A DNA stretch of 64,000 nucleotides from the NCBI GenBank assembly GCA_003224055.1, contig QHYE01000025.1:1-64000 (forward strand), read 5' to 3'. Numbering within the stretch: position 1 is the first letter of the stretch; each line of letters opens with the position of its first letter. Source of the stretch: Acidobacteriota bacterium (GTDB taxonomy: Bacteria; Acidobacteriota; Terriglobia; Acidiferrales; UBA7541). Made by a program: the position numbers and the translations under genes. The notes below the pieces were generated by a model. That model did no database searches, was not told the DNA's origin, and saw nothing but the letters and a program-made list of their open reading frames with translations. Of this stretch, positions 1 to 64,000 are shown one piece after another.

Positions 1-2418
1 TGAACGAAACACCATCAGCAGAACATCTTTTCGCCCAGCTCCGAGCGCCATGCGGATGCCGAATTCACCTGTTCGTTGAGCAACAGTGTAGGAAATCACG
101 CTGTACAGTCCAGTTGCGGCCAGCGCCAGCGCAAGCAAGGCAAACCCCGCTAATAAGGTGGCCACCAGATGTCCCTGCTGCCACTCCTGCTGCGTGGTGA
201 TCCAGCCATTGAGATCGCGAACGTCTCTTATGGATTGCTGGTCCGGATCAACCGTATGAATCTGTTCGCGGACAGCGCGGAGCACGGTAAGCGGCGGGAC
301 CCTGGTTCGAACGAGGATCTGGGTCCAGACCGGCATCCGGATCGTGTACGGTACATACACGGCGGGCTTGGTGGGATCGCGCAAGCCGTCATTGCGAGAA
401 TCGCCGACGATGCCAATCACCTGAAACCAGCTGTCGCTCCCGGGAACTGCGAGCGCAAACGGAGGCTCGCCTTTCATTTGGGGCACGCGGATCTCGCTGC
501 CAATGGCATCGCCGTTCGAAAAATATTGGCGAGCCAAGGTCTGATTAATCAGGGCGAGCTTGGAGCCGTGCATCGTCTCCGTTTCATCCCAGAATCTTCC
601 TTGCAGCAGCGGGATGTGAAGCACGGAGAAATACTCAGGGCTGATGAAGTTGATGCGCGCCCGCTGTTGTTCCGCCACTGGCTTTCCGGAAATCTCGAAG
701 CGCTGCTCCCAGCCGCTGCTTGGCGGAGTTGCATTGGTCGAAAGCCCGGCGGAGACGACCTCCGGCATAGCAGCGACCTTCTGCAGGAGCTGATTGAAAT
801 ATGTTCTCCTGGCCTCCCACGTTGTGTAGGTGTTGTCGTGCACCGGGATTCCCACTGACATCGTGTTGTGCGGGTCATAGCCGAGGTCCACGCGCATCAT
901 GCGCACGAAGCCTTGCATCGCAACGCCGGCTCCCGCCAGCAACAGAAGCGTCAGGGCAATCTGGCCTGAGATCAGGACGCTGTGAGTCCGGCGGCCATGA
1001 AGCCCGGCACTCATTTTACGTGTAGTCGATTGCATCACCTGGGCTATATCCGGACGCGCGGATTGAAGAGCCGGAGAGATGCCGAAGACGATGCCGGTCA
1101 GAAGCGCAAGACCTACGCTGAAATACAGAACCGGCAGATTGATGCTGATGGCGGCTTCATGGGGGAATGAGAATTCCGGAAGCCAATTGACGATGAGCTT
1201 CACCAAGCTATTTGCCAACGCCACGCCAATGACCGCCCCGGTGAACGACAGCATCAGCGCTTCCGTGAGCAACTGCCGCAGGATGCGAGAGCGCTCGGCG
1301 CCAATCGCTGAGCGCACCGCCATCTCGTGCTGCCGTCCCGTCGCTCGGGCCAACAGGAGAATCGAAACATTTCCGCAGCCGATCAGCAGCAACAAAGTCA
1401 CTGCAGCGAGCAGCAGGAACAATGTTCCGCCAATTCGAGTAACAAACTGATCGTTCAAACCTTCGAGAGTCACGCGGAAGTGCTCAGGGAAGTGGCTCGG
1501 CGTTTGCTGCGCGAATTGTTCAAACAGTGACTGAAGCTCTGCATTTGCAGTCGCACGCGAAACTCCCGGTTTGATCCGGGTCATGATGAAAAGAGTGCGC
1601 ACGGGATCGGCCGTGAGCTTGAGCGGCAGATAAACTTCGGCGTCGCCCCAGGTAAAGCGCGGCCGGACTACACCCACGATCTCGTAGTTCTTGCGAACCA
1701 GTTGGATTTTCTTGCCGACAATACCGGGATCTCCGTTGTAGTGTCTCTGCCAGAACTGATAACCCAGGACGGCTACATTCTCCGGGTCCTGGCCCTCGGG
1801 CGCATCCGATGGCAACAGCCCGCGCCCCAGCAGCATGGGCACGCCAAAAAAGTTGAAAGCGTTGGAAGTGAAATACACAGCCTGAACGTCTTCGGGAAGA
1901 TCGCCCTCGGTCGTGGTGAGGTTCCATCCATCCATGGCAGCAGCGCTCTCGACCGATCTGGCCTGGCGAAGCTGTTGCAATTGCGGTCCGTTGAGGTTTA
2001 CAAAACGGCGATTTCCGGTGCTGTCGTGAACCGCCAGATGCACCATGCGGTCTGAATTGGCATATGGATACGGGTTCACCAGGACGCCGTAGACCACGCT
2101 GAAGACCGCTGTAGTTGCCCCGATGCCAAGCGCCAGAGACAGAATGGCAACGACCGTGAATCCCGGATTCTTGAGCAGGATCCTCAAGCCGTAACGCGCG
2201 TCAGCAGCGACGTCTCTCAACCATCTCCACCCCCAAACGTCCTGCGTGACTTCCTTCACCAATCCCACGTTTCCAAATTCGCGCCGCGCAGCTCGCTCGG
2301 CTTCTCGCTTGTCTTCGCCGCGATCCACACGCTCTTTGGCGGCCATCTCCAAGTGAGTGCGCACTTCCGCATCCAGCTCGCGCTCTTGCTGTTTGCGTCT
2401 CCACCAAGGAAAGTTCAT
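1..2418 (-). CDS. ADOP-family MacB/FtsX-type ABC permease (C-terminus cut by window edge)
   Basis: Reads from ATG at 2418 and runs off the left edge with no stop, so 806 residues are visible and roughly 75-80 are probably missing. It begins [12 protein letters not shown], followed by a charged leader and the ADOP hallmark [12 protein letters not shown] at residues 76-87, then a first membrane segment, a large periplasmic MacB-like region, a middle group of membrane helices and a second periplasmic half leading to a C-terminal FtsX module with GIRMALGA near the edge. ADOPs (acidobacterial duplicated orphan permeases) resemble MacB permeases but lack a fused or adjacent ATPase; substrates are unknown and roles in efflux or secretion are inferred. 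The gene starts 8 bases after the padR stop, so the two are surely co-transcribed and probably under PadR control. Family call is secure; function is not. Confidence 0.88.
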
Positions 2419-2426
2419 GGTACGCA

Positions 2427-2783
2427 CTACCTTTCAAAGGGACTTAGTACACCTGCAATCGCGTCGGAGAGCTGCGCCCACTTGGAGCGTTCCTTGCTCA
2501 ATTGCTTCTTGCCGGTGGCCGTCAGCCGGTAAAACTTCGCGCGCTGATTATTTTCGGAGGTCTTCCATTCCGCTTTGATCCACTTCTGCTTTTCCAGCCG
2601 GTGCAATGCGGGATAGAGCGAACCCGTATCCACCTGAAGTGTTTCGCCGGAGCGATTGCGGATGGCCACGCTGATGCCGTAGCCGTGCTGCGGCCCCCAT
2701 TGCAGCGTTTGCAGGATTAGGAGATCCAGTGTTCCCTGTAGTAGCTCGATCCGGTTCTGGTACCGCGCTCTCTTCTCAGGCAT
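2427..2783 (-). CDS. PadR-family transcriptional regulator of the ADOP permease
   Basis: A 118-residue winged-helix protein with the PadR_acidobact pattern: [19 protein letters not shown] near the N-terminus, HGYGISVAI as recognition-helix region, then [15 protein letters not shown] and a C-terminal dimerisation helix. PadR proteins of this group act as local repressors of an adjacent permease. I chose ATG 2783, which has GGGGAG five bases upstream; a GTG at 2804 in the same frame also has AGGAG at good spacing, so seven extra residues are possible. The ADOP gene follows 8 bases downstream. Its own promoter region holds a repeated and partly palindromic motif at 2869-2900 that fits autoregulation. 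Confidence 0.9.
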
Positions 2784-2868
2784 CGTTGCTCCCCACGTCG
2801 GCACGTTTGCTCCTGCTGTCCCTTTGACGTCGCGACCCCGCCGAAAGTCTTGTCCAAGGGTGTCGGCA

Positions 2869-2900
2869 TTCTACACCCAGCCAGTAGACGTTCTACACCC
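2869..2900. promoter_or_regulatory. candidate PadR operator: 10-bp direct repeat plus 13-bp palindrome
   Basis: TTCTACACCC occurs at 2869-2878 and again at 2891-2900, exactly 22 bases apart (two helical turns). The second copy overlaps the palindrome GTAGA-CGT-TCTAC at 2884-2896. The site lies about 90-115 bases upstream of padR and is the only repeated motif seen in the 355-base gap between padR and purB. The rest of that gap holds no gene I can support. Binding by PadR is inference. Confidence 0.45.
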
Positions 2901-3138
2901 TTGCTCCGTGCAACTCCGGTGCCGCTCTGGAACTGCGTTCAACTCCTTTTTCAGCAACGGCTTATCCGGACTGTTCACTTGTTCCTCCATCAACCAGCGC
3001 CCGCTTGCGCGACTCCGCATCCCAAATCCGGACACCCGCGGGGCTTCCGGAGTCTCCGCCACCACCCTCATCTGCGGTATCATGGAGAGAGCAACGACCT
3101 GGAAATTTCCGCGATTTTCCGTTCTTGCGCTTGAGGAG

Positions 3139-4491
3139 ATGGCATTGATTCCACGCTACACGCGCCCGGAGATGGGCCACGTTTGGAGCGACGAGAATAA
3201 ATTCGGCAAGTGGCTGGAGGTGGAGGTCGCCGCCACAGAAACGCTGGCTGAAAATGGCCGCGTACCGAATGAGGCGGCGGCGGCGATTCGCTCCCGGGCG
3301 AAGGTCGACGTGGCGCGGATCCAGGAACTTGAAGCGCGCGTGAAGCACGATGTCATTGCGTTCACCATGGCGGTGGGCGAATCGATCGGCGATCCTGCTG
3401 CGGCCCGGTGGCTGCACTATGGAATGACCTCGAACGACGTCGTGGACACCGCGCAAGCTCTCCAAATTCGCGAAGCCTCGAAGCTGATCGAGCGCAATCT
3501 GGTGCTGTTCGGCGAAGCGCTCGATCTGCGCGCGCACGAATTTCGCCACACACCACAAATCGGGCGCACGCATGGCGTGCACGCCGAGCCGATTACGTTC
3601 GGCCTAAAAATCGCCAACTGGTTTGCGGAAAATCAGCGCAACATCGCGCGCTTCCGTGAAGCCGCCGGACAGATGGCCGTCGGAAAAATCTCCGGCGCCG
3701 TCGGCAATGCTTCGCACCTCGGTCCGGAGACGGAAGAGCGCATCTGCAAGAGGCTGGGGCTGAAAGTTGCGCCCGTGTCCTCGCAGGTGATTCAGCGCGA
3801 CCGCCACGCGCACTACCTCAGCACGCTGGCGCTAATCGCCGCCACACTGGAAAAAATCGCGCTGGAAATCCGGCATCTGCAGCGCACCGAAGTCCGCGAG
3901 GCCGAAGAGCCGTTCGGCGAAGAACAACGCGGCAGTTCCGCCATGCCCCACAAGCGCAATCCCGTCACGTGCGAACAGATCTGCGGGCTCGCGCGCCTGG
4001 TGCGCTCCAACATGTTAGCGGCGTACGAAAACATCGGTCTCTGGCACGAGCGGGATATTTCCCACAGCTCCGTGGAACGAATTATTCTTCCGGACTCCAC
4101 GATTCTTGTGGACTACATGCTTGAGAAGATGTCCGGCGTCCTTTTCAAGATGCGGGTTTTCCCGGAGCGCATGTTGCGCAACCTAGAGTCCACACACGGA
4201 CTGGTGTTCTCGGGGCAACTTCTGCAAGACCTGGTGGAGAAGGGCATGCCGCGCGACGATGCCTACAAAGCGGTGCAGGAAAACGCCATGGCTGCGTGGG
4301 AATCGGAGAGCGGCTTCCGCGACTGCGTTGCGGCGGACGCGCGCATCACCAAACACCTCGATGCCAAGGCGCTTGCCCACAGTTTCGATTTGCAGCGGCA
4401 ATTGCGGTATGTGGACGCCATCTTCGACCGGGTCTTCGGCGCGCATCCTGCCGGCGAAAAAACCATGACGGGGTGGGTGGGAAAACACTAG
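3139..4491 (+). CDS. purB: adenylosuccinate lyase
   Basis: Catalyses two steps in purine synthesis: SAICAR to AICAR plus fumarate, and adenylosuccinate to AMP plus fumarate. It is a cytosolic tetramer of the fumarase/aspartase superfamily. The 450-residue protein starts MALIPRYTRPEMG and shows the first catalytic His region RTHG (His145) and the superfamily signature SSAMPHKRNP at residues 266-275 with the flexible-loop serine. Length matches the family. I set the start at ATG 3139 because homology begins there; GAGGAG lies directly against the ATG. An in-frame ATG at 3082 would add 19 unlikely residues. The gene is monocistronic and converges on efp. Confidence 0.96.
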   Translation: MALIPRYTRPEMGHVWSDENKFGKWLEVEVAATETLAENGRVPNEAAAAIRSRAKVDVARIQELEARVKHDVIAFTMAVGESIGDPAAARWLHYGMTSNDVVDTAQALQIREASKLIERNLVLFGEALDLRAHEFRHTPQIGRTHGVHAEPITFGLKIANWFAENQRNIARFREAAGQMAVGKISGAVGNASHLGPETEERICKRLGLKVAPVSSQVIQRDRHAHYLSTLALIAATLEKIALEIRHLQRTEVREAEEPFGEEQRGSSAMPHKRNPVTCEQICGLARLVRSNMLAAYENIGLWHERDISHSSVERIILPDSTILVDYMLEKMSGVLFKMRVFPERMLRNLESTHGLVFSGQLLQDLVEKGMPRDDAYKAVQENAMAAWESESGFRDCVAADARITKHLDAKALAHSFDLQRQLRYVDAIFDRVFGAHPAGEKTMTGWVGKH

Positions 4492-4529
4492 CCAGCGCTG
4501 ACTGAAGAATTTCGAGCTGCTTATACCGC

Positions 4530-4562
4530 AAAAAAAGGCGCCCCGGTTTTACCCGGGGCGCC
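4530..4562 (-). terminator. intrinsic terminator of efp
   Basis: A perfect 10-bp stem GGCGCCCCGG (4537-4546) / CCGGGGCGCC (4553-4562) with a 6-base loop. Seven A's on the + strand (4530-4536) give a U7 tract when transcribed from the minus strand, so it ends transcription from efp. It may also impede purB read-through, but there is no U-tract in that direction. Confidence 0.85.
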
Positions 4563-4607
4563 GTCCTGCCTCTCCTAATTCCGGCTTGCGCTGAAATTAG
4601 CTGCGGA

Positions 4608-4710
4608 GGCGGAAACTCAGACAGAAACTAGAAATCAGAAATTAGAAACTAGGAACTCGCAAAACGACAATAGCACTCGAATCAGAAAACCGAAACGAGA
4701 AAACTGAGAG
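4608..4710. repeat. degenerate A-rich tract (AGAAACTAG-like units)
   Basis: Units resembling AGAAACTAG or AGAAATCAG repeat imperfectly across the efp 3' side between its terminator and stop codon. Comparable short-unit tracts of a different unit (AGTCGAA) occur at 25246 and 33653. It has no coding signal and is probably slippage-generated low-complexity DNA. Confidence 0.5.
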
Positions 4711-5277
4711 CTATTCGACGCGTTGCACGTAACGCGCTTCCGAGGTGTCGACCTTGATCCGGTCGCCTTCGTTCACGAACGGAGGCACCTGGACCACGAG
4801 CCCGGTCTCGAGCGTCGCGGGCTTCATCACCGCGCTGGCCGTGGCCTTCTGCAGCGTTGGCTCGGTCTGGATCACTTTCATGTCCATGGTATCGGGCAAG
4901 TCCACGCCGATGGCTTTTTCCTCGAAGAATTCGACCTTTACGATGGTGCTGGGAATCAGGTAATAGACGGTTTCGCCCAGCTCTTCGCGGCTCATCTGCA
5001 TCTGTTCATAGTTCTTCGTGTTCATGAAGTGGAAATCGTCGCCTTCGCTGTACAGGTACTCGAATTCGACTTCGTCAAGGATGGCGCGGTCCACGAATTC
5101 TTCCGCGCGAAACCGGTAATCGATGATGGATCCGGTGCGCAGGTTTCTCATGCGCGTCTGCATGGAGCCGCGCTTGTTGCCCGGCGTGCGGTGATCGACG
5201 CTGAAGATGGTGAAAAGCTGGCCCTCATGCTGGATGACCATGCCGGGGCGGAGTTGTGTCGCTTTGACGCTGCTCAT
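4711..5277 (-). CDS. efp: translation elongation factor P
   Basis: Rescues ribosomes stalled on polyproline by binding next to the P-site tRNA. The 188-residue protein has the usual three-domain EF-P layout and length: an N-terminal KOW-like domain and two OB folds ending in IKVDTSEARYVQRV. The functional loop tip reads TPGNKRGS at residues 31-38; aligned to E. coli PGKGQ, the modified lysine position is occupied by Asn34, with Lys35 next to it. No modification enzyme (EpmA, EarP, YmfI type) is seen nearby. ATG 5277 has a weak GAGG about 13 bases upstream. Only promoter-sized non-coding DNA (5278-5454) separates it from pepP. Confidence 0.96.
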   Translation of the reverse strand: MSSVKATQLRPGMVIQHEGQLFTIFSVDHRTPGNKRGSMQTRMRNLRTGSIIDYRFRAEEFVDRAILDEVEFEYLYSEGDDFHFMNTKNYEQMQMSREELGETVYYLIPSTIVKVEFFEEKAIGVDLPDTMDMKVIQTEPTLQKATASAVMKPATLETGLVVQVPPFVNEGDRIKVDTSEARYVQRVE

Positions 5278-5454
5278 TTTTGTTTCGGCCTCGACAGGGT
5301 CGGGACCGATGGCTCCCTAGAGAATTGGCTGATTTCGGAAATTCCGGAGGGCTGGAGTTTGCCCCTGCACTGCTCGCGGAATGACTCGAGGCACACTGGG
5401 AAGAAATTCAAGCCCAGCGGGAACATACAGTATAAGGGCGCTCCGTGAAGCCGG

Positions 5455-6885
5455 TCAATCGTCGCCCTTCTTGGATTCTTTGGCGCGCTGTTTCGCGGCA
5501 GCGGCCATGATTTTTTCGATTTCGTCGGGGTCGCGGGTGAGGCGCTCGCTCAGAAATTTGTATCCGGATTCGGTGATCAGGACGTCGTCTTCGATTCGAA
5601 CGCCAAGATTTTCCTCGGGGATGTAGATGCCGGGCTCCACAGTGATGACCATGCCGGGCCGCAATGGCGCACAATACTCGCCCGGATCATGAACATCCAG
5701 GCCGATGTGATGACTCAGACCATGAATGTAGTATTGGCCCAGCGGCTTGCCGTGCAGATCTTTTCCGTGCGAGTTGATGTAGTCGTAGGAAACCTTATAG
5801 GCGCTATTGTCGCCCTTCTTGCAGACGTTGTTGCCGGGCTTGAGCACGGCGAGCGCGGCATTCTGCGCGCCGAGCACAATGGAATAAATTTCACGCTGGC
5901 GCGGCGTGAACTTGCCGTTCGCGGGAATCGTGCGCGTAATGTCCGCGGTGTAACCGGAATACTGCGCGCCGACGTCGAGAACCACGATGTCTCCGTCCGC
6001 GATCTTGCGCTCGAGCTTGTCGTAGTGCAGCACCGTGGAATTGGGGCCGGCGCCGACGATAGGAGCATAACCCTCCGCTTCTGAACCGCCCCAGGCGTGC
6101 ACTTCCACCATTTTTGCGCCGACCTGATATTCGTACAGGCCCGGCCGCATCGTTTTCATCGCTTCGAGATGCGCATCGAGGGATAGATCGATGGCCTTCT
6201 GCAAGAAAGCAAGTTCGCCGGGCGACTTAATCTGCCGCAATGCGTTGATCTGCTGACGAACGTCTTTCAACTTGGCTTGCGGCGCGGCGAGCTGTAGCCA
6301 TTCAACCACGGCCTTTTCGTGCGGGTAGCCACCGTTTTCTTTTTCGTACGGCAGGATCGTGAACAAAGTTGGATACAGCTTCGCCAGCCTCTCCACAGTC
6401 GCCCGCATCTCCGGAAAAGCTTCGACCGCGGCGAAGCCGGTCCGCGCCTGAATCCCCGGGTCGGAAGGGGACATGCGAACGCCGTTCCACTTCTCCTTGG
6501 CGGGATCCTTCGGCGGGAGGAACAAGATCTCGCGCGGGCCGGTCCAGTTATCATTCGTGGAGCCGTTCTTTGCAGCCGGCAGGAGAATCAGGCCGGCGCC
6601 TTCCTCATTGTGTCCGGTCAAGTAGTAGAAGCCATCCTCCTGGTGGAAAATGTAGGTTTGAGCGGATTCTTCGCGGCCCGTGTAACCCCAAAGAATGACC
6701 GGCCCGTCCACCTCCGCGGCGATCTTGGCGCGGCGCTCGGCGTAGGCGCTATTGGGTTCGCGCTCGCGGCGCTCCTGGGCCTGGGCGACGGAGAGGAGGA
6801 AGACCGTGCAAAGCAGTCCAGAAAGAATTAGTGGCGCGGAGGCGAGCTGAACACGCGGCCAGACACGCCATGGGTGACCACTCAT
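5455..6885 (-). CDS. pepP: secreted Xaa-Pro aminopeptidase (aminopeptidase P, M24B)
   Basis: Removes an N-terminal residue preceding proline. The 476-residue precursor has a signal peptide (about residues 1-36, ending VAQAQ), an aminopeptidase P N-terminal domain and a C-terminal pita-bread M24 domain. The dinuclear metal ligands are all present: Asp304 (DVGAQYSG), Asp315 (TADITRT), His392 (GLSHHIGLDVHD), Glu417 (VEPGIYIP) and Glu432. The signal peptide suggests periplasmic action, unlike cytosolic E. coli PepP. ATG 6885 was chosen because GAGGTGA lies about four bases upstream and the signal peptide starts there; upstream in-frame sequence is not credible. It is divergent from the metallophosphoesterase. 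Confidence 0.93.
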   Translation of the reverse strand: MSGHPWRVWPRVQLASAPLILSGLLCTVFLLSVAQAQERREREPNSAYAERRAKIAAEVDGPVILWGYTGREESAQTYIFHQEDGFYYLTGHNEEGAGLILLPAAKNGSTNDNWTGPREILFLPPKDPAKEKWNGVRMSPSDPGIQARTGFAAVEAFPEMRATVERLAKLYPTLFTILPYEKENGGYPHEKAVVEWLQLAAPQAKLKDVRQQINALRQIKSPGELAFLQKAIDLSLDAHLEAMKTMRPGLYEYQVGAKMVEVHAWGGSEAEGYAPIVGAGPNSTVLHYDKLERKIADGDIVVLDVGAQYSGYTADITRTIPANGKFTPRQREIYSIVLGAQNAALAVLKPGNNVCKKGDNSAYKVSYDYINSHGKDLHGKPLGQYYIHGLSHHIGLDVHDPGEYCAPLRPGMVITVEPGIYIPEENLGVRIEDDVLITESGYKFLSERLTRDPDEIEKIMAAAAKQRAKESKKGDD

Positions 6886-7127
6886 TTGCTCACCTCGAAA
6901 CCACCATTTTGGTGCTGAACCCACAGGGCAAGTGAGTTCGCCGCGTGCAAGCGGCCCCGCGATTGTAGCCGAAATGGGGCGCCGACCGGAATTCTCGCAC
7001 AATCCTGTGAGCACGAAGACTGGGCTCGCGGATTTCCCTGGTGTAAGTCTAATCCTCGTAGCAGACCGCCCCGCTGAGCCTTGAATTTGCAGATGACCTT
7101 TTGGGTGCTTTGCGAATCTAAATACAC

Positions 7128-8243
7128 ATGCGAATACCAGCGCGCTTCATCGGCTTTCTGGCCATTTTTCAGTCCATTCTGTTTCTGGTTCACGTTTTTC
7201 TTTACGAGACGTGGACATTTTCGACGGCGGGGAACGATCTTCCTTCGACCCCATTGCTGAAGATTGTCCTGGCGGCGTTGTCCGTGAGCTTCCTCGCGGC
7301 ATCGGTTTTGGCCTTCCGTCACACCAACCCCGTGCTGCGGGTCTTTTACCGGATATCCGCGGTGTGGCTCGGACTCGTCAGTTTCCTGTTCTTTGCCGCT
7401 GTTTTGTCCTGGATCGTCTTCGGGATCGCGCTGGTGGCGGGATGGCACCCGGACTTTCACCGGGTTGTAGAAGTGCTGTTCGGCGCGGCGCTGCTGAGCG
7501 GCTTCTTCGGCGTCTTCAATGCCAGTTTGACGAGGGTTCGGCGAATTACGGTCCGGCTGGAGAACTTGCCGGAAGCCTGGCGCGGGCGCAAAGCCGCGCT
7601 CATCAGCGACTTGCATTTGGGGCACGTGAGGAACGGAGGTTTCTTGCGGCGGATCGTGGCAAAGGTGATGAAGGAGAAGCCGGATGCCGTGTTCGTCGCG
7701 GGCGATTTGTACGATGGCACGGCAATCGACGCTGCACAGGCGGCCGAGCCGCTGCGTGGTTTGCGCGCACCGCAGGGGACGTACTTTGTGGCGGGGAATC
7801 ATGAACAATTCGGAGACGATTCGAGGTTTCTGCGAGCGGTCACTGGCGCGGGAGTTCACATCCTGCACAACGAAAAAGTAGAGGCAGACGATTTGCAGAT
7901 CGTGGGCGTGCCCTACAACCACGCCACCCATGACGGACATCTGCGCTCCGTGTTGCAAGGAATCGGTGTGGACCGAAGCCGCGCGAGCATTTTGGTGACT
8001 CATGCGCCCGATCGTCCGCACGTCGCGGAGGAAGCCGGAATTTCCTTGCAGGTTTCGGGTCACACGCACGTCGGCCAGTTTTTCCCCTGGACGTGGGTGG
8101 CGCGGCGAATCTACCGACAGTTTGCTTACGGCCTCAGCCGGATCGGAAAGATGCAGGTGTACACATCCAGCGGCGCGGGGACCTGGGGGCCGCCGCTGCG
8201 CCTCGGATCGAGTCCGGAAATTGTGCTGCTCCAGTTTGAATAA
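7128..8243 (+). CDS. membrane-anchored metallophosphoesterase (YkuE/YaeI-like)
   Basis: A 371-residue calcineurin-like phosphoesterase with about four N-terminal membrane helices (residues 5-130), so the catalytic domain sits at the membrane. Metal and catalytic motifs are complete: SDLHLG with Asp161/His163, GDLYDG (Asp193), GNHE (Asn224/His225), His292 in THAPD and SGHTHVG (His312/His314). Relatives such as B. subtilis YkuE and E. coli YaeI act on phosphodiesters, possibly UDP-sugar or lipid substrates, but the substrate here cannot be read from sequence. No good ribosome-binding site is visible. The gene is monocistronic. Confidence 0.88.
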   Translation: MRIPARFIGFLAIFQSILFLVHVFLYETWTFSTAGNDLPSTPLLKIVLAALSVSFLAASVLAFRHTNPVLRVFYRISAVWLGLVSFLFFAAVLSWIVFGIALVAGWHPDFHRVVEVLFGAALLSGFFGVFNASLTRVRRITVRLENLPEAWRGRKAALISDLHLGHVRNGGFLRRIVAKVMKEKPDAVFVAGDLYDGTAIDAAQAAEPLRGLRAPQGTYFVAGNHEQFGDDSRFLRAVTGAGVHILHNEKVEADDLQIVGVPYNHATHDGHLRSVLQGIGVDRSRASILVTHAPDRPHVAEEAGISLQVSGHTHVGQFFPWTWVARRIYRQFAYGLSRIGKMQVYTSSGAGTWGPPLRLGSSPEIVLLQFE

Positions 8244-8276
8244 AAACCCGGAACTCTGACGAGCTAAACGGCCGGG
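8242..8276 (-). terminator. possible terminator of the hydrolase/GT2 operon
   Basis: CCCGG (8247-8251) pairs with CCGGG (8272-8276) and is followed, on the minus strand, by five U's (+ strand 8242-8246). The loop is long, but an inner CTC/GAG stem shortens it. It lies in the 43-base gap between converging genes, which supports the call, but the stem is short. Confidence 0.4.
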
Positions 8277-8286
8277 AGCGCACCCC

Positions 8287-9177
8287 CTAATTTCGGAAAA
8301 ACTCAATCAGATGTTCGGAGACGCGAGCGGATTCTTCGTGCTGGAGCCAGTGGCCGGCGTTAGCGAAGGTATAGAGCTCTGCGTCGGTGCAGTAGCGCAG
8401 GCTTTCGTGCGCCATTTCGGAAAGCAGAAACGCATCGCGTTCGCCCCACAGGATGCGCGTGGGAACGCGAACGGTGCGCTCGGGGAACTTGGTGGGATAG
8501 CGAAATAGCGCGCGATACCAGTGGATCATACCGGTCACAGCGCCAGGCTGCGACCAGGCGGCGCGGTATTGAGCAAGATCTTCGGTGGAGAAAGTGCCGG
8601 GGCGGCTGGAGCGAAGAAGCGAGCGCGCGCCCACGCGGAAATGGAAGGCTGAGAAAAGGGCTTCCGGCAGCCAGGGGAGTTGAAAAAAGAAGATATACCA
8701 GCTTCGGAGCGCCTGGCGCAGGCGCGTCATCATGAATTTGCGCATCACCGAGGGGTGCGGGACATTGAGGACCACGAGCTTGGCGACGCGCTGCGGATGG
8801 AGCAGCGCCGCGCTCCACGCGACCGCTGCGCCCCAATCGTGACCTACAAGGAAGATTTTCTGCTGCCCGAGCTGGTCTGCAATGGCGATGACATCAGAGA
8901 CGAGTTCCGAGAGTGCGTACGAAGCGATGCCAGCGGGTTTGCTGCTGAGGTTGTAGCCGCGCTGGTCTGGCACGATGACGCGAAAGCCCGCGGCGGCCAG
9001 CGGCGCGATCTGTTTGTGCCAGCCATACCAAAACTCAGGGAAGCCGTGGAGAAGAACTACGACCGCACCATCCTTCGGACCTGCGGCGACGGCATGCAAC
9101 GCAGTTTCGCTATTTTGGAAGGCAAGTGTTTCCAGGGAGTTCAACCTCACAGCAGATTCTACCTGCCCGAGCGGCAT
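8287..9177 (-). CDS. alpha/beta hydrolase, epoxide-hydrolase-like
   Basis: A 296-residue alpha/beta hydrolase. The oxyanion motif HGFPEFW is at 44-50, and the nucleophile elbow GHDWG places Asp114 as nucleophile, which points to epoxide hydrolase or haloalkane dehalogenase rather than an esterase. Asp248 (WGERD) and His276 (NAGHW) complete the triad. A lid tyrosine in HWYRALF is consistent with an epoxide hydrolase. The start is ATG 9177, immediately after an in-frame GTG at 9180. The gene begins about 22 bases after the GT2 gene stops, so the two are probably one transcript, although no functional link is obvious. Confidence 0.85.
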   Translation of the reverse strand: MPLGQVESAVRLNSLETLAFQNSETALHAVAAGPKDGAVVVLLHGFPEFWYGWHKQIAPLAAAGFRVIVPDQRGYNLSSKPAGIASYALSELVSDVIAIADQLGQQKIFLVGHDWGAAVAWSAALLHPQRVAKLVVLNVPHPSVMRKFMMTRLRQALRSWYIFFFQLPWLPEALFSAFHFRVGARSLLRSSRPGTFSTEDLAQYRAAWSQPGAVTGMIHWYRALFRYPTKFPERTVRVPTRILWGERDAFLLSEMAHESLRYCTDAELYTFANAGHWLQHEESARVSEHLIEFFRN

Positions 9178-9199
9178 CACGTCTCAGAGCAAAAAAGTA

Positions 9200-10837
9200 T
9201 CAAAAGCCCGGTGCGCCGGAAGTGGCGGGACGCATTTCCGGTGCGTTGACGCCGAAGCGCAGCCGCGCGAAGTAGGTTTGGCCGAGCGACATGAGGCCGG
9301 TGTAGAGATAGCCCCAGACGAAGAGCAGCAGAAACGGCACCGTGGCGTAATTTTCGTTGATGATCGCGTAGGCGACGGTCATGGAAAAATAGAGCCCGAG
9401 AACAATTTCCGCGTAGGGTAGCCAGCCGGCTTTGTTCCTGTAGGATTTTTTCGCGAAGGTGCCCTGCTTGCCTTCGATATTGAATTTTGGCGTGCGCGCG
9501 AATTCGCTTTTCTTTCCAACGATGGCTTCCAGGACCGCTTGGGCGTTGCGCACGGAAATGCCGATGCCGGTGGCCATGACGAACGGCAGATAGAAAAATG
9601 TGCGCTGCCAGGTCTTCGGGCGAAGCTCTCTTTGCGCCACGAGATAGAAGCTGGAGATCGAGCACGTGGAAGCAAGAAACAAAGGCAGGTCGATCAGCAG
9701 CATCTGAAACCAGCCTTGCTGGAAGCGAACGATCATTACCGGCAGCAACATCGTCGAGAGCAGCACCATGAGCGGATAGCTGATGTTGGCCGTCAGGTGA
9801 AAAAAGGCCTCGGCTTTGACGTGCCAGGGAGCATCGGACCTCAAAACCTTGGGCAGGATTTTCTTCGCGGTCTGCATCAGGCCCTTGGCCCAGCGCGCTT
9901 GCTGCGCTTTGAAGCCGTTCATGTCCACAGGAAGCTCGGAAGCGCACTCGATTTGGGGAAGGTACAGGAATTTCCAGCCTTTGAGCTGCGAGCGATAGGA
10001 AAGATCCGTGTCTTCGGTGAGCGTGTCATGCTCCCAGCCACCGGCTTCATCGATCGCTTTGCGGCGCCATACACCGGCGGTGCCGTTGAAATTGAAAAAA
10101 GTGCCGCGGCGGGAACGCGCGCCATGTTCGACGACGAAATGGCCGTCAAGGAGGATGGTCTCCACGTTCGTGAGCAAGGAGTAGTCGCTGTTGAGATACG
10201 TCCAGCGCGTCTGCACCATGCCGATTTTTTCGCCGCCCTCCGGATTCATGAAGTACGGAATCGTGAGGCGGAGGAAATCGGGCTCCGGGAGAAAGTCCGC
10301 GTCGAAGATGGCGACGAATTCGCCCGTCGCGGTTTTCAGCCCATTTTCCAGCGCGCCGGCTTTGTAGCCTTCGCGGTTGGTGCGATGGATGTAGACGATG
10401 GGCATGCCCTGCGCGCCGTGGCGCTCCACGCAAGCGCGCGCGACTTGCTGCGTTTCATCCGTGGAATCGTCCAACACCTGCACGTCCAGTAGTTCGACGG
10501 GATAATCGAAATGCGAGACCGCCTCGACGAGCCGCTCGACCACGTAGCGCTCGTTGAAAATCGGGAGCTGAATAGTGACGCGCGGCCATTCCTTGACCTC
10601 GGGTGGGGATGGGGGAACATTCTTCGCATAAGCAAAGTAGTCGTAGACCAGCCAGTAGCGATGCAGCCCATAAACCGCCAGGACAAAGAGGACGATGAAA
10701 TAGGGAACCATCATCGCGAGGTCGAAGGCGTTGGCGTGGTAGATGCCTCGGAACGTAGGGTCGGTAACCTTGTGCCAGTAATGGCTGATCGTATTCTGTG
10801 CCGCGAGAAATATCGTGAGTAGGAGTGTAGTGTTCAC
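9200..10837 (-). CDS. membrane family-2 glycosyltransferase (cellulose/mannan-synthase-like)
   Basis: A processive GT2 enzyme of 545 residues that would transfer sugar from a nucleotide donor and export the polymer. An N-terminal membrane helix (about 42-60) precedes the GT-A domain with VLDDSTDE (Asp123/124), DAD (179-181), TED (274-276) and the QQARW motif (312-316) of processive synthases. About four membrane helices follow in the C-terminal third. It has no PilZ domain; a separate PilZ protein lies near 47.5 kb but no link is shown. The chosen start is GTG 10837, with a poor ribosome-binding site. Polymer identity (glucan, mannan or glucomannan) cannot be read. Confidence 0.88.
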   Translation of the reverse strand: MNTTLLLTIFLAAQNTISHYWHKVTDPTFRGIYHANAFDLAMMVPYFIVLFVLAVYGLHRYWLVYDYFAYAKNVPPSPPEVKEWPRVTIQLPIFNERYVVERLVEAVSHFDYPVELLDVQVLDDSTDETQQVARACVERHGAQGMPIVYIHRTNREGYKAGALENGLKTATGEFVAIFDADFLPEPDFLRLTIPYFMNPEGGEKIGMVQTRWTYLNSDYSLLTNVETILLDGHFVVEHGARSRRGTFFNFNGTAGVWRRKAIDEAGGWEHDTLTEDTDLSYRSQLKGWKFLYLPQIECASELPVDMNGFKAQQARWAKGLMQTAKKILPKVLRSDAPWHVKAEAFFHLTANISYPLMVLLSTMLLPVMIVRFQQGWFQMLLIDLPLFLASTCSISSFYLVAQRELRPKTWQRTFFYLPFVMATGIGISVRNAQAVLEAIVGKKSEFARTPKFNIEGKQGTFAKKSYRNKAGWLPYAEIVLGLYFSMTVAYAIINENYATVPFLLLFVWGYLYTGLMSLGQTYFARLRFGVNAPEMRPATSGAPGF

Positions 10838-10957
10838 GTCGCTGAGCTGATCCAGAGACCGCGCGTGTTACCCCGCGCGGCATGCGGAGACAACGATTAT
10901 AAGGCGGAGATGCTGACAGTCAATGCGTCTGAACCAGCCGGACCAGGCGGCAGTCCC

Positions 10958-11920
10958 TTATGGGACGAGCACGATTTTTCCCGCGGCGCCCGGTTCAAGA
11001 ATTTCCTTGTGTGCGCGGGCTGCTTCGGCCAGCGGCAGCTCTTTGCCGACGACGGGACGAAGCGTGCCGTTTTCGAGCCCGGCGATCAGCCCGGCGTGGA
11101 TTTCGGTTTCTTCCGCGGGCGTAATGGCCCACAGCGTGAAGCCGCGCGCGGAGGCGCGCCGGAGCATGAGGTCGCGCGGATTGATCGTGATCTCCCCGCG
11201 GTTGCCGATAACGATGACGCGGCCGTTTGTTGCGAGCAGCTTACGGTCGGCCGCGAGGTTCACATTCGCGAGCATTTCGAGAATGACGTCCGCGCCGCGT
11301 CCGCCTGTCGCTTTCAGAATTTCTTCCTGATAGCCCGCTTTGCTGTGATCAAACACCTGGTGCGCGCCTTCGCGCTTTACGAGATCGATGCCTTTCTGCG
11401 TTCCCGCCGTTCCGAACACAGTGAGGCCCATGGCCCGCGCCATTTGGACCGCGGCGCTTCCCACTCCGCCACTCGCGCCGTGCACCAATACGCTTTCCGA
11501 GGCCCGTGCCTGGGCGGAGTGATGCAGCGCGTGATACGCCGTTGTGTAAGGAACCCAAACGCCAGCGCCCTGGCTGAAACTGATTTTATCCGGCAGCGCG
11601 TGCACTTGCTCTTCCAGCGCGAGAGCGTACTCCGCGTAAGCGCCGCTCAGCGTCTTGGCGGTGTAGACGCGGTCGCCTTTCTTGACTTTCTTCACGCCAT
11701 CGCCAACCGCTTCGATGACTCCCGCGCCATCGGAACCTGGGGTGTACGGAAGCGGGGGTTTCACAGCGTAGGTGCCCGCGCGCATATAGGTGTCATACGG
11801 ATTCACTCCGGCAGCGTGAATGCGCACAAGGACTTGCCCGGCCGCGGGCTTGGGTGTGAGGACTTCTTCCAGTTTGAGGACTTCAGGCCCGCCAAATTCA
11901 CGAACGAGAACCGCTTTCAT
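10958..11920 (-). CDS. NADPH:quinone reductase (zeta-crystallin-like MDR)
   Basis: A 320-residue medium-chain dehydrogenase without the zinc-binding cysteines. It begins MKAVLVREFGGPEVLKLEEV, has a GroES-like N-terminal domain and a Rossmann domain with GASGGVGSAAVQMARA. This matches quinone oxidoreductases that use NADPH to reduce quinones or enones. The usual length is about 320-330. It stands alone between the GT2 gene and the channel gene. Confidence 0.88.
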   Translation of the reverse strand: MKAVLVREFGGPEVLKLEEVLTPKPAAGQVLVRIHAAGVNPYDTYMRAGTYAVKPPLPYTPGSDGAGVIEAVGDGVKKVKKGDRVYTAKTLSGAYAEYALALEEQVHALPDKISFSQGAGVWVPYTTAYHALHHSAQARASESVLVHGASGGVGSAAVQMARAMGLTVFGTAGTQKGIDLVKREGAHQVFDHSKAGYQEEILKATGGRGADVILEMLANVNLAADRKLLATNGRVIVIGNRGEITINPRDLMLRRASARGFTLWAITPAEETEIHAGLIAGLENGTLRPVVGKELPLAEAARAHKEILEPGAAGKIVLVP

Positions 11921-11962
11921 TCGCCTGATCTCCCAATTGCCGAAACGGCATTGCTTGCGACA

Positions 11963-13120
11963 CTAGAAATGCTCGTCAGCCGCGATGGGCGCCGGTTCCT
12001 TCTCAGTCAGACCGGCCGAGCGGCCCCAGGCGGTCGTCTGCCAGTTGTCTTTCCCCTTCTTCGCAGGGATCCACGGCGGCAGCGACTGTATTAAATACTC
12101 CGCCAGCGCATAAAGATAAGGCTCGTACATGTGGCGCAGCTCGGTCAATTTGCGATCCGCTTCCGGCCCATCCTGCAGTTTCACGCCGTGCTGCGCCAGC
12201 ATGTCGCGAATGCGGCGTAGGTCCTCGGCGGGCAGCCGATCGTGAGGAAGCGCTCGCGGTGGAGTCTTGAAGACTTGCGACAAATCTACCGCCGCATGCC
12301 GCGCGATGGCGAACGTCAGCTCGGCTTGCCGCTGGCAGGCATCTTCGACGCCGACCTTGACCAGCGCGCAGGTGTCCAGAATTGCCGTGAGCGCGGCGAT
12401 CCAGGACTGGTTGTCATGCTGCGAGCGGAAGAACGCCAGCACCGGATACGAAAGATGGCTCTCCATGAGTTCGGCGGCCCAAAACTCCCAGTCCTTGAGG
12501 AGGTGACGCAACGCCTCGCTGCCTCCCGGGTAAGCGTGGCGCCGAAGCAGCTCGCCCGCAGTGGGGGGCGTGCCCGCACGCGAATCCAGCAGCGAAATAT
12601 TTACCTCGCGCTTCGAGAACGAACCGTAGATGAATGGCAGGTAGCCAATAACGGCGGCAAGAAAACCAAACCCAAAGCCCCCTTCGGCGGCTACCAGCGC
12701 ACGCGCCAGCGGCGAGTGCGGGACGACATCGCCGAGTCCCAACGTGAAAAATGTCGTGCCGCTGAGATACAGATCGGTCACAAAGCCGGGCTGCGCTCCG
12801 GTCATGACCACGGCCGAGCCGGCACCATATTGCATCAGCCCAAAACTGAGAACGAGTCCCACGGCCCACACGCCAACCAAAATCAGCAGCGAGATCGGGC
12901 CGAAGAAGCCCAGCAACGTCTCGCGGCCCTTCCGCGACGATACGAGCCCAATGATGAATTTCCAGGTGGTCCACGTCGTTTTGTAAAACAAACGGGTCAG
13001 CCGGAATCGTCGCGTCACGCGTCGCGGAAGAATGATGGCCTCGAATGCATCCCAAATGACGATCAGGAAGATCGCGACACCCGCGGCGAAAGCGCCCGGA
13101 GCTGGAATCATGTGCGGCAT
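11963..13120 (-). CDS. two-TM potassium-channel-like membrane protein
   Basis: A 385-residue protein with membrane segments around residues 10-30, 72-96 and 140-166. A pore loop at 118-133 reads YLSGTTFFTLGLGDVVP. The filter TLGLGD (126-131) replaces the canonical TVGYGD, so ion selectivity is uncertain. After the pore there is a long soluble C-terminal half (about 170-385) that has no RCK/TrkA-N motif I recognise and is rich in His, Arg and Leu. It resembles acidobacterial proteins annotated as Ion_trans_2 channels. In-frame ATG codons at 13120 and 13111 are both possible. Confidence 0.72.
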   Translation of the reverse strand: MPHMIPAPGAFAAGVAIFLIVIWDAFEAIILPRRVTRRFRLTRLFYKTTWTTWKFIIGLVSSRKGRETLLGFFGPISLLILVGVWAVGLVLSFGLMQYGAGSAVVMTGAQPGFVTDLYLSGTTFFTLGLGDVVPHSPLARALVAAEGGFGFGFLAAVIGYLPFIYGSFSKREVNISLLDSRAGTPPTAGELLRRHAYPGGSEALRHLLKDWEFWAAELMESHLSYPVLAFFRSQHDNQSWIAALTAILDTCALVKVGVEDACQRQAELTFAIARHAAVDLSQVFKTPPRALPHDRLPAEDLRRIRDMLAQHGVKLQDGPEADRKLTELRHMYEPYLYALAEYLIQSLPPWIPAKKGKDNWQTTAWGRSAGLTEKEPAPIAADEHF

Positions 13121-13153
13121 TGTACCCGTTCGGGGAAGAGAACGCCCGGTTCG

Positions 13154-13579
13154 TTAGGGTTCGAGCCGCGCGCTGACGCTGATTTCTGCCTTGAACAGCT
13201 TCGAAACCGGGCAACCCGTTTCCGCGGCCTTAACCGCCGTGTCGAACTTGGCCTTGTCCGCGCCAGGAATTTTAGCGACCAGGTCGAGATGACTCTTGGT
13301 GATGGCGAAGCCGTCCGCGAGTTTTTCGAGCGAAATGGTAGCCGTCGTCTCCAGTTTCTGTGCGGTCAATCCCGCGTTGCCGAGCTGCGCGGAAAGCGCC
13401 ATCGTGAAGCACCCCGCATGCGCCGCAGCAAGGAGTTCCTCGGGATTTGTGCCGACCCCATTTTCAAATCGCGTGCTGAACGAATATTGCGTCTGCTTCA
13501 GGACGCCGCTGTCGGTGGAAATCGTGCCCTTGCCATCCTTCAAACCACCCTGCCAGACTGCTGATGCCTTGCGCTGCAT
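13154..13579 (-). CDS. osmC: OsmC-family peroxiredoxin
   Basis: A 141-residue thiol peroxidase that detoxifies organic hydroperoxides in the cytosol. The peroxidatic Cys57 lies in HAGCFTMAL and the resolving Cys123 in ETGCPVSKLF. The length and the start MQRKASAVWQGGLKDGKG match OsmC rather than Ohr. It is divergent from the DUF2071 gene with a 102-base gap. Confidence 0.93.
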   Translation of the reverse strand: MQRKASAVWQGGLKDGKGTISTDSGVLKQTQYSFSTRFENGVGTNPEELLAAAHAGCFTMALSAQLGNAGLTAQKLETTATISLEKLADGFAITKSHLDLVAKIPGADKAKFDTAVKAAETGCPVSKLFKAEISVSARLEP

Positions 13580-13681
13580 GTTTCTCTCCTTTTGCGTTTT
13601 TCGTCTGTTTCGTAATCAGAGAATTCGATTCTCCGGCAAGCAGGAAGGGTATATTCACAAAATGAAACTGTCGAGCAGCAA

Positions 13682-14437
13682 GTGAAACATATGCTAAAGG
13701 AAATATTGCGCGACGTTGCGCACCGCCCGTGGCCTCGGCCTGCGGGCCCGTGGGTGATGACGCAAAGCTGGCACGATCTCCTCTTTGCGCATTGGCCTGT
13801 CGATGCCGAAACACTGCGAGCGCTGATTTCTGAACGGCTGGAAATTGACACGTTCGACGGCCGGGCGTGGCTCGCCGTCGTCCCGTTTCGAATGACGAAT
13901 GTTCGCTTGCGTGGGACGTCCATGGTGCCATGGCTCTCGGAATTTCCCGAACTGAACGTTCGCACCTACGTCGTCTGCGATGGGAAGCCGGGTGTCTGGT
14001 TTTTCAGCCTGGACGCCGACAACTCACTTGCCGTTGCGATCGCGCGCACTTGGTTCCACTTGCCGTACTTCCGTGCGCGGATGCTGTGTTTGGAACGCAA
14101 TGGCTGGATCGAGTACGCCAGCCAAAGAGACCACTCCGATGCTGCTCCCGCCGCATTGCAAGGGCGATATCGTCCGGTTGCCCCCGTGTTCTTTCCGCAG
14201 CGGGGCACGCTCGAACATTTCCTGACGGAGCGCTACTGTCTCTATGCGCTCGACGGCAGTCACCGGCTCATTCGAGGCGAAATTCATCATCGCCCCTGGC
14301 CGCTGCAGCAGGCTCGAGCGGAGCTTGCGCGCAACACCATGGCCGAGCCGATCGGAATTGCGTTGGAGCGGCCGCCGCTCTTGCATTTCGCGCGGAGGCA
14401 AGACGTGCTCGTCTGGCCGCCCGTGCGCGTGACCTGA
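13682..14437 (+). CDS. DUF2071 (YqjF-like) protein
   Basis: A 251-residue protein matching the YqjF/DUF2071 pattern: MTQSWHDLLFAHWPVDAETLR near the N-terminus, LEIDTFDGRAWLAVVPF, RTYVV.DGKPGVWFFSLDA, and a C-terminal WPLQQARAEL segment. The family is common in soil bacteria and has no established activity. Start ATG 13682 is followed closely by ATG 13691. It faces the DUF486 gene with only about 17 bases between stops. Confidence 0.88.
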   Translation: MKHMLKEILRDVAHRPWPRPAGPWVMTQSWHDLLFAHWPVDAETLRALISERLEIDTFDGRAWLAVVPFRMTNVRLRGTSMVPWLSEFPELNVRTYVVCDGKPGVWFFSLDADNSLAVAIARTWFHLPYFRARMLCLERNGWIEYASQRDHSDAAPAALQGRYRPVAPVFFPQRGTLEHFLTERYCLYALDGSHRLIRGEIHHRPWPLQQARAELARNTMAEPIGIALERPPLLHFARRQDVLVWPPVRVT

Positions 14438-14454
14438 ATCGCAGCCGCTAATTC

Positions 14455-14784
14455 TCACCACTTGTGAAGAATGAAGAACGCCGCAGCCACGATAAATGCG
14501 AACCCCACGCCGTGGTTCCATTTGAGCTTCTCGCCGAGATAGAAAACCGAGAACACCGGGAAGATCGAGAGCGTGATGATCTCTTGAATCGTCTTCAATT
14601 GTGCGGCGTTGAATTGGTAGGAGCCGATGCGGTTTGCCGGCACCTGAAAACAGTATTCGAAAAAGGCGATGCCCCAGCTGGCCAGGATCATTTTCCAGAG
14701 TGCCTCGTTCCGGTATTTCAAGTGCCCGTACCAGGCGAAGGTCATGAAGATGTTGGAAATCGTAAGCAATACGATGGTTCTCAT
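14455..14784 (-). CDS. DUF486 small DMT-like membrane protein
   Basis: A 109-residue integral membrane protein with four predicted helices, containing SNIFMTFAWYGHLKYRNE and AFFEYCFQVPANRIG, the DUF486 signature. The family is related to small multidrug-resistance/EamA transporters; the substrate is unknown. I chose ATG 14784 because the family starts here and its length is about 110; GAGGAG lies 12-13 bases upstream, rather far. An upstream in-frame start at 14847 would add 21 non-conserved residues. Confidence 0.85.
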   Translation of the reverse strand: MRTIVLLTISNIFMTFAWYGHLKYRNEALWKMILASWGIAFFEYCFQVPANRIGSYQFNAAQLKTIQEIITLSIFPVFSVFYLGEKLKWNHGVGFAFIVAAAFFILHKW

Positions 14785-15012
14785 TCGATTTGGTGGCTCC
14801 TCATGGATTGGCGAACAGAACTGGCATTGAGACGGAAAAGCATTCACCGGTGTTGCAATTTCGTCAAATGTTTAATGCCGGATTCCACACAAGGCCATTC
14901 CTGCCCCTTCTCCGGCATTGACCACTCCCGTACTCTGGTTGCATACCCTGTAGCACTTAGATTCCATATTCCTGGATTGGACGAAGAACGCTTGAATCGA
15001 AGAGAGGCTTGC

Positions 15013-16039
15013 GTGCTATCGAGATTGCACAGGTTTTTTGTTGCTTTTCTTGTATTGAGCTTTTTTCTTTCTGCCATCGCCGAGGGCCAGGAAAAAACCG
15101 TGCTGGTGGCCACCGGCTCCAGCATGCCGGAGCCGCTCTATAAGAGCTGGATCGAGGCGTATCACCAACAGCAGCCCTCGACCGATATTCGCTACATGGC
15201 CTCGGGAACCTCGGAGAGCGCCCGCAACACCCTTGCCGGTTCCGGCGATTTCGGCGGCGGAGATGCGCCCATCCCCGAAGCACAGCTCCGCGCCGCGAAG
15301 AAACCAGTTCTCGAATTGCCGGCTGTGCTGATCGGAATTGTAGTGATCTTCGAACTGCCCTGTGAAGAACGAGCTCAAACTCACCGTGCCCGTAGTGGCC
15401 AATATTTTTCTCGGGAAAATCAAAGCCTGGAACGATCCGGCCATCGCGAAACTCAATCCAGAAATGAAACTCCCCGAACTTCCGATTCACGTCCTCCACC
15501 GCGCTGACGGCAAGGGCTCCAATTACATCCTCTCGGACTATCTTGCAAAAGTCAGTCCTGAATTTCTTGCCACGGCCGGCCGCGGCGAATCGCCAAAATG
15601 GCCTGTAGGCCAGGCCTTCCAGCGTTCGCAGGACCTGGTGGCTAAGCTGCGAAACACGCCCGGCGCGATCGGCTACACCGAGTTGAATCTTGCCGCCGGC
15701 GCCGGCATCCGCTTTGCCAGCATCAAGAACGCGGCGGGTGAGTTCATCAAGCCTTCCACGAAGTCGATCGACGCGGCATCCTCCAGCGGCGGCAAGATGA
15801 CTCATGATTTTCGGATCTCACTGACGAACGCGCCCGGAAAAAATAGCTATCCGATCAGCAGTTTCACCTGGCTCTATGTTCCCGCGGTTGCCAAGGATCC
15901 CGCGCGCGGCCGCGCCGTGGCCGACTACCTGAAGTGGGTCTACACCAGCGGCCAGAGAATCGCCCAGGATGAGGGCTACGCCACCTTGCCCGAAGACGTC
16001 CTCGCGAAAGTAGCAGCCAAGGCCGCAACTGTCCGCTGA
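15013..16039 (+). pseudogene. pstS: phosphate-binding protein PstS, split by a frameshift
   Basis: The first reading frame starts at GTG 15013 (AGAGAGG five bases upstream). It encodes a signal peptide (VLSRLHRFFVAFLVLSFFL, cleaved near AEG-Q) and the N-lobe with VATGSSMPEPLYKSW, MASGTSESARNTL and GDFGGGDAPI, ending IVVIFELP. It then leaves frame at 15361. The rest of the protein continues in another frame from GTG 15362 (VKNELKLTVPVVANIFLGKIK, HRADGKGSNYILSDYL) to the stop at 16039. One base sits where a glycine codon is expected, so two bases are missing. If intact, it would bind phosphate in the periplasm for a Pst importer. No pstC, pstA, pstB or phoU is in the window. Whether this is decay or a sequencing error cannot be decided here. 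Confidence 0.85.
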
Positions 16040-16131
16040 ACCAGGACCGCAATCGGCTCAACAGTTGCAGCCAAGCTCGGTGAAAATGGATGACTTGTCG
16101 CGGAGGGTCGCCCGCCGTGCCGGCACAGCGA

Positions 16132-16380
16132 TCAAGGGATCCGCGCGGGCCAAAGGCCTCGAATGTATACCGTGTTGTCCACCACTCGATAATAGACCAG
16201 CCAATTGCCCGCATTAAACCAGCGGTGGCGGCGAAAGCGGCGTCCCTTGGTTCTGACGGGGTACATGTGCGGAAAAAATGAAAGCGCGGGTATTTTCTCG
16301 AGAATCTGTTCCCGGTCTCGATCCGGAAGTTCTTCAAACAATTCCCAGGCTGTGCGGGTCCAGACGACCCCGTGTTTCAC
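16132..16380 (-). CDS. RelE/ParE-family toxin
   Basis: An 82-residue protein beginning VKHGVVWTRTAWELFEELPD, with DREQILEKI and the C-terminal strand WLVYYRVVDNTVYIRGLW typical of the RelE/ParE fold. Such toxins cleave mRNA on the ribosome or poison gyrase; which applies cannot be told. Its GTG start overlaps the antitoxin stop (GTGA, 16377-16380), so the two are translationally coupled with the antitoxin first, the normal type II order. Confidence 0.8.
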   Translation of the reverse strand: MKHGVVWTRTAWELFEELPDRDREQILEKIPALSFFPHMYPVRTKGRRFRRHRWFNAGNWLVYYRVVDNTVYIRGLWPARIP

Positions 16381-16646
16381 CGTTTTCTTCTCTTTGTGCT
16401 TCTGGTACGGGACATTCTAATAACTTCGCCATGCGCTATGACGCGTCCCGCTTTGATATCCGCGTCGGATTTCGCCATCATTTCTCGAAAGGCAGGGTCG
16501 GCTTCGATCCTGTCGAGGCGCTCTTCCATGTCCGCATAAAGCTGGATAGCTTCGCGTACGATTACACTTCGATTGCCATCGCGGTAGGATGCAAGTTCTT
16601 CGAGTAGTTTATTAGTTCGTTTGTCGAGAACGAATTGGTGGCGCAT
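16377..16646 (-). CDS. ribbon-helix-helix (CopG-like) antitoxin
   Basis: An 89-residue protein whose N-terminus MRHQFVLDKRTNKLLEELA followed by NRSVIVREAIQLYADM is a ribbon-helix-helix DNA-binding unit. The charged C-terminal half would wrap the toxin. ATG 16646 has AGGTCC-type complementarity GGAGGT seven bases upstream, the best ribosome-binding site in this region. A consensus promoter and a 26-bp palindrome lie directly upstream, fitting autorepression by the antitoxin or the toxin-antitoxin complex. Confidence 0.82.
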   Translation of the reverse strand: MRHQFVLDKRTNKLLEELASYRDGNRSVIVREAIQLYADMEERLDRIEADPAFREMMAKSDADIKAGRVIAHGEVIRMSRTRSTKRRKR

Positions 16647-16666
16647 TGCGCGAACCTCCAGAGACC

Positions 16667-16717
16667 ACCATAGACAGAAAGTGTGGAGTAGTCAACACCA
16701 TTCATGAATGGTGTTGA
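16667..16717 (-). promoter_or_regulatory. autoregulated promoter and operator of the toxin-antitoxin module
   Basis: On the minus strand TTGACT (+ strand 16690-16695) and TATGGT (16667-16672) are separated by exactly 17 bases, a near-consensus sigma-70 promoter. The perfect 26-bp palindrome 16692-16717 (half-site TCAACACCATTCA) overlaps the -35 box, so a bound dimer would block RNA polymerase. The -10 box lies about 20 bases from the antitoxin ATG. Confidence 0.8.
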
Positions 16718-16740
16718 ATGAGCTTCGGGACAGGGTCACA

Positions 16741-17898
16741 CTAGACGTTTAACGTCAGGCTGACGAGGTCCGGTCGCGTCGGCGGAGGGAGCGGCGGCAG
16801 CTTCGAGCGGTCCACCGGACGATAGAGCGTGTCGCGCTCGACGGGAACGCGCCCGGCGGCACGGATCAAGCGTTCCAGTTCGTTGCGCGAGGTAAACTGG
16901 GAAGTCTTCGCGCCGGCGTCGTGATAGATCTTTTCTTCCACCACCGTCCCGTCCAAATCGTTCGCGCCGAAACGCAGCGCAATCTGCGCGATGCTCGGCG
17001 AGAGCATGATCCAGTACGCCTTGATGTGCTCGAAATTATCAAGCACCAGGCGCGACACTGCGATGTTGCGCAAATCCGCGTAACCGGTCGGCTTCGGGAT
17101 GTGCGAGAGCGCCGTGTTGTCTGGATGAAACGCCAGCGGAATGAACGCTACGAAGCCGTGCGTCTCATCCTGCAATTCGCGCAACTGGACGAGGTGATCC
17201 ACGCGCTCTTCTTCGGTTTCCACGTGGCCGTAAAGCATCGTGGCGTTCGAATGCAATCCAATTTCATGCGCTTGCCGGGCGATGTTCAGCCACATCTGCC
17301 CGCTGACCTTGTGGTCGCAAATGATCCGGCGCACGCGTGGATGAAAAATCTCCGCGCCTCCGCCGGGCAGCGAATCAACGCCGGCTTCTTTCAACTTCAG
17401 CAATGTTTCTTTTGTCGATAGCTTCGCGATGCGCGCGAAGTAGCCCACCTCGACCATGGTGAACGCCTTTAAATGCACTCCAGGGCAGCGTTGCTTCAGC
17501 CCGCGGATCATTTCCAGAAAATATTCGAACGGTAAGTCCGGGTGCAGGCCGCCGACAATATGAAATTCCAGCGCGCCTTCGCGCACACCCTGTTCGGCAC
17601 GGTCGTAGATCTCATCCAGCGCAAAATTGTAGGCGCCGGGCGCATCGGGATCGCGGCCAAACGCGCAAAGTTTGCAGTGCGCCACGCAAATATTTGTCGG
17701 ATTGATGTGCCGGTTGACGTTGTAATACGTGATATTGCCGTGCTTTTTCTCGCGCACGTGATTCGCCAGCCAGCCCACGGCCAGCAGGTCGGGCGAGCGA
17801 TATAGCGTGATGCCATCGTCGAAGCTCAGCCGTTCGCCGGACAGGACTTTGTCCGCAATCGGCTTCAACCGAAGATCGCTAATCGTCAGTTCGCTCAT
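16741..17898 (-). CDS. mqnE: aminofutalosine synthase (radical SAM)
   Basis: First radical-SAM step of the futalosine route to menaquinone: joins chorismate-derived 3-(1-carboxyvinyloxy)benzoate to SAM's adenosyl moiety to give aminofutalosine. The 385-residue protein carries the cluster motif CVAHCKLC (Cys71, Cys75, Cys78), preceded by VNRHINPTNI, and GGLHPDLPFEYF typical of MqnE rather than MqnC. I chose ATG 17898 because homology starts at MSELTISDL; an upstream in-frame start at 17937 would overlap ubiA. It is the last gene of the ubiX-ubiA-mqnE operon, 19 bases after ubiA. Confidence 0.93.
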   Translation of the reverse strand: MSELTISDLRLKPIADKVLSGERLSFDDGITLYRSPDLLAVGWLANHVREKKHGNITYYNVNRHINPTNICVAHCKLCAFGRDPDAPGAYNFALDEIYDRAEQGVREGALEFHIVGGLHPDLPFEYFLEMIRGLKQRCPGVHLKAFTMVEVGYFARIAKLSTKETLLKLKEAGVDSLPGGGAEIFHPRVRRIICDHKVSGQMWLNIARQAHEIGLHSNATMLYGHVETEEERVDHLVQLRELQDETHGFVAFIPLAFHPDNTALSHIPKPTGYADLRNIAVSRLVLDNFEHIKAYWIMLSPSIAQIALRFGANDLDGTVVEEKIYHDAGAKTSQFTSRNELERLIRAAGRVPVERDTLYRPVDRSKLPPLPPPTRPDLVSLTLNV

Positions 17899-17917
17899 TT
17901 TGAATCCGTCGAAAATA

Positions 17918-18790
17918 TCAAACGCGCCAAACCGCAACCGCCGCGCCCCAGAACAGCAGGAACAACATACTAATATAGCCGTTCACGGCGAAAAACGCAG
18001 CGTCCAGCTTGCTCAGGTCGTTCGCTTTGACAAGGGAATGCTCGTACGCAAGCAGCGCCGCCACAACTGCGATTCCCATCCAAGCCGGCCACGGCAAACC
18101 AAAGCTGAACGCCAGCCATCCGAGCAGCCCGATCACGCCGGCGTGCATCGCGCGCGCGATCAACAGCGCATTCGCGATCCCAAACCTTTTCGGGACGGAA
18201 AAAAGCCCGGCTTGTTGATCGAAATCCACGTCCTGGCAGGCATAGAGCACGTCAAAGCCTCCGACCCACAACGTGACCGCCCCGCAAAGAATCAGCATGC
18301 GCGAGTCGAGCCCGCCGGTGATGGCGATCCACGCCGCCGCCGGCGAAATGCCCAAAGCGAAGCCAAGAAAAAGATGCGACCAGCTCGTGAAGCGCTTCGT
18401 GAACGAGTAGAAAAATAGAATCGCGATCGCCAACGGCGCAAGTTTCAGCGCAAGGAGGTTCAACTGCCAGGCCGCCACAAAAAACAGGGCGACCGCAACC
18501 ACGGTGAAGAACCACGCAAACTGCACAGAGAGAGCGCCTGTCGCCAGCGCACGCTGCTTCGTGCGCGGGTTCTCGCGATCGTAGCGAAGATCTGCGATGC
18601 GGTTCATGGTCATGGCCGCGGACCGCGCCGCAACCATGGCAATCACGATCCACAAAATTTGCCGCAACGTGGGCCATCCGTGCTGGGTAGCGCGCGCGGC
18701 GAGCAACGCTCCGGTCAACGCAAATGGCAACGCAAACACGGAGTGCTCGAACTTAATCATCTCCAGCACGGTCTTGATGCGGCCTGCCAT
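17918..18790 (-). CDS. UbiA-family prenyltransferase for menaquinone
   Basis: A 290-residue integral membrane prenyltransferase with about eight to nine helices. The prenyl-diphosphate motif is NRIADLRYDRENPRTKQR (Asn63, Asp67, Asp71) and the second Asp motif is YACQDVDFDQQAG. Placement between ubiX and mqnE suggests it is the futalosine-pathway enzyme (MqnP/PLRG type) that prenylates the naphthoate intermediate. It starts at ATG 18790, seven bases after the ubiX stop. GAGG lies about 13 bases upstream, inside the ubiX end. Confidence 0.9.
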   Translation of the reverse strand: MAGRIKTVLEMIKFEHSVFALPFALTGALLAARATQHGWPTLRQILWIVIAMVAARSAAMTMNRIADLRYDRENPRTKQRALATGALSVQFAWFFTVVAVALFFVAAWQLNLLALKLAPLAIAILFFYSFTKRFTSWSHLFLGFALGISPAAAWIAITGGLDSRMLILCGAVTLWVGGFDVLYACQDVDFDQQAGLFSVPKRFGIANALLIARAMHAGVIGLLGWLAFSFGLPWPAWMGIAVVAALLAYEHSLVKANDLSKLDAAFFAVNGYISMLFLLFWGAAVAVWRV

Positions 18791-18797
18791 TTCTAGT

Positions 18798-19433
18798 TCA
18801 TGCCTCAGCTTTCTTCGACGCCGGAGTGCCTGCCCAGCGGTACATTTTTTCTTGAGGCAGATCAAACTGCGCAAGCACGCGGCAGACATACTGCGTCACC
18901 AGATCGTCGATCGTTTTCGGATGGTGATAGAACGCGGGAACGACCGGCATGATTACCGCGCCTGCCTGCTGCGCCCTCAGCATATTTTCCAGATGCACGC
19001 GGTTGAACGGCGTGTCGCGCACACAAAGCACGAGCTTGCGGCCTTCCTTGAGCATGACGTCCGCCGCACGCGCCACAAGATCGTCGCTGATCCCGTTGGC
19101 AATCGCCCCAAGCGTTCCCATCGAGCAGGGAATCACAATCATGGAGTCGACCACGTAGCTGCCCGAGGCGATGGACGCGCCGACATCCTTATTTGGCAGA
19201 ATTTCAATTTTTGCGGCCGGGTGACCGAGAATCCGGCTCGGCAGTTGCTTCAGATCACCTGCGGAAAGACCGAGTTCTTCGGCAAAAAGCCGCTGGCCCG
19301 CTTCCGTCACCACCAGGTGCACGCGCGCGACGCGCGCATCTTCTTCGAGCAAAACCAGCGCCTTTTGCGCGAGAATGGCCCCGCTGGCCCCGGTCACACC
19401 CACGGTTACAATCTGTTTTTGCGTGTCAGCCAT
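18798..19433 (-). CDS. ubiX: flavin prenyltransferase UbiX
   Basis: Makes prenylated FMN, the cofactor of UbiD-type decarboxylases. The 211-residue protein has the FMN-binding VGVTGASGAILAQKAL, IPCSMGTLGAIANGI and the C-terminal RVHLENMLRAQQAGAVIMP signature. ATG 19433 is preceded by GCGGA; upstream in-frame residues are not conserved. It is first in an operon with ubiA and mqnE, which implies a UbiD-like decarboxylase elsewhere. It is divergent from larB across a 100-base gap. Confidence 0.94.
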   Translation of the reverse strand: MADTQKQIVTVGVTGASGAILAQKALVLLEEDARVARVHLVVTEAGQRLFAEELGLSAGDLKQLPSRILGHPAAKIEILPNKDVGASIASGSYVVDSMIVIPCSMGTLGAIANGISDDLVARAADVMLKEGRKLVLCVRDTPFNRVHLENMLRAQQAGAVIMPVVPAFYHHPKTIDDLVTQYVCRVLAQFDLPQEKMYRWAGTPASKKAEA

Positions 19434-19533
19434 GTTTTCCGCGAGGATAGATTCAGTCTCGCAGCGCCCTCCGGGCAAGTCAAGCCGAGGAGTTGAGCGC
19501 ATGCAGTGTTAGAATTCGCATCGGCCGGACCAT

Positions 19534-20289
19534 ATGAATCAGAGTGAATTGTTGAAAATTCTGGAATCCGTGAAATCTGGCGACCTCGCGCCCGTCGAGG
19601 CCATCGACCGCCTCAAGCATCTGCCCTTCGAAGATCTGGGTTTCGCAAAGGTAGATCATCACCGGGCGCTGCGCCAGGGCTTCGCCGAAGTCATTTTCGG
19701 CAAAGGAAAGACGCCGCAGCAGGTTGCCGCCATCGTGAAGGCCATGCTGCGCAAGAAAGATTCGCGGCACAACATTTTAGTAACGCGCGCGGACGCGAAA
19801 TTGTTTGCGCCGGTGAAGAAGTTGAATCGCACCGCGAAATTCCACGCGCTGTCCGGCGTGATCACCATCGAGCGCAGTACTGAAATCACCGGCAAAGGCA
19901 CGATACTCGTGGTCTCCGCCGGCACTAGCGACATTCCCGTCGCGGAAGAGGCCTTGCTCACCGCCCGCATGATGGGCAATCGCGCCGAGCCGCTCTATGA
20001 CGTCGGCATTGCCGGCATCCATCGCCTGCTCGATCATCGCGGAAAACTCGTCGAAGCCCGCGTCATCATTTGTGTCGCAGGAATGGAAGGCGCATTGCCG
20101 AGCGTCGTCGGCGGCCTCGTCGCCGTGCCGGTAATCGCCGTTCCCACCAGCGTCGGCTACGGCGCCAGCTTCGGCGGCGTCGCCGCGCTGCTCGGTATGC
20201 TTAACAGTTGTACCTCGAATGTAACCGTTGTCAACATCGACAACGGCTTCGGCGCCGCTTGCGTCGCCTCCTGCATCAACCGACTCTGA
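19534..20289 (+). CDS. larB: LarB: pyridinium-3,5-biscarboxylate mononucleotide synthase
   Basis: Carboxylates and hydrolyses nicotinic acid adenine dinucleotide, the first step toward the nickel-pincer cofactor of lactate racemase. The 251-residue protein has an N-terminal helical part and a C-terminal PurE-like domain with [32 protein letters not shown] and [17 protein letters not shown]. LarC and LarE are not in the window, so the rest of the pathway must lie elsewhere or be absent. Confidence 0.92.
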
Positions 20290-20385
20290 AGATTTCTTTG
20301 GAATTCTCTGCGAATCTCTGAGCACTCGGCGTCTCTGCGTTGTCTCTTTCTTCTTCTTTTCCAGCGCAAGTATCGCTGCCTGCCC
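20290..20385. repeat. CTCTGCG-type low-complexity intergenic tract
   Basis: Between converging larB and the MDR gene, units like TCTCTGCG recur several times and then grade into a T/C-rich run. Complementary GCAGAG units occur at 60080-60105, and weaker ones near 32595 and 52420. No coding or clear terminator hairpin is seen. Confidence 0.45.
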
Positions 20386-21390
20386 TCACGCTCTCAATAG
20401 AACCTTCATCACGCCCGGCTGCTGGGCGAAACGGATTGCTGCGGCCGCCTCCGCAAGCGGAAACGTCCGAGTGATCAGCGGAGCTGGATCCACTTCACCC
20501 GAACGCAGCAAAGCAATCGCTTTGGTGAATGGCCCGCACCGCGAGCCCACCACGGTAATTTCTTTCACCACGATCGGCCAGGTCTCGACGGGAGCCGCGC
20601 CGTGAAATGTGGACTTCAAAACGAGCGTTCCGCGAGGCTCGGTCATTTGCAGCGCCATCGCCAAACCCGTTGGCGAGCCGGTAGCTTCAACGAGAAGCGC
20701 AAAACTATCTTTGCTGCGCTTCCAATCACTGGCGTTCCCCCGAACCTTTTTGGTTCCGATCCCAGCACGGCGAGCAAACGCGAGTTTTTCAGAGTGTTTT
20801 CCATACATCACGACACGCGGCACGGCAGTTTTCAAAACGCGCGCGATGAGCTGCGCGAGCTTGCCATCGCCGAGGACCGCAACGGAGTGAAACTCCTTCG
20901 CATTGACTTGATCGAGGATTTCGCAAGCCGCGGCTAGCGGCTCGACAAAAACAGCTTGCTCGTCCGTAATGTTATCCGGAACGATGTGCAAATTTTCCAC
21001 CGGCAGCGCGAGATATTCCGCAAACGCGCCGTCGTGATTCACGATCCCCAGGACGGTCCGGCGTGCACAATGCGTCTTCCATCTGCGCTTGCAAAAACTG
21101 CAAACTGGTTTGAAACCATACGCCGAACAAGAAACATTGATTTCCCCGCAGACTCGCCGTCCCAGCCATTTCTTCTTCGCTGCCGCCGAGACGCCGCGCA
21201 CTTCCGCAACTTCGCCGACAAACTCGTGCCCCAGTGTCCCGTGAAAATTGTGGTAGCCGCGAAGAATTTCGATGTCCGTGTTGCAGATTCCCGCCAGCCG
21301 CACTCGGATAAGAGCCCAACCTCTCCGCAATCTCGGCAGCGGTCTGTTTTTCGAGACGAGTTTGTGGTTGCGCGCTGCGAACGCGAGCAT
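20386..21390 (-). CDS. zinc-containing MDR alcohol dehydrogenase-like protein
   Basis: A 334-residue medium-chain dehydrogenase. The catalytic-zinc ligands AGICNTD and GHEF are present, and the structural zinc lobe CSAYGFKPVCSFCKRRWKTHC has four cysteines. The Rossmann motif is AVLGDGKLAQLIARVL. The substrate is unknown; similar proteins act on polyols, threonine or long-chain alcohols. ATG 21390 has GGAG ten bases upstream. It begins 18 bases after the selA stop, so it is likely co-transcribed with selA, an unusual pairing. Confidence 0.83.
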   Translation of the reverse strand: MLAFAARNHKLVSKNRPLPRLRRGWALIRVRLAGICNTDIEILRGYHNFHGTLGHEFVGEVAEVRGVSAAAKKKWLGRRVCGEINVSCSAYGFKPVCSFCKRRWKTHCARRTVLGIVNHDGAFAEYLALPVENLHIVPDNITDEQAVFVEPLAAACEILDQVNAKEFHSVAVLGDGKLAQLIARVLKTAVPRVVMYGKHSEKLAFARRAGIGTKKVRGNASDWKRSKDSFALLVEATGSPTGLAMALQMTEPRGTLVLKSTFHGAAPVETWPIVVKEITVVGSRCGPFTKAIALLRSGEVDPAPLITRTFPLAEAAAAIRFAQQPGVMKVLLRA

Positions 21391-21408
21391 TTTTGGCTGT
21401 CTCCGCAA

Positions 21409-22839
21409 TCAGTGAAGGGCAGCGGCCAGTGTCTTGAGTAAGACTGGCTCTTGTTCTGGGAACACCGTACGGAGATCGAGGATGAGGCGGTCGTCTTCCA
21501 CTCGGGCGATCACCGAGACGCCAGCAGGCGCGCGGCGAAGGCGATGTTCAAGTTTCGTCGCGGAATAACGGGCGCTGGCGATTCGAATCACTTTCGACGG
21601 CAACGATTGCGACGGCGTGGAGCCCCCGCCCGCGAGCGAAGTGCCGTCCGTAATCTCGATTTCGACTTCATCCAGCGGAAGCTCGAGGCGGAGTTCGCGC
21701 AGGAAATTCTCCGCCCGGCGCTTCAGTTCCTGCGGCGTCATTCGAATCATCCGCATCACTGGGATTTCATCCCAGGCCGCGCGCAGATACGCGCCAAGCG
21801 TAATCTCAAGCGCGGCAATCGTGAGCTTGTCCACGCGCAACGCCCGAAAAAGAGGGTGCCGCCGAACGCGCGCCACCAGATCTTTTCTCCCGGCAATAAT
21901 TCCCGCTTGCGGCCCGCCAAGAAGCTTGTCGCCGCTGAAGGTAACAATGCCCACACCCGCGTCAATGCTTTGACGCACCGTTGGCTCGGTAATGCCGTGT
22001 TCGGCAAGTTCGGCCAAGCAACCGGAGCCGAGATCTTCCACAAGCGGCAATCCGCTCCGCTGGCTGAGCGCCACCAGCTCTTCGAGGGAAGGTTTGTCAG
22101 TGAACCCTGTGACCGTGAAATTCGAAGGATGCACACGAAGCAGCATGCGTGTTTTTTCATTGATCGCGTTTTCGTAGTCCGCGAGCTTGGTGCGATTGGT
22201 CGTCCCGACTTCGCGCAAAAGCGCGCCGCTCTGCTCCATGATTTCCGGGATTCGAAAGCCGTCGCCGATCTCAATGAGTTCGCCGCGCGAGACGATCACT
22301 TCGCCGCCGCGGGCCAGCGCCGCGAGGACCACCAGGATGGCCGCGGCACAATTGTTGACGACGATGGCGGATTCCCCGCCGCTGAGGCGCGTAAGAAGTT
22401 CCGCGGTATGCACGTCACGCTTGCCGCGCGCGCCCGCCTCTAAATCGTATTCTAGATTCGAATACTGCGTGGCTGTCCGGCGCAATTCTTCCACCGCGGC
22501 CTCCGGCAGTGGCGCGCGGCCCAGGTTGGTGTGGAGGATCACGCCGGTGGCGTTGATCACCGGCTGCAGCGACCGTGAAAGAATTCGTTCCACGGCAGCG
22601 GCGATGAGCTCTTCCACCGAACCCGGACCGAGCGCCATCGCGCTCCAATTCGAATCGCCGGCGATGCGCGCGCGAAGATCCGCCAGCACCGCGCGCGCCA
22701 CTTCCACGACCACGCCGCGGTCCACGCGATTCGAAAGCGCCGCCAGCCGCGGCTGCAGCAGCAATTCGTCCACCGAAGGAATTTGCCGCAGCAGTTCCGC
22801 TTGCTCGTTCGAAACCGCGCGTTTGGCCCGGGCATCCAT
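21409..22839 (-). CDS. selA: L-seryl-tRNA(Sec) selenium transferase
   Basis: Converts Ser-tRNA(Sec) to Sec-tRNA(Sec) with selenophosphate, a PLP-dependent reaction. The 476-residue protein has the N-terminal tRNA-binding part (RQIPSVDELL), VINATGVILHTNLGRAPL, and the PLP lysine Lys305 in FSGDKLLGGPQAG. Length and motifs are full. It implies selenocysteine use, but selB, selC and selD are not in the window and no in-frame UGA selenoprotein was recognised here. Confidence 0.93.
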   Translation of the reverse strand: MDARAKRAVSNEQAELLRQIPSVDELLLQPRLAALSNRVDRGVVVEVARAVLADLRARIAGDSNWSAMALGPGSVEELIAAAVERILSRSLQPVINATGVILHTNLGRAPLPEAAVEELRRTATQYSNLEYDLEAGARGKRDVHTAELLTRLSGGESAIVVNNCAAAILVVLAALARGGEVIVSRGELIEIGDGFRIPEIMEQSGALLREVGTTNRTKLADYENAINEKTRMLLRVHPSNFTVTGFTDKPSLEELVALSQRSGLPLVEDLGSGCLAELAEHGITEPTVRQSIDAGVGIVTFSGDKLLGGPQAGIIAGRKDLVARVRRHPLFRALRVDKLTIAALEITLGAYLRAAWDEIPVMRMIRMTPQELKRRAENFLRELRLELPLDEVEIEITDGTSLAGGGSTPSQSLPSKVIRIASARYSATKLEHRLRRAPAGVSVIARVEDDRLILDLRTVFPEQEPVLLKTLAAALH

Positions 22840-22925
22840 TCGAACATTTCAGCACAGAGCGGAGCCGCGGGCAATGCCGGCGGCCCGCAGCGGTGGCGTA
22901 TGCGCGTCGCTGCGCGCCCCTCCGG

Positions 22926-22954
22926 TTGACGCGATTCGCTTGTGCTCCTAGCAT
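22926..22954 (+). promoter_or_regulatory. sigma-70-like promoter of the MXAN_5187-like gene
   Basis: TTGACG (22926-22931), a 17-base spacer and TAGCAT (22949-22954). The 14-mer CTCCGGTTGACGCG around the -35 box recurs exactly at 37870-37883 upstream of dnaB. Because the -10 box covers the ATG at 22953, translation must start further downstream, at 22980. Confidence 0.6.
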
Positions 22955-22979
22955 GGAGGTTCGGGGGTTTTCTCCACGC

Positions 22980-23576
22980 ATGGCGACCATTGACGAAGAG
23001 TTGGGCCAGCTCGAACGGGACATCCGCCAGCTCAAGATCGAATACGACCAATTTTTCGGAGGCGGCCGGAAGCGTCCGCCCACGGAAATCGAATGGCGCA
23101 TTGATCTGCTCGTGAAGCGCTACGCGGAACGCGGAGGCGAACTGAAATTCGCGCAGCGGTTCCGCTTCAATAATCTTTCGCAGACGTACGCGAAGTACAA
23201 AGACATCTTTCGTAAGAAAACCGCGGCGAAAGAGGAAGGCAAGGTCCAGCGCCACTTTGGCGCAGCGGCGAAAGAGATCGAAGCGGCCCGCCGCAAGAAT
23301 GAAGAGGAAGAGCATGCGCACGAGCCGAAGGCATTCCGCATGACCTGTTCCGAGCCGGAGCGCGAGACGGAAAAAGTCGAGCAGCTGTACCAGGCGTTCT
23401 TGCAGGCGAAGCAGCAGGCCGGCGAGCACACCGGAAAACTTTCACGCTCGAGCTTCAATGAATTCGTGCTGAAAAAAACCAAAGAACTCCAGAAACAGAA
23501 AAATTGCAAAGACGTCGAATATGTGGTGGAAACCGTCGAAGGCCAGGTCAAACTGAAAGCGCTGGTGAAATCGTAG
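22980..23576 (+). CDS. conserved acidobacterial protein, MXAN_5187 C-terminal-like
   Basis: A 198-residue, highly charged protein with coiled-coil character. Its core reads LERDIRQLKIEYDQFFGGG, then RKRPPTEIEWRIDLLVKRY and RFRFNNLSQTYAKYKDIF, a pattern I associate with MXAN_5187 C-terminal-domain proteins of Myxococcota and Acidobacteriota. The Lys/Glu-rich tail ends in YVVETVEGQVKLKALVK. It has no signal peptide or membrane segment. Function is unknown; the myxobacterial relative has an additional sensory N-terminus that is missing here. The start is ATG 22980, since the promoter -10 overlaps the earlier ATG 22953. Confidence 0.72.
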   Translation: MATIDEELGQLERDIRQLKIEYDQFFGGGRKRPPTEIEWRIDLLVKRYAERGGELKFAQRFRFNNLSQTYAKYKDIFRKKTAAKEEGKVQRHFGAAAKEIEAARRKNEEEEHAHEPKAFRMTCSEPERETEKVEQLYQAFLQAKQQAGEHTGKLSRSSFNEFVLKKTKELQKQKNCKDVEYVVETVEGQVKLKALVKS

Positions 23577-23666
23577 ATTTTTCCGTGCGTTTCCCACAGG
23601 CCGTGCACTTCCCCTATTCGCGCGAGACTCGTACACTGTTCTGCTTTTCCATTTTCGGAGGAATCG

Positions 23667-25238
<1,572 letters not shown>

Positions 25239-25245
25239 GATGTAG

Positions 25246-25316
25246 GAGTCGGAAAGTCCGAGAGTCGAAGAGTCGAAAAGTCGAAGGGTCGAAGAGGGTG
25301 AAGGGTCGAAGGTAAC
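25246..25316. repeat. AGTCGAA-type short tandem tract
   Basis: About eight imperfect copies of AGTCGAA or GGTCGAAG run just downstream of purH. The same unit recurs at 33653-33690 after prs. Unit spacing is 8-10 bases with no conserved spacer, so this is not a CRISPR array. Confidence 0.6.
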
Positions 25317-25731
25317 GAGGCAGCGAGTTCCAGAATGGGAATTGTTGGTACACACCCGGCAGTTTTCGTAAGAGTGGCAAATACAGGACTTACGGGATAC
25401 GGAACTTGGAAGAGTGCGTAGCGTGTAGAAAACAAGGGATTTGCGAATGCGCTTTTTGCGCGGAAGTGTCTCATAAGAGGTGAGACTTGCGACGAAGTGG
25501 TACGCCACCCGGATCCGACGGGCCACTGGCGACGGCGCGGAAGGATAGGAAAAAGCGGGGAATTTTGAATGGCAAACACGGGAAAGAATAGCACAAAAGT
25601 ACACTGCGTGTCAATTACTTTCTGCGTATCATTCGAACGGAGCGGTAAGATGTTGAGCTGTTAGGAGTTGGGCAAATTAGGATGGTGCGCCGGGAAACGG
25701 GAATTGGAGAGCGAAACAGTCGGAGAGAGTC

Positions 25732-25903
25732 AAAAGCCCCGCCTTCCAACACCGGACGGGGCAGCCAGAGTCGTCTACGGGAATACGTCCGGGCCACCGG
25801 GCCGTAACGCATCCCTCCGACAAGGTCGGAGTGCGCAGGAAGCAGTCACCCTTGCAAACCCGCTGTGGTTCAAGGGGCTGGGCCCCGCCGATTTGTAGTG
25901 GCC
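25732..25903 (-). ncRNA. candidate structured RNA ending in an intrinsic-terminator-like hairpin
   Basis: Between purH and the PD40 fragment, complementary segments are dense: GTGGCC (25898-25903) with GGCCAC (25792-25797) as a closing stem; CAAGGG/CCCTTG (25871-25876 / 25849-25854); a perfect 7-bp hairpin GTCGGAG/CTCCGAC (25825-25831 / 25815-25821). At the 3' side on the minus strand CCGGACG-type arms (25786-25792 / 25752-25758) overlap one arm of a terminator hairpin GCCCCG/CGGGGC (25757-25762 / 25736-25741) followed by U4. The two could be mutually exclusive. I tried 6S, SRP and known riboswitch patterns and could not match any. It may simply be the 3' UTR of the PD40 gene. The remaining sequence from 25317 to 25731 shows only small hairpins (for example 25471-25489) and no gene. 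Confidence 0.35.
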
Positions 25904-25931
25904 GCTTCTCTCTCTTGACCTCTCTCGTTGC

Positions 25932-26699
25932 TCAGTCCGAGTGCCGGAGCTTGGTGCGCGTGGTCACCCAAATATCAAACATGGGCCCTCCCACATTTCC
26001 TGGACGGAATGGCGAGTGGAAGTAGAGTTCCGTGCCGTTGCGGGAGAGCGCCGGGCCTCCATCAATAAATACGCTGTTGACGACCGGCCCCAGGTTCACC
26101 GGGGTTGCCCAGGGGTCGGAAGTGCTCGCGCGCGTCGCAACCCATAGATCAATGGCTTGTCCTCCCGCGCCGAGCGTCCCCGGCCGGTTAGAGGTTAGGT
26201 ATACTTCTCGGCCGTCCCGCCGGATGGCCGGGCCTTGGTCATCGAAGGGGCTGCTGAGTTCCGTAACCAGGACGGCCGGACCGAAGGTCTCTTCGTCGCC
26301 GTCCTCATTGAGCGTGCTGGCATAGATGTCGTTCCCGTCCAGGCCTCCCAGTCGGTTCGAGACAAAGTACAGGGTGATGATCCCGGTCTCGTCGTCTTCA
26401 AAGTACTCCGGGCCTTGCTCGTCGGCTATGGTGTTGACTCCGCCGCCGAGATTTACCGGGGGTTGCCAAGCGAAGTCGTCGCGCTTGTTGTTGCGTCGAG
26501 AAACATAAATGTCATTGTTGCCAAACCCATCTGGACAATTACTCGAGAAATACAGCCTGTGCCCGTCGGAGGAAAGAGCGGGGCTGGCGTCGTTGAAGGC
26601 GCTGTTGATGTTGGGTCCGAGGTTTTGCGGTGTTCCCCAGGGGTCTTTAACGCTTGCCCGTTGTGAGACCCAGATGTCAGAGCCTGAAAGAGGGAAGAC
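25932..26699 (-). pseudogene. PD40 (TolB/WD40-like) beta-propeller protein fragment without start codon
   Basis: One uninterrupted frame of about 255 codons encodes repeating propeller units: SDIWVSQRASVKDPWGTP, NLGPNINSAFNDASPALS, DGHRLYFSSN, then NDIYVSRR, NDIYAST, IDLWVATRASTSDPWATP and FDIWVTTR, ending at TGA 25932. The repeats give four to five blades. The frame is closed upstream by TAA at 26700-26702, and no ATG, GTG or TTG with a plausible ribosome-binding site lies at the 5' end. There is therefore no signal peptide or beginning. It looks like the C-terminal remnant of a longer secreted or periplasmic propeller protein whose 5' part has been lost. A candidate terminator lies at 25732-25762. 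Confidence 0.75.
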
Positions 26700-26793
26700 T
26701 TAGCGTGGAAAAATGTGATGCGTCTTTTTGCTGGGGCTGCGCATCCATTTGGACAGCGCGCGAGAAGCGAGACGAGCGCAGCGAGGTGAATTC

Positions 26794-27030
26794 ATGGCGG
26801 CACCGAGCGCAGGAACCAAGATTGTCTTGCAGGTTGGCGCGGAATTTCGTATCCGGAAAAACGGCGATCTGATCATGGACAATCCGGAGCTGGAATTGGA
26901 ACGCGAGGAGCGCGCGGCCGATGCCGTGCTGCTTTACCGCTTCGAAGCAAGCACCGGCGAGCATGTTTTGCGGCTGCTGGATCCGGTCGCCGATCATAAG
27001 CACCTAAAAGTGCATCGCCCCAACGATTGA
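26794..27030 (+). CDS. small conserved hypothetical protein
   Basis: A 78-residue soluble protein, MAAPSAGTKIVLQVGAEFR onward, with alternating strand-like and acidic segments (DNPELELEREERAADAVLL) and a C-terminal VADHKHLKVHRPND. ATG 26794 has AGGTGA six bases upstream, which supports translation. I recognise no domain, signal peptide or membrane segment. It sits right after the truncated end of the PD40 fragment. Function is unknown. Confidence 0.62.
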   Translation: MAAPSAGTKIVLQVGAEFRIRKNGDLIMDNPELELEREERAADAVLLYRFEASTGEHVLRLLDPVADHKHLKVHRPND

Positions 27031-27054
27031 ATTGCGACGGCTCGCAACTGCGCG

Positions 27055-27624
27055 CTACTTCACGCGGTGGTAGGTGACTTCGATGGCTTTGGGTTTGCCA
27101 TCGGCGTCGGTGATGTCGCCGTGGGACACGTAGGTGTCGCCGTCCACGCGCGTCAGGATCGCATCCTTCAGTTGGTTCACGACGGAATTGTCAAAACGGA
27201 AGACGCCGCCTTCCGATTTCGTGAGATTCAGGTGGTAGGCTTCCTTTTCCTCCCAGGGTTTTAACTCCGGAGAAAAATGGCGGAAGTAAAACTCGATGCC
27301 GCCGGGCATTTCGCGAATGGTGAAAAGCTCGATGACGATGGTTTTTTCGGTGTCGGTGAGGCGGAAGAAGCCCTGCATCGTGCCGTTCCTGGGAGCCATC
27401 CATTGCTGTTCGGCAGTCATGGGGCCGAGATGGCCTTCCCAGCGGCCGGCGAGCCAGGAAAAATCCTCGAGCGCGGGTTTGCTGTTTTCGGGCGTGACGG
27501 TGATGATGGCGGCGTGGGCCGTTTCTTTTTGCGCGGCGCGCGAGTGAGCATGTACGGCGAAAATTGAAAAACCCGCGAGGAGAATGACGGCGAAGAGACG
27601 AAGTGAACGATTTGAAAGTGTCAT
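27055..27624 (-). CDS. secreted DUF6265-like (lipocalin-type) protein
   Basis: A 189-residue precursor: signal peptide MTLSNRSLRLFAVILLAGF to about residue 30, then a beta-rich domain containing FSWLAGRWEGHLGP, EQQWMAPRNGTMQGFFRL and IEFYFRHFSPELKPWE. This WLxGxW pattern is typical of DUF6265 proteins. The ligand is unknown. ATG 27624 has GAGG six bases upstream. A longer in-frame extension to 27927 lacks homology and would bury the signal peptide. It lies downstream of the ars genes and may be read through from them. Confidence 0.78.
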   Translation of the reverse strand: MTLSNRSLRLFAVILLAGFSIFAVHAHSRAAQKETAHAAIITVTPENSKPALEDFSWLAGRWEGHLGPMTAEQQWMAPRNGTMQGFFRLTDTEKTIVIELFTIREMPGGIEFYFRHFSPELKPWEEKEAYHLNLTKSEGGVFRFDNSVVNQLKDAILTRVDGDTYVSHGDITDADGKPKAIEVTYHRVK

Positions 27625-27679
27625 GAGCGGCCTCGGTAGGTATATACAACACTGGCGGTAAATCTTTAGAACGAATGCG

Positions 27680-28160
27680 TCATTGCCGGCCGATGCGATC
27701 GATTTCCTTTTTGAGGGACAGTTTGTCGAGGCTCCAAAGCGGCAAGGAAAGGAACAAGCCGATACGGCGATCCAGGACGACAAAGGCGTCGAGAAAAGCG
27801 CGTTCGATCTGCGCGGGGCTGCCGGCGACGGCGGCAGGATCGGGAACGCCCCAATGGGCGGTGATGGGTTGTCCCGGCCAGACGGGACAGACTTCGCGAG
27901 CGGCGTTGTCGCAAACAGTGAAGACAAAATTCATCGGAGGTGCGCCGGGCCTGGCGAATTCGTCCCAGCTCTTGCTGCTCAAGTTGGAAGTGGGAAGGCG
28001 CGCTGCTTCGAGTTGCTTCAAGGCGTGCGGATTGACGCGGCCGGCGGGAAAGCTGCCTGCGCTGTAGGCGGCGAAATTGGGTTTTGAGGATGGCTTCGGC
28101 CATGATGGAACGGGCGGAATTGCCGGTGCAGAGAAATAGAACGTTGTAGGGCGATTGCAT
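27680..28160 (-). pseudogene. arsC: arsenate reductase ArsC (thioredoxin-coupled type), frameshifted
   Basis: Starting at ATG 28160 the frame gives the catalytic P-loop LFLCTGNSARSIMAEAIL (Cys11). It then departs from the family near 28090. The downstream part continues in another frame as KPNFAAYSAGSFPAGRV through SKSWDEFARPGAP, FVFTVCDNA, EVCPVWPGQPITAHWG and LFLSLPL to the stop at 27680. Family members have about four residues (N-R-x-G) at the join, so about 11 bases appear to be lost. An intact enzyme would reduce arsenate to arsenite. It follows arsM by 7 bases, completing an arsR-arsM-arsC operon. The two redox cysteines of the C-terminal part are still present. Confidence 0.82.
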
Positions 28161-28167
28161 CCTGATT

Positions 28168-29019
28168 TCAGGCGCGGCAGGAAGGGCCGACGACGTTGCC
28201 GCGGCGCGCGGGTTTGGCGGCGCGAACGAAGGCGCTGATGAATTTGCCGTCGATGAGCGGTGCGACTCTTTCGACATCGAGGCCGGCAGAAGCGAGAAAA
28301 TCGCGAGCTTCATCGATTTTGTAAACGCGAGTGGGCTCGATGTCCACGGATTCGAAACCGGCGGCATAAAGTTTATCTCGGTATTCGTACTCCTCGAGTG
28401 CGCCGGCAATGCAGCCCACCCAGAGTTCCATGCTCTTGCGAATGGCAGCGGGGACTTCACCGCGAACGACGACATCGGAGATGGCGAAACGGCCGCCGGG
28501 TTTCAACACGCGGAAGGCTTCGCGGAGGACGCGACCCTTGTCGCCGGAAAGATTGATGACGCAGTTGGAGATGATGACGTCGACGGAGTTGTCCGGCAGA
28601 GGAACGTTTTCAATGGCGCCTTTCAGAAATTCGACGTTTTCGACGCCGGCTTTTTTCTGGTTCTCGCGGGCGAGGGCGAGCATTTCGTCGGTCATGTCCA
28701 GGCCGTAGGCTTTGCCGGCAGGGCCGACGCGTTTTGCGGAAAGGATGACATCGATGCCGCCGCCGGAACCGAGATCGAGGACGATTTCGCCGGGCTGAAG
28801 CTGCGCGAGGGCGGTTGGATTGCCGCAGCCGAGCGAGGCAGCGACGGCTTTTTCCGGGAGTGCGGCTTTTTCGGCGTCGTTGTAGAGGTCCTTGGTGATA
28901 GGATCGCAGCAACTGAGTTCGGCGCCGCCGCCGCCGTTCGCCGTGCCGCCGCTGGCAGCGCGCTTGGCGGCTTCGCCGTATTTTTGTTTCACGGCTTCTT
29001 GGATGTTTGGCTCACTCAT
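28168..29019 (-). CDS. arsM: arsenite S-adenosylmethionine methyltransferase
   Basis: Methylates arsenite to mono-, di- and trimethylated forms using SAM. The 283-residue protein has the SAM motif LDLGSGGGIDV (81-91), and cysteines at 37/38 (SCCDP), 65, 153 (SNCVINLS) and 203 (WVGCIAGAL), the set that binds As(III). ATG 29019 has GAGGAA six bases upstream and lies 9 bases after the arsR stop. The order arsR-arsM-arsC makes this a reduction-plus-methylation operon; no arsenite efflux pump is visible. Confidence 0.93.
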   Translation of the reverse strand: MSEPNIQEAVKQKYGEAAKRAASGGTANGGGGAELSCCDPITKDLYNDAEKAALPEKAVAASLGCGNPTALAQLQPGEIVLDLGSGGGIDVILSAKRVGPAGKAYGLDMTDEMLALARENQKKAGVENVEFLKGAIENVPLPDNSVDVIISNCVINLSGDKGRVLREAFRVLKPGGRFAISDVVVRGEVPAAIRKSMELWVGCIAGALEEYEYRDKLYAAGFESVDIEPTRVYKIDEARDFLASAGLDVERVAPLIDGKFISAFVRAAKPARRGNVVGPSCRA

Positions 29020-29028
29020 AGAAGTTCC

Positions 29029-29373
29029 TCACTTTGAAATCTGGACGACCGATTCCGCGGGGACCGCGCGGCTGCGCGTGCAGCATTCTTCATAGAGAAA
29101 ATTCATAACTTCGCGAAGGGCGTCGGTGTCCGCGGAATACCAGAGGTAGGTGCTCTCACGGCGCACATGGACGAGGCCCACCTGTTTCAGTTTCTCCAAA
29201 TGATGCGAAAGAGTGGAAGCGGGGATGCCGAGCTCTTCCTGGACTTCGCCGGCGACCATGCCGTCGGGATGGGCGGCAAGCAGGAGCCGGAGAATCTGGA
29301 GGCGGGGCTCCGCGCCGAGGGCGGAGAAGCGGTCGGCGGAGCGAGTGACCAGAAGCGGATCGGGCTTCCTCAT
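29029..29373 (-). CDS. arsR: ArsR-family metalloregulator
   Basis: A 114-residue winged-helix repressor. The recognition region is ASTLSHHLEKLKQVGLV (52-68) and the wing is RRESTYLWYS. Adjacent Cys97-Cys98 in EECCTRS near the C-terminus are the likely As(III) ligands, placed outside the classical alpha-3 CVC site. It leads the arsM-arsC operon and so is expected to repress it until arsenite binds. Confidence 0.9.
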   Translation of the reverse strand: MRKPDPLLVTRSADRFSALGAEPRLQILRLLLAAHPDGMVAGEVQEELGIPASTLSHHLEKLKQVGLVHVRRESTYLWYSADTDALREVMNFLYEECCTRSRAVPAESVVQISK

Positions 29374-29402
29374 GCTTCGATAGTTGCGGAAATATGGAAT
29401 GA

Positions 29403-29426
29403 TGTCAACCTTTTTTTCGTTGTCAA
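29403..29426 (-). promoter_or_regulatory. candidate ars operon promoter region with tandem TTGACA boxes
   Basis: On the minus strand TTGACA occurs at 29421-29426 and 29403-29408, 18 bases apart, ahead of arsR. Either could serve as a -35 box; the best -10 matches (AACTAT or ATCATT at 17-base spacing) are weak. The repeated GTTGACA may also be an ArsR contact. This is low-specificity evidence. Confidence 0.35.
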
Positions 29427-29543
29427 CGCTTACCCCGGCTGCGGCATCTTAGTGGTGTGCCTCCCGGGCCCTGGAAACGGTCCCTCTTTTGGCTTTTGAC
29501 CGCGTTTCGGCCGCATGGGATACTTTTTGTTTCCGGGGCTGAC

Positions 29544-31664
29544 ATGAACCTTTACAGGATTAGCTTTGTCGCAGTACTCGCCGGCGCGTTCGGCGCCGCG
29601 ACCCTCGCGAAGACAACCCAAGATTCCGTGCCAGCGAGGAAGACGGAAGCTTCTACGGTGCCGCAGGAGCAGTTTGTCCTTCCAAACTCCGCCCTTCCCA
29701 AAAAAGATTCGGTGCGCGCCGAGGCCTATTTCAACTACACAATGGGCCACATCTACGAACAACAGTACGAAGCGACAAGCCGGGCGGAGTACGCCACGTC
29801 GGCGATTGAGGCGTACAAGAAGGCGTATGCGCTGGATCCGAAATCGCCGGTCATCGGCGAGCGGCTGGCGGAGATGTATTGGAAGGCGCAGCGCATCAGA
29901 GAGGCCGTGGCAGAAGCACAGGAAATCCTGAAGCGCAATCCAGACGACGTGCAATCGCGGCGGCTGCTGGGACGAATCTATCTGCGGAGCCTGGGGGATC
30001 TCAGTTCGGGCAGCGGCCAATCGGAGACGGTGGGCCGGGCCATCGAGCAGTATCGCGAGATTAACCGGCTGGATCCTACGGACACGGAATCGGCGTTGTG
30101 GCTGGCGCGGCTTTACCGGCTGAAGAATGAGCACGACAAAGCGGAACAGGTGCTTCGAGGCATTCTGAAAACCGATCCGGAAAACGAACTCGCGGTGGAG
30201 CAATTGACGCAACTGCTGATGGATGAAGGGAAGTCCGCGGAAGCGGTGGCGCTGCTCGAGGGAACTGCCGGACACTCGCCTTCGCCGGTGCTGCTGGATC
30301 TGCTGGGGGACGCGTACACGCAGGCGCATGACCTCGCGAAGGCGGAACAAGCGTACCGCAAGGCGCAGGAATTGGATCCGTCCGAGCTGAGCCATCAGCG
30401 TGGGCTGGGCCAGACGCTGCTGGCGGAAGAAAAATATGCGGAAGCGCTGGCGGTGTTTCAAAAGCTATCGGATTTGATGCCGGATGATTCGGACGTGTAT
30501 CTGCGGATCGCGCAAATTTACCGCGAGCTGCACCAGCTGGACAAAGCGGAAAGCAACCTGGTGAAGGCGCGGCAGTACGCGCCGGGCAGCCTGGAAGTGA
30601 TGTATAACGAGGCCATGTTGTACCAGGCGCAAGGGCGCTACGAAGATGCGATTCGCGTGTTGTCCGATGGAGTGACGGGCGTCAAGGCGCAACCCGCGGC
30701 GCAGCCGACGCGGCGGAGGTCGCTGGCGATCCTGTATCAGCAACTGGGGCAACTGTACCGCGATACGCAGAATTATCAGGCAGCGGTTTTCACGTACGAA
30801 GAGTTGGGGCGCCTCGGCGAGGAAGAAGATCGGCGCGCGCGGATGATGATCATGGACACGTACCGCGCGGCGAAGGATTTGCCGAAAGCGCTGGCAGCGG
30901 GCAAAGAAGCACTTGGGAAATATCCGGCGGATCCATCCATACGCGCGAGCCATGCATTGTTGCTGGGCGAGAGCGGGCAGACGGAAGACGCGGTCAAGAT
31001 TTTGCGCGCGCAGCTCCGCGGGAATGAAGCGGACCGGGAGGTTTATCTGAACATCGCACAGGTCTACGAACGCGGGCGGCGCTACAAGGAAGCCGAGGAA
31101 TCGGTGCGCGCGGCGGAAGTCCTGCCCGGGCAGGCGCGGGACAATGAAATGGTGTGGTTCCTGCTCGGCGCCATTTACGAGCGCCAGAAATTTTTCGATA
31201 AAGCCGAGGAACAGTTCAGGAAAGTTCTTGCAGTGAATCCCAAGAGTGCGCCGGTGCTGAATTATTACGGTTACATGCTGGGCGATCTGGGAATCCGGCT
31301 GGATGAGGCGGAAGCGCTGGTGCAGCGGGCGCTGAAGGAAGAGCCTTTCAGCGGGGCGTACCTGGACAGCCTGGGCTGGATTTATTTCAAACAGGGCAAA
31401 TTGGCGGCTTCCGAGACGACGTTGCGGAAGGCCGTGGAACGCGAAAGCCATGATGCGACGATTCATTCTCATCTCGGCGATCTTTATGCCAAGATGGGGC
31501 GCGGCGATTTGGCCGCCGCCGAATGGGAAAAGTCGCTGAACGAATGGCGGCGTTCCCTGCCCGCGGACGTTGAGCCGGAAAAAGTGGCCGAGCTGGAGAA
31601 AAAGCTCTCGCAATCGAAACGGCGCCTGGCGCAGAAATCCACTTCGAGCGTCGCGAAACCTTAA
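29544..31664 (+). CDS. exported tetratricopeptide-repeat protein
   Basis: A 706-residue protein with an N-terminal signal (MNLYRISFVAVLAGAFGAA) and then about 14-16 TPR units. Clear examples are AIEAYKKAYALDPKSPVIG, AEQAYRKAQELDPSELSHQ and AEEQFRKVLAVNPKSAPVL. The tail is Lys/Ser-rich. Such proteins scaffold complexes in the periplasm or on the outer membrane; no partner is indicated. It starts at ATG 29544, since the signal peptide begins there. It ends 8 bases before ispE, so it heads the ispE operon, a conserved neighbourhood in Acidobacteriota to my knowledge. Confidence 0.87.
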   Translation: MNLYRISFVAVLAGAFGAATLAKTTQDSVPARKTEASTVPQEQFVLPNSALPKKDSVRAEAYFNYTMGHIYEQQYEATSRAEYATSAIEAYKKAYALDPKSPVIGERLAEMYWKAQRIREAVAEAQEILKRNPDDVQSRRLLGRIYLRSLGDLSSGSGQSETVGRAIEQYREINRLDPTDTESALWLARLYRLKNEHDKAEQVLRGILKTDPENELAVEQLTQLLMDEGKSAEAVALLEGTAGHSPSPVLLDLLGDAYTQAHDLAKAEQAYRKAQELDPSELSHQRGLGQTLLAEEKYAEALAVFQKLSDLMPDDSDVYLRIAQIYRELHQLDKAESNLVKARQYAPGSLEVMYNEAMLYQAQGRYEDAIRVLSDGVTGVKAQPAAQPTRRRSLAILYQQLGQLYRDTQNYQAAVFTYEELGRLGEEEDRRARMMIMDTYRAAKDLPKALAAGKEALGKYPADPSIRASHALLLGESGQTEDAVKILRAQLRGNEADREVYLNIAQVYERGRRYKEAEESVRAAEVLPGQARDNEMVWFLLGAIYERQKFFDKAEEQFRKVLAVNPKSAPVLNYYGYMLGDLGIRLDEAEALVQRALKEEPFSGAYLDSLGWIYFKQGKLAASETTLRKAVERESHDATIHSHLGDLYAKMGRGDLAAAEWEKSLNEWRRSLPADVEPEKVAELEKKLSQSKRRLAQKSTSSVAKP

Positions 31665-31672
31665 TCAACCTC

Positions 31673-32575
31673 ATGTCTGAAGTCCGCATCCCGGCGTACG
31701 CAAAAATCAATCTCCGCCTGGACATTCTGGGAAAGCGCACGGATGGTTTTCACGAGTTGCGCACGATATTTCAGACCATTTCGCTGCACGATGAATTGCG
31801 GCTGCGGACCTCGAGGCAGCCGGGGATTTCGCTGACGATTCGCGGAAATGAATCGCTTTCGAAAGAGCCTTTCCAGAACAATCTCGTCTATCGCGCCGTG
31901 GATGTGTTGCGCCGGGAACTGAAGATTCGCGGGGGCGTGGAAATTGAGTTGCGGAAAACGATCCCTGCCGGGCGAGGGTTGGGCGGGGGATCCAGCGATG
32001 CGGCCGCGGCGCTGCTCGGCGCCTTGCGGCTGGCGCGAAGGAAATTGCCGGCGGCGCGATTGATCGAGCTTGCCGCCTCGCTCGGTGCGGACGTGCCGTT
32101 TTTCCTGCTCGGCGGGCGCGCCCTGGGAGTGAACAAGGGCGATGAGATTTATCCGTTGCAGGACATTCCGAAGCAACACCTCCTCGTTGTTTCACCGGAA
32201 GAAATTCATGTGCCCACGCCGGATGCGTATCGCTGGCTGAAGGCCAAGCCCCTGGGATTGACAAAATCAGCCGCAAACCATAAACTCTTTGAGTTCTGCG
32301 CTCTATGCTGGAGCGCGCAGGGAAGCGGCCTTTCGAATGATTTCGAGCGGCCGGTTTTCCGGCGGCATCCCCGGCTTGATCGCATCAAGCAGGAATTGCT
32401 CCAAAGAGGAGCTGCAGAAGCCTCGCTGGCGGGTAGCGGTTCGGCGGTGTTTGGAGTTTTCCCGAGCCCAGCGATGGCGCGCCGAGCCGCTGCAGGGTTT
32501 CCGCACGATCAGACCTTCGTTTGCGAGACGATCTCGCGCGATCGGTACGCTCGTTTGATGCGCTACGCAGATTAG
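31673..32575 (+). CDS. ispE: 4-diphosphocytidyl-2-C-methyl-D-erythritol kinase
   Basis: Phosphorylates CDP-methylerythritol in the MEP isoprenoid pathway. The 300-residue GHMP kinase has AYAKINLRLDILGKRTDGFH (Lys11), the ATP loop PAGRGLGGGSSDAAA from residue 98, and GADVPFFLLGG with the catalytic Asp. It starts 8 bases after the TPR gene and is likely coupled to it. ispD and ispF lie about 9 kb downstream. Confidence 0.95.
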   Translation: MSEVRIPAYAKINLRLDILGKRTDGFHELRTIFQTISLHDELRLRTSRQPGISLTIRGNESLSKEPFQNNLVYRAVDVLRRELKIRGGVEIELRKTIPAGRGLGGGSSDAAAALLGALRLARRKLPAARLIELAASLGADVPFFLLGGRALGVNKGDEIYPLQDIPKQHLLVVSPEEIHVPTPDAYRWLKAKPLGLTKSAANHKLFEFCALCWSAQGSGLSNDFERPVFRRHPRLDRIKQELLQRGAAEASLAGSGSAVFGVFPSPAMARRAAAGFPHDQTFVCETISRDRYARLMRYAD

Positions 32576-32701
32576 ACTGCGCACGCTTCGTGGATTCAGC
32601 CTCAGCGTCTCTTCGTGTCTTTCTCGTTCGTAGAATCGGCCCCAGGGAACGAAGTTTGAACGCGTGCGATTGCTGAGCGGTCGCACTGGAGTGCAAGCGT
32701 C

Positions 32702-33646
32702 GTGAACGACGACCGATTTAAGATTTTCTCGGGAACAGCGAATCCGATTCTGGCGGAAAGCATCTGCCGCCACCTGGACGTGCCGCTGGGCAAAGCGCTG
32801 CTGGGACGCTTCAGCGACGGCGAAATTTATTTTCAGATTTTGGAGAATGTGCGGGGCGCAGACGTGTTTGTGGTGCAGCCCTGCCATGCTCCGGTGGACT
32901 GCCACCTGCTGGAGCTGCTGCTGATGATTGACGCGTTCAAGCGCGCCTCGGCGTGGCGGATTACCGCGGTGCTGCCGTACTACTGCTACGCGAGGCAGGA
33001 CCGCAAAGACAAGCCGCGCGTTCCGATCTCCGCGAAGCTCGTGGCGGACTTGTTGGAGACGGCGGGTGCGAGCCGCGCGTTGACGCTGGATTTGCACGCG
33101 CCGCAGATTCAGGGCTATTTCGACGTTCCGGTGGACCATCTATACGGTTCTCCGGTGCTGGTGGAGCATTTCCGGCATTTGAACTTGCCGAATCTGACCG
33201 TGGTTTCGCCGGATGCGGGCGGCGTGGAGCGGGCGCGGTTTTTCGCGAAGAAGCTGGATGCGCCGCTGGCCATCGTGGACAAACGACGTGTGGACGTGGA
33301 CGTGAGCGAAGTGATGAACTTGATCGGCGACGTGCGTGGACGCAGCACGCTCATCGTGGACGACATCATTGATACCGCGGGAACGCTGGTGAAAACGGCG
33401 GAGGCCTTGCTGCGGGAAGGCGCCACGCAGGTGTACGCGGCGTGCACGCATGCGGTGCTCTCCGGACCGGCTATCGAGCGAATCGAGAAGTCCAGAATCA
33501 CCGAGATTGTGGCCACGGACTCAGTGCCGCTGAGCGAAGCGGCGAAGAAGATGGGGAAAATCACGGTGTTGAGCGTGGCAGATTTGCTGGCGCGGGGCAT
33601 CCGCTCGATTCATGAAGAGACTTCGATCAGCGAGCTGTTTATTTGA
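32702..33646 (+). CDS. prs: ribose-phosphate pyrophosphokinase
   Basis: Makes PRPP from ribose-5-phosphate and ATP, feeding the purine enzymes and apt/hpt of this window. The 314-residue protein has FKIFSGTANPILAESIC, the flexible-loop YARQDRKDKPRVPISAK, DLHAPQIQGYF, and the PRPP-binding VDDIIDTAGT (219-228). The start is GTG 32702 with GGAG about ten bases upstream. A short stem GTGCGA/TCGCAC (32664-32686) sits in its leader. Confidence 0.95.
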   Translation: MNDDRFKIFSGTANPILAESICRHLDVPLGKALLGRFSDGEIYFQILENVRGADVFVVQPCHAPVDCHLLELLLMIDAFKRASAWRITAVLPYYCYARQDRKDKPRVPISAKLVADLLETAGASRALTLDLHAPQIQGYFDVPVDHLYGSPVLVEHFRHLNLPNLTVVSPDAGGVERARFFAKKLDAPLAIVDKRRVDVDVSEVMNLIGDVRGRSTLIVDDIIDTAGTLVKTAEALLREGATQVYAACTHAVLSGPAIERIEKSRITEIVATDSVPLSEAAKKMGKITVLSVADLLARGIRSIHEETSISELFI

Positions 33647-33652
33647 GGAGAA

Positions 33653-33690
33653 ATCAAAGAGTTCAAGAGTCAAAGAGTCGAAAAATTTGG
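33653..33690. repeat. AGTCAAAG/AGTCGAA short tract
   Basis: Three to four imperfect copies of AGTCAAAG or AGTCGAA lie between prs and rplY, matching the unit seen after purH at 25246-25316. Confidence 0.45.
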
Positions 33691-33718
33691 AAGGAATTAG
33701 AAGGAAGGGAAGAAGGCC

Positions 33719-34447
33719 ATGGCAGACAAGATTGTAGTGGAAGGCGCGCCACGCGCGACGCGAGGCAAGAATGAGGCGCGGAGGCTGCGGCAGGCGGGCA
33801 AGTTGCCGGCCGTGTTGTACGGCGGCAAGGGGGAAGCCATCACGCTGGCGGTGAATACCAAGCAGGTGAGCGCGATTCTTCGTTCCGAGACCGGGCATAA
33901 CACTTTGTTCCAGGTGGACCTCGGGGGAAAGCACGAGCCGGCCATCCTGAAGGATTGGCTGGTGGATCCCGTCACCGGCAATTTGCTGCACGTGGATCTT
34001 CTGCGCGTGGCGATGGATGTACGCATGAAGGTGAAGGTTCCCGTGCATACGTTCGGCGAGCCTTCGGGCGTAAAGGTCGAGGGCGGCGTTTTCGAGGTGG
34101 TGACGCGCGAAGTGGAAATCGAATGTTTGCCGGCCGATATTCCGACGGAGTTCAAAGTGGACGTCAGCGGCTTGGCGCTGAACGCGCAACTGCGGGCCGC
34201 GGATCTTCCGATCGATAAGAACAAGTGGAAGCTGCTTACCGAGCCGGAGCGCGTGCTGGCGCACGTTGTGACTCTGAAGGTCGAAGAAGAGAAGCCCGTG
34301 GAAGCGGTGGCGGCGGAAACGGCAACGCCGGCCGAACCGGAAGTCATCAAGAAGGGCAAGAAGGAAGTGGAAGGCGAAGAAGGCGCCGAGGAAGAAGCCA
34401 AGCCCAAGGCGGCGGAGAAGACCGAAAAGGGCGAGAAGAAGAAGTAG
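33719..34447 (+). CDS. rplY: 50S ribosomal protein L25 (Ctc form)
   Basis: Binds 5S rRNA. The 242-residue protein has the N-terminal L25 domain (EGAPRATRGKNEARRLRQAG, KLPAVLYGG) and the C-terminal TL5/Ctc beta domain (VPVHTFGEPSGVKVEGGV), with an acidic/lysine-rich tail (EEGAEEEAKPKAAEKTEKG) that is probably disordered. Purine-rich AAGGGAAGAAGG precedes ATG 33719. It is followed by pth after 21 bases, the standard prs-rplY-pth order. Confidence 0.95.
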   Translation: MADKIVVEGAPRATRGKNEARRLRQAGKLPAVLYGGKGEAITLAVNTKQVSAILRSETGHNTLFQVDLGGKHEPAILKDWLVDPVTGNLLHVDLLRVAMDVRMKVKVPVHTFGEPSGVKVEGGVFEVVTREVEIECLPADIPTEFKVDVSGLALNAQLRAADLPIDKNKWKLLTEPERVLAHVVTLKVEEEKPVEAVAAETATPAEPEVIKKGKKEVEGEEGAEEEAKPKAAEKTEKGEKKK

Positions 34448-34468
34448 CGCGCCATCGGGTGACAGTCT

Positions 34469-35065
34469 ATGCGGCTCATTGTCGGACTTGGGAATCCCGA
34501 TCCGGAGTATCAGTGGACGCCGCATAACCTGGGTTTCATGGCGGTGGATGAACTGGCGAATCGCAATGGGATTCGCGTGGAACGGCCCGAAGGCAAGGCG
34601 CTGGCGGGCCGCGGAAAAATCGCCGGGGAAGACGTGATCCTGGCGAAGCCGCAGACGTACATGAATCTCAGCGGGATCTCGGTGCGGGAGCTGCTGCAGA
34701 AGTACGAGCTGGACGTGAAGGATTTGCTGGTGTTGTGGGATGAGGCGCAGCTTCCCCTGGGCACCATCCGGATTCATCCGGACGGCAGCGCGGGGAGCCA
34801 CAACGGCGCGAAGTCCGTGATCGGTTCGCTCGGCACGCAGGAATTTGCAAGGTTGCGGCTCGGTTGCGGTCCGGATCATCCGCTGAATAGCCGCAAGGAA
34901 TACGTGCTGCGGCCCATGAAGAAGGCGGAGCTGGAAATCGCGGCGGAGATGATCGGCGAGGCCGGCGACGCCGTGGAGATGATCCTGAAGCAGGGGATCG
35001 ACGCGGCGATGAATCAGTACAACCGGCGGAAAGCAGCGGAGTCCGAAGAGCCGGAAGAAAAGTAG
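34469..35065 (+). CDS. pth: peptidyl-tRNA hydrolase
   Basis: Releases tRNA from prematurely dropped peptidyl-tRNA. The 198-residue protein has VGLGNPDPEYQWTPHNLGF (Asn9, His19), YMNLSG (Asn66), LWDEAQLPLG with Asp91 in place of the usual DDLDLP context, and DGSAGSHNGAKS (Asn112). All catalytic positions are kept. It lies between rplY and rpsF. Confidence 0.95.
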   Translation: MRLIVGLGNPDPEYQWTPHNLGFMAVDELANRNGIRVERPEGKALAGRGKIAGEDVILAKPQTYMNLSGISVRELLQKYELDVKDLLVLWDEAQLPLGTIRIHPDGSAGSHNGAKSVIGSLGTQEFARLRLGCGPDHPLNSRKEYVLRPMKKAELEIAAEMIGEAGDAVEMILKQGIDAAMNQYNRRKAAESEEPEEK

Positions 35066-35076
35066 GAACGAGTTTG

Positions 35077-35093
35077 CCGGGCCCTGTGCCCGG
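35077..35093 (+). promoter_or_regulatory. leader hairpin in front of rpsF
   Basis: CCGGGC (35077-35082) and GCCCGG (35088-35093) form a 6-bp stem with a 5-base loop, ending about 14 bases before the rpsF ribosome-binding site. Leaders of rpsF operons in many bacteria bind the S6:S18 complex through a CCG-containing hairpin; equivalence here is a suggestion only. Confidence 0.35.
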
Positions 35094-35115
35094 GAGTGGA
35101 AGGAAAGAGGTCATC

Positions 35116-35535
35116 ATGGAAGAACGTTTGTACGATTTGGTTTTTATTGTGCGCCCGGCGACTCCTGAAGAGGAGATTAAGAAAGTGCTTACGGTCATCG
35201 AGCATACTTGCGCGGAAAAGGGTGGCAAGATCGAGAAGACCGAGAACTGGGGAACGCGAAAGCTGGCGTATCGCGTGGCGAAGCACCGCGAAGGGATTTA
35301 CATTCACCAGGAGATTCATACCACGCACGGCGAGCTGATTGCCGAGCTGGAGCGGCGCCTGCGCGTCCAAGACAACGTGATCAAATATCAGACCGTGCGC
35401 CTGGACGAGGACTTGAAGCGGCAGAAGAAACTCACGCTGAAGCGCGAGAAGCGCGCCGCGCGGCGTCCGCGCCGGACGGCGGCTCCTCCAGCGGCGCCTG
35501 CACCGGCGCCCGAACAAGCAGCCGCGACAAGCTAG
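35116..35535 (+). CDS. rpsF: 30S ribosomal protein S6
   Basis: Pairs with S18 on the 30S platform. The 139-residue protein has MEERLYDLVFIVRPATPEEE, TENWGTRKLAYRVAKHREG and NVIKYQTVRLDEDL, plus an Arg/Pro/Ala-rich tail beyond the folded domain. AGAGGT precedes ATG 35116. It is followed after 102 bases by rpsR, with a terminator-like hairpin in the gap. Confidence 0.95.
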   Translation: MEERLYDLVFIVRPATPEEEIKKVLTVIEHTCAEKGGKIEKTENWGTRKLAYRVAKHREGIYIHQEIHTTHGELIAELERRLRVQDNVIKYQTVRLDEDLKRQKKLTLKREKRAARRPRRTAAPPAAPAPAPEQAAATS

Positions 35536-35544
35536 CTTTGCGGT

Positions 35545-35581
35545 CTGGAGCTTTCAGCTCAAGAGCGATTCCAGTTTTTTT
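35545..35581 (+). terminator. terminator-like hairpin between rpsF and rpsR (possible attenuator)
   Basis: CTGGA (35545-35549) pairs with TCCAG (35570-35574), enclosing a smaller GAGCT/AGCTC stem, and is followed by seven T's (35575-35581). It would partly separate rpsF from rpsR expression. The outer stem is short, so termination may be partial. Confidence 0.45.
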
Positions 35582-35637
35582 GACTCAGATGAAGAGACCC
35601 CGGCACTGGCCGGGCAAGAAGTGAAAGGGTGGAATGT

Positions 35638-36138
35638 ATGGCAGAAGAACAGAAACAAGCACCGGCGCCGGGAGGAGCTCCGCGGCGTGAAGGTGGCCAC
35701 GGCGGGCACGGCGGCGGACATGGCGGACCGCGGCGCGAAGGCGGGCCGGGCGGCGGAGGCCCTGGCGGTCCAGGCGGACGGCCGCGCGGGAAGCGGCAAT
35801 ATTTCCGCAAGAAGAAGGTTTGCAAGTTCTGCGTCGAGAAGATGGATTTCATCGACTACAAGCGCGCGGACATTTTGTCGCAGTTCGTGCAGGAGCGCGG
35901 GAAAATTCTGCCTCGCCGGATGACCGGCGTGTGCGCGCGGCACCAGCGCTGGCTGGGCGTCGCGATTAAGCGGGCGCGAAACATCGCCCTCATGCCTTTT
36001 GCAGGCAGCGCAGCGGGCACGCAGGCGCCTCTCGTGGTGGTACCGGGGGCGGCCGGGCAAGCCGCGGCGGTCACGCCGGCCGCGGTTGCACCGGCTACGG
36101 TTGCTCCAACTGCAGGCGTAGAAGCGCCAAAGGCCTAA
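35638..36138 (+). CDS. rpsR: 30S ribosomal protein S18 with low-complexity extensions
   Basis: The conserved S18 core (about residues 53-118) includes [29 protein letters not shown] and [18 protein letters not shown], with a CxxC...C zinc-type motif. At 166 residues it is about twice the usual length. A Gly/His/Arg-rich N-terminal extension (residues 10-52) and an Ala/Val/Pro-rich C-terminal tail flank the core. The start is ATG 35638; an in-frame GTG at 35629 would add three residues. Confidence 0.93.
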
Positions 36139-36163
36139 GGGGAGAGGAGCCAGGAGAACACTC

Positions 36164-36610
36164 ATGCAAATTATTCTTCAGGAAGACATCGAAAAGCTGG
36201 GGCACCGCGGTGACGTTGTCACGGTGAAGCCCGGGTATGCGCGCAATTTTCTATTGCCGAAAAAACTCGCCGTCGAGGCAACTGCTGGAAACTTGAAAGC
36301 CATCGAGCGCATTCGGACTTCGCTGGCAAAGAAAACGGCAACGGAGATGGAAGCGGCCAAGAAACAGGCCGAGCTGCTGAATGGCGTTTCGCTGAAATTC
36401 AAGCGCAAGACGGGCGAGAACGATCAGATGTTCGGCTCCGTCACTTCCGCGGATATCGCCGAAGGGCTCGCGGCGCAGGGCTTCAAGATTGACAAGCGCC
36501 AGGCCCAGCTTGGTGAACCCCTGAAGACCATTGGCGAGTTTCCCGTGACCGTGAAGGTGTTCCGGGATGTGACCGCCGAAATCAAGGTGAGCGTCGAGAA
36601 AGAAGGGTAG
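36164..36610 (+). CDS. rplI: 50S ribosomal protein L9
   Basis: Binds 23S rRNA domain V at the base of the L1 stalk. The 148-residue protein has the N-terminal MQIILQEDIEKLGHRGDVV and GYARNFLLPKKLA, a long connecting helix (AIERIRTSLAKKTATEME) and the C-terminal domain. AGGAG lies eight bases before the ATG. It is the last gene of the ribosomal block, closed by the terminator at 36640. Confidence 0.96.
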   Translation: MQIILQEDIEKLGHRGDVVTVKPGYARNFLLPKKLAVEATAGNLKAIERIRTSLAKKTATEMEAAKKQAELLNGVSLKFKRKTGENDQMFGSVTSADIAEGLAAQGFKIDKRQAQLGEPLKTIGEFPVTVKVFRDVTAEIKVSVEKEG

Positions 36611-36639
36611 TCGTCAGTCCAGCCAAATATTTTTCAATC

Positions 36640-36677
36640 GGGGCGCTCCGACCGGTTCAGAGCGCCCCAATTTTTTT
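36640..36677 (+). terminator. intrinsic terminator of the ribosomal operon
   Basis: GGGGCGCTC (36640-36648) and GAGCGCCCC (36660-36668) form a perfect 9-bp stem, followed by AA and seven T's. It lies 30 bases after the rplI stop. Confidence 0.9.
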
Positions 36678-36717
36678 GATACTCACTTCCATCTGGTGAA
36701 CGCAGTAGTTTTCAGCC

Positions 36718-37731
36718 CTACATCGTGAGGACAACGCGGAACTGGGCTTTGCCGCTCATCATTCGCGCGTAAGCCTCGGCGGCTTTTTCCAGGGGATATT
36801 TTTCGATCATCGGGCGCACGCCGGTCAGTTCGGCGAAGCGCAGCGTGTCTTCGGAGTCCGTGGGAATGCCCGAGGACCAGCCCTTGACGCTCCTTCGCCC
36901 AAACAGCAATTGAATCGGGGAGGCCTCGATGGGGCCTTGGCCCGCGCCGACAACCATCAGGGTTCCGTTCAAGCCTAGACCGCCGACAAGTTCGGACATG
37001 GATTTTGAGTCCGGCGCGGTGGCCAGGATTACGGTGGCGCCGCCAAGCTTCTGAAGTTCTTGCGCGGCGTTGGTGGCTTTGCTGTCAATGTAAACGCTGG
37101 CGCCAAGTTTTTTCGCCAGCGCGGCGTTTTCCGGCCCGCGCCCGATGGCGGCAACCTTGTAGCCGAATTTACTGGCGAACTGAATTCCGAGGTGCCCCAG
37201 GCCGCCGACGCCTTGCACGGCGACGAGGTCGCTGGGCAGAGCGCCGCTGTGGCGCAACGCATTGAAAGTCGTGATTCCCGCACACATCAGCGGAGCAGCT
37301 TCCGCAGCATCGAGGCTTTCCGGTATCGCCGCAATCGCTTCCACAGGAGCAATCATGTATTCCTGATAGCCGCCGTCGTAACTGATTCCCGAAATTTTCA
37401 GGTTGAGGCAATTGGCAAAATCTCCGCGGCGGCAGGCGATGCAAGTGCCGTCCTGACCGCCATGCCAGCCGACGCCGACGCGCTGGCCTTTCTTCCAGCC
37501 GGTGACGCCAGAGCCTACTTCGTCGATCACCCCGGCGACTTCGTGTCCTGGCACGCGTGGATATTGAATGCCCGGGAAGAGTCCGTCTTTTGTGATGACG
37601 TCGCTGTGACAGATGCCGCAAGCCTGCACGCGAATACGCACGTGTCCCGCGCCGGGGTTGGGAATTTCGCGCTCGACGATTTCGAAGTCCGCTCCTGGTT
37701 TCGGTACCTGTACTACTTTCATTTTGGCCAT
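36718..37731 (-). CDS. zinc-dependent alcohol dehydrogenase (AdhA/AdhP-like)
   Basis: A 337-residue class III-type MDR. It contains CGICHSD and GHEVAG for the catalytic zinc, a Rossmann GVGGLGHLGIQFASKFG, and YPLEKAAEAYARMMSGKAQ at the C-terminus. In the structural zinc lobe (GGQDGTCIACRRGDFANC) only three of the usual four cysteines remain, with Asp where the first is expected. It likely oxidises alcohols or reduces aldehydes with NAD(P). It is divergent from dnaB. Confidence 0.88.
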   Translation of the reverse strand: MAKMKVVQVPKPGADFEIVEREIPNPGAGHVRIRVQACGICHSDVITKDGLFPGIQYPRVPGHEVAGVIDEVGSGVTGWKKGQRVGVGWHGGQDGTCIACRRGDFANCLNLKISGISYDGGYQEYMIAPVEAIAAIPESLDAAEAAPLMCAGITTFNALRHSGALPSDLVAVQGVGGLGHLGIQFASKFGYKVAAIGRGPENAALAKKLGASVYIDSKATNAAQELQKLGGATVILATAPDSKSMSELVGGLGLNGTLMVVGAGQGPIEASPIQLLFGRRSVKGWSSGIPTDSEDTLRFAELTGVRPMIEKYPLEKAAEAYARMMSGKAQFRVVLTM

Positions 37732-37875
37732 CGAAACTCTCCGTTCTTCATTCTGGATTTGTGGACAGAACTTGGATGCTCCTGCCTTGAAAAGTGATAC
37801 AACTCAAGGCGCTGCCCGCGAGCGGGCTGGAAAAAGTTTTGCAACGATTTCCGAAGCGATGCACAGGCACTCCGG

Positions 37876-37904
37876 TTGACGCGCGCGGTGCTTCCGCGCA
37901 CAAT
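37876..37904 (+). promoter_or_regulatory. candidate dnaB promoter
   Basis: TTGACG (37876-37881), a 17-base spacer and CACAAT (37899-37904), about 118 bases upstream of the dnaB ATG. The 14-mer around the -35 box is identical to that at 22920-22933. No other feature is seen in the gap between the dehydrogenase and dnaB. Confidence 0.45.
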
Positions 37905-38021
37905 GCGGCATCGCTTCGAACAAGAAAGCTTTCGTAGCGGGAATAAAAATTTCCGCGCTTGCCCTCCCGCGTGGAACGTGGTACAAAAGCGAAGAAAAGG
38001 CGAACACAAAGCAGACCTCTC

Positions 38022-39389
38022 ATGCCTGTTGACTCGACCCTCGAAAAGCCACTGCCGAATAACCTGGATGCCGAGCGCTCCGTGCTTGGCGCGATCCTGC
38101 TGGATAACAATGCGCTGAACATCGCTATCGAAAATCTCCGCCCCGAGGACTTCTTTCACGATCACCACCGGCGCGTGTTCACGCACATGATCGCGCTGGG
38201 CGAGAGCCAACAGGCCATCGATTTGGTGACGCTGACGGAGGAGTTGCACCGCAAGGGCGATTTGGAAGCGTCGGGTGGCGCGCCGTATCTGGCGGCGCTG
38301 GCCGATGGCATGCCGAAGGTTTCAAACGTCGAGCATTACGCGCGGATCGTGAAAGAGAAGGCGATTCTGCGCAACCTGATCCACACCACCCACAACATCC
38401 AGCAGCGGGCGTTCGAAGGCGAAGAGGACGCGGACGCCATTCTCGACGGAGCGGAGTCTTCGATTTTCGCGCTGGCGGAAGACCGCGTGCGCGCCGGGTT
38501 GATTCCGATCAAGGAAATTGTCCGCGACAATTTCGAACGCCTGGAAAAAATATTCAAGGAAGGCAAGAGCATCACGGGCATTCCGACGGGTTACACGGAG
38601 CTGGATAAGCTCACGTCGGGATTGCAGCCTTCGGAGCTCTTGATTCTGGCGGCGCGTCCTTCGCAGGGGAAGACGGCGCTGGCGCTGAACTTGATGGAAA
38701 ACATCGCGATTCGCGGCGGGCATCCGGTGGCGATGTTCAGCCTGGAAATGTCCAAGGAATCGCTGCTGCAGCGCCTGGTGGCGTCCGTGGCGCAGATTGA
38801 TGCGCACAAGTTTCGAACGGGGCACCTAAGCCGGGAGGACTGGCGCCGCATGACGGAATCGCTGGGAACGATTTCGTCCGCGCCGCTGTGGATTGATGAC
38901 GCGGGCTCGATCAGCGTGCTGGAAATCGGCGCGAAGGCGCGGCGCTTGAAGCGCGACAAAGGGCTCTCGATGCTGGTGGTGGATTATCTGCAATTGATCA
39001 CCGCGCGAGGGCGCTTCGGCAACCGCCAGGAAGAAGTTTCCAGCATTTCGCGGAGCTTGAAGGGCTTGGCAAAAGAACTGCAGATTCCGGTGCTGGTGCT
39101 CAGCCAATTGACGCGCGCGCCGGAACGCGATGAGCGCGGGCCGCAGCTCTCCGATTTGCGCGAATCGGGAGCCATCGAACAGGACGCGGACGTGGTGATG
39201 TTCATCTACCGGCCGCATTTTTTCAAAGCGGGCGCGACGCCGGAAGAACGAGAAGAAACGGAGCTGCGAATCGCCAAGCAGCGCAACGGCCCGACCGACA
39301 TGGTGAAGTTTGTGTTTCGCAGCCGGTTCACGCGGTTCGAAGAGGCCGCGCCGGACGCCTTCTCCCAGTTCAATCCCAACAACATGTAA
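38022..39389 (+). CDS. dnaB: replicative DNA helicase
   Basis: Hexameric helicase that unwinds DNA at the fork. The 455-residue protein has an N-terminal domain starting PLPNNLDAERSVLGAILLD, and a RecA-like C-terminal domain with Walker A ARPSQGKT (211-218), SLEMSKESLLQRL, the Walker B region LVVDYLQLI, and the terminal FRSRFTRFEE. I chose ATG 38022, where homology begins; an upstream in-frame extension is basic and not conserved. It is followed by alr after a 265-base gap. Confidence 0.95.
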   Translation: MPVDSTLEKPLPNNLDAERSVLGAILLDNNALNIAIENLRPEDFFHDHHRRVFTHMIALGESQQAIDLVTLTEELHRKGDLEASGGAPYLAALADGMPKVSNVEHYARIVKEKAILRNLIHTTHNIQQRAFEGEEDADAILDGAESSIFALAEDRVRAGLIPIKEIVRDNFERLEKIFKEGKSITGIPTGYTELDKLTSGLQPSELLILAARPSQGKTALALNLMENIAIRGGHPVAMFSLEMSKESLLQRLVASVAQIDAHKFRTGHLSREDWRRMTESLGTISSAPLWIDDAGSISVLEIGAKARRLKRDKGLSMLVVDYLQLITARGRFGNRQEEVSSISRSLKGLAKELQIPVLVLSQLTRAPERDERGPQLSDLRESGAIEQDADVVMFIYRPHFFKAGATPEEREETELRIAKQRNGPTDMVKFVFRSRFTRFEEAAPDAFSQFNPNNM

Positions 39390-39654
39390 TTGCTGCCACA
39401 GCGCGGTAGGATAACCACAGGCCTCGCATCTCCTATTTGCAAGGGACGATCACGCACCACGCCCGTCTGCGCTGGAAGCTGAAGTAAATACAGGCTTTAG
39501 ACGAGCCTTTGAGCCTCCGTCGGCGAACGCCATCGCACTCCAGTTTGTGGCACTTCGCATGCAATTTTGCCGAGTGTTGTCTTTCACGCGGCAGCCCGTG
39601 TGGCCGCGGCCCTGCGGCGATGGAATGTCGTAAACTAATTTATTCGGAAGGTAC

Positions 39655-40860
39655 ATGGCACGCACGCAGAAAAGTCCCCGCAAAGAAGTGAGCCGGCCCG
39701 TGTGGGCCGAAGTCTCGCTTTCCGCCCTGGCGCAAAATCTCCAGGCCATTCGAAAGTACGTGAATCCGCCGGAAGAAAAGCGTAAGACGGCGCGCAAAAT
39801 CCTCTCGATCGTGAAAGGCAACGGCTACGGGCACGGGGGACCGGAAGTGGCACTGGTGCTGGAAAAAGCGGGTTCGGATTGGTTCGGCGTGACGTGCACG
39901 GACGAAGGGATTGCGGTTCGCAAGGCAGGTGTTCGAAAGCCGATTCTGATCCTGACAAGCTTTGTGCCCGGAGAAGAAACGCGGCTGGTGAAACACGACC
40001 TCACTGCCGTGATTCATCGCTGCGAACAACTGGCGGTGCTCGAACGCGCGGCGGCGCGGCACGGGAAAAAGCGCGTGCCGTTTCATTTGAAAATCGATAC
40101 CGGAATGAACCGGCTGGGCATTGCTACTTCGGACATAGAATGCTTTGCGCGGCAGCTTGCGAAGTGCAAGCATTTGCAACTCACCGGAATTTTTTCCCAC
40201 TTCGCCTCTTCGGAAGTTTTCACCGACACCGCGGTCGGGCAGCAGACTCGCGAACAAGAAGAGCGATTTTATGCGGCGCTGGACCGCTTGCGCGCGCTGG
40301 GTGTGGACCCGGGAATCGTGCATCTTGCGAATAGCGCCGCGATTGTGACGCGACCGGAAACCTGGGCGGACATGGTGCGGCCGGGCGCGATACTGTACGG
40401 CTACCATCCGGGCTATGATCCCGCGGAAAAACGCGAGGAGGCGGAAGCGCGGCTGCCGGTGAAACCGGTGATGAGCCTGCGTTCGAGGATCATCAGCATG
40501 CGCAGCGTGCCTGCGGGTGCAGGCGTCGGCTACAACTCGACGTTTGTGCCGCAGCGGCCTTCGCGCATCGGGGTGCTGGCCGCGGGTTATGGCGACGGGA
40601 TTCACCGGTCGCTGGGAAACCGCGGAAATGTGCTGCTGCGCGGAAAGCTGGCACCGATCGTCGGCATTATTTCGATGGACGTAACGATGATCGACGTTAC
40701 CGACATCGAGGACGCGGCCATCGGTGACGTGGCTACAATTTACGGCACGGACGGCAACCAGCAGCTTCTGGCGAATTTCGTGGCGCGCAGCGTGGGAACG
40801 GTGACATCCGATCTTCTGTGCGCCGTGAGCCAGCGCGTGCCGCGGCTTTACGTTCGATAG
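39655..40860 (+). CDS. alr: alanine racemase
   Basis: PLP enzyme that interconverts L- and D-alanine for peptidoglycan. The 401-residue protein has a short basic leader, PLP Lys54 in VKGNGYGHG (family usually VKANAYGHG), KIDTGMNRLG, and the catalytic Tyr293 in AGVGYNSTF. GGAAGG lies three bases before ATG 39655. The 265 bases upstream show no gene. Confidence 0.94.
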   Translation: MARTQKSPRKEVSRPVWAEVSLSALAQNLQAIRKYVNPPEEKRKTARKILSIVKGNGYGHGGPEVALVLEKAGSDWFGVTCTDEGIAVRKAGVRKPILILTSFVPGEETRLVKHDLTAVIHRCEQLAVLERAAARHGKKRVPFHLKIDTGMNRLGIATSDIECFARQLAKCKHLQLTGIFSHFASSEVFTDTAVGQQTREQEERFYAALDRLRALGVDPGIVHLANSAAIVTRPETWADMVRPGAILYGYHPGYDPAEKREEAEARLPVKPVMSLRSRIISMRSVPAGAGVGYNSTFVPQRPSRIGVLAAGYGDGIHRSLGNRGNVLLRGKLAPIVGIISMDVTMIDVTDIEDAAIGDVATIYGTDGNQQLLANFVARSVGTVTSDLLCAVSQRVPRLYVR

Positions 40861-41019
40861 TTCGCAGCTCCTGCCTGCTGCTTCTTATTCTTCGCGGAAC
40901 TCGATGAGAATGACCCGAAGAGTTCACCACGCGCATTTCTCCCTACGCGCCCGCTTGAGGTACACTTTAAAGTTTGCGGGCCCGCCCATGGCGCAGTCTG
41001 GGCTGGAGCCGCTCCCAAT

Positions 41020-41736
41020 ATGCACCGAATCGCCGCCATTCTTCCCGCCGCTGGCATGGGCACGCGCATGGGCGCGGAAACGCCGAAGCAATTCCTGGAG
41101 CTGGACGGCACGCCGATCGTGATTCACAGCCTGAGGCGCATCGCCTCGTGCGCGCTGGTTACGGACATCGTCGTGGCCACGCGCGCGGATGAAGTCGCCC
41201 GGCTCGAGCAGCGAATCGCGAAGGAAAAATTCAGGCAGACGGTGCGCGTGGTGAAGGGCGGCGATTCGCGGCAAGATTCGGTGGCGGCGGCGCTGAACGA
41301 AGTGCCGAAGGATACGGAAATTGTGCTAGTGCACGACGCGGTGCGTCCCTTTGTGACGACGGAGCAAATTGCGCGGGTGATTGAAGAGGCGCGGCGCTGC
41401 CAGGCGGCAATCCTGGGGATACCGGCGATGGACACGGTCAAGGAAGTGAAGCGCGCCAGCTTGCCGGAAGATGTGGCGTTGATTACGGGAACGATTCCGC
41501 GCGAACGCGTGGTGCTGGCGCAGACTCCGCAAGCGTTTGCTACGAAACTCTTGAAGGAGGCCTTTGCACGCGCGCAGGCCGATGGCGTGAATGCTTCCGA
41601 TGAAGCGGGTCTCGTTGAGCGTATCGGCCACGATGTGCATGTGGTGCTCGGGTCGGAGCGCAATATGAAAATCACGCGGCCCGCAGACATGGAGCTGGCT
41701 CGCTTTTACCTGGAATCGGAGCGCAAGAAGGCATGA
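41020..41736 (+). CDS. ispD: 2-C-methyl-D-erythritol 4-phosphate cytidylyltransferase
   Basis: Transfers CMP to methylerythritol phosphate in the MEP pathway. The 238-residue protein has the nucleotide loop LPAAGMGTRMG (8-18), TPKQFLELDG, VLVHDAVRPF and RVVLAQTPQAF. It overlaps ispF by ATGA (41733-41736), so the two are translationally coupled. Confidence 0.95.
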   Translation: MHRIAAILPAAGMGTRMGAETPKQFLELDGTPIVIHSLRRIASCALVTDIVVATRADEVARLEQRIAKEKFRQTVRVVKGGDSRQDSVAAALNEVPKDTEIVLVHDAVRPFVTTEQIARVIEEARRCQAAILGIPAMDTVKEVKRASLPEDVALITGTIPRERVVLAQTPQAFATKLLKEAFARAQADGVNASDEAGLVERIGHDVHVVLGSERNMKITRPADMELARFYLESERKKA

Positions 41737-42212
41737 GCACCCGCTGCGGCATTGGCTACGACCTGCACCGGCTGGAAGCGGGGCGAAAACTTATCGTTGG
41801 GGGAATTGAGCTGCCGTTCGATAAGGGGCCGGTGGGGCACTCGGACGGCGATGTGCTGGCGCATGCGGTTTGCGATGCGCTGCTGGGTGCAGCGGGGCTC
41901 GGGGATATCGGCACGCACTTTCCGGATAGCGATCCGAAGTGGAAGGGCGCCAACAGCCTGCTGTTCCTGGAACATGCCAAGAAGCTGCTTGAAGAGAAGA
42001 AGCTGGCGATTGAACACGTGGACGCGGTGGTCATCCTGGAGAAGCCGAAGCTGGGCCCCCACTTTCCGAAGATGCGAGAGGCGCTGGCCAAATCGCTCGG
42101 TATACCCGCGGAGAAGATTCACCTGAAGGCGAAGACCAATGAAGGCGTGGATGCGGTTGGCCGGGGTGAAGCCATTGCCGCGCATGTAGTCGCGACGCTT
42201 GTTTCCCGCTGA
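41733..42212 (+). CDS. ispF: 2-C-methyl-D-erythritol 2,4-cyclodiphosphate synthase
   Basis: Cyclises CDP-methylerythritol 2-phosphate. The 159-residue protein shows zinc ligands Asp10/His12 (GYDLHRL) and His44 in SDGDVLAHAVCDALLGA, DIGTHFPDSDPKWKGA and KAKTNEGVDAVGRGEAIAAH. The start overlaps the ispD stop. Confidence 0.96.
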   Translation: MSTRCGIGYDLHRLEAGRKLIVGGIELPFDKGPVGHSDGDVLAHAVCDALLGAAGLGDIGTHFPDSDPKWKGANSLLFLEHAKKLLEEKKLAIEHVDAVVILEKPKLGPHFPKMREALAKSLGIPAEKIHLKAKTNEGVDAVGRGEAIAAHVVATLVSR

Positions 42213-42319
42213 TTCCTCCCGTGACCAGTTAGAACCACGCTGAAGGACCGAATTTCAAGTAACAATACCCCCCCCTCCTGTTTTTGTAAGTGTTGATTCT
42301 AAAGAATTTAACGTTGCCG

Positions 42320-42379
42320 TAAGTCCTTTAGGATGAACACTTCCAAGGGGGCATGGAAGTGCGGAATACAAAGGACTTA
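42320..42379. repeat. nested 60-bp palindromic intergenic element
   Basis: Outer arms TAAGTCCTTT (42320-42329) / AAAGGACTTA (42370-42379) and inner arms CACTTCCA (42338-42345) / TGGAAGTG (42354-42361) are separated by symmetric 8-base unpaired stretches. A further AAGGACTTA lies at 42442-42450, and a related AATACAGGACTTACGGGA at about 25380. It sits in the 419-base gap between ispF and the next gene, which otherwise holds the REP-like palindrome at 42479, a TATACT box at 42534-42539 and a GTGGCGG/CCGCCAC stem (42575-42601). Confidence 0.6.
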
Positions 42380-42478
42380 GGGGACGAGACCTCGGCTAAA
42401 ACCCGACAAAACGCGGTGTTCGTCCAGAAGTACGGATTCTGAAGGACTTAACTGCGAAACCAGTCGACAAAACAAGAA

Positions 42479-42497
42479 CGCCAGCAAGATGCTGGCG
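42479..42497. repeat. REP-like palindrome
   Basis: CGCCAGC-aagat-GCTGGCG, a perfect 7-bp inverted repeat followed by CTAC. The same architecture (palindrome around CAAGA(A)T, then CTAC) recurs at 43230-43249 with a different arm sequence. Confidence 0.6.
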
Positions 42498-42631
42498 CTA
42501 CGGGCTGCAATCGAGATTATGCCTAGAGCGTACTATACTTGAAGGGTTAGTCTCTGTCAAGGAGAAACAGAAAAGTGGCGGCCGGGGGCGCGGACCGCCA
42601 CGACGGGCGACCGTACGCTACAATCTGCTTG

Positions 42632-43180
42632 ATGCATTCCCCTGATCCTTCGGAGACTTCCGTCTCACCAGCGAATTCGTTTACGGCGGGTGATGTCTCA
42701 GCCATTCTTCGCGAGCATGGATGGCTTTCGGCGGACCCCACGGCTGAGCAGATTTCATGGTGTGAGCATGCGGCTGCGATGTTGGGCGGACACGCTGCGG
42801 ACGGTGCAGCGTTGCGCGAGCTGCTCGGACTGGTTTTTCATTACGATGCGCGGGAGATTGTTTCCAAAGTGGAAAATCATGTGGTGCTCTCCCGATATGC
42901 GGCGCGGGACGTCTTGCGGGAGCTGGCACTGCTGCTATTGGATGGCGGGGCGGTGAATTCGGAAAGATTCAGCGAGATCATCACGCGACTGAAAGAGGGG
43001 CTGGATCTGCGCGGGCGGGAATTGTTTCATCCGGTCCGGCTGGCGGTTGCGGGGCGGGCGGGGAAGGGCGAGTTGGACCGGGTGATCCTGTTGCTGGACG
43101 AGGCGGCGGGGCTGCCGTTTGCGGTGGCGGTGAAATCGGCGCGGACGAGAATCGTGGAGTTCTGCGCGGCGCTGGATTAG
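42632..43180 (+). CDS. orphan GluRS anticodon-binding-domain-like protein
   Basis: A 182-residue protein. Its N-terminus (FTAGDVSAILREHGWLS) is followed by WCEHAAAML, LRELLGLVFHYDAREIVS and VVLSRYAARDVLRELALLL. Its C-terminal part, RLKEGLDLRGRELFHPVRLA followed by AGRAGKGELDRVILLLDEA, resembles the end of glutamyl-tRNA synthetases (LFxPLRxALTGxxxGPxL). There is no HIGH or KMSK catalytic core, so it cannot be a synthetase. tRNA binding is conceivable but unproven. The start is ATG 42632. Confidence 0.6.
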   Translation: MHSPDPSETSVSPANSFTAGDVSAILREHGWLSADPTAEQISWCEHAAAMLGGHAADGAALRELLGLVFHYDAREIVSKVENHVVLSRYAARDVLRELALLLLDGGAVNSERFSEIITRLKEGLDLRGRELFHPVRLAVAGRAGKGELDRVILLLDEAAGLPFAVAVKSARTRIVEFCAALD

Positions 43181-43195
43181 CGCTGACACATCGAG

Positions 43196-43249
43196 GACAG
43201 TCAGGAATGCCTGTTCCACCAACTGCAGTGACAGGCAAGAATGCCTGTC
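43196..43249. repeat. pair of REP-like palindromes upstream of rlmB
   Basis: GACAGGCA-agaa-TGCCTGTC (43230-43249) is a perfect 8-bp-arm palindrome. An imperfect copy (GACAGTCAGGAATGCCTGTT) lies at 43196-43215, giving a direct pair about 34 bases apart. It is typical of REP elements rather than an operator. Confidence 0.6.
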
Positions 43250-43302
43250 CTACTGCGGCGCTGCTTTCCACTCCGGGCACTCGCCTGTAAACTGTTTCGG
43301 CC

Positions 43303-44049
43303 ATGGACTGCCTGACAGGGATTCATGCCGTGAAGGAAGCGCTGGAGGCGCAGCGGCCGATCGATCGGATTGCCATTGCGAAGGGGCGGCAGGATACGCG
43401 CGTTGAAGAAATCGTGCAGTTGGCGCGCAAACAGGGCGTGCCGGTACGGTTTGAAGAGCGCGGGCAGCTGGACCGGCTGGCGAATTCGAGAGACCACCAG
43501 GGCGTGGTCGCGCTGGCTGCAGCGCGCGCGGCAGGAACGCTCGAAGACATTCTAAAAGTTGCGAACGCGAGCCGCGGACAGAGAGGGTTGATCGTGCTGC
43601 TCGATGGCGTCGAGGACCCGCACAATCTGGGCGCGGTGATTCGAACGGCGCTGGCGGCGGGGGCGCACGGCGTAGTGATTCCGGAGCGGCGCGCCGCAGG
43701 ACTTACCGACACGGTTGCGCGCGCGTCCGCGGGAGCGCTGGCGCATCTTCCTGTCGCGAAGGTGACGAATCTCGTGCGCACCATGGAGGAATTGAAAGAA
43801 GCGGGGTATTGGCTGGTAGGCCTCGACGAGGAAGGGGACAAGAGCTATTCCGAAGTGGACTACACTTCACCGGTGGGCATTGTGCTGGGAAGCGAAGGCA
43901 AGGGCTTGCACGATTTGACGCGCAAGCGATGCGACTTTGTGGTGAAACTGCCTACCACGGGCCCGGTGAAATCCGTCAACGTTTCCGTTGCTGCAGGAGT
44001 CGTACTTTTCGAAGTTCTCCGCCAGCGACACTTCTCTCGGAAGCATTGA
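43303..44049 (+). CDS. rlmB: 23S rRNA 2'-O-methyltransferase (RlmB-type SpoU)
   Basis: SPOUT-class methyltransferase, probably modifying the G2251 equivalent in 23S rRNA. The 248-residue protein has an N-terminal L30e-like substrate-binding domain (GIHAVKEALEAQRPIDRI) and the knot motifs LDGVEDPHNLGAVIRTA, GIVLGSEGKGL and KSVNVSVAAGVVLFE. Its stop is 7 bases before the next membrane-protein start. Confidence 0.93.
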   Translation: MDCLTGIHAVKEALEAQRPIDRIAIAKGRQDTRVEEIVQLARKQGVPVRFEERGQLDRLANSRDHQGVVALAAARAAGTLEDILKVANASRGQRGLIVLLDGVEDPHNLGAVIRTALAAGAHGVVIPERRAAGLTDTVARASAGALAHLPVAKVTNLVRTMEELKEAGYWLVGLDEEGDKSYSEVDYTSPVGIVLGSEGKGLHDLTRKRCDFVVKLPTTGPVKSVNVSVAAGVVLFEVLRQRHFSRKH

Positions 44050-44056
44050 AACGCTC

Positions 44057-44630
44057 ATGGGCGAATCAAAAATCACGGTTGGATCGTTTTCGAACTGGCT
44101 GCTCTCCCGCTGCATTTCACTTGTCATGCTAATCGCTGGTTTGATTCTTGCGGTCGTCAACATACAGCCGTTCCAGTTGCAGTTTTTTTTGCATGGGAAT
44201 GCTCTTGTCGATCATAGGCGTCATGGGTTCCCATGATCTGATTTACGGTGTGGCCGACCAGGAGGGTATTCATTACCGCCAATACTTGACTCTGAGACTT
44301 CTCAAGTGGGAAGACATTGCAATTATTAGTTGGACGGATGCCAGCTTTGTCCATTTTCATGTCAAAGGCAGAGGAAGTTCGCGCACGATTCTTTCCGCGC
44401 GATCGCAATACAAATCTTGGACACAGCTGTATTCAGAACAGCCAGAACTTATCCGGTGGCTCATCTTGGCCAAGCCGCCAACCGCGGACGGGATCGAACT
44501 CCGGGATCCGGGGGCTTCCGTCTCTATGCTCCTTCGGTGGGACCCAGTCGCAGCACGCCGGATATTTCAATTCCTACTCGTCTTGATTGTCGTGATACTG
44601 ATTTTATCAATTGTCTCCGGTCGCCGCTAA
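44057..44630 (+). pseudogene. small membrane protein interrupted at a T8 homopolymer
   Basis: From ATG 44057 the frame gives MGESKITVGSFSNWLLSRC, then a helix ISLVMLIAGLILAVVNIQ, and reaches eight T's at 44183-44190. Past this point the coherent protein lies in another frame: CMGMLLSIIGVMGSHDLIYG, then GIHYRQYLTLRLLKWEDIA (a PH/YcxB-like strand pattern), ending in a C-terminal helix FQFLLVLIVVILILSIV. Removing one T restores a 190-residue protein with two N-terminal helices, a soluble domain and a C-terminal anchor. No function is recognised. It could be an assembly indel, real decay or slippage. Confidence 0.65.
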
Positions 44631-44652
44631 AGCATGAAACTAGACATCCTTT

Positions 44653-45174
44653 TTACTTGTCGTACTGAATCAGGGAGAAGACGTCGACGCCGGTGAGTTT
44701 CTTGCGGCCGTTGAGGAAGGTGAGCTCGACGGCGAAGGCTGCTCCTTCGACAATGCCGCCGAGCTGCTGGACGAGTTTTACAGTGGCGGCGGCGGTGCCT
44801 CCGGTGGCGAGCAGATCGTCGCAGATGATGACGCGCTGGCCGGGTTTCACGGCGTCTTCATGAATTTCGAGGGTGTCCGTGCCGTACTCCAGCGCGTAGG
44901 AAATGCTGGCGGTCTTGGCGGGGAGCTTCTTTGGCTTGCGAACGGGAACAAAGCCGGCGCCGAGCCGATAGGCCAGAGCGGGGGCGAAAATGAAGCCGCG
45001 CGCCTCGATTCCCGCAACGATATCAATCGTGTGACCTTGGTAGTGTTCGCAGAGGCGGTCGATGAGGAGATGGAATCCCTCTTTGTCTTTCAGAAGCGTG
45101 GTCAGGTCGTAAAAGAGAATCCCAGGCTTCGGGTAATCGGGCACTTCGCGGATCAGCTTCTTCAGGTCGTTCAT
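44653..45174 (-). CDS. apt: adenine phosphoribosyltransferase
   Basis: Salvages adenine to AMP using PRPP. The 173-residue protein has [50 protein letters not shown] and the PRPP loop [14 protein letters not shown] (115-128). It follows acyP after 43 bases and is probably in one transcript with it. Confidence 0.96.
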
Positions 45175-45217
45175 TCGAACGTTTCCTCCCGGCTCGATTC
45201 ACTGCGCTACGCACACT

Positions 45218-45514
45218 TCAATAATCGCTATGGTCGATGAAAAACCCGGCCCGGTCTTGCGCATCCAAAATGGCAGGCTCTTCGCGCACTTCGCTGACGC
45301 TGGAAAACCGCGGTCCTCGCTCCAGCATAGAGCGCAATTCCCCGTGTTGCTGCGGCGTGCCCACGGCAAATACTTCCACGCGGCCGTCGCTTAGATTTCT
45401 CACGAAGCCGCTGACACGCAGTTTTTCCGCGGCAGCCAGCGTGTAATAACGGTAGCCCACGCCCTGGACCATACCCGATACGAAATACCGCTTGGCTTGT
45501 TTTGTTTCGCTCAC
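45218..45514 (-). CDS. acyP: acylphosphatase
   Basis: Hydrolyses carboxyl-phosphate bonds. The 98-residue protein has the family signatures VSGMVQGVGYRYYT (catalytic Arg) and GFVRNLSDGRVEVFAVG (catalytic Asn). Length and motifs are typical. It is upstream of apt on the same strand. Confidence 0.95.
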   Translation of the reverse strand: MSETKQAKRYFVSGMVQGVGYRYYTLAAAEKLRVSGFVRNLSDGRVEVFAVGTPQQHGELRSMLERGPRFSSVSEVREEPAILDAQDRAGFFIDHSDY

Positions 45515-45661
45515 GGAGCTCCGAAATTGTAACAGAGACTTCTTGTTTCTTCCTGGCCAGGGTGGAGCCGGACTTCAGCGCCGCGGCATGAATGCGATAA
45601 ACTGTAACTTCAGCTAAACACGGAGGCTGCCCTGCGGGGAATTTGGCGCATCCAAGATGCT

Positions 45662-46543
45662 ATGAACTTTGTCCGTCCATCCTTGTCCCGTACACGCAGC
45701 TCTTTCGTTCTATCGGCGGCAGTCCTTGTTATTGGGCTGCTACTTCCGGGAATTCCGGTTCGCGGCCAAGATGCGCCGCAAGGGCCGATCGCGCCTCCGC
45801 CGGAGCGCCACGTCACACGCATTACCAGCGACGCGGAGCCGGAAGCGCCGCCCGCGCTGCCCGAAGCCGAAATCATCAAGCGCTTCACGGACAAAGAGGA
45901 GAACTATCTGCTGGCGCGGGCCAGCTACACCTACCGCCGAACCGTGCGCATTCAGGAATTCGGTCCGGACGGCCAGCCGTCGGGTGAATTTGTGGTGGTG
46001 ACGCAGCCGGCGCGCGATGCGGATGGAAAATATTTCGAGAAAGTTGTCGAGCGGCCGTATTCCTCCCTGCAGCATCTGTTTCTTAGGACTGAGGATATCG
46101 AAGGGTTGCAGCGCGTGCCGGCGTTTCCGGTTACCGCCGGTCAGCTTGCGAAATACAGCTTGAAATATCTCGGCAAGGAGCAAGTGGACGAAATCGATTG
46201 CTACATTTTTCAGGTGAAGCCCAAGGCGGTGGAACGCACGAAAGCGTATTTTGACGGGATTGTATGGGTGGACGCCAAGTATCTCGAGGTGGTGAAAAGC
46301 TATGGGAAGTGGGTGACGGACCAGGGTGACATGCACAGCGTTGCACAGTTGCCTTTCAGCCTGTTCGAAACGTACCGGGAAAATGTCGATGGGAAATTCT
46401 GGTTTCCGAACTACTCGCGCTCCGACGAGACTTTGAACCAGAAGGGGCTGGAAATTCCGGTTCGCATCGTTATCAAGTGGACGGATTTTAAGCCTGCTGC
46501 GGCAACCCCGGCCGCGGCTGCCGCCACGCCCGCAAAACCATAA
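45662..46543 (+). CDS. secreted LolA/outer-membrane-lipoprotein-sorting-like protein
   Basis: A 293-residue precursor with a signal peptide (SSFVLSAAVLVIGLLLPGI, ending near VRG-Q) and a proline-rich linker. A beta-rich domain follows: FTDKEENYLLARASYTYRRT, DCYIFQVKPKAVER, YFDGIVWVDAKYLEVVKSYG and KFWFPNYSRSDETL. The combination of FxVxP and WVDxxxxxVVK resembles LolA-fold carrier proteins. The tail is Ala/Pro-rich. It stands apart from the Lol-like operon at 50-54 kb; function is inferred from fold resemblance only. Confidence 0.62.
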   Translation: MNFVRPSLSRTRSSFVLSAAVLVIGLLLPGIPVRGQDAPQGPIAPPPERHVTRITSDAEPEAPPALPEAEIIKRFTDKEENYLLARASYTYRRTVRIQEFGPDGQPSGEFVVVTQPARDADGKYFEKVVERPYSSLQHLFLRTEDIEGLQRVPAFPVTAGQLAKYSLKYLGKEQVDEIDCYIFQVKPKAVERTKAYFDGIVWVDAKYLEVVKSYGKWVTDQGDMHSVAQLPFSLFETYRENVDGKFWFPNYSRSDETLNQKGLEIPVRIVIKWTDFKPAAATPAAAAATPAKP

Positions 46544-46569
46544 GCAGTTCTGGCGAAAACTCCACCTTG

Positions 46570-47232
46570 CTAACCGCGCAGTTGCTTCAATACGCCGGGC
46601 AATTCGTCTATCGATTCGAGTAGAAATTCCGGTTGGGCGGCGCGCAGGCTTTTTTCGGTGGGGAACGGGCCGAGAACGCCGATGGCGCGCACGCCGGCGC
46701 GTTGCGCCATTTCGACATCTTGTGCGGCATCGCCGACGTACACACAGACGGAAGGATCGAGCTTCATCTGGCGGAGAGCCATGCGGAGCGGCTCCGGATG
46801 GGGTTTTCTGCGTGGCGTATCGCCGCTGCACACGCGTGCGGCGAAAAGCGTGGTCATGCGAAATTCGCGCAACTGGCGGGTGACGCGGTCGCGATCGCCA
46901 CTGGTAACGAGGCCGAGAGGATGCGCGTCTCCAAGCTGCGTCAAAACCCGACGTGCGCCAGACATCAATTTCGGCTGGTACTTGGCATAGTGCGCTCGCC
47001 ATAAGCGGTCGGCTTCCTCCCAGGATTTCCGCGGCAGACCGGCGGCGCGATAGACGTGGTACCAATTCGGCGAGTAGTTTTTCTCGAACTCTTTGATTCC
47101 CCAGCGAATGCCCATTGCTTTGAACATCGCCAGATACGCGGAACTGTCGGCGTGGTACGAGTCGATGAGGGTGCCATCCCAGTCGAAGAGCACTCCTTCG
47201 ACAGGTCGTTTCTGTTTGTTGGCCATGGACAT
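46570..47232 (-). CDS. HAD-superfamily phosphatase (phosphoglycolate-phosphatase-like)
   Basis: A 220-residue HAD hydrolase: nucleophile motif FDWDGTLIDS (Asp17, Asp19), motif II LVTSGDRDR, motif III RRKPHPEP (Lys) and motif IV YVGDAAQDVEMA. The cap is the helical C1 type, as in Gph and PpaX. The substrate is not determinable. It is divergent from no close partner; the PilZ gene lies upstream on the same strand 104 bases away. Confidence 0.88.
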   Translation of the reverse strand: MSMANKQKRPVEGVLFDWDGTLIDSYHADSSAYLAMFKAMGIRWGIKEFEKNYSPNWYHVYRAAGLPRKSWEEADRLWRAHYAKYQPKLMSGARRVLTQLGDAHPLGLVTSGDRDRVTRQLREFRMTTLFAARVCSGDTPRRKPHPEPLRMALRQMKLDPSVCVYVGDAAQDVEMAQRAGVRAIGVLGPFPTEKSLRAAQPEFLLESIDELPGVLKQLRG

Positions 47233-47336
47233 TCAGAGTAGCAGAAATATTCCGCGGACTGGTCTGATGGAGGCGAGCCAGTTTGCACGCAAGACGGCAG
47301 TGAATGGGAATTGGGGAAGGAGGTGGAATGAAATTC

Positions 47337-47879
47337 TTAAAGTTTCAGAAAGCGGGAAGGAAGGCCGTCATCGCGATCAAATTGAACGTCGTCGAAAGCC
47401 GCAGCGACGCCGAACCAGCCTGGAACGGCGGCAGACTCTGTGCGGCTAACGCGCGCCATCGAAACCAGGACGACATTTCCCAAGCCCAGGGGTTTACTGA
47501 CGAGGACGACTTCAAGTTCCACCGGAGTTCCGATGGCCAGGGCCTTCGGCGAAAGGAAGTAAACGCCGGTCGAGCTGATGTCCCGAGTCACGAGGGTGAT
47601 GGGATGTTCCTCAGGCACGCTATCGACGCTGCGGAGCCGGAGGGGCAGCTTGAGGGTGGCGCGGGGATATTCCCGGTGCTCCGGATGCGCGCCCACGACA
47701 TGCGTTGGGACGCGAACGAAGCGGCGCGGCTGCGTGGGACACAGGAGCGGCGTCAGGCGTAGCACTGGGGCACGCGGAGCTTGCGTCAGGGGCCGTGGAA
47801 CCGCTATACCGTCGCGTGCGTCCGCGACTGTATCAGCGGGCCACTTCTGAATTGGAATAGCGCGATTTGCCGAGATCAT
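47337..47879 (-). CDS. PilZ-domain protein
   Basis: A 180-residue protein with a poorly ordered N-terminal half and a C-terminal PilZ domain. The c-di-GMP motifs are EHREYPRATLKLPLRLRSV (RxxxR) and TRDISSTGVYFLSP (DxSxxG), followed by GTPVELEVVLVSKPLGLGN. It probably binds c-di-GMP and acts on a partner. ATG 47879 has GAGG five bases upstream; an in-frame start at 47999 would add 40 non-conserved residues. The 300 bases between it and the divergent EamA gene hold promoters presumably, but no clear boxes or genes are visible apart from an AAGTGT/ACACTT inverted repeat near 48036-48058. Confidence 0.82.
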   Translation of the reverse strand: MISANRAIPIQKWPADTVADARDGIAVPRPLTQAPRAPVLRLTPLLCPTQPRRFVRVPTHVVGAHPEHREYPRATLKLPLRLRSVDSVPEEHPITLVTRDISSTGVYFLSPKALAIGTPVELEVVLVSKPLGLGNVVLVSMARVSRTESAAVPGWFGVAAAFDDVQFDRDDGLPSRFLKL

Positions 47880-48179
47880 CTCTCCCTCAGAGACGACACT
47901 TCGCTGTCGCTGGAAACGACCCAACAAACTAAACTTCCAAACTGTCTTTCTGGAATTGCCCCGTCCGCACCGTTGTGGTGCGGAGCGATACAATGTCACT
48001 AGAGAAGGCTGGCGTCAACCTGTGGAAAACTTCTGAAGTGTCTTAAATTGAAACACTTAGTCATGGTACTGGATGCTGTCCACAACATACTGTGGATTCA
48101 TTCCAAAAAGACTCTACCAATATGGTGCTCGACAGTAGGGCGCTCCGCGGTTATGACTTGATGGGCAGCTTTTAAAATC

Positions 48180-49178
48180 ATGTCAACGACCATCACTGAG
48201 CCGCCAAACTCCGTAGGAGCCCCCGCTCCTCGGCAATCTTCTGCCCGAATGAAGACTTTGGTCTTACTGGCTTTTGCTGCCGTATATGTGATTTGGGGTT
48301 CCACTTATTTGGCGATTCGTGTGGGAATCGAATCGTTTCCGCCATTCGTCCTGGCGGGGATTCGCCACGTGACAGCCGGACTTGTGCTGTACGCGGTCTT
48401 CCGGCGGAAGACTGGGATTCGCCCGACGGGGGCACACTGGTGGACGGCGGCGGTCACCGGTTTCATGCTGCTGTTCATCGGGAATGGCGGGGTGAGTTGG
48501 GCGGAGCAGACCGTGCCTTCGGGGATTGCGGCGCTTTTGGTTGCCACGGTATCGCTGTGGCTGGTGATATTCGATTGGCTCCGCCCGGGCGGAATCCGGC
48601 CGGTTGCCAGGGTCACATTCGGACTCCTGCTTGGATTTGGGGGACTGGTGCTGCTGGTCGGTCCAGCGCACCTGGGAGGTTCGGAGCGGGTCGATCTGCG
48701 CGGTGCGGGAGTCCTGATGGTCGCCTCGCTGGCGTGGGCCTGGGGTTCGCTTTATTCGAAGCACCGCGACAAGCCCGCTGCTCCCATGTTGAACGCGGCG
48801 ATGCAGAGCTTTGCGGGCGGGGTGGTGCTCTTGATGGCCGCCGCGCTTACAGGAGAATTCCACGGATTCCATTTTGCCGCTGTATCCATAAGGTCGTGGC
48901 TCGCGCTTGTGTACCTCATTGGTTTCGGGTCGGGCATCGGATTCAGCGCTTATGTCTTCATTTTGGAAAAGAGCACGCCGGCGCGAGTGGGAACCTACGC
49001 GTTCGTGAATCCCGTGGTGGCATTGTTCCTCGGATGGCTCATTCTTGCCGAGCCCCTAACGCTGCGTACTATTCTTGCTGCAGGGGTCATTCTCACGGCG
49101 GTGATTCTGGTGATTACCGCGCCGCATCCAACGCCAGCGCGCGTCAAGGAGTCGCTGCCGGCTCCCGGCGAAGCGTGA
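48180..49178 (+). CDS. EamA-family (DMT) transporter, YedA-like
   Basis: A 332-residue inner-membrane transporter with ten predicted helices in two EamA repeats. The first repeat begins VYVIWGSTYLAIRVGIESFPP and GIRHVTAGLVLYAVF, and the second includes SLAWAWGSLYSKH and TYAFVNPVVALFLGWLILAE. The family exports amino acids or metabolites. The substrate is unknown. It starts at ATG 48180; a later ATG at 48249 matches the first helix more closely. Confidence 0.9.
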   Translation: MSTTITEPPNSVGAPAPRQSSARMKTLVLLAFAAVYVIWGSTYLAIRVGIESFPPFVLAGIRHVTAGLVLYAVFRRKTGIRPTGAHWWTAAVTGFMLLFIGNGGVSWAEQTVPSGIAALLVATVSLWLVIFDWLRPGGIRPVARVTFGLLLGFGGLVLLVGPAHLGGSERVDLRGAGVLMVASLAWAWGSLYSKHRDKPAAPMLNAAMQSFAGGVVLLMAAALTGEFHGFHFAAVSIRSWLALVYLIGFGSGIGFSAYVFILEKSTPARVGTYAFVNPVVALFLGWLILAEPLTLRTILAAGVILTAVILVITAPHPTPARVKESLPAPGEA

Positions 49179-49273
49179 TTGCCCAGGGATATCGCCCGTT
49201 CGACTTTTCCACTTTGGGAGACCTTTCCGGATAGATTTGTTTTTCGGACTGCGTTACTTTTGGATTGTTGAAC

Positions 49274-50356
49274 ATGAGCGAAATGCAAACCAGTACGGGG
49301 CAGGGAATTTCAGGGCCCGCCGCCGCGCGTTACTGGCAAGCGACGCTAGCGCGCGATTCGAAAGCGGACGGAACGTTCGTGCTCGCGGTGCGCTCGACGC
49401 ATATTTATTGCCGGCCGTCGTGCCCGGCGCGGCGGCCGTTGCGACGGAACGTGGTTTTCTTCCACACGAGGGAAGAGGCTGAGAAGCAGGGTTACCGGGC
49501 GTGCCTGCGCTGCCGGCCGAACGAAGTTTCCGGAGCAGTTGTGTTGGTGCAGCGCGCAGTGCGCCATCTTGTGGACTCCACGGAAGAGAATGTCCGCCTT
49601 GGCGTGCTGGCCAGCACTCTCAATACCACGCAAGGGACACTGCGGCGCGCGTTCCGGCAGGTGACCGGGCTCAAACCGCGCGAGCTTGCGGAGGCGCTGC
49701 GGATCAGGAAATTCAAAGCGATGCTGCGCTCGGGCAGAAACATTACCGATGCGTTGTACGAAACGGGATACGGGTCATCGAGCCGCGTCTACGAACGAAG
49801 CAATGCGCAGCTTGGCATGACGCCGGCGACTTATCGAAAGGGAGGAAAAGGTATGAAGATCGGATACACAGTTGCAAAGTCTCCGCTGGGAAAAGTTCTG
49901 GTGGCGGCTACGGAGCGCGGCGTTTCCGCCGTTTATTTGGGGGATGCGGAGAGCGCATTGATCGCCGAATTGCGCGAGGAGTATCCGCGGGCGGAAATTG
50001 CGCCGGCGCGCGATTCCTACCAGAAATGGGTGCGAGAAATTGTGCAGCGGACCGAAGGCAAGGAGCCGCGACTGGAACTTCCGCTCGACTTGCAGGCAAC
50101 GGCGTTTCAACGGCGCGTCTGGCAGGAATTGCAGCGGATTCCCCGGGGGCGGACGCGCACGTACTCGCAGGTGGCGCGGTCTCTCGGGCAGCCAAAAGCG
50201 GTGCGAGCGGTGGCGCGAGCTTGCGCGACGAACCCGGTTTCAATCGTGGTGCCGTGCCACCGGGTGATTCGCGAAGACGGCGCGCTTGCCGGTTATCGCT
50301 GGGGCCCTTCGCGCAAGGAACAATTGCTCAGGAAAGAACGCGCGGCTGCCGAGTAG
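49274..50356 (+). CDS. ada: bifunctional Ada: methyl-phosphotriester sensor and O6-methylguanine-DNA methyltransferase
   Basis: A 360-residue DNA-alkylation repair and regulator protein. Its N-terminal zinc domain has Cys46, Cys50 (YCRPSCPARRP), Cys77 and Cys80 (ACLRCRP). An AraC-type HTH follows at about 90-190 (RIRKFKAMLRSGRNITDALY, GYGSSSRVYE), and the C-terminal OGT domain has the acceptor Cys328 in PCHRVI. It lies 95 bases downstream of the EamA gene on the same strand. In-frame TTG 49265 and ATG 49283 are alternative starts. Confidence 0.94.
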   Translation: MSEMQTSTGQGISGPAAARYWQATLARDSKADGTFVLAVRSTHIYCRPSCPARRPLRRNVVFFHTREEAEKQGYRACLRCRPNEVSGAVVLVQRAVRHLVDSTEENVRLGVLASTLNTTQGTLRRAFRQVTGLKPRELAEALRIRKFKAMLRSGRNITDALYETGYGSSSRVYERSNAQLGMTPATYRKGGKGMKIGYTVAKSPLGKVLVAATERGVSAVYLGDAESALIAELREEYPRAEIAPARDSYQKWVREIVQRTEGKEPRLELPLDLQATAFQRRVWQELQRIPRGRTRTYSQVARSLGQPKAVRAVARACATNPVSIVVPCHRVIREDGALAGYRWGPSRKEQLLRKERAAAE

Positions 50357-50408
50357 AGAATCATCAACGCTGGAGGGCGTGGCGGGAAAGTCCCGGCGAC
50401 GGAGAAAA

Positions 50409-51167
50409 TTATCCGCGAGGCTTTACGCGAGTGACGCCCTTCGGCCAATCCTGCTTGAACTTGACGTCGCCGAGCGGCAGGTTTTTCATCGCATTAATGT
50501 AGTGGAACAAAAAATAGTCGCCTGAGCCCGCTTCGAAGAATTTTTGTTGAACCGGCAGCCAGGAAGCTTCGTCGACCCAAATTTGGATCTTGATGATCTG
50601 GTTGCGAATCTGATCGGACTTGGGAGTCAGTTCAAGAACGACGGTTTTCTTGTGGTCGAGTTCTTCTTCACCGACTACGGACACCAGGTAGCTCTTCCTG
50701 ATGTTGTCGCTCTTCGTACCGAACCCGAGAAGCACGTATTGATCGACCATCGAACGGTTCTTGCCGAGGTCGAATTCTTCGACGCGATTTATCTTTGGAT
50801 TGAAAACGAAAAGCGAGTCGCCGGTACGCAGAATGGTGCGCGGGTCCGGCTTGGCAATCTCGATGCGCATTTTCTCATCGCGGCGGACATAGATGTGGCC
50901 CGTTTCTATCGAGGTATCCTTCACTACCGCTGTGTATTTGATGTGTTCGATATCGGCACTAAGCGTATGGAAGTCTTGCGCGGACTTGTCCATCATTCCC
51001 AGGACGCCTTCGATGGTCCAGTTTGCGGCCGCCTGGGCCGCGCCCGTGTGAAACAGACCTGCCGCGCAGTACAAAATCACAAGCGTGAAGAGAAGAAATA
51101 GGCGGTTCAAATAGCCTCGTTCCAGGGGAAATGCGACGTCTCGTTCAGTCCTTCGGAATCCTAGCAT
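50409..51167 (-). CDS. LolA-like outer-membrane lipoprotein carrier
   Basis: A periplasmic protein of about 252 residues: signal peptide around LNRLFLLFTLVILYCAAGLF, then a LolA fold with MDKSAQDFHTLSADIEHIKY, GHIYVRRDEKMRIEIAKPD, RTGDSLFVFNPKINRVEEF, and IQIWVDEASWLPVQQKFFE. The start is uncertain: ATG 51167 is used here; TTG 51110 has GAGG at good spacing and begins exactly at the signal peptide, and a GTG at 51236 overlaps the preceding stop (TAGTG). It is the last gene of the Lol-like operon. Confidence 0.82.
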   Translation of the reverse strand: MLGFRRTERDVAFPLERGYLNRLFLLFTLVILYCAAGLFHTGAAQAAANWTIEGVLGMMDKSAQDFHTLSADIEHIKYTAVVKDTSIETGHIYVRRDEKMRIEIAKPDPRTILRTGDSLFVFNPKINRVEEFDLGKNRSMVDQYVLLGFGTKSDNIRKSYLVSVVGEEELDHKKTVVLELTPKSDQIRNQIIKIQIWVDEASWLPVQQKFFEAGSGDYFLFHYINAMKNLPLGDVKFKQDWPKGVTRVKPRG

Positions 51168-51235
51168 ACACAGAGAGATGCGCGAACTTGCAGGCGCGTT
51201 TCCTGGCAGGATTTCAATAACGTTCGCGAACGCCA

Positions 51236-51622
51236 CTAGTGGCGGATTTCCACCTGATAGGCAATTACCGTGCCCTGGTCATCATGAACGGGTTCAATCT
51301 TGGCGATGGAGAAGTTGCCATTGTGCAGCTCCGGCAACGCGTCTTGCAATGCGGTGTGGAGGCCGTTTTGCAGCGCGAGTTTTGTCGGTGGAGCAAGAAT
51401 GCGTGCATCGACGCGATACGTCTGCCGGTTTCCCTCGCGCGAAATGAGCAGCACTTGTCCCGGCGCAGCCGGCCCTCCGCTCTCCGGTTTGTCGTGGAAC
51501 CAATTCCTTGGCGTCGCCAGCACGAAAATCAAAATCAGGATAACCGCGAGGTCGTACTGCCAGGTCCCTCGTTCGTAGGACCAGAAAAGTGTCTTGGAGA
51601 GGATTTGGCCGAGGCTCGCCAT
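51236..51622 (-). CDS. small single-pass membrane protein in the Lol-like operon
   Basis: A 128-residue protein with one helix (YDLAVILILIFVLATPRNWF, about residues 23-42) and a soluble C-terminal domain (GQVLLISREGNRQTYRVDAR, FSIAKIEPVHDDQGTVIAY). I recognise no family. Its stop is 1 base from the ATPase frame boundary upstream and overlaps a possible GTG of the LolA gene downstream, so it is embedded in the operon and probably functions with it. Confidence 0.72.
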   Translation of the reverse strand: MASLGQILSKTLFWSYERGTWQYDLAVILILIFVLATPRNWFHDKPESGGPAAPGQVLLISREGNRQTYRVDARILAPPTKLALQNGLHTALQDALPELHNGNFSIAKIEPVHDDQGTVIAYQVEIRH

Positions 51623-51623
51623 G

Positions 51624-52307
51624 TCAATCCGCAGGCACTCCGTCGACGATAATTCCGTCGCGCATATGCACGACGCGGTCGAAATAAGTTGTTGCTTCAG
51701 GATTGTGAGTGATCATGACAATAGTCTGGCCAAGATCCTTATTCAATTGGCGAAGCATCTGCAGGACCACTTCCGAGTTTTTCGAATCCAGATTTCCCGT
51801 GGGCTCGTCGGCAAGCAGGATTTTCGGTTCGTTGATGATCGCCCGCGCGATAGCCACGCGCTGCTGCTCGCCGCCGGAAAGTTCGGATGGCTTGTGGTGA
51901 AGCCGTCCGGCGAGGCCAAGCATTTGCGTGACGACTTCGAAGCGATGCGGGTCAAAGCCGTCGCCATGAATGAACTGCGCGATGGCGATGTTGCCCTTTG
52001 CCGTCAGAGTAGGGAGCAGATTAAATCGCTGGAAGACGAAGCCGATCTTGTGGCGGCGCAATTTGGTGCGCGCAGCGTCACTCAAGGACGTCAAATCGTT
52101 GCCGTCCACGAGGACTTTTCCGCGGGACGCTTGCGCCAGCCCGCCGATGACATAAAGCAAGGAAGACTTTCCACAGCCCGAAGGACCCATGACCGCCACG
52201 GATTCGCCGGGCTGGACTTCGAAATTCACCCCGCGCAGGGCTGGGACATCCACCTTGCCCGCGCGGTAGAGTTTCCACAAATTTTCTGTCTTGAGTATCG
52301 GCTCCAC
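51624..52307 (-). CDS. ABC transporter ATPase, LolD/MacB-like
   Basis: A 227-residue ATPase of the lipoprotein/macrolide export class. Walker A is GPSGCGKS (41-48), Q-loop [17 protein letters not shown], signature LSGGEQQR (143-150) and Walker [13 protein letters not shown] (163-174), followed by the switch His in MITHN. The GNLD after Walker B is typical of LolD/MacB/FtsE. The permease lies upstream in the same operon; the gap of about 150 bases holds no gene. Confidence 0.92.
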
Positions 52308-52459
52308 GCTCTTTTTTCCCTGGAAAAACAGCCCTTCGGCAGGTGTATTGTAGCCGCGATTCCCATCTGTGCCTAGCCGTTCCCTTCGGTTCGCTGCAGC
52401 TGCATTTCCGTCGGTGAACTCTGCGTTCTTTGCATTCTCTGAGCTAATTTCCCCTCTCG

Positions 52460-53560
52460 CTAGTCATAAGAGAGCGCTTCCACCGCATCTTTCCGGCTGG
52501 CCATCCAAGCCGGGTAGCTTGCCCCGAAGATCGCACCGGCGAGCGCAATTCCTGCTGCGCGGAGGATCCATCCCGGCGTAATGCGAATAGACAACGTGGG
52601 GAATCCCGCGAGAAACGCTGCGCGGACGGCATAGCTCAAGCCGACGCCCGCAAGGATTCCAAACACACAGAGTGCCGCAGATTCCGTGAGCAGCGCCCGA
52701 ACGATGAAAGACTGGTCCGCGCCAAGAGACTTGAGCACGCCGATGTCCCGCGTGCGTTCAATCACCGTCGTATACATCGTCAGAAAGATAACCAACAGAC
52801 CGATCGAAATGGCCAGCGCAATCATGGCGTTGATGAATGTTTGCAGACCGGGGATATTGGTGGAGGTCATCAGCGAAAGAAAATCCTTGAGCGGGCGGAC
52901 GGTGTAGCCCGGCAGATCGTGTCGGATTTGATCCATGACGTCTTCCGTGTGTTCGGGGCGCGTGCATTTGATCAAGAAGATAGACGCCTTGTCGTGCGCA
53001 CCAACAAGGTCCTGCAAAGTAGCCAGCGGCACGAAGAGCCGCGCGCCTTTTCCGTGTTCGATAATGGCGGCGACATGCCAATCGTGATTCAGCAGATTGT
53101 AGGTGTCGCCCACTTTGATGTGCTTGGCCTTGGCAGCCCAGTCGTCCACCAACAGATCGTCCGGGCCTTCCATGTCGTGGCCCTCCAGAAACACAAAGCC
53201 ACCGGAGACGGTGCGGAAGCTGTCGCGGTCGATTCCGTAGATAACGTCCACGCCGCCCGTGGAATTGAATTGCAAGAGAGCGGGAGCGACAGCCTGGACG
53301 TATTTGAGCTCGGCAAGCTTGTTAGCGATCTTGATCGGCATGGGGGAGCCGCTGAACCCAAGAAAGATGGAAGCGGCGGGAGGCTGCAGCATGATGTCGG
53401 CGCCGATTCCTTCGATGCGCTTTGCGGTTTCCGTGAGCAAGCCGCTGGTGAGCCCCACAATGAGGACAACCAGCGCCACCTCCACGGCAACGGCCATCAC
53501 GCCGATCAGCGTACGCAGCGGACGGTGGAGCAAATTGCGGACGATCAGCTCGCCCATCAT
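52460..53560 (-). CDS. FtsX-type ABC permease (LolC/E- or MacB-like)
   Basis: A 366-residue permease with one N-terminal helix ([20 protein letters not shown]), a MacB-like periplasmic domain (about 45-235) and three C-terminal helices ([38 protein letters not shown] and [19 protein letters not shown]), the FtsX layout of type VII ABC systems. The coupling motif [12 protein letters not shown] is present. Its start overlaps the upstream lipoprotein stop by four bases (53557-53560), showing translational coupling. Confidence 0.9.
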
Positions 53561-54474
53561 GGCTGTTTGCTCTCCGCGCCATCGCTGACCCGTACAAGCT
53601 CTGTTCCCGGCGGTTGTTCGAGCTTGAAGCGTTCAGAAGGAATCTCTTCATTCAAGCTGATCTTCGTCACCTGCAGGTCCAATTTGTAGTCATCGTGCGG
53701 GCGTTCGAGGCGGATCGCCCGCGGAAACGAGGTCAGGCCGTCCGAAGGCGCCGCTTGAGTATTCTGGCTCGGGGCATTTTCTATCGGGAGCCAGTCCGCG
53801 AGATGAACGTCCGACACGAGGAGTCCTTTCGGCCCAAAAGTTTCAATACGAACAACATGGAGGTCCGCACGATCGAACCAGATTTCCCGCAAGACCTCCA
53901 ACTGATAGCCGCCGCGCAAGACGGTCAAGACATAGTAGCGCGCGTTTTCGTCGTTGAACTCACGTAGAGTTGTCGATTCTTCTTTCCTGATTTCGGGCCA
54001 GAGCAGGGCATCCAGCAGATGCTGGGGGCGGAGATTCTCGATGGGCTTGCTGCTGTTTTTCTCCACTGCCACCGTGCCGACCAGGAATTTGTGCTTTGAA
54101 GGAATGAAAACCAGGAAGGTTTCGCCGTCGCTGGCCATGTCGAAAACGGTGGTGCCAACCACCGGAGCCTGCCCAATCATGCGAATCTGGGCCGGCCGAG
54201 CAGCGAGAAGAAACGCTTTCACTTCGTGATATTCGTCGATGACGCCGCTGTACTTTGAGCCCGCCGTGGGCTTCAACTCCACCGTTGCGTTCAGCGTTTT
54301 CGTATTGTGCGCTACCAGATTGTATCGATCGAGGAGCTCTTCGCGAGTGGCATCTTGGACAACCGGCCTCTGCGTTATGACGGTGTGGCCCGTGACAACC
54401 CGCCCGCCCCCGCAGCCGCCGCAAATTGCAGCCACTGTCGTCAAAAGCACGCAGGTTGGCACACGTCGAATCAA
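53557..54474 (-). CDS. LolB-like/DUF4292-type lipoprotein
   Basis: A 305-residue protein beginning MIRRVPTCVLLTTVAAICGG, with CGGCGGG as a possible though atypical lipobox. The body is beta-rich and LolA/LolB-like: LVAHNTKTLNATVELKPTAG, KAFLLAARPAQIRMIGQAPV, VFDMASDGETFLVFIPSKHK and REIWFDRADLHVVRIETFG. As the first gene of the operon with an FtsX permease, LolD-like ATPase and LolA, it is a candidate outer-membrane acceptor. Lipidation is inferred, not shown. Confidence 0.7.
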   Translation of the reverse strand: MIRRVPTCVLLTTVAAICGGCGGGRVVTGHTVITQRPVVQDATREELLDRYNLVAHNTKTLNATVELKPTAGSKYSGVIDEYHEVKAFLLAARPAQIRMIGQAPVVGTTVFDMASDGETFLVFIPSKHKFLVGTVAVEKNSSKPIENLRPQHLLDALLWPEIRKEESTTLREFNDENARYYVLTVLRGGYQLEVLREIWFDRADLHVVRIETFGPKGLLVSDVHLADWLPIENAPSQNTQAAPSDGLTSFPRAIRLERPHDDYKLDLQVTKISLNEEIPSERFKLEQPPGTELVRVSDGAESKQP

Positions 54475-54563
54475 CTAGTTCCGTCCCCATCGATACAAAT
54501 GAAGCAATCTAGCAACCACTTGGATGCCCGTCAAACCAAGCGGGACACAGCCACAGAAGGCAC

Positions 54564-55163
54564 TCAATTGGGTCGTGCGATGTGCACGTCAAATGGCTGA
54601 ACCGCCGGGCGCAACCGCCGGATGACTTCACTGGGCCAGAGAGTTTCGCTCAGTAGCGTTACCCAGCCGTCTTCCAGCTCGCAGATCGCACAAAAGGTGT
54701 AGCGCGCGGAGGCAGGCTGGTAGGCGTCCAGCCCGCGCTTGGAGAGATCGCCCTCCAGTGGCATATCAGGCTCGTTCGCCGCGACGCCAACCCTGATGCC
54801 AAAGGTTTCTCCTTCAAACCGTTCGAAAATTTGGCGCAATAGCTCCGGACTCGGCTGCGGCAACACGACGCAGCGCTCGGCTGCCTCTCGCAGTGCAATT
54901 CCGCGCGCTCTGCAGAACTCCCGGACACGATCGATGTGGCTGAAAAAATCCACCACGTACGGTTCGCCCGCCACCAGGGCAGGGAAAACCGCTGACCAGA
55001 TTTCGGCTGCTTCCTTGCCGCGCACCGGCTCGCGATTTTCGGTTCCCACGAGCTCGAGTCCCACGGCTTTTACGCCCGTGCCCAGGTCCAGGGCTTGAAC
55101 GTCCAGCGAAAATGGCGGCAATTCGAGCGCGCCGCCCGGAACCGGACTGCCCGCCGCGCTCAT
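54564..55163 (-). CDS. conserved hypothetical protein of the ruvX-mltG operon (distal)
   Basis: A 199-residue soluble protein. Segments such as LDLGTGVKAVGLELVGTENR, PYVVDFFSHIDRVREFCRA, SPELLRQIFERFEGETFGIR and LEDGWVTLLSETLWPSEV are clear, but I recognise no domain. It is acidic and has no signal peptide. Its start overlaps the preceding gene's stop by four bases (55160-55163), so it is translationally coupled to it. Function unknown. Confidence 0.68.
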   Translation of the reverse strand: MSAAGSPVPGGALELPPFSLDVQALDLGTGVKAVGLELVGTENREPVRGKEAAEIWSAVFPALVAGEPYVVDFFSHIDRVREFCRARGIALREAAERCVVLPQPSPELLRQIFERFEGETFGIRVGVAANEPDMPLEGDLSKRGLDAYQPASARYTFCAICELEDGWVTLLSETLWPSEVIRRLRPAVQPFDVHIARPN

Positions 55164-55723
55164 TGGATAGTCTCGGCTTCCGCGTCAGGAAACTTGGCAC
55201 GGAATTCCGGCGAGTGCTTGCGCACTTCCAGCCAGTCGAAGAACGCGTCTGGTGTTTCCAGCCAGATACGAAACCAGTTCGCGATCTCCACTTTTTCTTC
55301 GCGCTTGTGCGGCTCCACTTTGTGATTCCGAGAAATCATCTCCGCCCGGCGCTTGCCGAGCCGCGCCACGTTGAGCACACGCCCCACCGCGGCGTGCTCG
55401 CCTTGCGAACGGAATTTCCGCATCAGCTCATCCAGACGCATGATGCTGACCTCCGCATCTTCGAGCGTTTTGAAATGCAGGAGATCCTCAAACTCTTCTT
55501 CGTACTGTTCCTCGGCCTCTTCCTGTAGCGTCAGCAGGACTCGGTGTCCAGCGTCTTTGAGCACTTCCGCGATGTAATCCGAGCCGGTCTTTCCAGCTTC
55601 GCCATGCTCCGCAACGAGCCGCCGGCGCAACTGGTCGATCTCCGCGGGCGTCCATTTTTCCACCTTGATCTCGCGGGCGGTTTCGAGGATCAGCGACTTT
55701 TTCGTTTTCGCTTCTTCGTTCAT
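55160..55723 (-). CDS. conserved hypothetical protein coupled to mltG
   Basis: A 187-residue, strongly charged, helical protein: EIKVEKWTPAEIDQLRRRLV, SDYIAEVLKDAGHRVLLTL, EEAEEQYEEEFEDLLHFKTL, LGKRRAEMISRNHKVEP and WFRIWLETPDAFFDWLEVRK. It has no cysteine-rich, catalytic or membrane motif that I recognise. ATG 55723 overlaps the mltG stop (ATGA, 55720-55723). Its upstream open frame inside mltG is a shadow. Coupling to mltG and to the next gene suggests a shared role. Confidence 0.72.
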   Translation of the reverse strand: MNEEAKTKKSLILETAREIKVEKWTPAEIDQLRRRLVAEHGEAGKTGSDYIAEVLKDAGHRVLLTLQEEAEEQYEEEFEDLLHFKTLEDAEVSIMRLDELMRKFRSQGEHAAVGRVLNVARLGKRRAEMISRNHKVEPHKREEKVEIANWFRIWLETPDAFFDWLEVRKHSPEFRAKFPDAEAETIQ

Positions 55724-56817
55724 CGAGCTGCGCCTCGGTGCGGCTTCTTGTGATTCTTCTTGGAGCTGGGTGGCGGGGGCGGCGGATCGGCCGGCAGTCC
55801 CGCCAGAAGCCGACGGTACTTCACCACATTTTTGTTGTGTTCCGCCAGTGTGGGGCTGAAAAAATGGCCGCCCTGCGTGTTGGCCACAAAATAAAGATAG
55901 TTGGACTCTGCAGGCCGCAGCGCGGCACGCAAAGAGGCTTCCCCCGGATTTCCAATGGGCCCGGGCGGCAGCCCTCCGTGCTCGTACGTATTGTAAAGCG
56001 AATCGAAACTGAGGTCCTTGCCCGTCAGCGTTCCATTGTATTTCCCGAACCGTTCCATCCCGTAGATCACGGTCGGGTCGCATTGCAACCGCATGCCTTG
56101 CCGCAGGCGATTTGCGAAAACCCCCGCGACCAGCGGGCGCTCCTCCGCTTTCGGGGTTTCTCTTTCGACCAGGGACGCTAGCGTCACGATTCTGAGCATA
56201 GCGCGGTGGTCGCCCCCACCCGCTTGCCCGTTTGTTGCGGGCGGCCCAAGGCGCTTCCACTCTTCCTTGAATTTGCGCACCATCTCGGCGGTCAATTCGC
56301 TCGCGGAAGGATGCCGCGGGAGCTCATACGTGGCTGGGAAGAGGAATCCTTCAAGCGTCTGCGCCCCCGGCGCGAAGTCACGAATCAGCGCGGTGTCTCC
56401 CACGGCGAAAAGAAAATCGCCCGCGGGCATGAATTTCCCGGCTGCCAGTTCACGGGCGATATCGAACATCGTCTCACCTTCGCGCACCGTGAAAGGCTGT
56501 TGGTAAACGTTTCCTTTGGCAAGTTTCCAGAAAACATCCATGCCGGTCGCAGCGTGGTCGAAGAAATATTCTCCCGCCTGCAGCGTCCGCTTAGGATTCC
56601 GGCGCGCATAAATCTCGAACGCCGTCGCGCTTCGGATCACGCCATTTTTCTTCAGTATGTAGGCCGCATACCGGCGCGAAGCTCCGTGCGGTATATCGAC
56701 GAAAACACCTTCGGCCGGGAATCCCTGGTAAGGGTTCGTCATGCCGTACCACATCGATGTGGCAGCGCCGCCGGCAATCAGAACAATCAAGAGAATTATT
56801 ACTAACAGAAACTTCAA
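55720..56817 (-). CDS. mltG: endolytic murein transglycosylase MltG
   Basis: Inner-membrane lytic transglycosylase (YceG) that cuts nascent glycan strands. The 365-residue protein has an N-terminal anchor (FLLVIILLIVLIAGGAATS), a LysM-like region (QPFTVREGETMFDIARELA), the catalytic Glu218 in ASLVERETPK, and YNTYEHGGLPPGPIGNPGEA. A Pro-rich, Lys-rich tail (PPPPPPSSKKNHKK) follows. ruvX is 32 bases upstream and the next gene overlaps its stop. Confidence 0.94.
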   Translation of the reverse strand: MKFLLVIILLIVLIAGGAATSMWYGMTNPYQGFPAEGVFVDIPHGASRRYAAYILKKNGVIRSATAFEIYARRNPKRTLQAGEYFFDHAATGMDVFWKLAKGNVYQQPFTVREGETMFDIARELAAGKFMPAGDFLFAVGDTALIRDFAPGAQTLEGFLFPATYELPRHPSASELTAEMVRKFKEEWKRLGPPATNGQAGGGDHRAMLRIVTLASLVERETPKAEERPLVAGVFANRLRQGMRLQCDPTVIYGMERFGKYNGTLTGKDLSFDSLYNTYEHGGLPPGPIGNPGEASLRAALRPAESNYLYFVANTQGGHFFSPTLAEHNKNVVKYRRLLAGLPADPPPPPPSSKKNHKKPHRGAAR

Positions 56818-56849
56818 TTCAGCCTCACCAATTCAGTCTAATGCTTCGT

Positions 56850-57359
56850 TCAGGCCTTTGCTGCCGCCTGCCCTTGCCGTTCCAGATACTCCTTCAAAAT
56901 TACAGCTGCCGCCACCGCATCCACGGTCATTTTCGTCTGTACTTTTTTCGGCTTCCTGCTGCTGGTCAGTTTCTCGTCGTGGACGAATCTTCCCTGAACC
57001 TCTTCCAGCAGCCGTTCCGCTTCCCAGCTCGTCAGCCGCTCGTCCACCATTTCTACCGGCATGCCAATCTGTTTCCGCACGCGCTGCGCGAAGCGTTCCA
57101 CTTCTTCGGCCATTTCTCCACGCGTGCCGTCCAGCCGCAGCGGCAGCCCCACGACGATCTGGCTCACGCCGTGCTCGCGTACAAGTTCGCGCAACCGCCG
57201 CATGTCCTCGTTCCGATTAATCCGCTCCAGCGTGCTCAGCGGTTGCGCCATGCGCGTTTCGGAATCCGCGAGAGCGAGTCCTATTCTGGCGCGCCCATAA
57301 TCCATGGCGAGAATCGACCTGCGTGCGCCCGTGCTCAATTCGACTGGGGTTCTTTTCAC
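56850..57359 (-). CDS. ruvX: RuvX/YqgF Holliday-junction-resolvase-like protein
   Basis: RNase-H-fold nuclease, implicated in processing of pre-16S rRNA ends and proposed as a junction resolvase. The 169-residue protein has ILAMDYGRARIGLALADSE (Asp20), VVGLPLRLDGTRGEMAEEV, VDERLTSWEAERLL and the C-terminal acidic VDAVAAAVILKEYL. The start is GTG 57359. A TATACT box (57366-57371 on the + strand as AGTATA) lies about 6 bases before the GTG, so the message may be leaderless. Confidence 0.94.
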   Translation of the reverse strand: MKRTPVELSTGARRSILAMDYGRARIGLALADSETRMAQPLSTLERINRNEDMRRLRELVREHGVSQIVVGLPLRLDGTRGEMAEEVERFAQRVRKQIGMPVEMVDERLTSWEAERLLEEVQGRFVHDEKLTSSRKPKKVQTKMTVDAVAAAVILKEYLERQGQAAAKA

Positions 57360-57365
57360 ACTTCT

Positions 57366-57371
57366 AGTATA
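57366..57371 (-). promoter_or_regulatory. -10 box just upstream of ruvX
   Basis: TATACT on the minus strand, ending 6 bases before the GTG of ruvX. No good -35 hexamer is seen at 16-18 bases. If used, transcription would start at or beside the start codon. Confidence 0.35.
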
Positions 57372-57455
57372 CCGGGAAGCTCCTTGACGAATATGGGGTG
57401 CTTCTCAATAAACGCCAATCAGGCAGAAGAATTTTGTCTCCGCCTTTGTGGATGG

Positions 57456-59027
57456 CTAGGGTTTGCGGCCTCGCTGGCCACTTTGCCAGGCGTCCCAGTA
57501 GCCGAGGAGCTTCAACTGCTGGTCGAGGCCGGTCTCTTTCACTAAAACGTCGAGCTCGGCGCGCGTGAGGCGCTTGCCAAGGGGTTCGGCGCGACCAGCG
57601 ATGCCCCAGGCGGTCAACGCGGCGAGTACAGTGTGCAGCTTCAGTTCGCGCATATCGACTTTGTCCAGGGTGTCCGACGCGGCGTGGTAATTTGGCAGGT
57701 AGTTGGCCTCTTCCTGATTGGCGACGAGTGTTGGCACGCCTTCTAGCATGAAATCGAAATTGTCTGTGCCGAAGGAAGCGTCGTAGGTGTGGGTATTCGC
57801 TCCCCAAGATTCGAGCGGGTTCAACACTTCGCGGACACCGGCTTCGATATCGCGGCGGCCGCCCAGCGAATAGCCGGTGACGCGGCCGATGCCGGAACCA
57901 TAGGTGATCATGGCGCGAATTTTGTCGAGTTCGGCGCGATGGGCCTTTACGTATTCGAACGAGCCGATCGTTCCTTGTTCTTCCCCACTGAAGAGTACGA
58001 AGCGGATGGCACGCCGAGGCAGGAGCCCGGTGGCCTTGATGGCGCGCGCGGCTTCGATCACCAGCGCGGCATTGCAGCCGTTGTCGAGCGCGCCGGTGCC
58101 CAGTTCCCAGGAATCGAGATGGGCGCCGAGGATGACGATTTCGTCCGGCTTTTCGTAGCCGCGAATTTCTCCGACCACGTTTTGCTGCTCGATGGGCCCG
58201 CCGATTTTGTTGGGCATGTCCAGCCGCACGCGGACCTTCCCTGGATACGCGGCGACGGTTCGCGCCAGGCGCAAGCCGTCTTCGCGCGCCAGTACGGCCT
58301 GGGGAATCTTGTCAATCTCGCCGGCCAGGGAATTCGTATGGCGATAAAGGAGCAACTTTTCCCGCGCACCGATCCAGAGAATCGCTGTAGCGCCTTCTTT
58401 GACGGCCCGGCCAATGATCATCGGCGGGCGAAGATATTCATTGAAAAGGTCCGCCCAGGTTGAACCAATATCACTGTGAACCAGCAGGATCGCGCCTTTC
58501 ATGGAAGCTCCCGCCTTCGCAAGATCATCCTCGGTGCCGTAACCCACATCGATGACGCTTGCTTCGATCCCGCCCGCTGGCGTTGCAGGAGACCATCCCT
58601 CCGCCTTCATCCGCACGGGAAATTTCACCGGGCCGAGCAGTTCGAGCCGCGTATCGCCCTCGCTCCACGTCATCGGAAGCGTGTACTTTTCCGTGTGGAC
58701 ATCAATCCCCGCCGAGCGGAATGCGGCGACGCCCCACTCGATGGCCTTGGCCATTTGAGGCGTTCCAGTTACGCGGCCCCCAATTTCGTCGGTGAGCCGC
58801 CGCAAGTTTTCCTCCATCGGCGACGGACCCATCACGATCGGAAGAATTTTCGCGGCGGCTTGCGCGCAGGTGGATGTGTCTGAGACGGAGCAAGCTGGCG
58901 AACTCTTGGTGACTTGCGCCGGATTGAGCGGGTCCTTCTGCTGCTGTGGCAACTGGGCCGACGCCGAAAGCAGGGAAACAAACAAGCAAAGCAGTAATGA
59001 AGAAAGGAGAATCGTGCGGCGGGGCAT
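57456..59027 (-). CDS. secreted M28-family zinc peptidase
   Basis: A 523-residue exopeptidase precursor. The signal peptide (MPRRTILLSSLLLCLFVSLL, ending near SASAQ) is followed by a linker, a PA-like inserted domain (about 175-290) and the M28 catalytic domain. Zinc and catalytic residues are in VILGAHLDSWELGTGALDNG (His, Asp), FSGEEQGTIGS (Glu-Glu), ASFGTDNFDF (Asp) and YLPNYHAASDTLDKVD (His). It would release amino acids or dipeptides in the periplasm. ATG 59027 has GAGG about nine bases upstream; an in-frame extension to 59126 is not credible. It is downstream of folP on the same strand. Confidence 0.93.
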   Translation of the reverse strand: MPRRTILLSSLLLCLFVSLLSASAQLPQQQKDPLNPAQVTKSSPACSVSDTSTCAQAAAKILPIVMGPSPMEENLRRLTDEIGGRVTGTPQMAKAIEWGVAAFRSAGIDVHTEKYTLPMTWSEGDTRLELLGPVKFPVRMKAEGWSPATPAGGIEASVIDVGYGTEDDLAKAGASMKGAILLVHSDIGSTWADLFNEYLRPPMIIGRAVKEGATAILWIGAREKLLLYRHTNSLAGEIDKIPQAVLAREDGLRLARTVAAYPGKVRVRLDMPNKIGGPIEQQNVVGEIRGYEKPDEIVILGAHLDSWELGTGALDNGCNAALVIEAARAIKATGLLPRRAIRFVLFSGEEQGTIGSFEYVKAHRAELDKIRAMITYGSGIGRVTGYSLGGRRDIEAGVREVLNPLESWGANTHTYDASFGTDNFDFMLEGVPTLVANQEEANYLPNYHAASDTLDKVDMRELKLHTVLAALTAWGIAGRAEPLGKRLTRAELDVLVKETGLDQQLKLLGYWDAWQSGQRGRKP

Positions 59028-59150
59028 GAATGGGCCCTCTTTTCTATGGAGTTGCGTACTGGCGTTTCGGTGTTCGCTTGCGGAGCGGATTATACCCAAC
59101 CGAGCGTGACCCGAGCATCTGTACATGGAATGAACGCGCCGCCTGAGAGG

Positions 59151-60035
59151 TTAGGTCCTTGGCGCAAGCTTGGGATCGAGTACACAATCTGCGGCGCGCG
59201 CCACTTGTGCCATCTCGACGACATCGTGGACGCGGACGATGTGCGCGCCGTTGAGGATGCTCGTGGTCACTGTTGCGGCCGTTCCCCAGATACGCTCTTC
59301 CGGCGATGCGGGCTTGCCGTCACGCGCCAGAGTCGCGCCAAGGAAGCCCTTGCGCGATGTGCCTACGAGTAGCGCAAAACCGAGCTTCGCCAATTGCGGC
59401 AGCTCAAGCAGGACTTCGTAGTTCTGCGCGAAGCTCTTGCCGAAGCCGATGCCGGGGTCGAGGATGATCTGCGATTTCGTGACACCGGCTTTGAGCGCCA
59501 TAGCGACGGAACGGCGAAGGCCTTGCAGGACGTCCTTCATCACGTCCCGTGCGAATGGCCCTTTTTGCATCGTGCGCGGCTCGCCTCGCATGTGCATCAG
59601 GATCAGCGGGACGCGATGACGTGCGGCGACTTCGGCAATGCGCGGATCGCTTTTCAATCCGGAGATGTCATTGATGATTTCCGCGCCGGCGTCGAGCGCG
59701 GTCTCCGCGACCTCGGCCTTTTGCGTGTCAATGGAGATGGGGATTTTCAAAAGTCTGCGCAAGCCGCTGAGCACGGGGAAGAGTCTTCTCCATTCTTCTT
59801 CTGTTGAAATTCCTTCGGAACCCGGCCGCGTGGATTCTGCGCCGATATCGATGAGGTCGGCGCCTGCGCGTTCCATCTGGAGCCCGTGCTCGATCGCATG
59901 TTCCTCGGTGTAGAACTTGCTGCCGTCGGAAAAACTGTCCGGCGTCACGTTCAGGACGCCCATGATGAGAGTGCGTTTGCCCAGGACCAGAGTGCGGGAG
60001 GGGAGTTTGAGCCGGAAGAGTTTGCGGCGGATCAT
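59151..60035 (-). CDS. folP: dihydropteroate synthase
   Basis: Condenses p-aminobenzoate with hydroxymethyldihydropterin pyrophosphate in folate synthesis; the sulfonamide target. The 294-residue protein has MGVLNVTPDSFSDGSKF (29-35 core), DIGAESTRPGSEG (63-75), IINDISGLKSDPR, DPGIGFGKSFAQN and VGTSRKGFLG. It is full length. Confidence 0.96.
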   Translation of the reverse strand: MIRRKLFRLKLPSRTLVLGKRTLIMGVLNVTPDSFSDGSKFYTEEHAIEHGLQMERAGADLIDIGAESTRPGSEGISTEEEWRRLFPVLSGLRRLLKIPISIDTQKAEVAETALDAGAEIINDISGLKSDPRIAEVAARHRVPLILMHMRGEPRTMQKGPFARDVMKDVLQGLRRSVAMALKAGVTKSQIILDPGIGFGKSFAQNYEVLLELPQLAKLGFALLVGTSRKGFLGATLARDGKPASPEERIWGTAATVTTSILNGAHIVRVHDVVEMAQVARAADCVLDPKLAPRT

Positions 60036-60150
60036 TGGCGGAAATTAGTTTAGCGCGAGAAACAAAGAAAAAGATAACGCAGAGGCGCAGAGAACGCAGA
60101 GCCGGCGCCGAGAAGAGCACGCAACAAACGCGTGCGAGAGGTGAGTTAGG
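60036..60150. repeat. GCAGAG-type low-complexity tract
   Basis: Between folP and the zinc-ribbon gene, AACGCAGAGGCGCAGAGAACGCAGAG-like units repeat, with an A/G-rich run before them. The reverse-complement type (TCTCTGCG) occurs at 20290-20385. No gene is seen here. Confidence 0.45.
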
Positions 60151-60459
60151 CTAGTCGAGGTCGAAATCGCGGATAGGCTTGCCGGCCGGGGCGTCCTTGG
60201 CTTTCTTCATGGCCTCTTCGAATTTCTTCGCCAGGATGTCTTCCTTGTTGGTTTCCTGCATCCAAGAATCGCGGAATTTGTCTTCACGCTGGCGGTTTTG
60301 CTCGGCAAGAATCTTCTGGGCGTCGGTGAGATCCACATTCGGTCCGGCTTTGACCGGCGCTTCGTGCGAGAGCACGGCACCGAAGACGGCGTCCACGACC
60401 AGCTTGGCATGACAGCAGGGGCACGTCACATTCAAATTCTCGCTGCTGGGATTTCCCAT
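60151..60459 (-). CDS. small zinc-ribbon protein
   Basis: A 102-residue protein with an N-terminal CPCCHAKLVVDAV half zinc ribbon (CxxC only, so dimerisation or one additional ligand pair would be needed), a middle ADLTDAQKI-type helix, and a highly charged helical C-terminus (QREDKFRDSWMQETNKEDIL, AMKKAKDAPAGKPIRDFDLD). I know similar short proteins from Acidobacteriota without assigned function. It lies between ftsH's terminator and folP. Confidence 0.68.
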   Translation of the reverse strand: MGNPSSENLNVTCPCCHAKLVVDAVFGAVLSHEAPVKAGPNVDLTDAQKILAEQNRQREDKFRDSWMQETNKEDILAKKFEEAMKKAKDAPAGKPIRDFDLD

Positions 60460-60484
60460 GAGGCTATTCTACGCCGTCCACATG

Positions 60485-60514
60485 AAAAAAGAAGGGCACA
60501 GCACTCCTGCGCCC
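60485..60514 (-). terminator. intrinsic terminator of ftsH
   Basis: On the minus strand GGGCGCAG pairs with CTGTGCCC (one G-U), with a 5-base loop, followed by TTCTTTTTT (+ strand 60485-60493). It lies 26 bases after the ftsH stop. Confidence 0.8.
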
Positions 60515-60539
60515 TCCTAGGAAAAGCTACACGAGTTGT

Positions 60540-62486
<1,947 letters not shown>

Positions 62487-62533
62487 GTTGTCCTCACTAA
62501 TCCCAAAACCAGCCGGAAGAAATCACATGCAGT

Positions 62534-63124
62534 CTACTTCTTCCGCCCCTTGCCCTTTTTCCTGGGGGCCACCTTCGCTCCCGATGAAAGTTGCCGGAGG
62601 TTTCGCCCCGTGCCGTTGGCGGCGGCCAAGCCGTAGCCAACCCATACTTCTTTAGATGCCGTCCGGAACCCAAAGTAATCGGGCTCCAGCGCCACGCGGC
62701 GGCTTTCCGGCTTATCCAGAAGCACCGCCAGGCGGATCGAACGCGGTTTGCTTTCACCCAATCGCCGCAGCAAAAAATCCTGCGTCACGCCGCTTTCGAG
62801 CACCGCATCCACGACCAAGACATCCCGTCCGCCTAACTCCGGATGGGAACCGAAAAAAACTTCGCGCCGCGCGTGCCCGCCCTGATCGACGTCACGAACA
62901 TCCTCGCGCACGAAATGGCAAACGATGGGCGCCTCAATCTGCCTCACCAGGTCTGCTGCAAAAATAAATCCGCGATCCAGGGTAACCACCACGTCCAGCC
63001 TGCGGCCCTGGCATTCCCGCGAAATCTCTCTGCCCAGCACGCCGACGCGAGAGGCGATACGCTCTGCGGAAAACGCCGCTCCTTTTCGCGCTTGCGAAAC
63101 CGCCACTTTGCGCAAGCGAGTCAC
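62534..63124 (-). CDS. hpt: hypoxanthine phosphoribosyltransferase, divergent
   Basis: Expected to salvage hypoxanthine/guanine with PRPP. The 196-residue protein has RDVLVVDAVLESGVTQDFLL at the PRPP-loop position, where canonical Hpt has EDIVDTGxT. DYFGFRTASKEVWVGYGLAA corresponds to the base-binding DYVGFEIPxxFVVGYGL. Downstream, the usual YRNLP-YIGVL end is not seen; instead there is a Lys/Arg-rich tail (KKGKGRKK). It lies between tilS and ftsH, overlapping tilS by four bases, which supports the call. Activity may be altered. Confidence 0.82.
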   Translation of the reverse strand: MTRLRKVAVSQARKGAAFSAERIASRVGVLGREISRECQGRRLDVVVTLDRGFIFAADLVRQIEAPIVCHFVREDVRDVDQGGHARREVFFGSHPELGGRDVLVVDAVLESGVTQDFLLRRLGESKPRSIRLAVLLDKPESRRVALEPDYFGFRTASKEVWVGYGLAAANGTGRNLRQLSSGAKVAPRKKGKGRKK

Positions 63125-64000
63125 AACGCATCCTCGGCGATCACCATTCCTGCTCGGGTCCTCTCATCGGCAGCAAATTCCGCAGCGGCATCAAAGCCGC
63201 GGGCCCACGCAAGAATCCCGCCGCTCGTCAACACCGGCCAGCCGTCACGTGCCCAGCGGCCGATGCGCTTTTCATTCAACAAACGCTTCAGCTTGTGCGC
63301 GTTGCGGTGACCCAGCGGGCGCATTCGGTCCCCAGGACGCCAGTTACGCAGCACGAGAGGCAAACGCAACCGGTCACGGTCCAAGACCGCCCCATCTCTA
63401 CTAGTTTCCGCTCTCTTGCCGGGCCAGTCAATCACCCTGAAGCGGAATACACACCCTAGTTCTGGAACGCGCACTTCTTGCGCGCCGCGAGCCATATCGA
63501 TGTTGTACTCGAATTCGCGCGCTTTGCTGGGAGTGCCTGAAGCAAATTTTTTTCCGACGGCATGAAAAGCCAGCCCAGCTCCTTCCCTGCGTACTTCGAC
63601 GCCACCGGGCAGGGGAAGCGAACTTCCGCCTTGACCATGGCGCGCCAACTCCAGCACTGCATTCACATGCCCCGCCCCAAGTTGCCCGCTGTGCGGCTTC
63701 AAGCTTTTTACAATATGGCGCACCAGCCGTCTGCTCACTGCCTGAGCCTCTTCCATTTTGCTCACTGGTTCAAGTAAATCTGTCGCTGCAATTCGTAAGC
63801 CTTCGCCGCACTTTTGAACCAGTTCCGCCGCTCGTCTTGCCGCCACCGCTTCCAAGAATGCTTCGTCTTCGCGGGCGAGGTCAGCCAACGTCGCCAAATG
63901 TTCAACGATGGTTGGTTGAAATTGTTTCTCAAGCAAGGGAAGAAGTTTGCGGCGAATGCGCGCGCGCGTTCGGGTCGTGTCACGGTTCGTGGCGTCCTCG
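63121..64000 (-). CDS. tilS: tRNA(Ile)-lysidine synthase, C-terminal part (N-terminus outside window)
   Basis: Installs lysidine at C34 of tRNA-Ile(CAU). The visible 292 residues begin with EDATNRDTTRTRARIRRKLL, the DxTNxxxxxxRxxIRxxLLP motif that ends the catalytic domain, and continue through a helical middle (EHLATLADLAREDEAFLEAV) to the C-terminal TilS domain with LRNWRPGDRMRPLGH and KRLLNEKRIGRWARDGWPVL. The ATP loop SGGxDS must lie to the right of the window. It overlaps hpt by ATGA (63121-63124). Confidence 0.93.
   Translation of the reverse strand, partial: EDATNRDTTRTRARIRRKLLPLLEKQFQPTIVEHLATLADLAREDEAFLEAVAARRAAELVQKCGEGLRIAATDLLEPVSKMEEAQAVSRRLVRHIVKSLKPHSGQLGAGHVNAVLELARHGQGGSSLPLPGGVEVRREGAGLAFHAVGKKFASGTPSKAREFEYNIDMARGAQEVRVPELGCVFRFRVIDWPGKRAETSRDGAVLDRDRLRLPLVLRNWRPGDRMRPLGHRNAHKLKRLLNEKRIGRWARDGWPVLTSGGILAWARGFDAAAEFAADERTRAGMVIAEDAL

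Follow-up and report, generated by a model that had tools for sequence, protein, structure and literature searches.

Lol-like systems and the acidobacterial operon

How phospholipids are carried to the outer membrane has long been asked. Transport by LolCDE, LolA and LolB runs outward, and the Lol system of E. coli is the obvious point of comparison for the operon analyzed here. Both have LolA/LolB-type folds, a type VII permease, a LolD-like ATPase and a predicted receiving lipoprotein. Unlike in E. coli, the genes lie together, there is one permease gene, the LolB family PF03550 is not matched, an extra one-helix protein and a link to a PIP-synthase-like enzyme are present, and the operon coexists with a canonical-type set. 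The initial annotation held LolB to be absent outside Beta- and Gammaproteobacteria, which is contradicted by the accessible text of PMC11885536, where LolA and LolB are conserved in Bacteroidota. Flexirubin LolA2/LolB2 of Bacteroidota, covered in the same text, likewise represent a specialized pair in an outer-membrane lipid/pigment locus. By contrast, the acidobacterial carrier stays below the cut-off of NF053544 (LolA2_flexi), its best NCBIfam match (43.1 bits versus 125), no flexirubin genes were recognized alongside, and the operon has its own ABC pair, the one-helix protein and a tie to inositol-phospholipid synthesis.

Operon organization and conservation

The window, that is, the whole stretch of 64,000 nucleotides analyzed here, contains all five ORFs on the minus strand where the initial annotation had placed them:

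53557..54474, minus strand: LB, predicted lipoprotein with a LolA/LolB-type fold (305 aa, TTG start)
52460..53560, minus strand: PM, type VII ABC (FtsX/MacB_PCD) permease (366 aa, Pfam)
51624..52307, minus strand: AT, LolD-like ABC ATPase (227 aa, GTG start, NCBIfam)
51236..51622, minus strand: OH, one-helix protein (128 aa; N-terminal motif and TM helix, long tail)
51473..51601, minus strand: 43-residue OH motif (35-row alignment)
50409..51236, minus strand: LA, LolA-family periplasmic carrier (PF03548)

LB and PM overlap by ATGA, the gap between AT and OH is 1 bp, and the likely true start of LA, judged by eye, is a TTG at 51110 yielding a 233-aa protein with a signal peptide. ORFs, overlap and family matches all agree with the five-gene reverse-strand operon and ATGA-coupled permease proposed at the outset. 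The gene set is also kept together. Of 101 fetched loci, 27 (17 families) carry all five genes in operon order; the loci were chosen, roughly one to several from each family, around OH matches, and were supplemented by LB matches and the window region. Among the named loci, which are the best 80 out of 145 confirmed matches from 84,980 species genomes, 51 have the five genes in order. Such conservation rules out the operon being a product of chance or an artefact. The full operon is also carried by L246, a locus titled Chloracidobacterium sp.

The position of PM varies. In 13 loci with LB-AT-OH-LA (families f9, f21, f29, f32 and f39), PM is found elsewhere than beside these genes, and it is likewise apart from the other operon genes in f20. 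Loss of PM in such cases was rejected, since a PM-type gene is present elsewhere in every LB genome: in our phylum survey of 247 genomes, 93 encode a PM-type gene at E<=1e-60, including all 92 genomes with LB. Some of the PM-type genes located away from LB may be paralogues; the genome of the window has two, on contigs C111 and C94. A second LolA-like gene had been pointed out at 45662. It is weakly LolA-like (PF17131, 21.9 bits versus a cut-off of 30) and clusters with no gene of the fetched loci, so that the likeness stands in weakened form and the gene was rejected as a part of the system.

Carrier, predicted lipoprotein and ABC pair

LB has no Pfam match at E<=1 and no NCBIfam family (a single meaningless 12-bit NCBIfam row). 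Cys21, at a lipobox-like site, is present in 27/27 phylum-wide rows and in 42/43 rows of alignment A5. The AlphaFold2 model of LB (pLDDT 83.7) matches LolB of P. gingivalis (9tpm; VIA Z 17.5, 221 residues, 3.6 A) and LolB of E. coli (1iwm; VIA Z 13.9, 173 residues, 3.1 A), and in a comparison of profiles LB aligns with LA along 196 columns (hhalign probability 96.8, E 2.7e-10). LB is thus a predicted lipoprotein with a modelled LolA/LolB fold, which bears out its description as LolB-like. Membership of the LolB family PF03550 was rejected because LB has no match; a PF03550 search of the window genome at E<=1 gave two weak matches elsewhere and none at LB. By eye, residues 104–106 (P-V-V) form a candidate LolB-like hydrophobic loop (LB ...GQAPVVGTT / ...QNPLTRTT versus ...TNPLGST in E. 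coli LolB); in LolB, Leu68 is the residue of this loop. Comparing LB with E. coli LolB as a single sequence gave no significant hhalign match. Strong LB homologues are found in 92/247 phylum genomes, after 18 of the 110 matching genomes were dropped for weak matches (at most 31.6 bits).

The family assignments of the permease, ATPase and carrier were borne out by Pfam and NCBIfam, with LolD below its cut-off. PM matches PF12704 MacB_PCD (46.2 bits) and PF02687 FtsX (59.9 bits) and falls under the LolC/LolE cut-off (TIGR02212 lolCE, 43.9 bits versus 362.45). Its model (pLDDT 78.9, pTM 0.59) resembles LolE and, about equally, HrtB and 5xu1; the VIA Z scores (LolE 24.3, HrtB 22.8, MacB 21.8) do not discriminate, and PM is a LolE/MacB/HrtB-type permease. 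The best NCBIfam match of AT is LolD TIGR02211 (222.4 bits, under the cut-off of 307.75). LA matches LolA PF03548 at 37.2 bits (cut-off 23.6), its profile (A6) matches the LolA structures 2w7q and 8orn, and its score for MucB_RseB, 22.1 bits, is just below the 22.3 cut-off. Counted at at least 101 bits, LA is present in 113 of the 166 genomes found at E<=1e-18. Only one of the 92 LB genomes (G030) is without LA at 101 bits, and there LA is in a fused form.

The same genome encodes a canonical-type LolA on contig C69 and, on C5, a LolCE-like permease (310 bits, under the 362 cut-off) followed by a truncated LolD-like frame. This supports the operon being an extra line alongside the housekeeping Lol. 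As for the distinct "lipoprotein or lipid" route of the initial annotation, an additional line stands, and the cargo is narrowed toward phospholipid by the recurrent gene links described below.

A one-helix domain shared with a lipid synthase

OH has no Pfam or NCBIfam family and contains one strongly hydrophobic stretch. Homologues were detected in 112/247 phylum genomes by a search with the window sequence alone, which misses some copies: G023, G046, G006 and G030 have OH by profile. In the 35-row alignment, R11, I23 and P31 are invariant, and W7, Y16, D17 and F26 are conserved in at least 90%. The same motif of ~43 residues recurs as the C-terminal domain of a PIP-synthase-like enzyme, PT, or in a neighbouring gene coupled to that of PT by ATGA. 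PT::OH fusions are found in families f24, f46, f15, f33, f62, f44 and f20, ATGA-overlapping PT and OH genes in L105 and L126, and an OH::LA fusion in one genome only (L138). A profile was built from 23 OH copies of LB-free genomes (10 families; 18 copies fused to PT, 3 beside PT and 2 without PT in the locus). Run against 6,212 ORFs from LB genomes, it recovers 59/59 ORFs labelled OH and no others, and it gives no matches against reversed ORFs. These controls rule out a mere hydrophobic-helix effect. Across the phylum genomes and the 80 named loci (the best out of 145 matches), OH was seen in Acidobacteriota only, although two of these 80 loci are under other titles.

The OH tail has a median of 66 residues in the 59 copies from LB genomes (longest 217, the L138 fusion) and of 22 residues in 24 copies from LB-free genomes. 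The only long tail in the latter set (76 residues; G175, locus L073) belongs to a genome with LA and PM. In 26 OH genomes, PT and OH are present with no LB, PM or LA (LA at at least 101 bits), suggesting that OH does something for PT independent of the exporter. Fusions of OH with PT and with LA suggest that OH spans the inner membrane, with the synthase inside and the carrier, along with the OH tail, on the periplasmic side. The conservation of OH and its link with PT support the earlier proposal that the one-helix protein is a candidate new component. It is possible, though doubtful, that OH would be a coupling subunit docking the PIP synthase inside and the LolA-type carrier outside, with newly made lipid handed outward; if true, this would be a dedicated outward phospholipid route built from ABC, LolA and LolB-like parts. 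The OH domain offers a concrete handle, since some lineages join it to a lipid synthase and others fuse it to the carrier or encode it next door, and LB and OH, two families without a Pfam entry, gain a place and a test.

Links to inositol-phospholipid synthesis and Mla

Like bacterial PIP and archaetidylinositol phosphate synthases, PT is a CDP-alcohol phosphatidyltransferase (PF01066) with conserved inositol-phosphate residues. Unlike them, it carries or pairs with the OH helix, and the copy of the window genome, on contig C40 and apart from the operon, is just below both NCBIfam cut-offs (NF040950, 170.5 versus 180 bits; NF045883, 137 versus 170). An OH-type helix is not mentioned for the Renibacterium and Mycobacterium enzymes in the accessible parts of the sources. 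The nearest PDB match to PT is the PI synthase 6h53 (91 bits). In the 15-row alignment A4, the CDP-alcohol phosphotransferase signature DxxDGxxA..GxxxDxxxD is invariant except for the R of 'AR'. Residues S132, R155 and R195, assigned to inositol-phosphate binding in the accessible text of PMC4634129, are invariant as well, and K135 is replaced by R (both mapped by eye via 6h53).

PT was counted in 121 genomes, 17 weaker matches (112.6–171.1 bits) having been dropped from the 138 obtained at E<=1e-30. Across the 247 genomes, 110 have both OH and PT, 2 OH only and 11 PT only; for LB and PT the respective numbers are 90, 2 and 31. The two genes are no more than 10 kb apart in 37/90 genomes from 8 families; 17 of these genomes belong to one family, f2, with other genes between. 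The inositol-1-P synthase family (MIPS; of 132 matched, 130 were above the cut-off) is present in 107/112 OH genomes and 88/92 LB genomes, including that of the window; 19 MIPS genomes are without a strong PT and 10 PT genomes without MIPS. A shorter MIPS-like protein (L284:8812-9999) has no NCBIfam family at 1e-8. A PIP-synthase-type enzyme and MIPS also occur in one organism in the case of the inositol-lipid cluster BT_1522-BT_1526 of Bacteroides thetaiotaomicron (PMC9246714), but the synthase described here is joined to export-type genes, and 'transport' is absent from the main text of PMC9246714 as accessible.

Some members of f29, f50, f53, f59 and f61 have MlaE-MlaF-MlaD-PT genes in convergent orientation with LA-OH-AT-PM-LB. 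In f20, MCE-[PT::OH]-LA run in one direction, and the LA ORF overlaps PT::OH by 4 bp. The recurrent neighbours that can be named are the PIP-synthase-like enzyme, MlaE-MlaF-MlaD and VTT/DedA, with MIPS connected through co-occurrence; no lipoprotein cargo gene was recognized among them. In the accessible text of PMC12935467, PI in small amounts is reported for Occallatibacter bavaricus, and the species description lists a glycophospholipid, not PI.

Proposed route and alternative readings

We give close to an even chance to the operon being a specialized Lol-like lipid-trafficking line, most likely for the inositol phospholipid made by PT or a derivative of it. In such a route, PT would make the inositol phospholipid in the inner membrane, which OH would cross once, its N-terminal motif at PT in the cytosol and its tail at LA in the periplasm. 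A PM dimer with AT would extract the lipid with ATP, LA would ferry it through the periplasm, and LB, the LolB-like lipoprotein, would take it at the outer membrane. Genes, folds, conservation, co-occurrence and the OH-PT and OH-LA fusions are observed; the topology of OH is read from the fusions, and the physical contacts, the cargo and outward transfer are inferred. Should a LolA/LolB-type pair serve phospholipid, the old question of how such lipids reach the outer membrane would be answered in a novel way, in a large, little-studied phylum.

Several observations speak against lipid export. PT of the window genome is on another contig, and PT is near LB in those 37/90 genomes only; the 26 PT+OH genomes are without exporter genes, and PT and MIPS overlap incompletely. 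PM is apart in 13 loci, and the OH::LA fusion comes from one genome. No PI is named in the Chloracidobacterium polar-lipid entries of the accessible text of PMC12816986, yet L246 has the full operon. PM, AT, LA and LB are all related to lipoprotein-trafficking proteins. This kinship, seen in the LolB/LolA folds or family matches of LB and LA, the P-[VL]-x loop picked out by eye in LB, LolD as the best family of AT and LolE as the top structural match of PM, could also come from a second Lol system that handles only some lipoproteins, with the PT link reflecting co-regulation or membrane assembly instead of substrate. We consider this unlikely, though worth weighing, because canonical-type LolA and LolCE-LolD are already present elsewhere in the genome, the nameable recurrent neighbours are lipid enzymes and MlaEFD with no obvious lipoprotein cargo, and PM scores only 43.9 bits against lolCE and is structurally about as close to HrtB or MacB.

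The Mla genes adjoining the operon in members of the six families named above fit a retrograde or asymmetry-keeping system, in which Mla and the Lol-like line would return or recycle lipid and PT would remake head groups. Such a system is improbable, as an MCE gene is found in 14 fetched loci of those 6 families and, among the best 80 of 145 matches, in L217 only, and the known Lol flow is outward. RseB/MucB are LolA-fold proteins, and LA could similarly sense periplasmic or outer-membrane lipid, with OH signalling to PT and the ABC pair serving the sensor. The near-threshold MucB_RseB score of LA is consistent with this, as are OH with PT alone in other lineages and the OH-LA pair kept without AT, PM or LB alongside in f2 and in loci with Bryobacterales-type titles (e.g. 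L251, L252, L257). Sensing is nevertheless decidedly improbable, for it accounts neither for the LolB-like lipoprotein nor for the dedicated permease, both of which are nearly always with LA (LB in 92 and PM in 93 of 247 genomes). Compared with export of an inositol phospholipid, a cargo of membrane-spanning (iso-diabolic-type) or ether lipid instead of PI is highly improbable: by clustering, a radical SAM neighbour is found in only 2/20 fetched PM neighbourhoods, and one of the two genomes (G095, locus L284) has two PM genes, neither inside its operon. In L284, the PM-type gene adjoins an enzyme of the tetraether-lipid-synthase radical SAM type scoring 321 bits, below the cut-off of 450. In L276, the same type of enzyme next to the PM-type gene reaches 619 bits (NF045702, cut-off 450), and PT lies on its other side.

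A five-gene Lol-like operon conserved in Acidobacteriota

The genome containing the window (G000; 4.53 Mb, 136 contigs) carries all five genes of the initial annotation on contig C111:

54474-53557, reverse strand: LB, predicted LolB-like lipoprotein
53560-52460, reverse strand: PM, permease, ATGA overlap with LB
52307-51624, reverse strand: AT, LolD-like ATPase
51622-51236, reverse strand: OH, one-helix protein
51236-50409, reverse strand: LA, LolA-family carrier, start likely TTG 51110 as judged by eye

In Pfam and NCBIfam, PM corresponds to MacB_PCD and FtsX, AT is LolD-like with a score under the LolD cut-off and LA is a LolA above cut-off, its top NCBIfam match being the LolA2 family of flexirubin loci, below cut-off. 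LB and OH belong to no family in either database, and no description of the operon or the OH domain was found among the titles and abstract openings listed from open-licence papers. An Ada-type protein, recognized by eye from its metal-binding, AraC and methyltransferase parts, adjoins the operon (49265-50356, forward strand). A second LolA-like gene had also been proposed; the product of 45662-46543 (forward strand) is predicted to be secreted and weakly matches LolA_like, and family membership falls short of the cut-off (PF17131, 21.9 bits).

The view of the five genes as one unit is borne out by their neighbourhoods. Among 101 loci picked around OH or LB matches, OH-alone loci included, 27 (the window counted; 17 families) have all five genes in order on one strand, and 13 further loci have LB-AT-OH-LA without an adjoining PM. 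In 57 of these loci (24 families), LA lies no more than 1.5 kb downstream of OH. In the named loci, which are the best 80 of 145 confirmed matches, the full order is present in 51 and the OH-LA pair in 65; gp2 Acidobacteria and Candidatus Acidiferrum bins are the closest named relatives by the OH motif. LB is encoded in 92 of 247 genomes of the phylum, and a PM-type gene in 93, including all 92 with LB. In one family (f2) the set is split, with LB, accompanied or not by PM, at one site and OH-LA at another. A gp2-type operon with an OH motif 79% identical also lies on a contig titled Betaproteobacteria (L199, BOG_genome_mining.134), probably a mislabelled bin.

Predicted folds of LB and PM

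The LB model (pLDDT 83.7), for which the window and the named loci supplied 43 sequences, matches LolB/LolA-type structures, in agreement with the assignment made from sequence. It superimposes on P. gingivalis LolB (VIA Z 17.5, 221 residues, 3.6 A), P. gingivalis LolA3 (15.8) and E. coli LolB (13.9, 173 residues, 3.1 A), and the top Foldseek matches are LolA3 and LolA-superfamily proteins. In a profile-profile comparison, LB aligned with LA across 196 columns (E 2.7e-10, probability 96.8). A cysteine occupies a lipobox-like position in 27/27 phylum-wide rows and 42/43 rows of the LB alignment. The conserved loop R-I-x-x-x-x-x-P-[VL]-[VTI] resembles by eye the E. coli LolB segment RLLLTNPLGST, which holds Leu68 of the LolB hydrophobic loop, but hhalign of LB against this single sequence remained below significance. 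The predicted fold of PM is that of a type VII ABC permease, with VIA Z scores (LolE, 24.3; 5xu1, 23.2; HrtB, 22.8; MacB, 21.8) too near one another to separate these structures. Another PM-type permease of G000 (L266, G000:C94:4868-5947, 414 bits) has no other operon genes adjoining.

The OH domain is shared with a phosphatidyltransferase

A search with the window OH sequence alone, which yields lower bounds, found OH in 112 of 247 genomes. Many matches form the C-terminus of ORFs of ~250-310 residues, and those tested are CDP-alcohol phosphatidyltransferases (PF01066) of the PIP/AIP-synthase type (PT); the motif is therefore common to two settings. Its R, I and P are invariant and W, Y, D and F nearly so. 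The likeness might reflect merely a hydrophobic helix. This was ruled out by a profile of only 23 copies from LB-less genomes (10 families; 18 fused to PT, three beside PT, two without PT in the fetched locus), which, searched against 6,212 ORFs from LB genomes, recovered 59/59 of those labelled OH, no other ORF and no reversed ORF.

PT and OH are separate genes with an ATGA overlap in two loci (L105, L126), and in a single genome (L138) OH is fused onto the N-terminus of LA. Since the C-termini of CDP-alcohol phosphotransferases are taken as cytosolic and the LolA domain must be periplasmic, the PT::OH and OH::LA fusions together suggest an N-in, C-out topology. Beyond the helix, median tail length is 66 residues across 59 copies in LB genomes and 22 across 24 copies in LB-less ones, the genomes being related and non-independent; the sole long tail of the latter (76) is from G175, which has LA and PM. 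Because 26 genomes have OH and PT without LB, PM or LA of at least 101 bits, OH presumably serves PT without the exporter there.

PT retains the CDP-alcohol signature, except for R of AR, and scores slightly under NCBIfam cut-offs. Residues S132, R155 and R195, assigned to inositol-phosphate binding (PMC4634129), have conserved equivalents when mapped by eye, and K135 is replaced by R. OH and PT co-occur in 110 of 247 genomes (OH-only, 2; PT-only, 11; neither, 124), and LB and PT in 90 (LB-only, 2; PT-only, 31); G020 and G063 are the exceptions lacking PT in both cases. LB and PT share a contig in 50 of those 90 genomes and lie within 10 kb in 37 (8 families, f2 supplying 17), and OH lies within 5 kb of PT in 41/110; with a single PT in each genome and genomes of a few Mb, we would estimate well under one such case by chance, related genomes being non-independent. 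The inositol-1-phosphate synthase family (MIPS; PF07994) is present in 107/112 OH and 88/92 LB genomes, G000 included.

Neighbours and putative function

In G000, PT is on contig C40, apart from the operon, in a lipid neighbourhood. L183:1907-10535 also encodes an acyltransferase (PF01553), a diacylglycerol-kinase-type protein (PF00781) and what by eye look like acyl-AMP ligases. In members of f29, f50, f53, f59 and f61, MlaE-MlaF-MlaD(MCE)-PT converges on LA-OH-AT-PM-LB, and f20 has MCE-[PT::OH]-LA in one direction (for L125, MlaD and MlaE were named by Pfam, MlaF by sequence and position). MCE genes occur in 14 fetched loci (6 families) and in one of the 80 named loci, the best of 145. Several families have a VTT/DedA gene ahead of LB. 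In L276:6208-9603, from a 2.1-Mb genome of the phylum (G006:C60), PT, a tetraether-lipid-synthase radical SAM gene (Tes, NF045702, 619 bits) and an opposite-strand PM-type permease adjoin. L284:3939-9999 (G095:C12, f21) combines a radical SAM gene that resembles Tes but, at 321 bits, stays below cut-off with a PM-type permease and a shorter second MIPS-like gene (partial PF07994 match); PM-type and MIPS-like genes are also close together in L283 and L285.

G000 additionally encodes a canonical-type LolA (C69) and, on C5, a LolCE-like permease that scores 310 bits against a cut-off of 362 and precedes a truncated LolD-like frame where the contig ends; thus, the operon is a line additional to the canonical-type Lol set. 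No nameable neighbour points to lipoprotein as the cargo, many neighbours having no annotation, and the presence of MltG, RuvX, GreA, SerRS and UvrC (named by eye) probably reflects ordinary synteny. Export of a PT-dependent lipid is the function with the best support, cargo and direction being inferred. PM-AT would extract the lipid, LA carry it and LB receive it, with OH linking the synthase to the carrier. LolA2/LolB2 of flexirubin loci, for which transport of flexirubin, its precursors or locus lipoproteins was suggested, are a precedent for specialized LolA/LolB-type pairs (PMC11885536).

Small amounts of phosphatidylinositol (PI) have been reported for Occallatibacter bavaricus, the species description giving a glycophospholipid instead (PMC12935467). 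A 'phosphohexose' is listed as a major lipid of Acidisarcina (PMC6252331); that it is PI is our speculation. The Chloracidobacterium polar-lipid entries consulted in PMC12816986 name no PI; a locus titled Chloracidobacterium sp. (L246) carries the operon. In L085:4777-5799 and other f21, f50 and f71 loci, the gene after LA, in the same direction, encodes a 340-residue radical SAM protein, whose cluster (C13) comprises 13 loci of three families.
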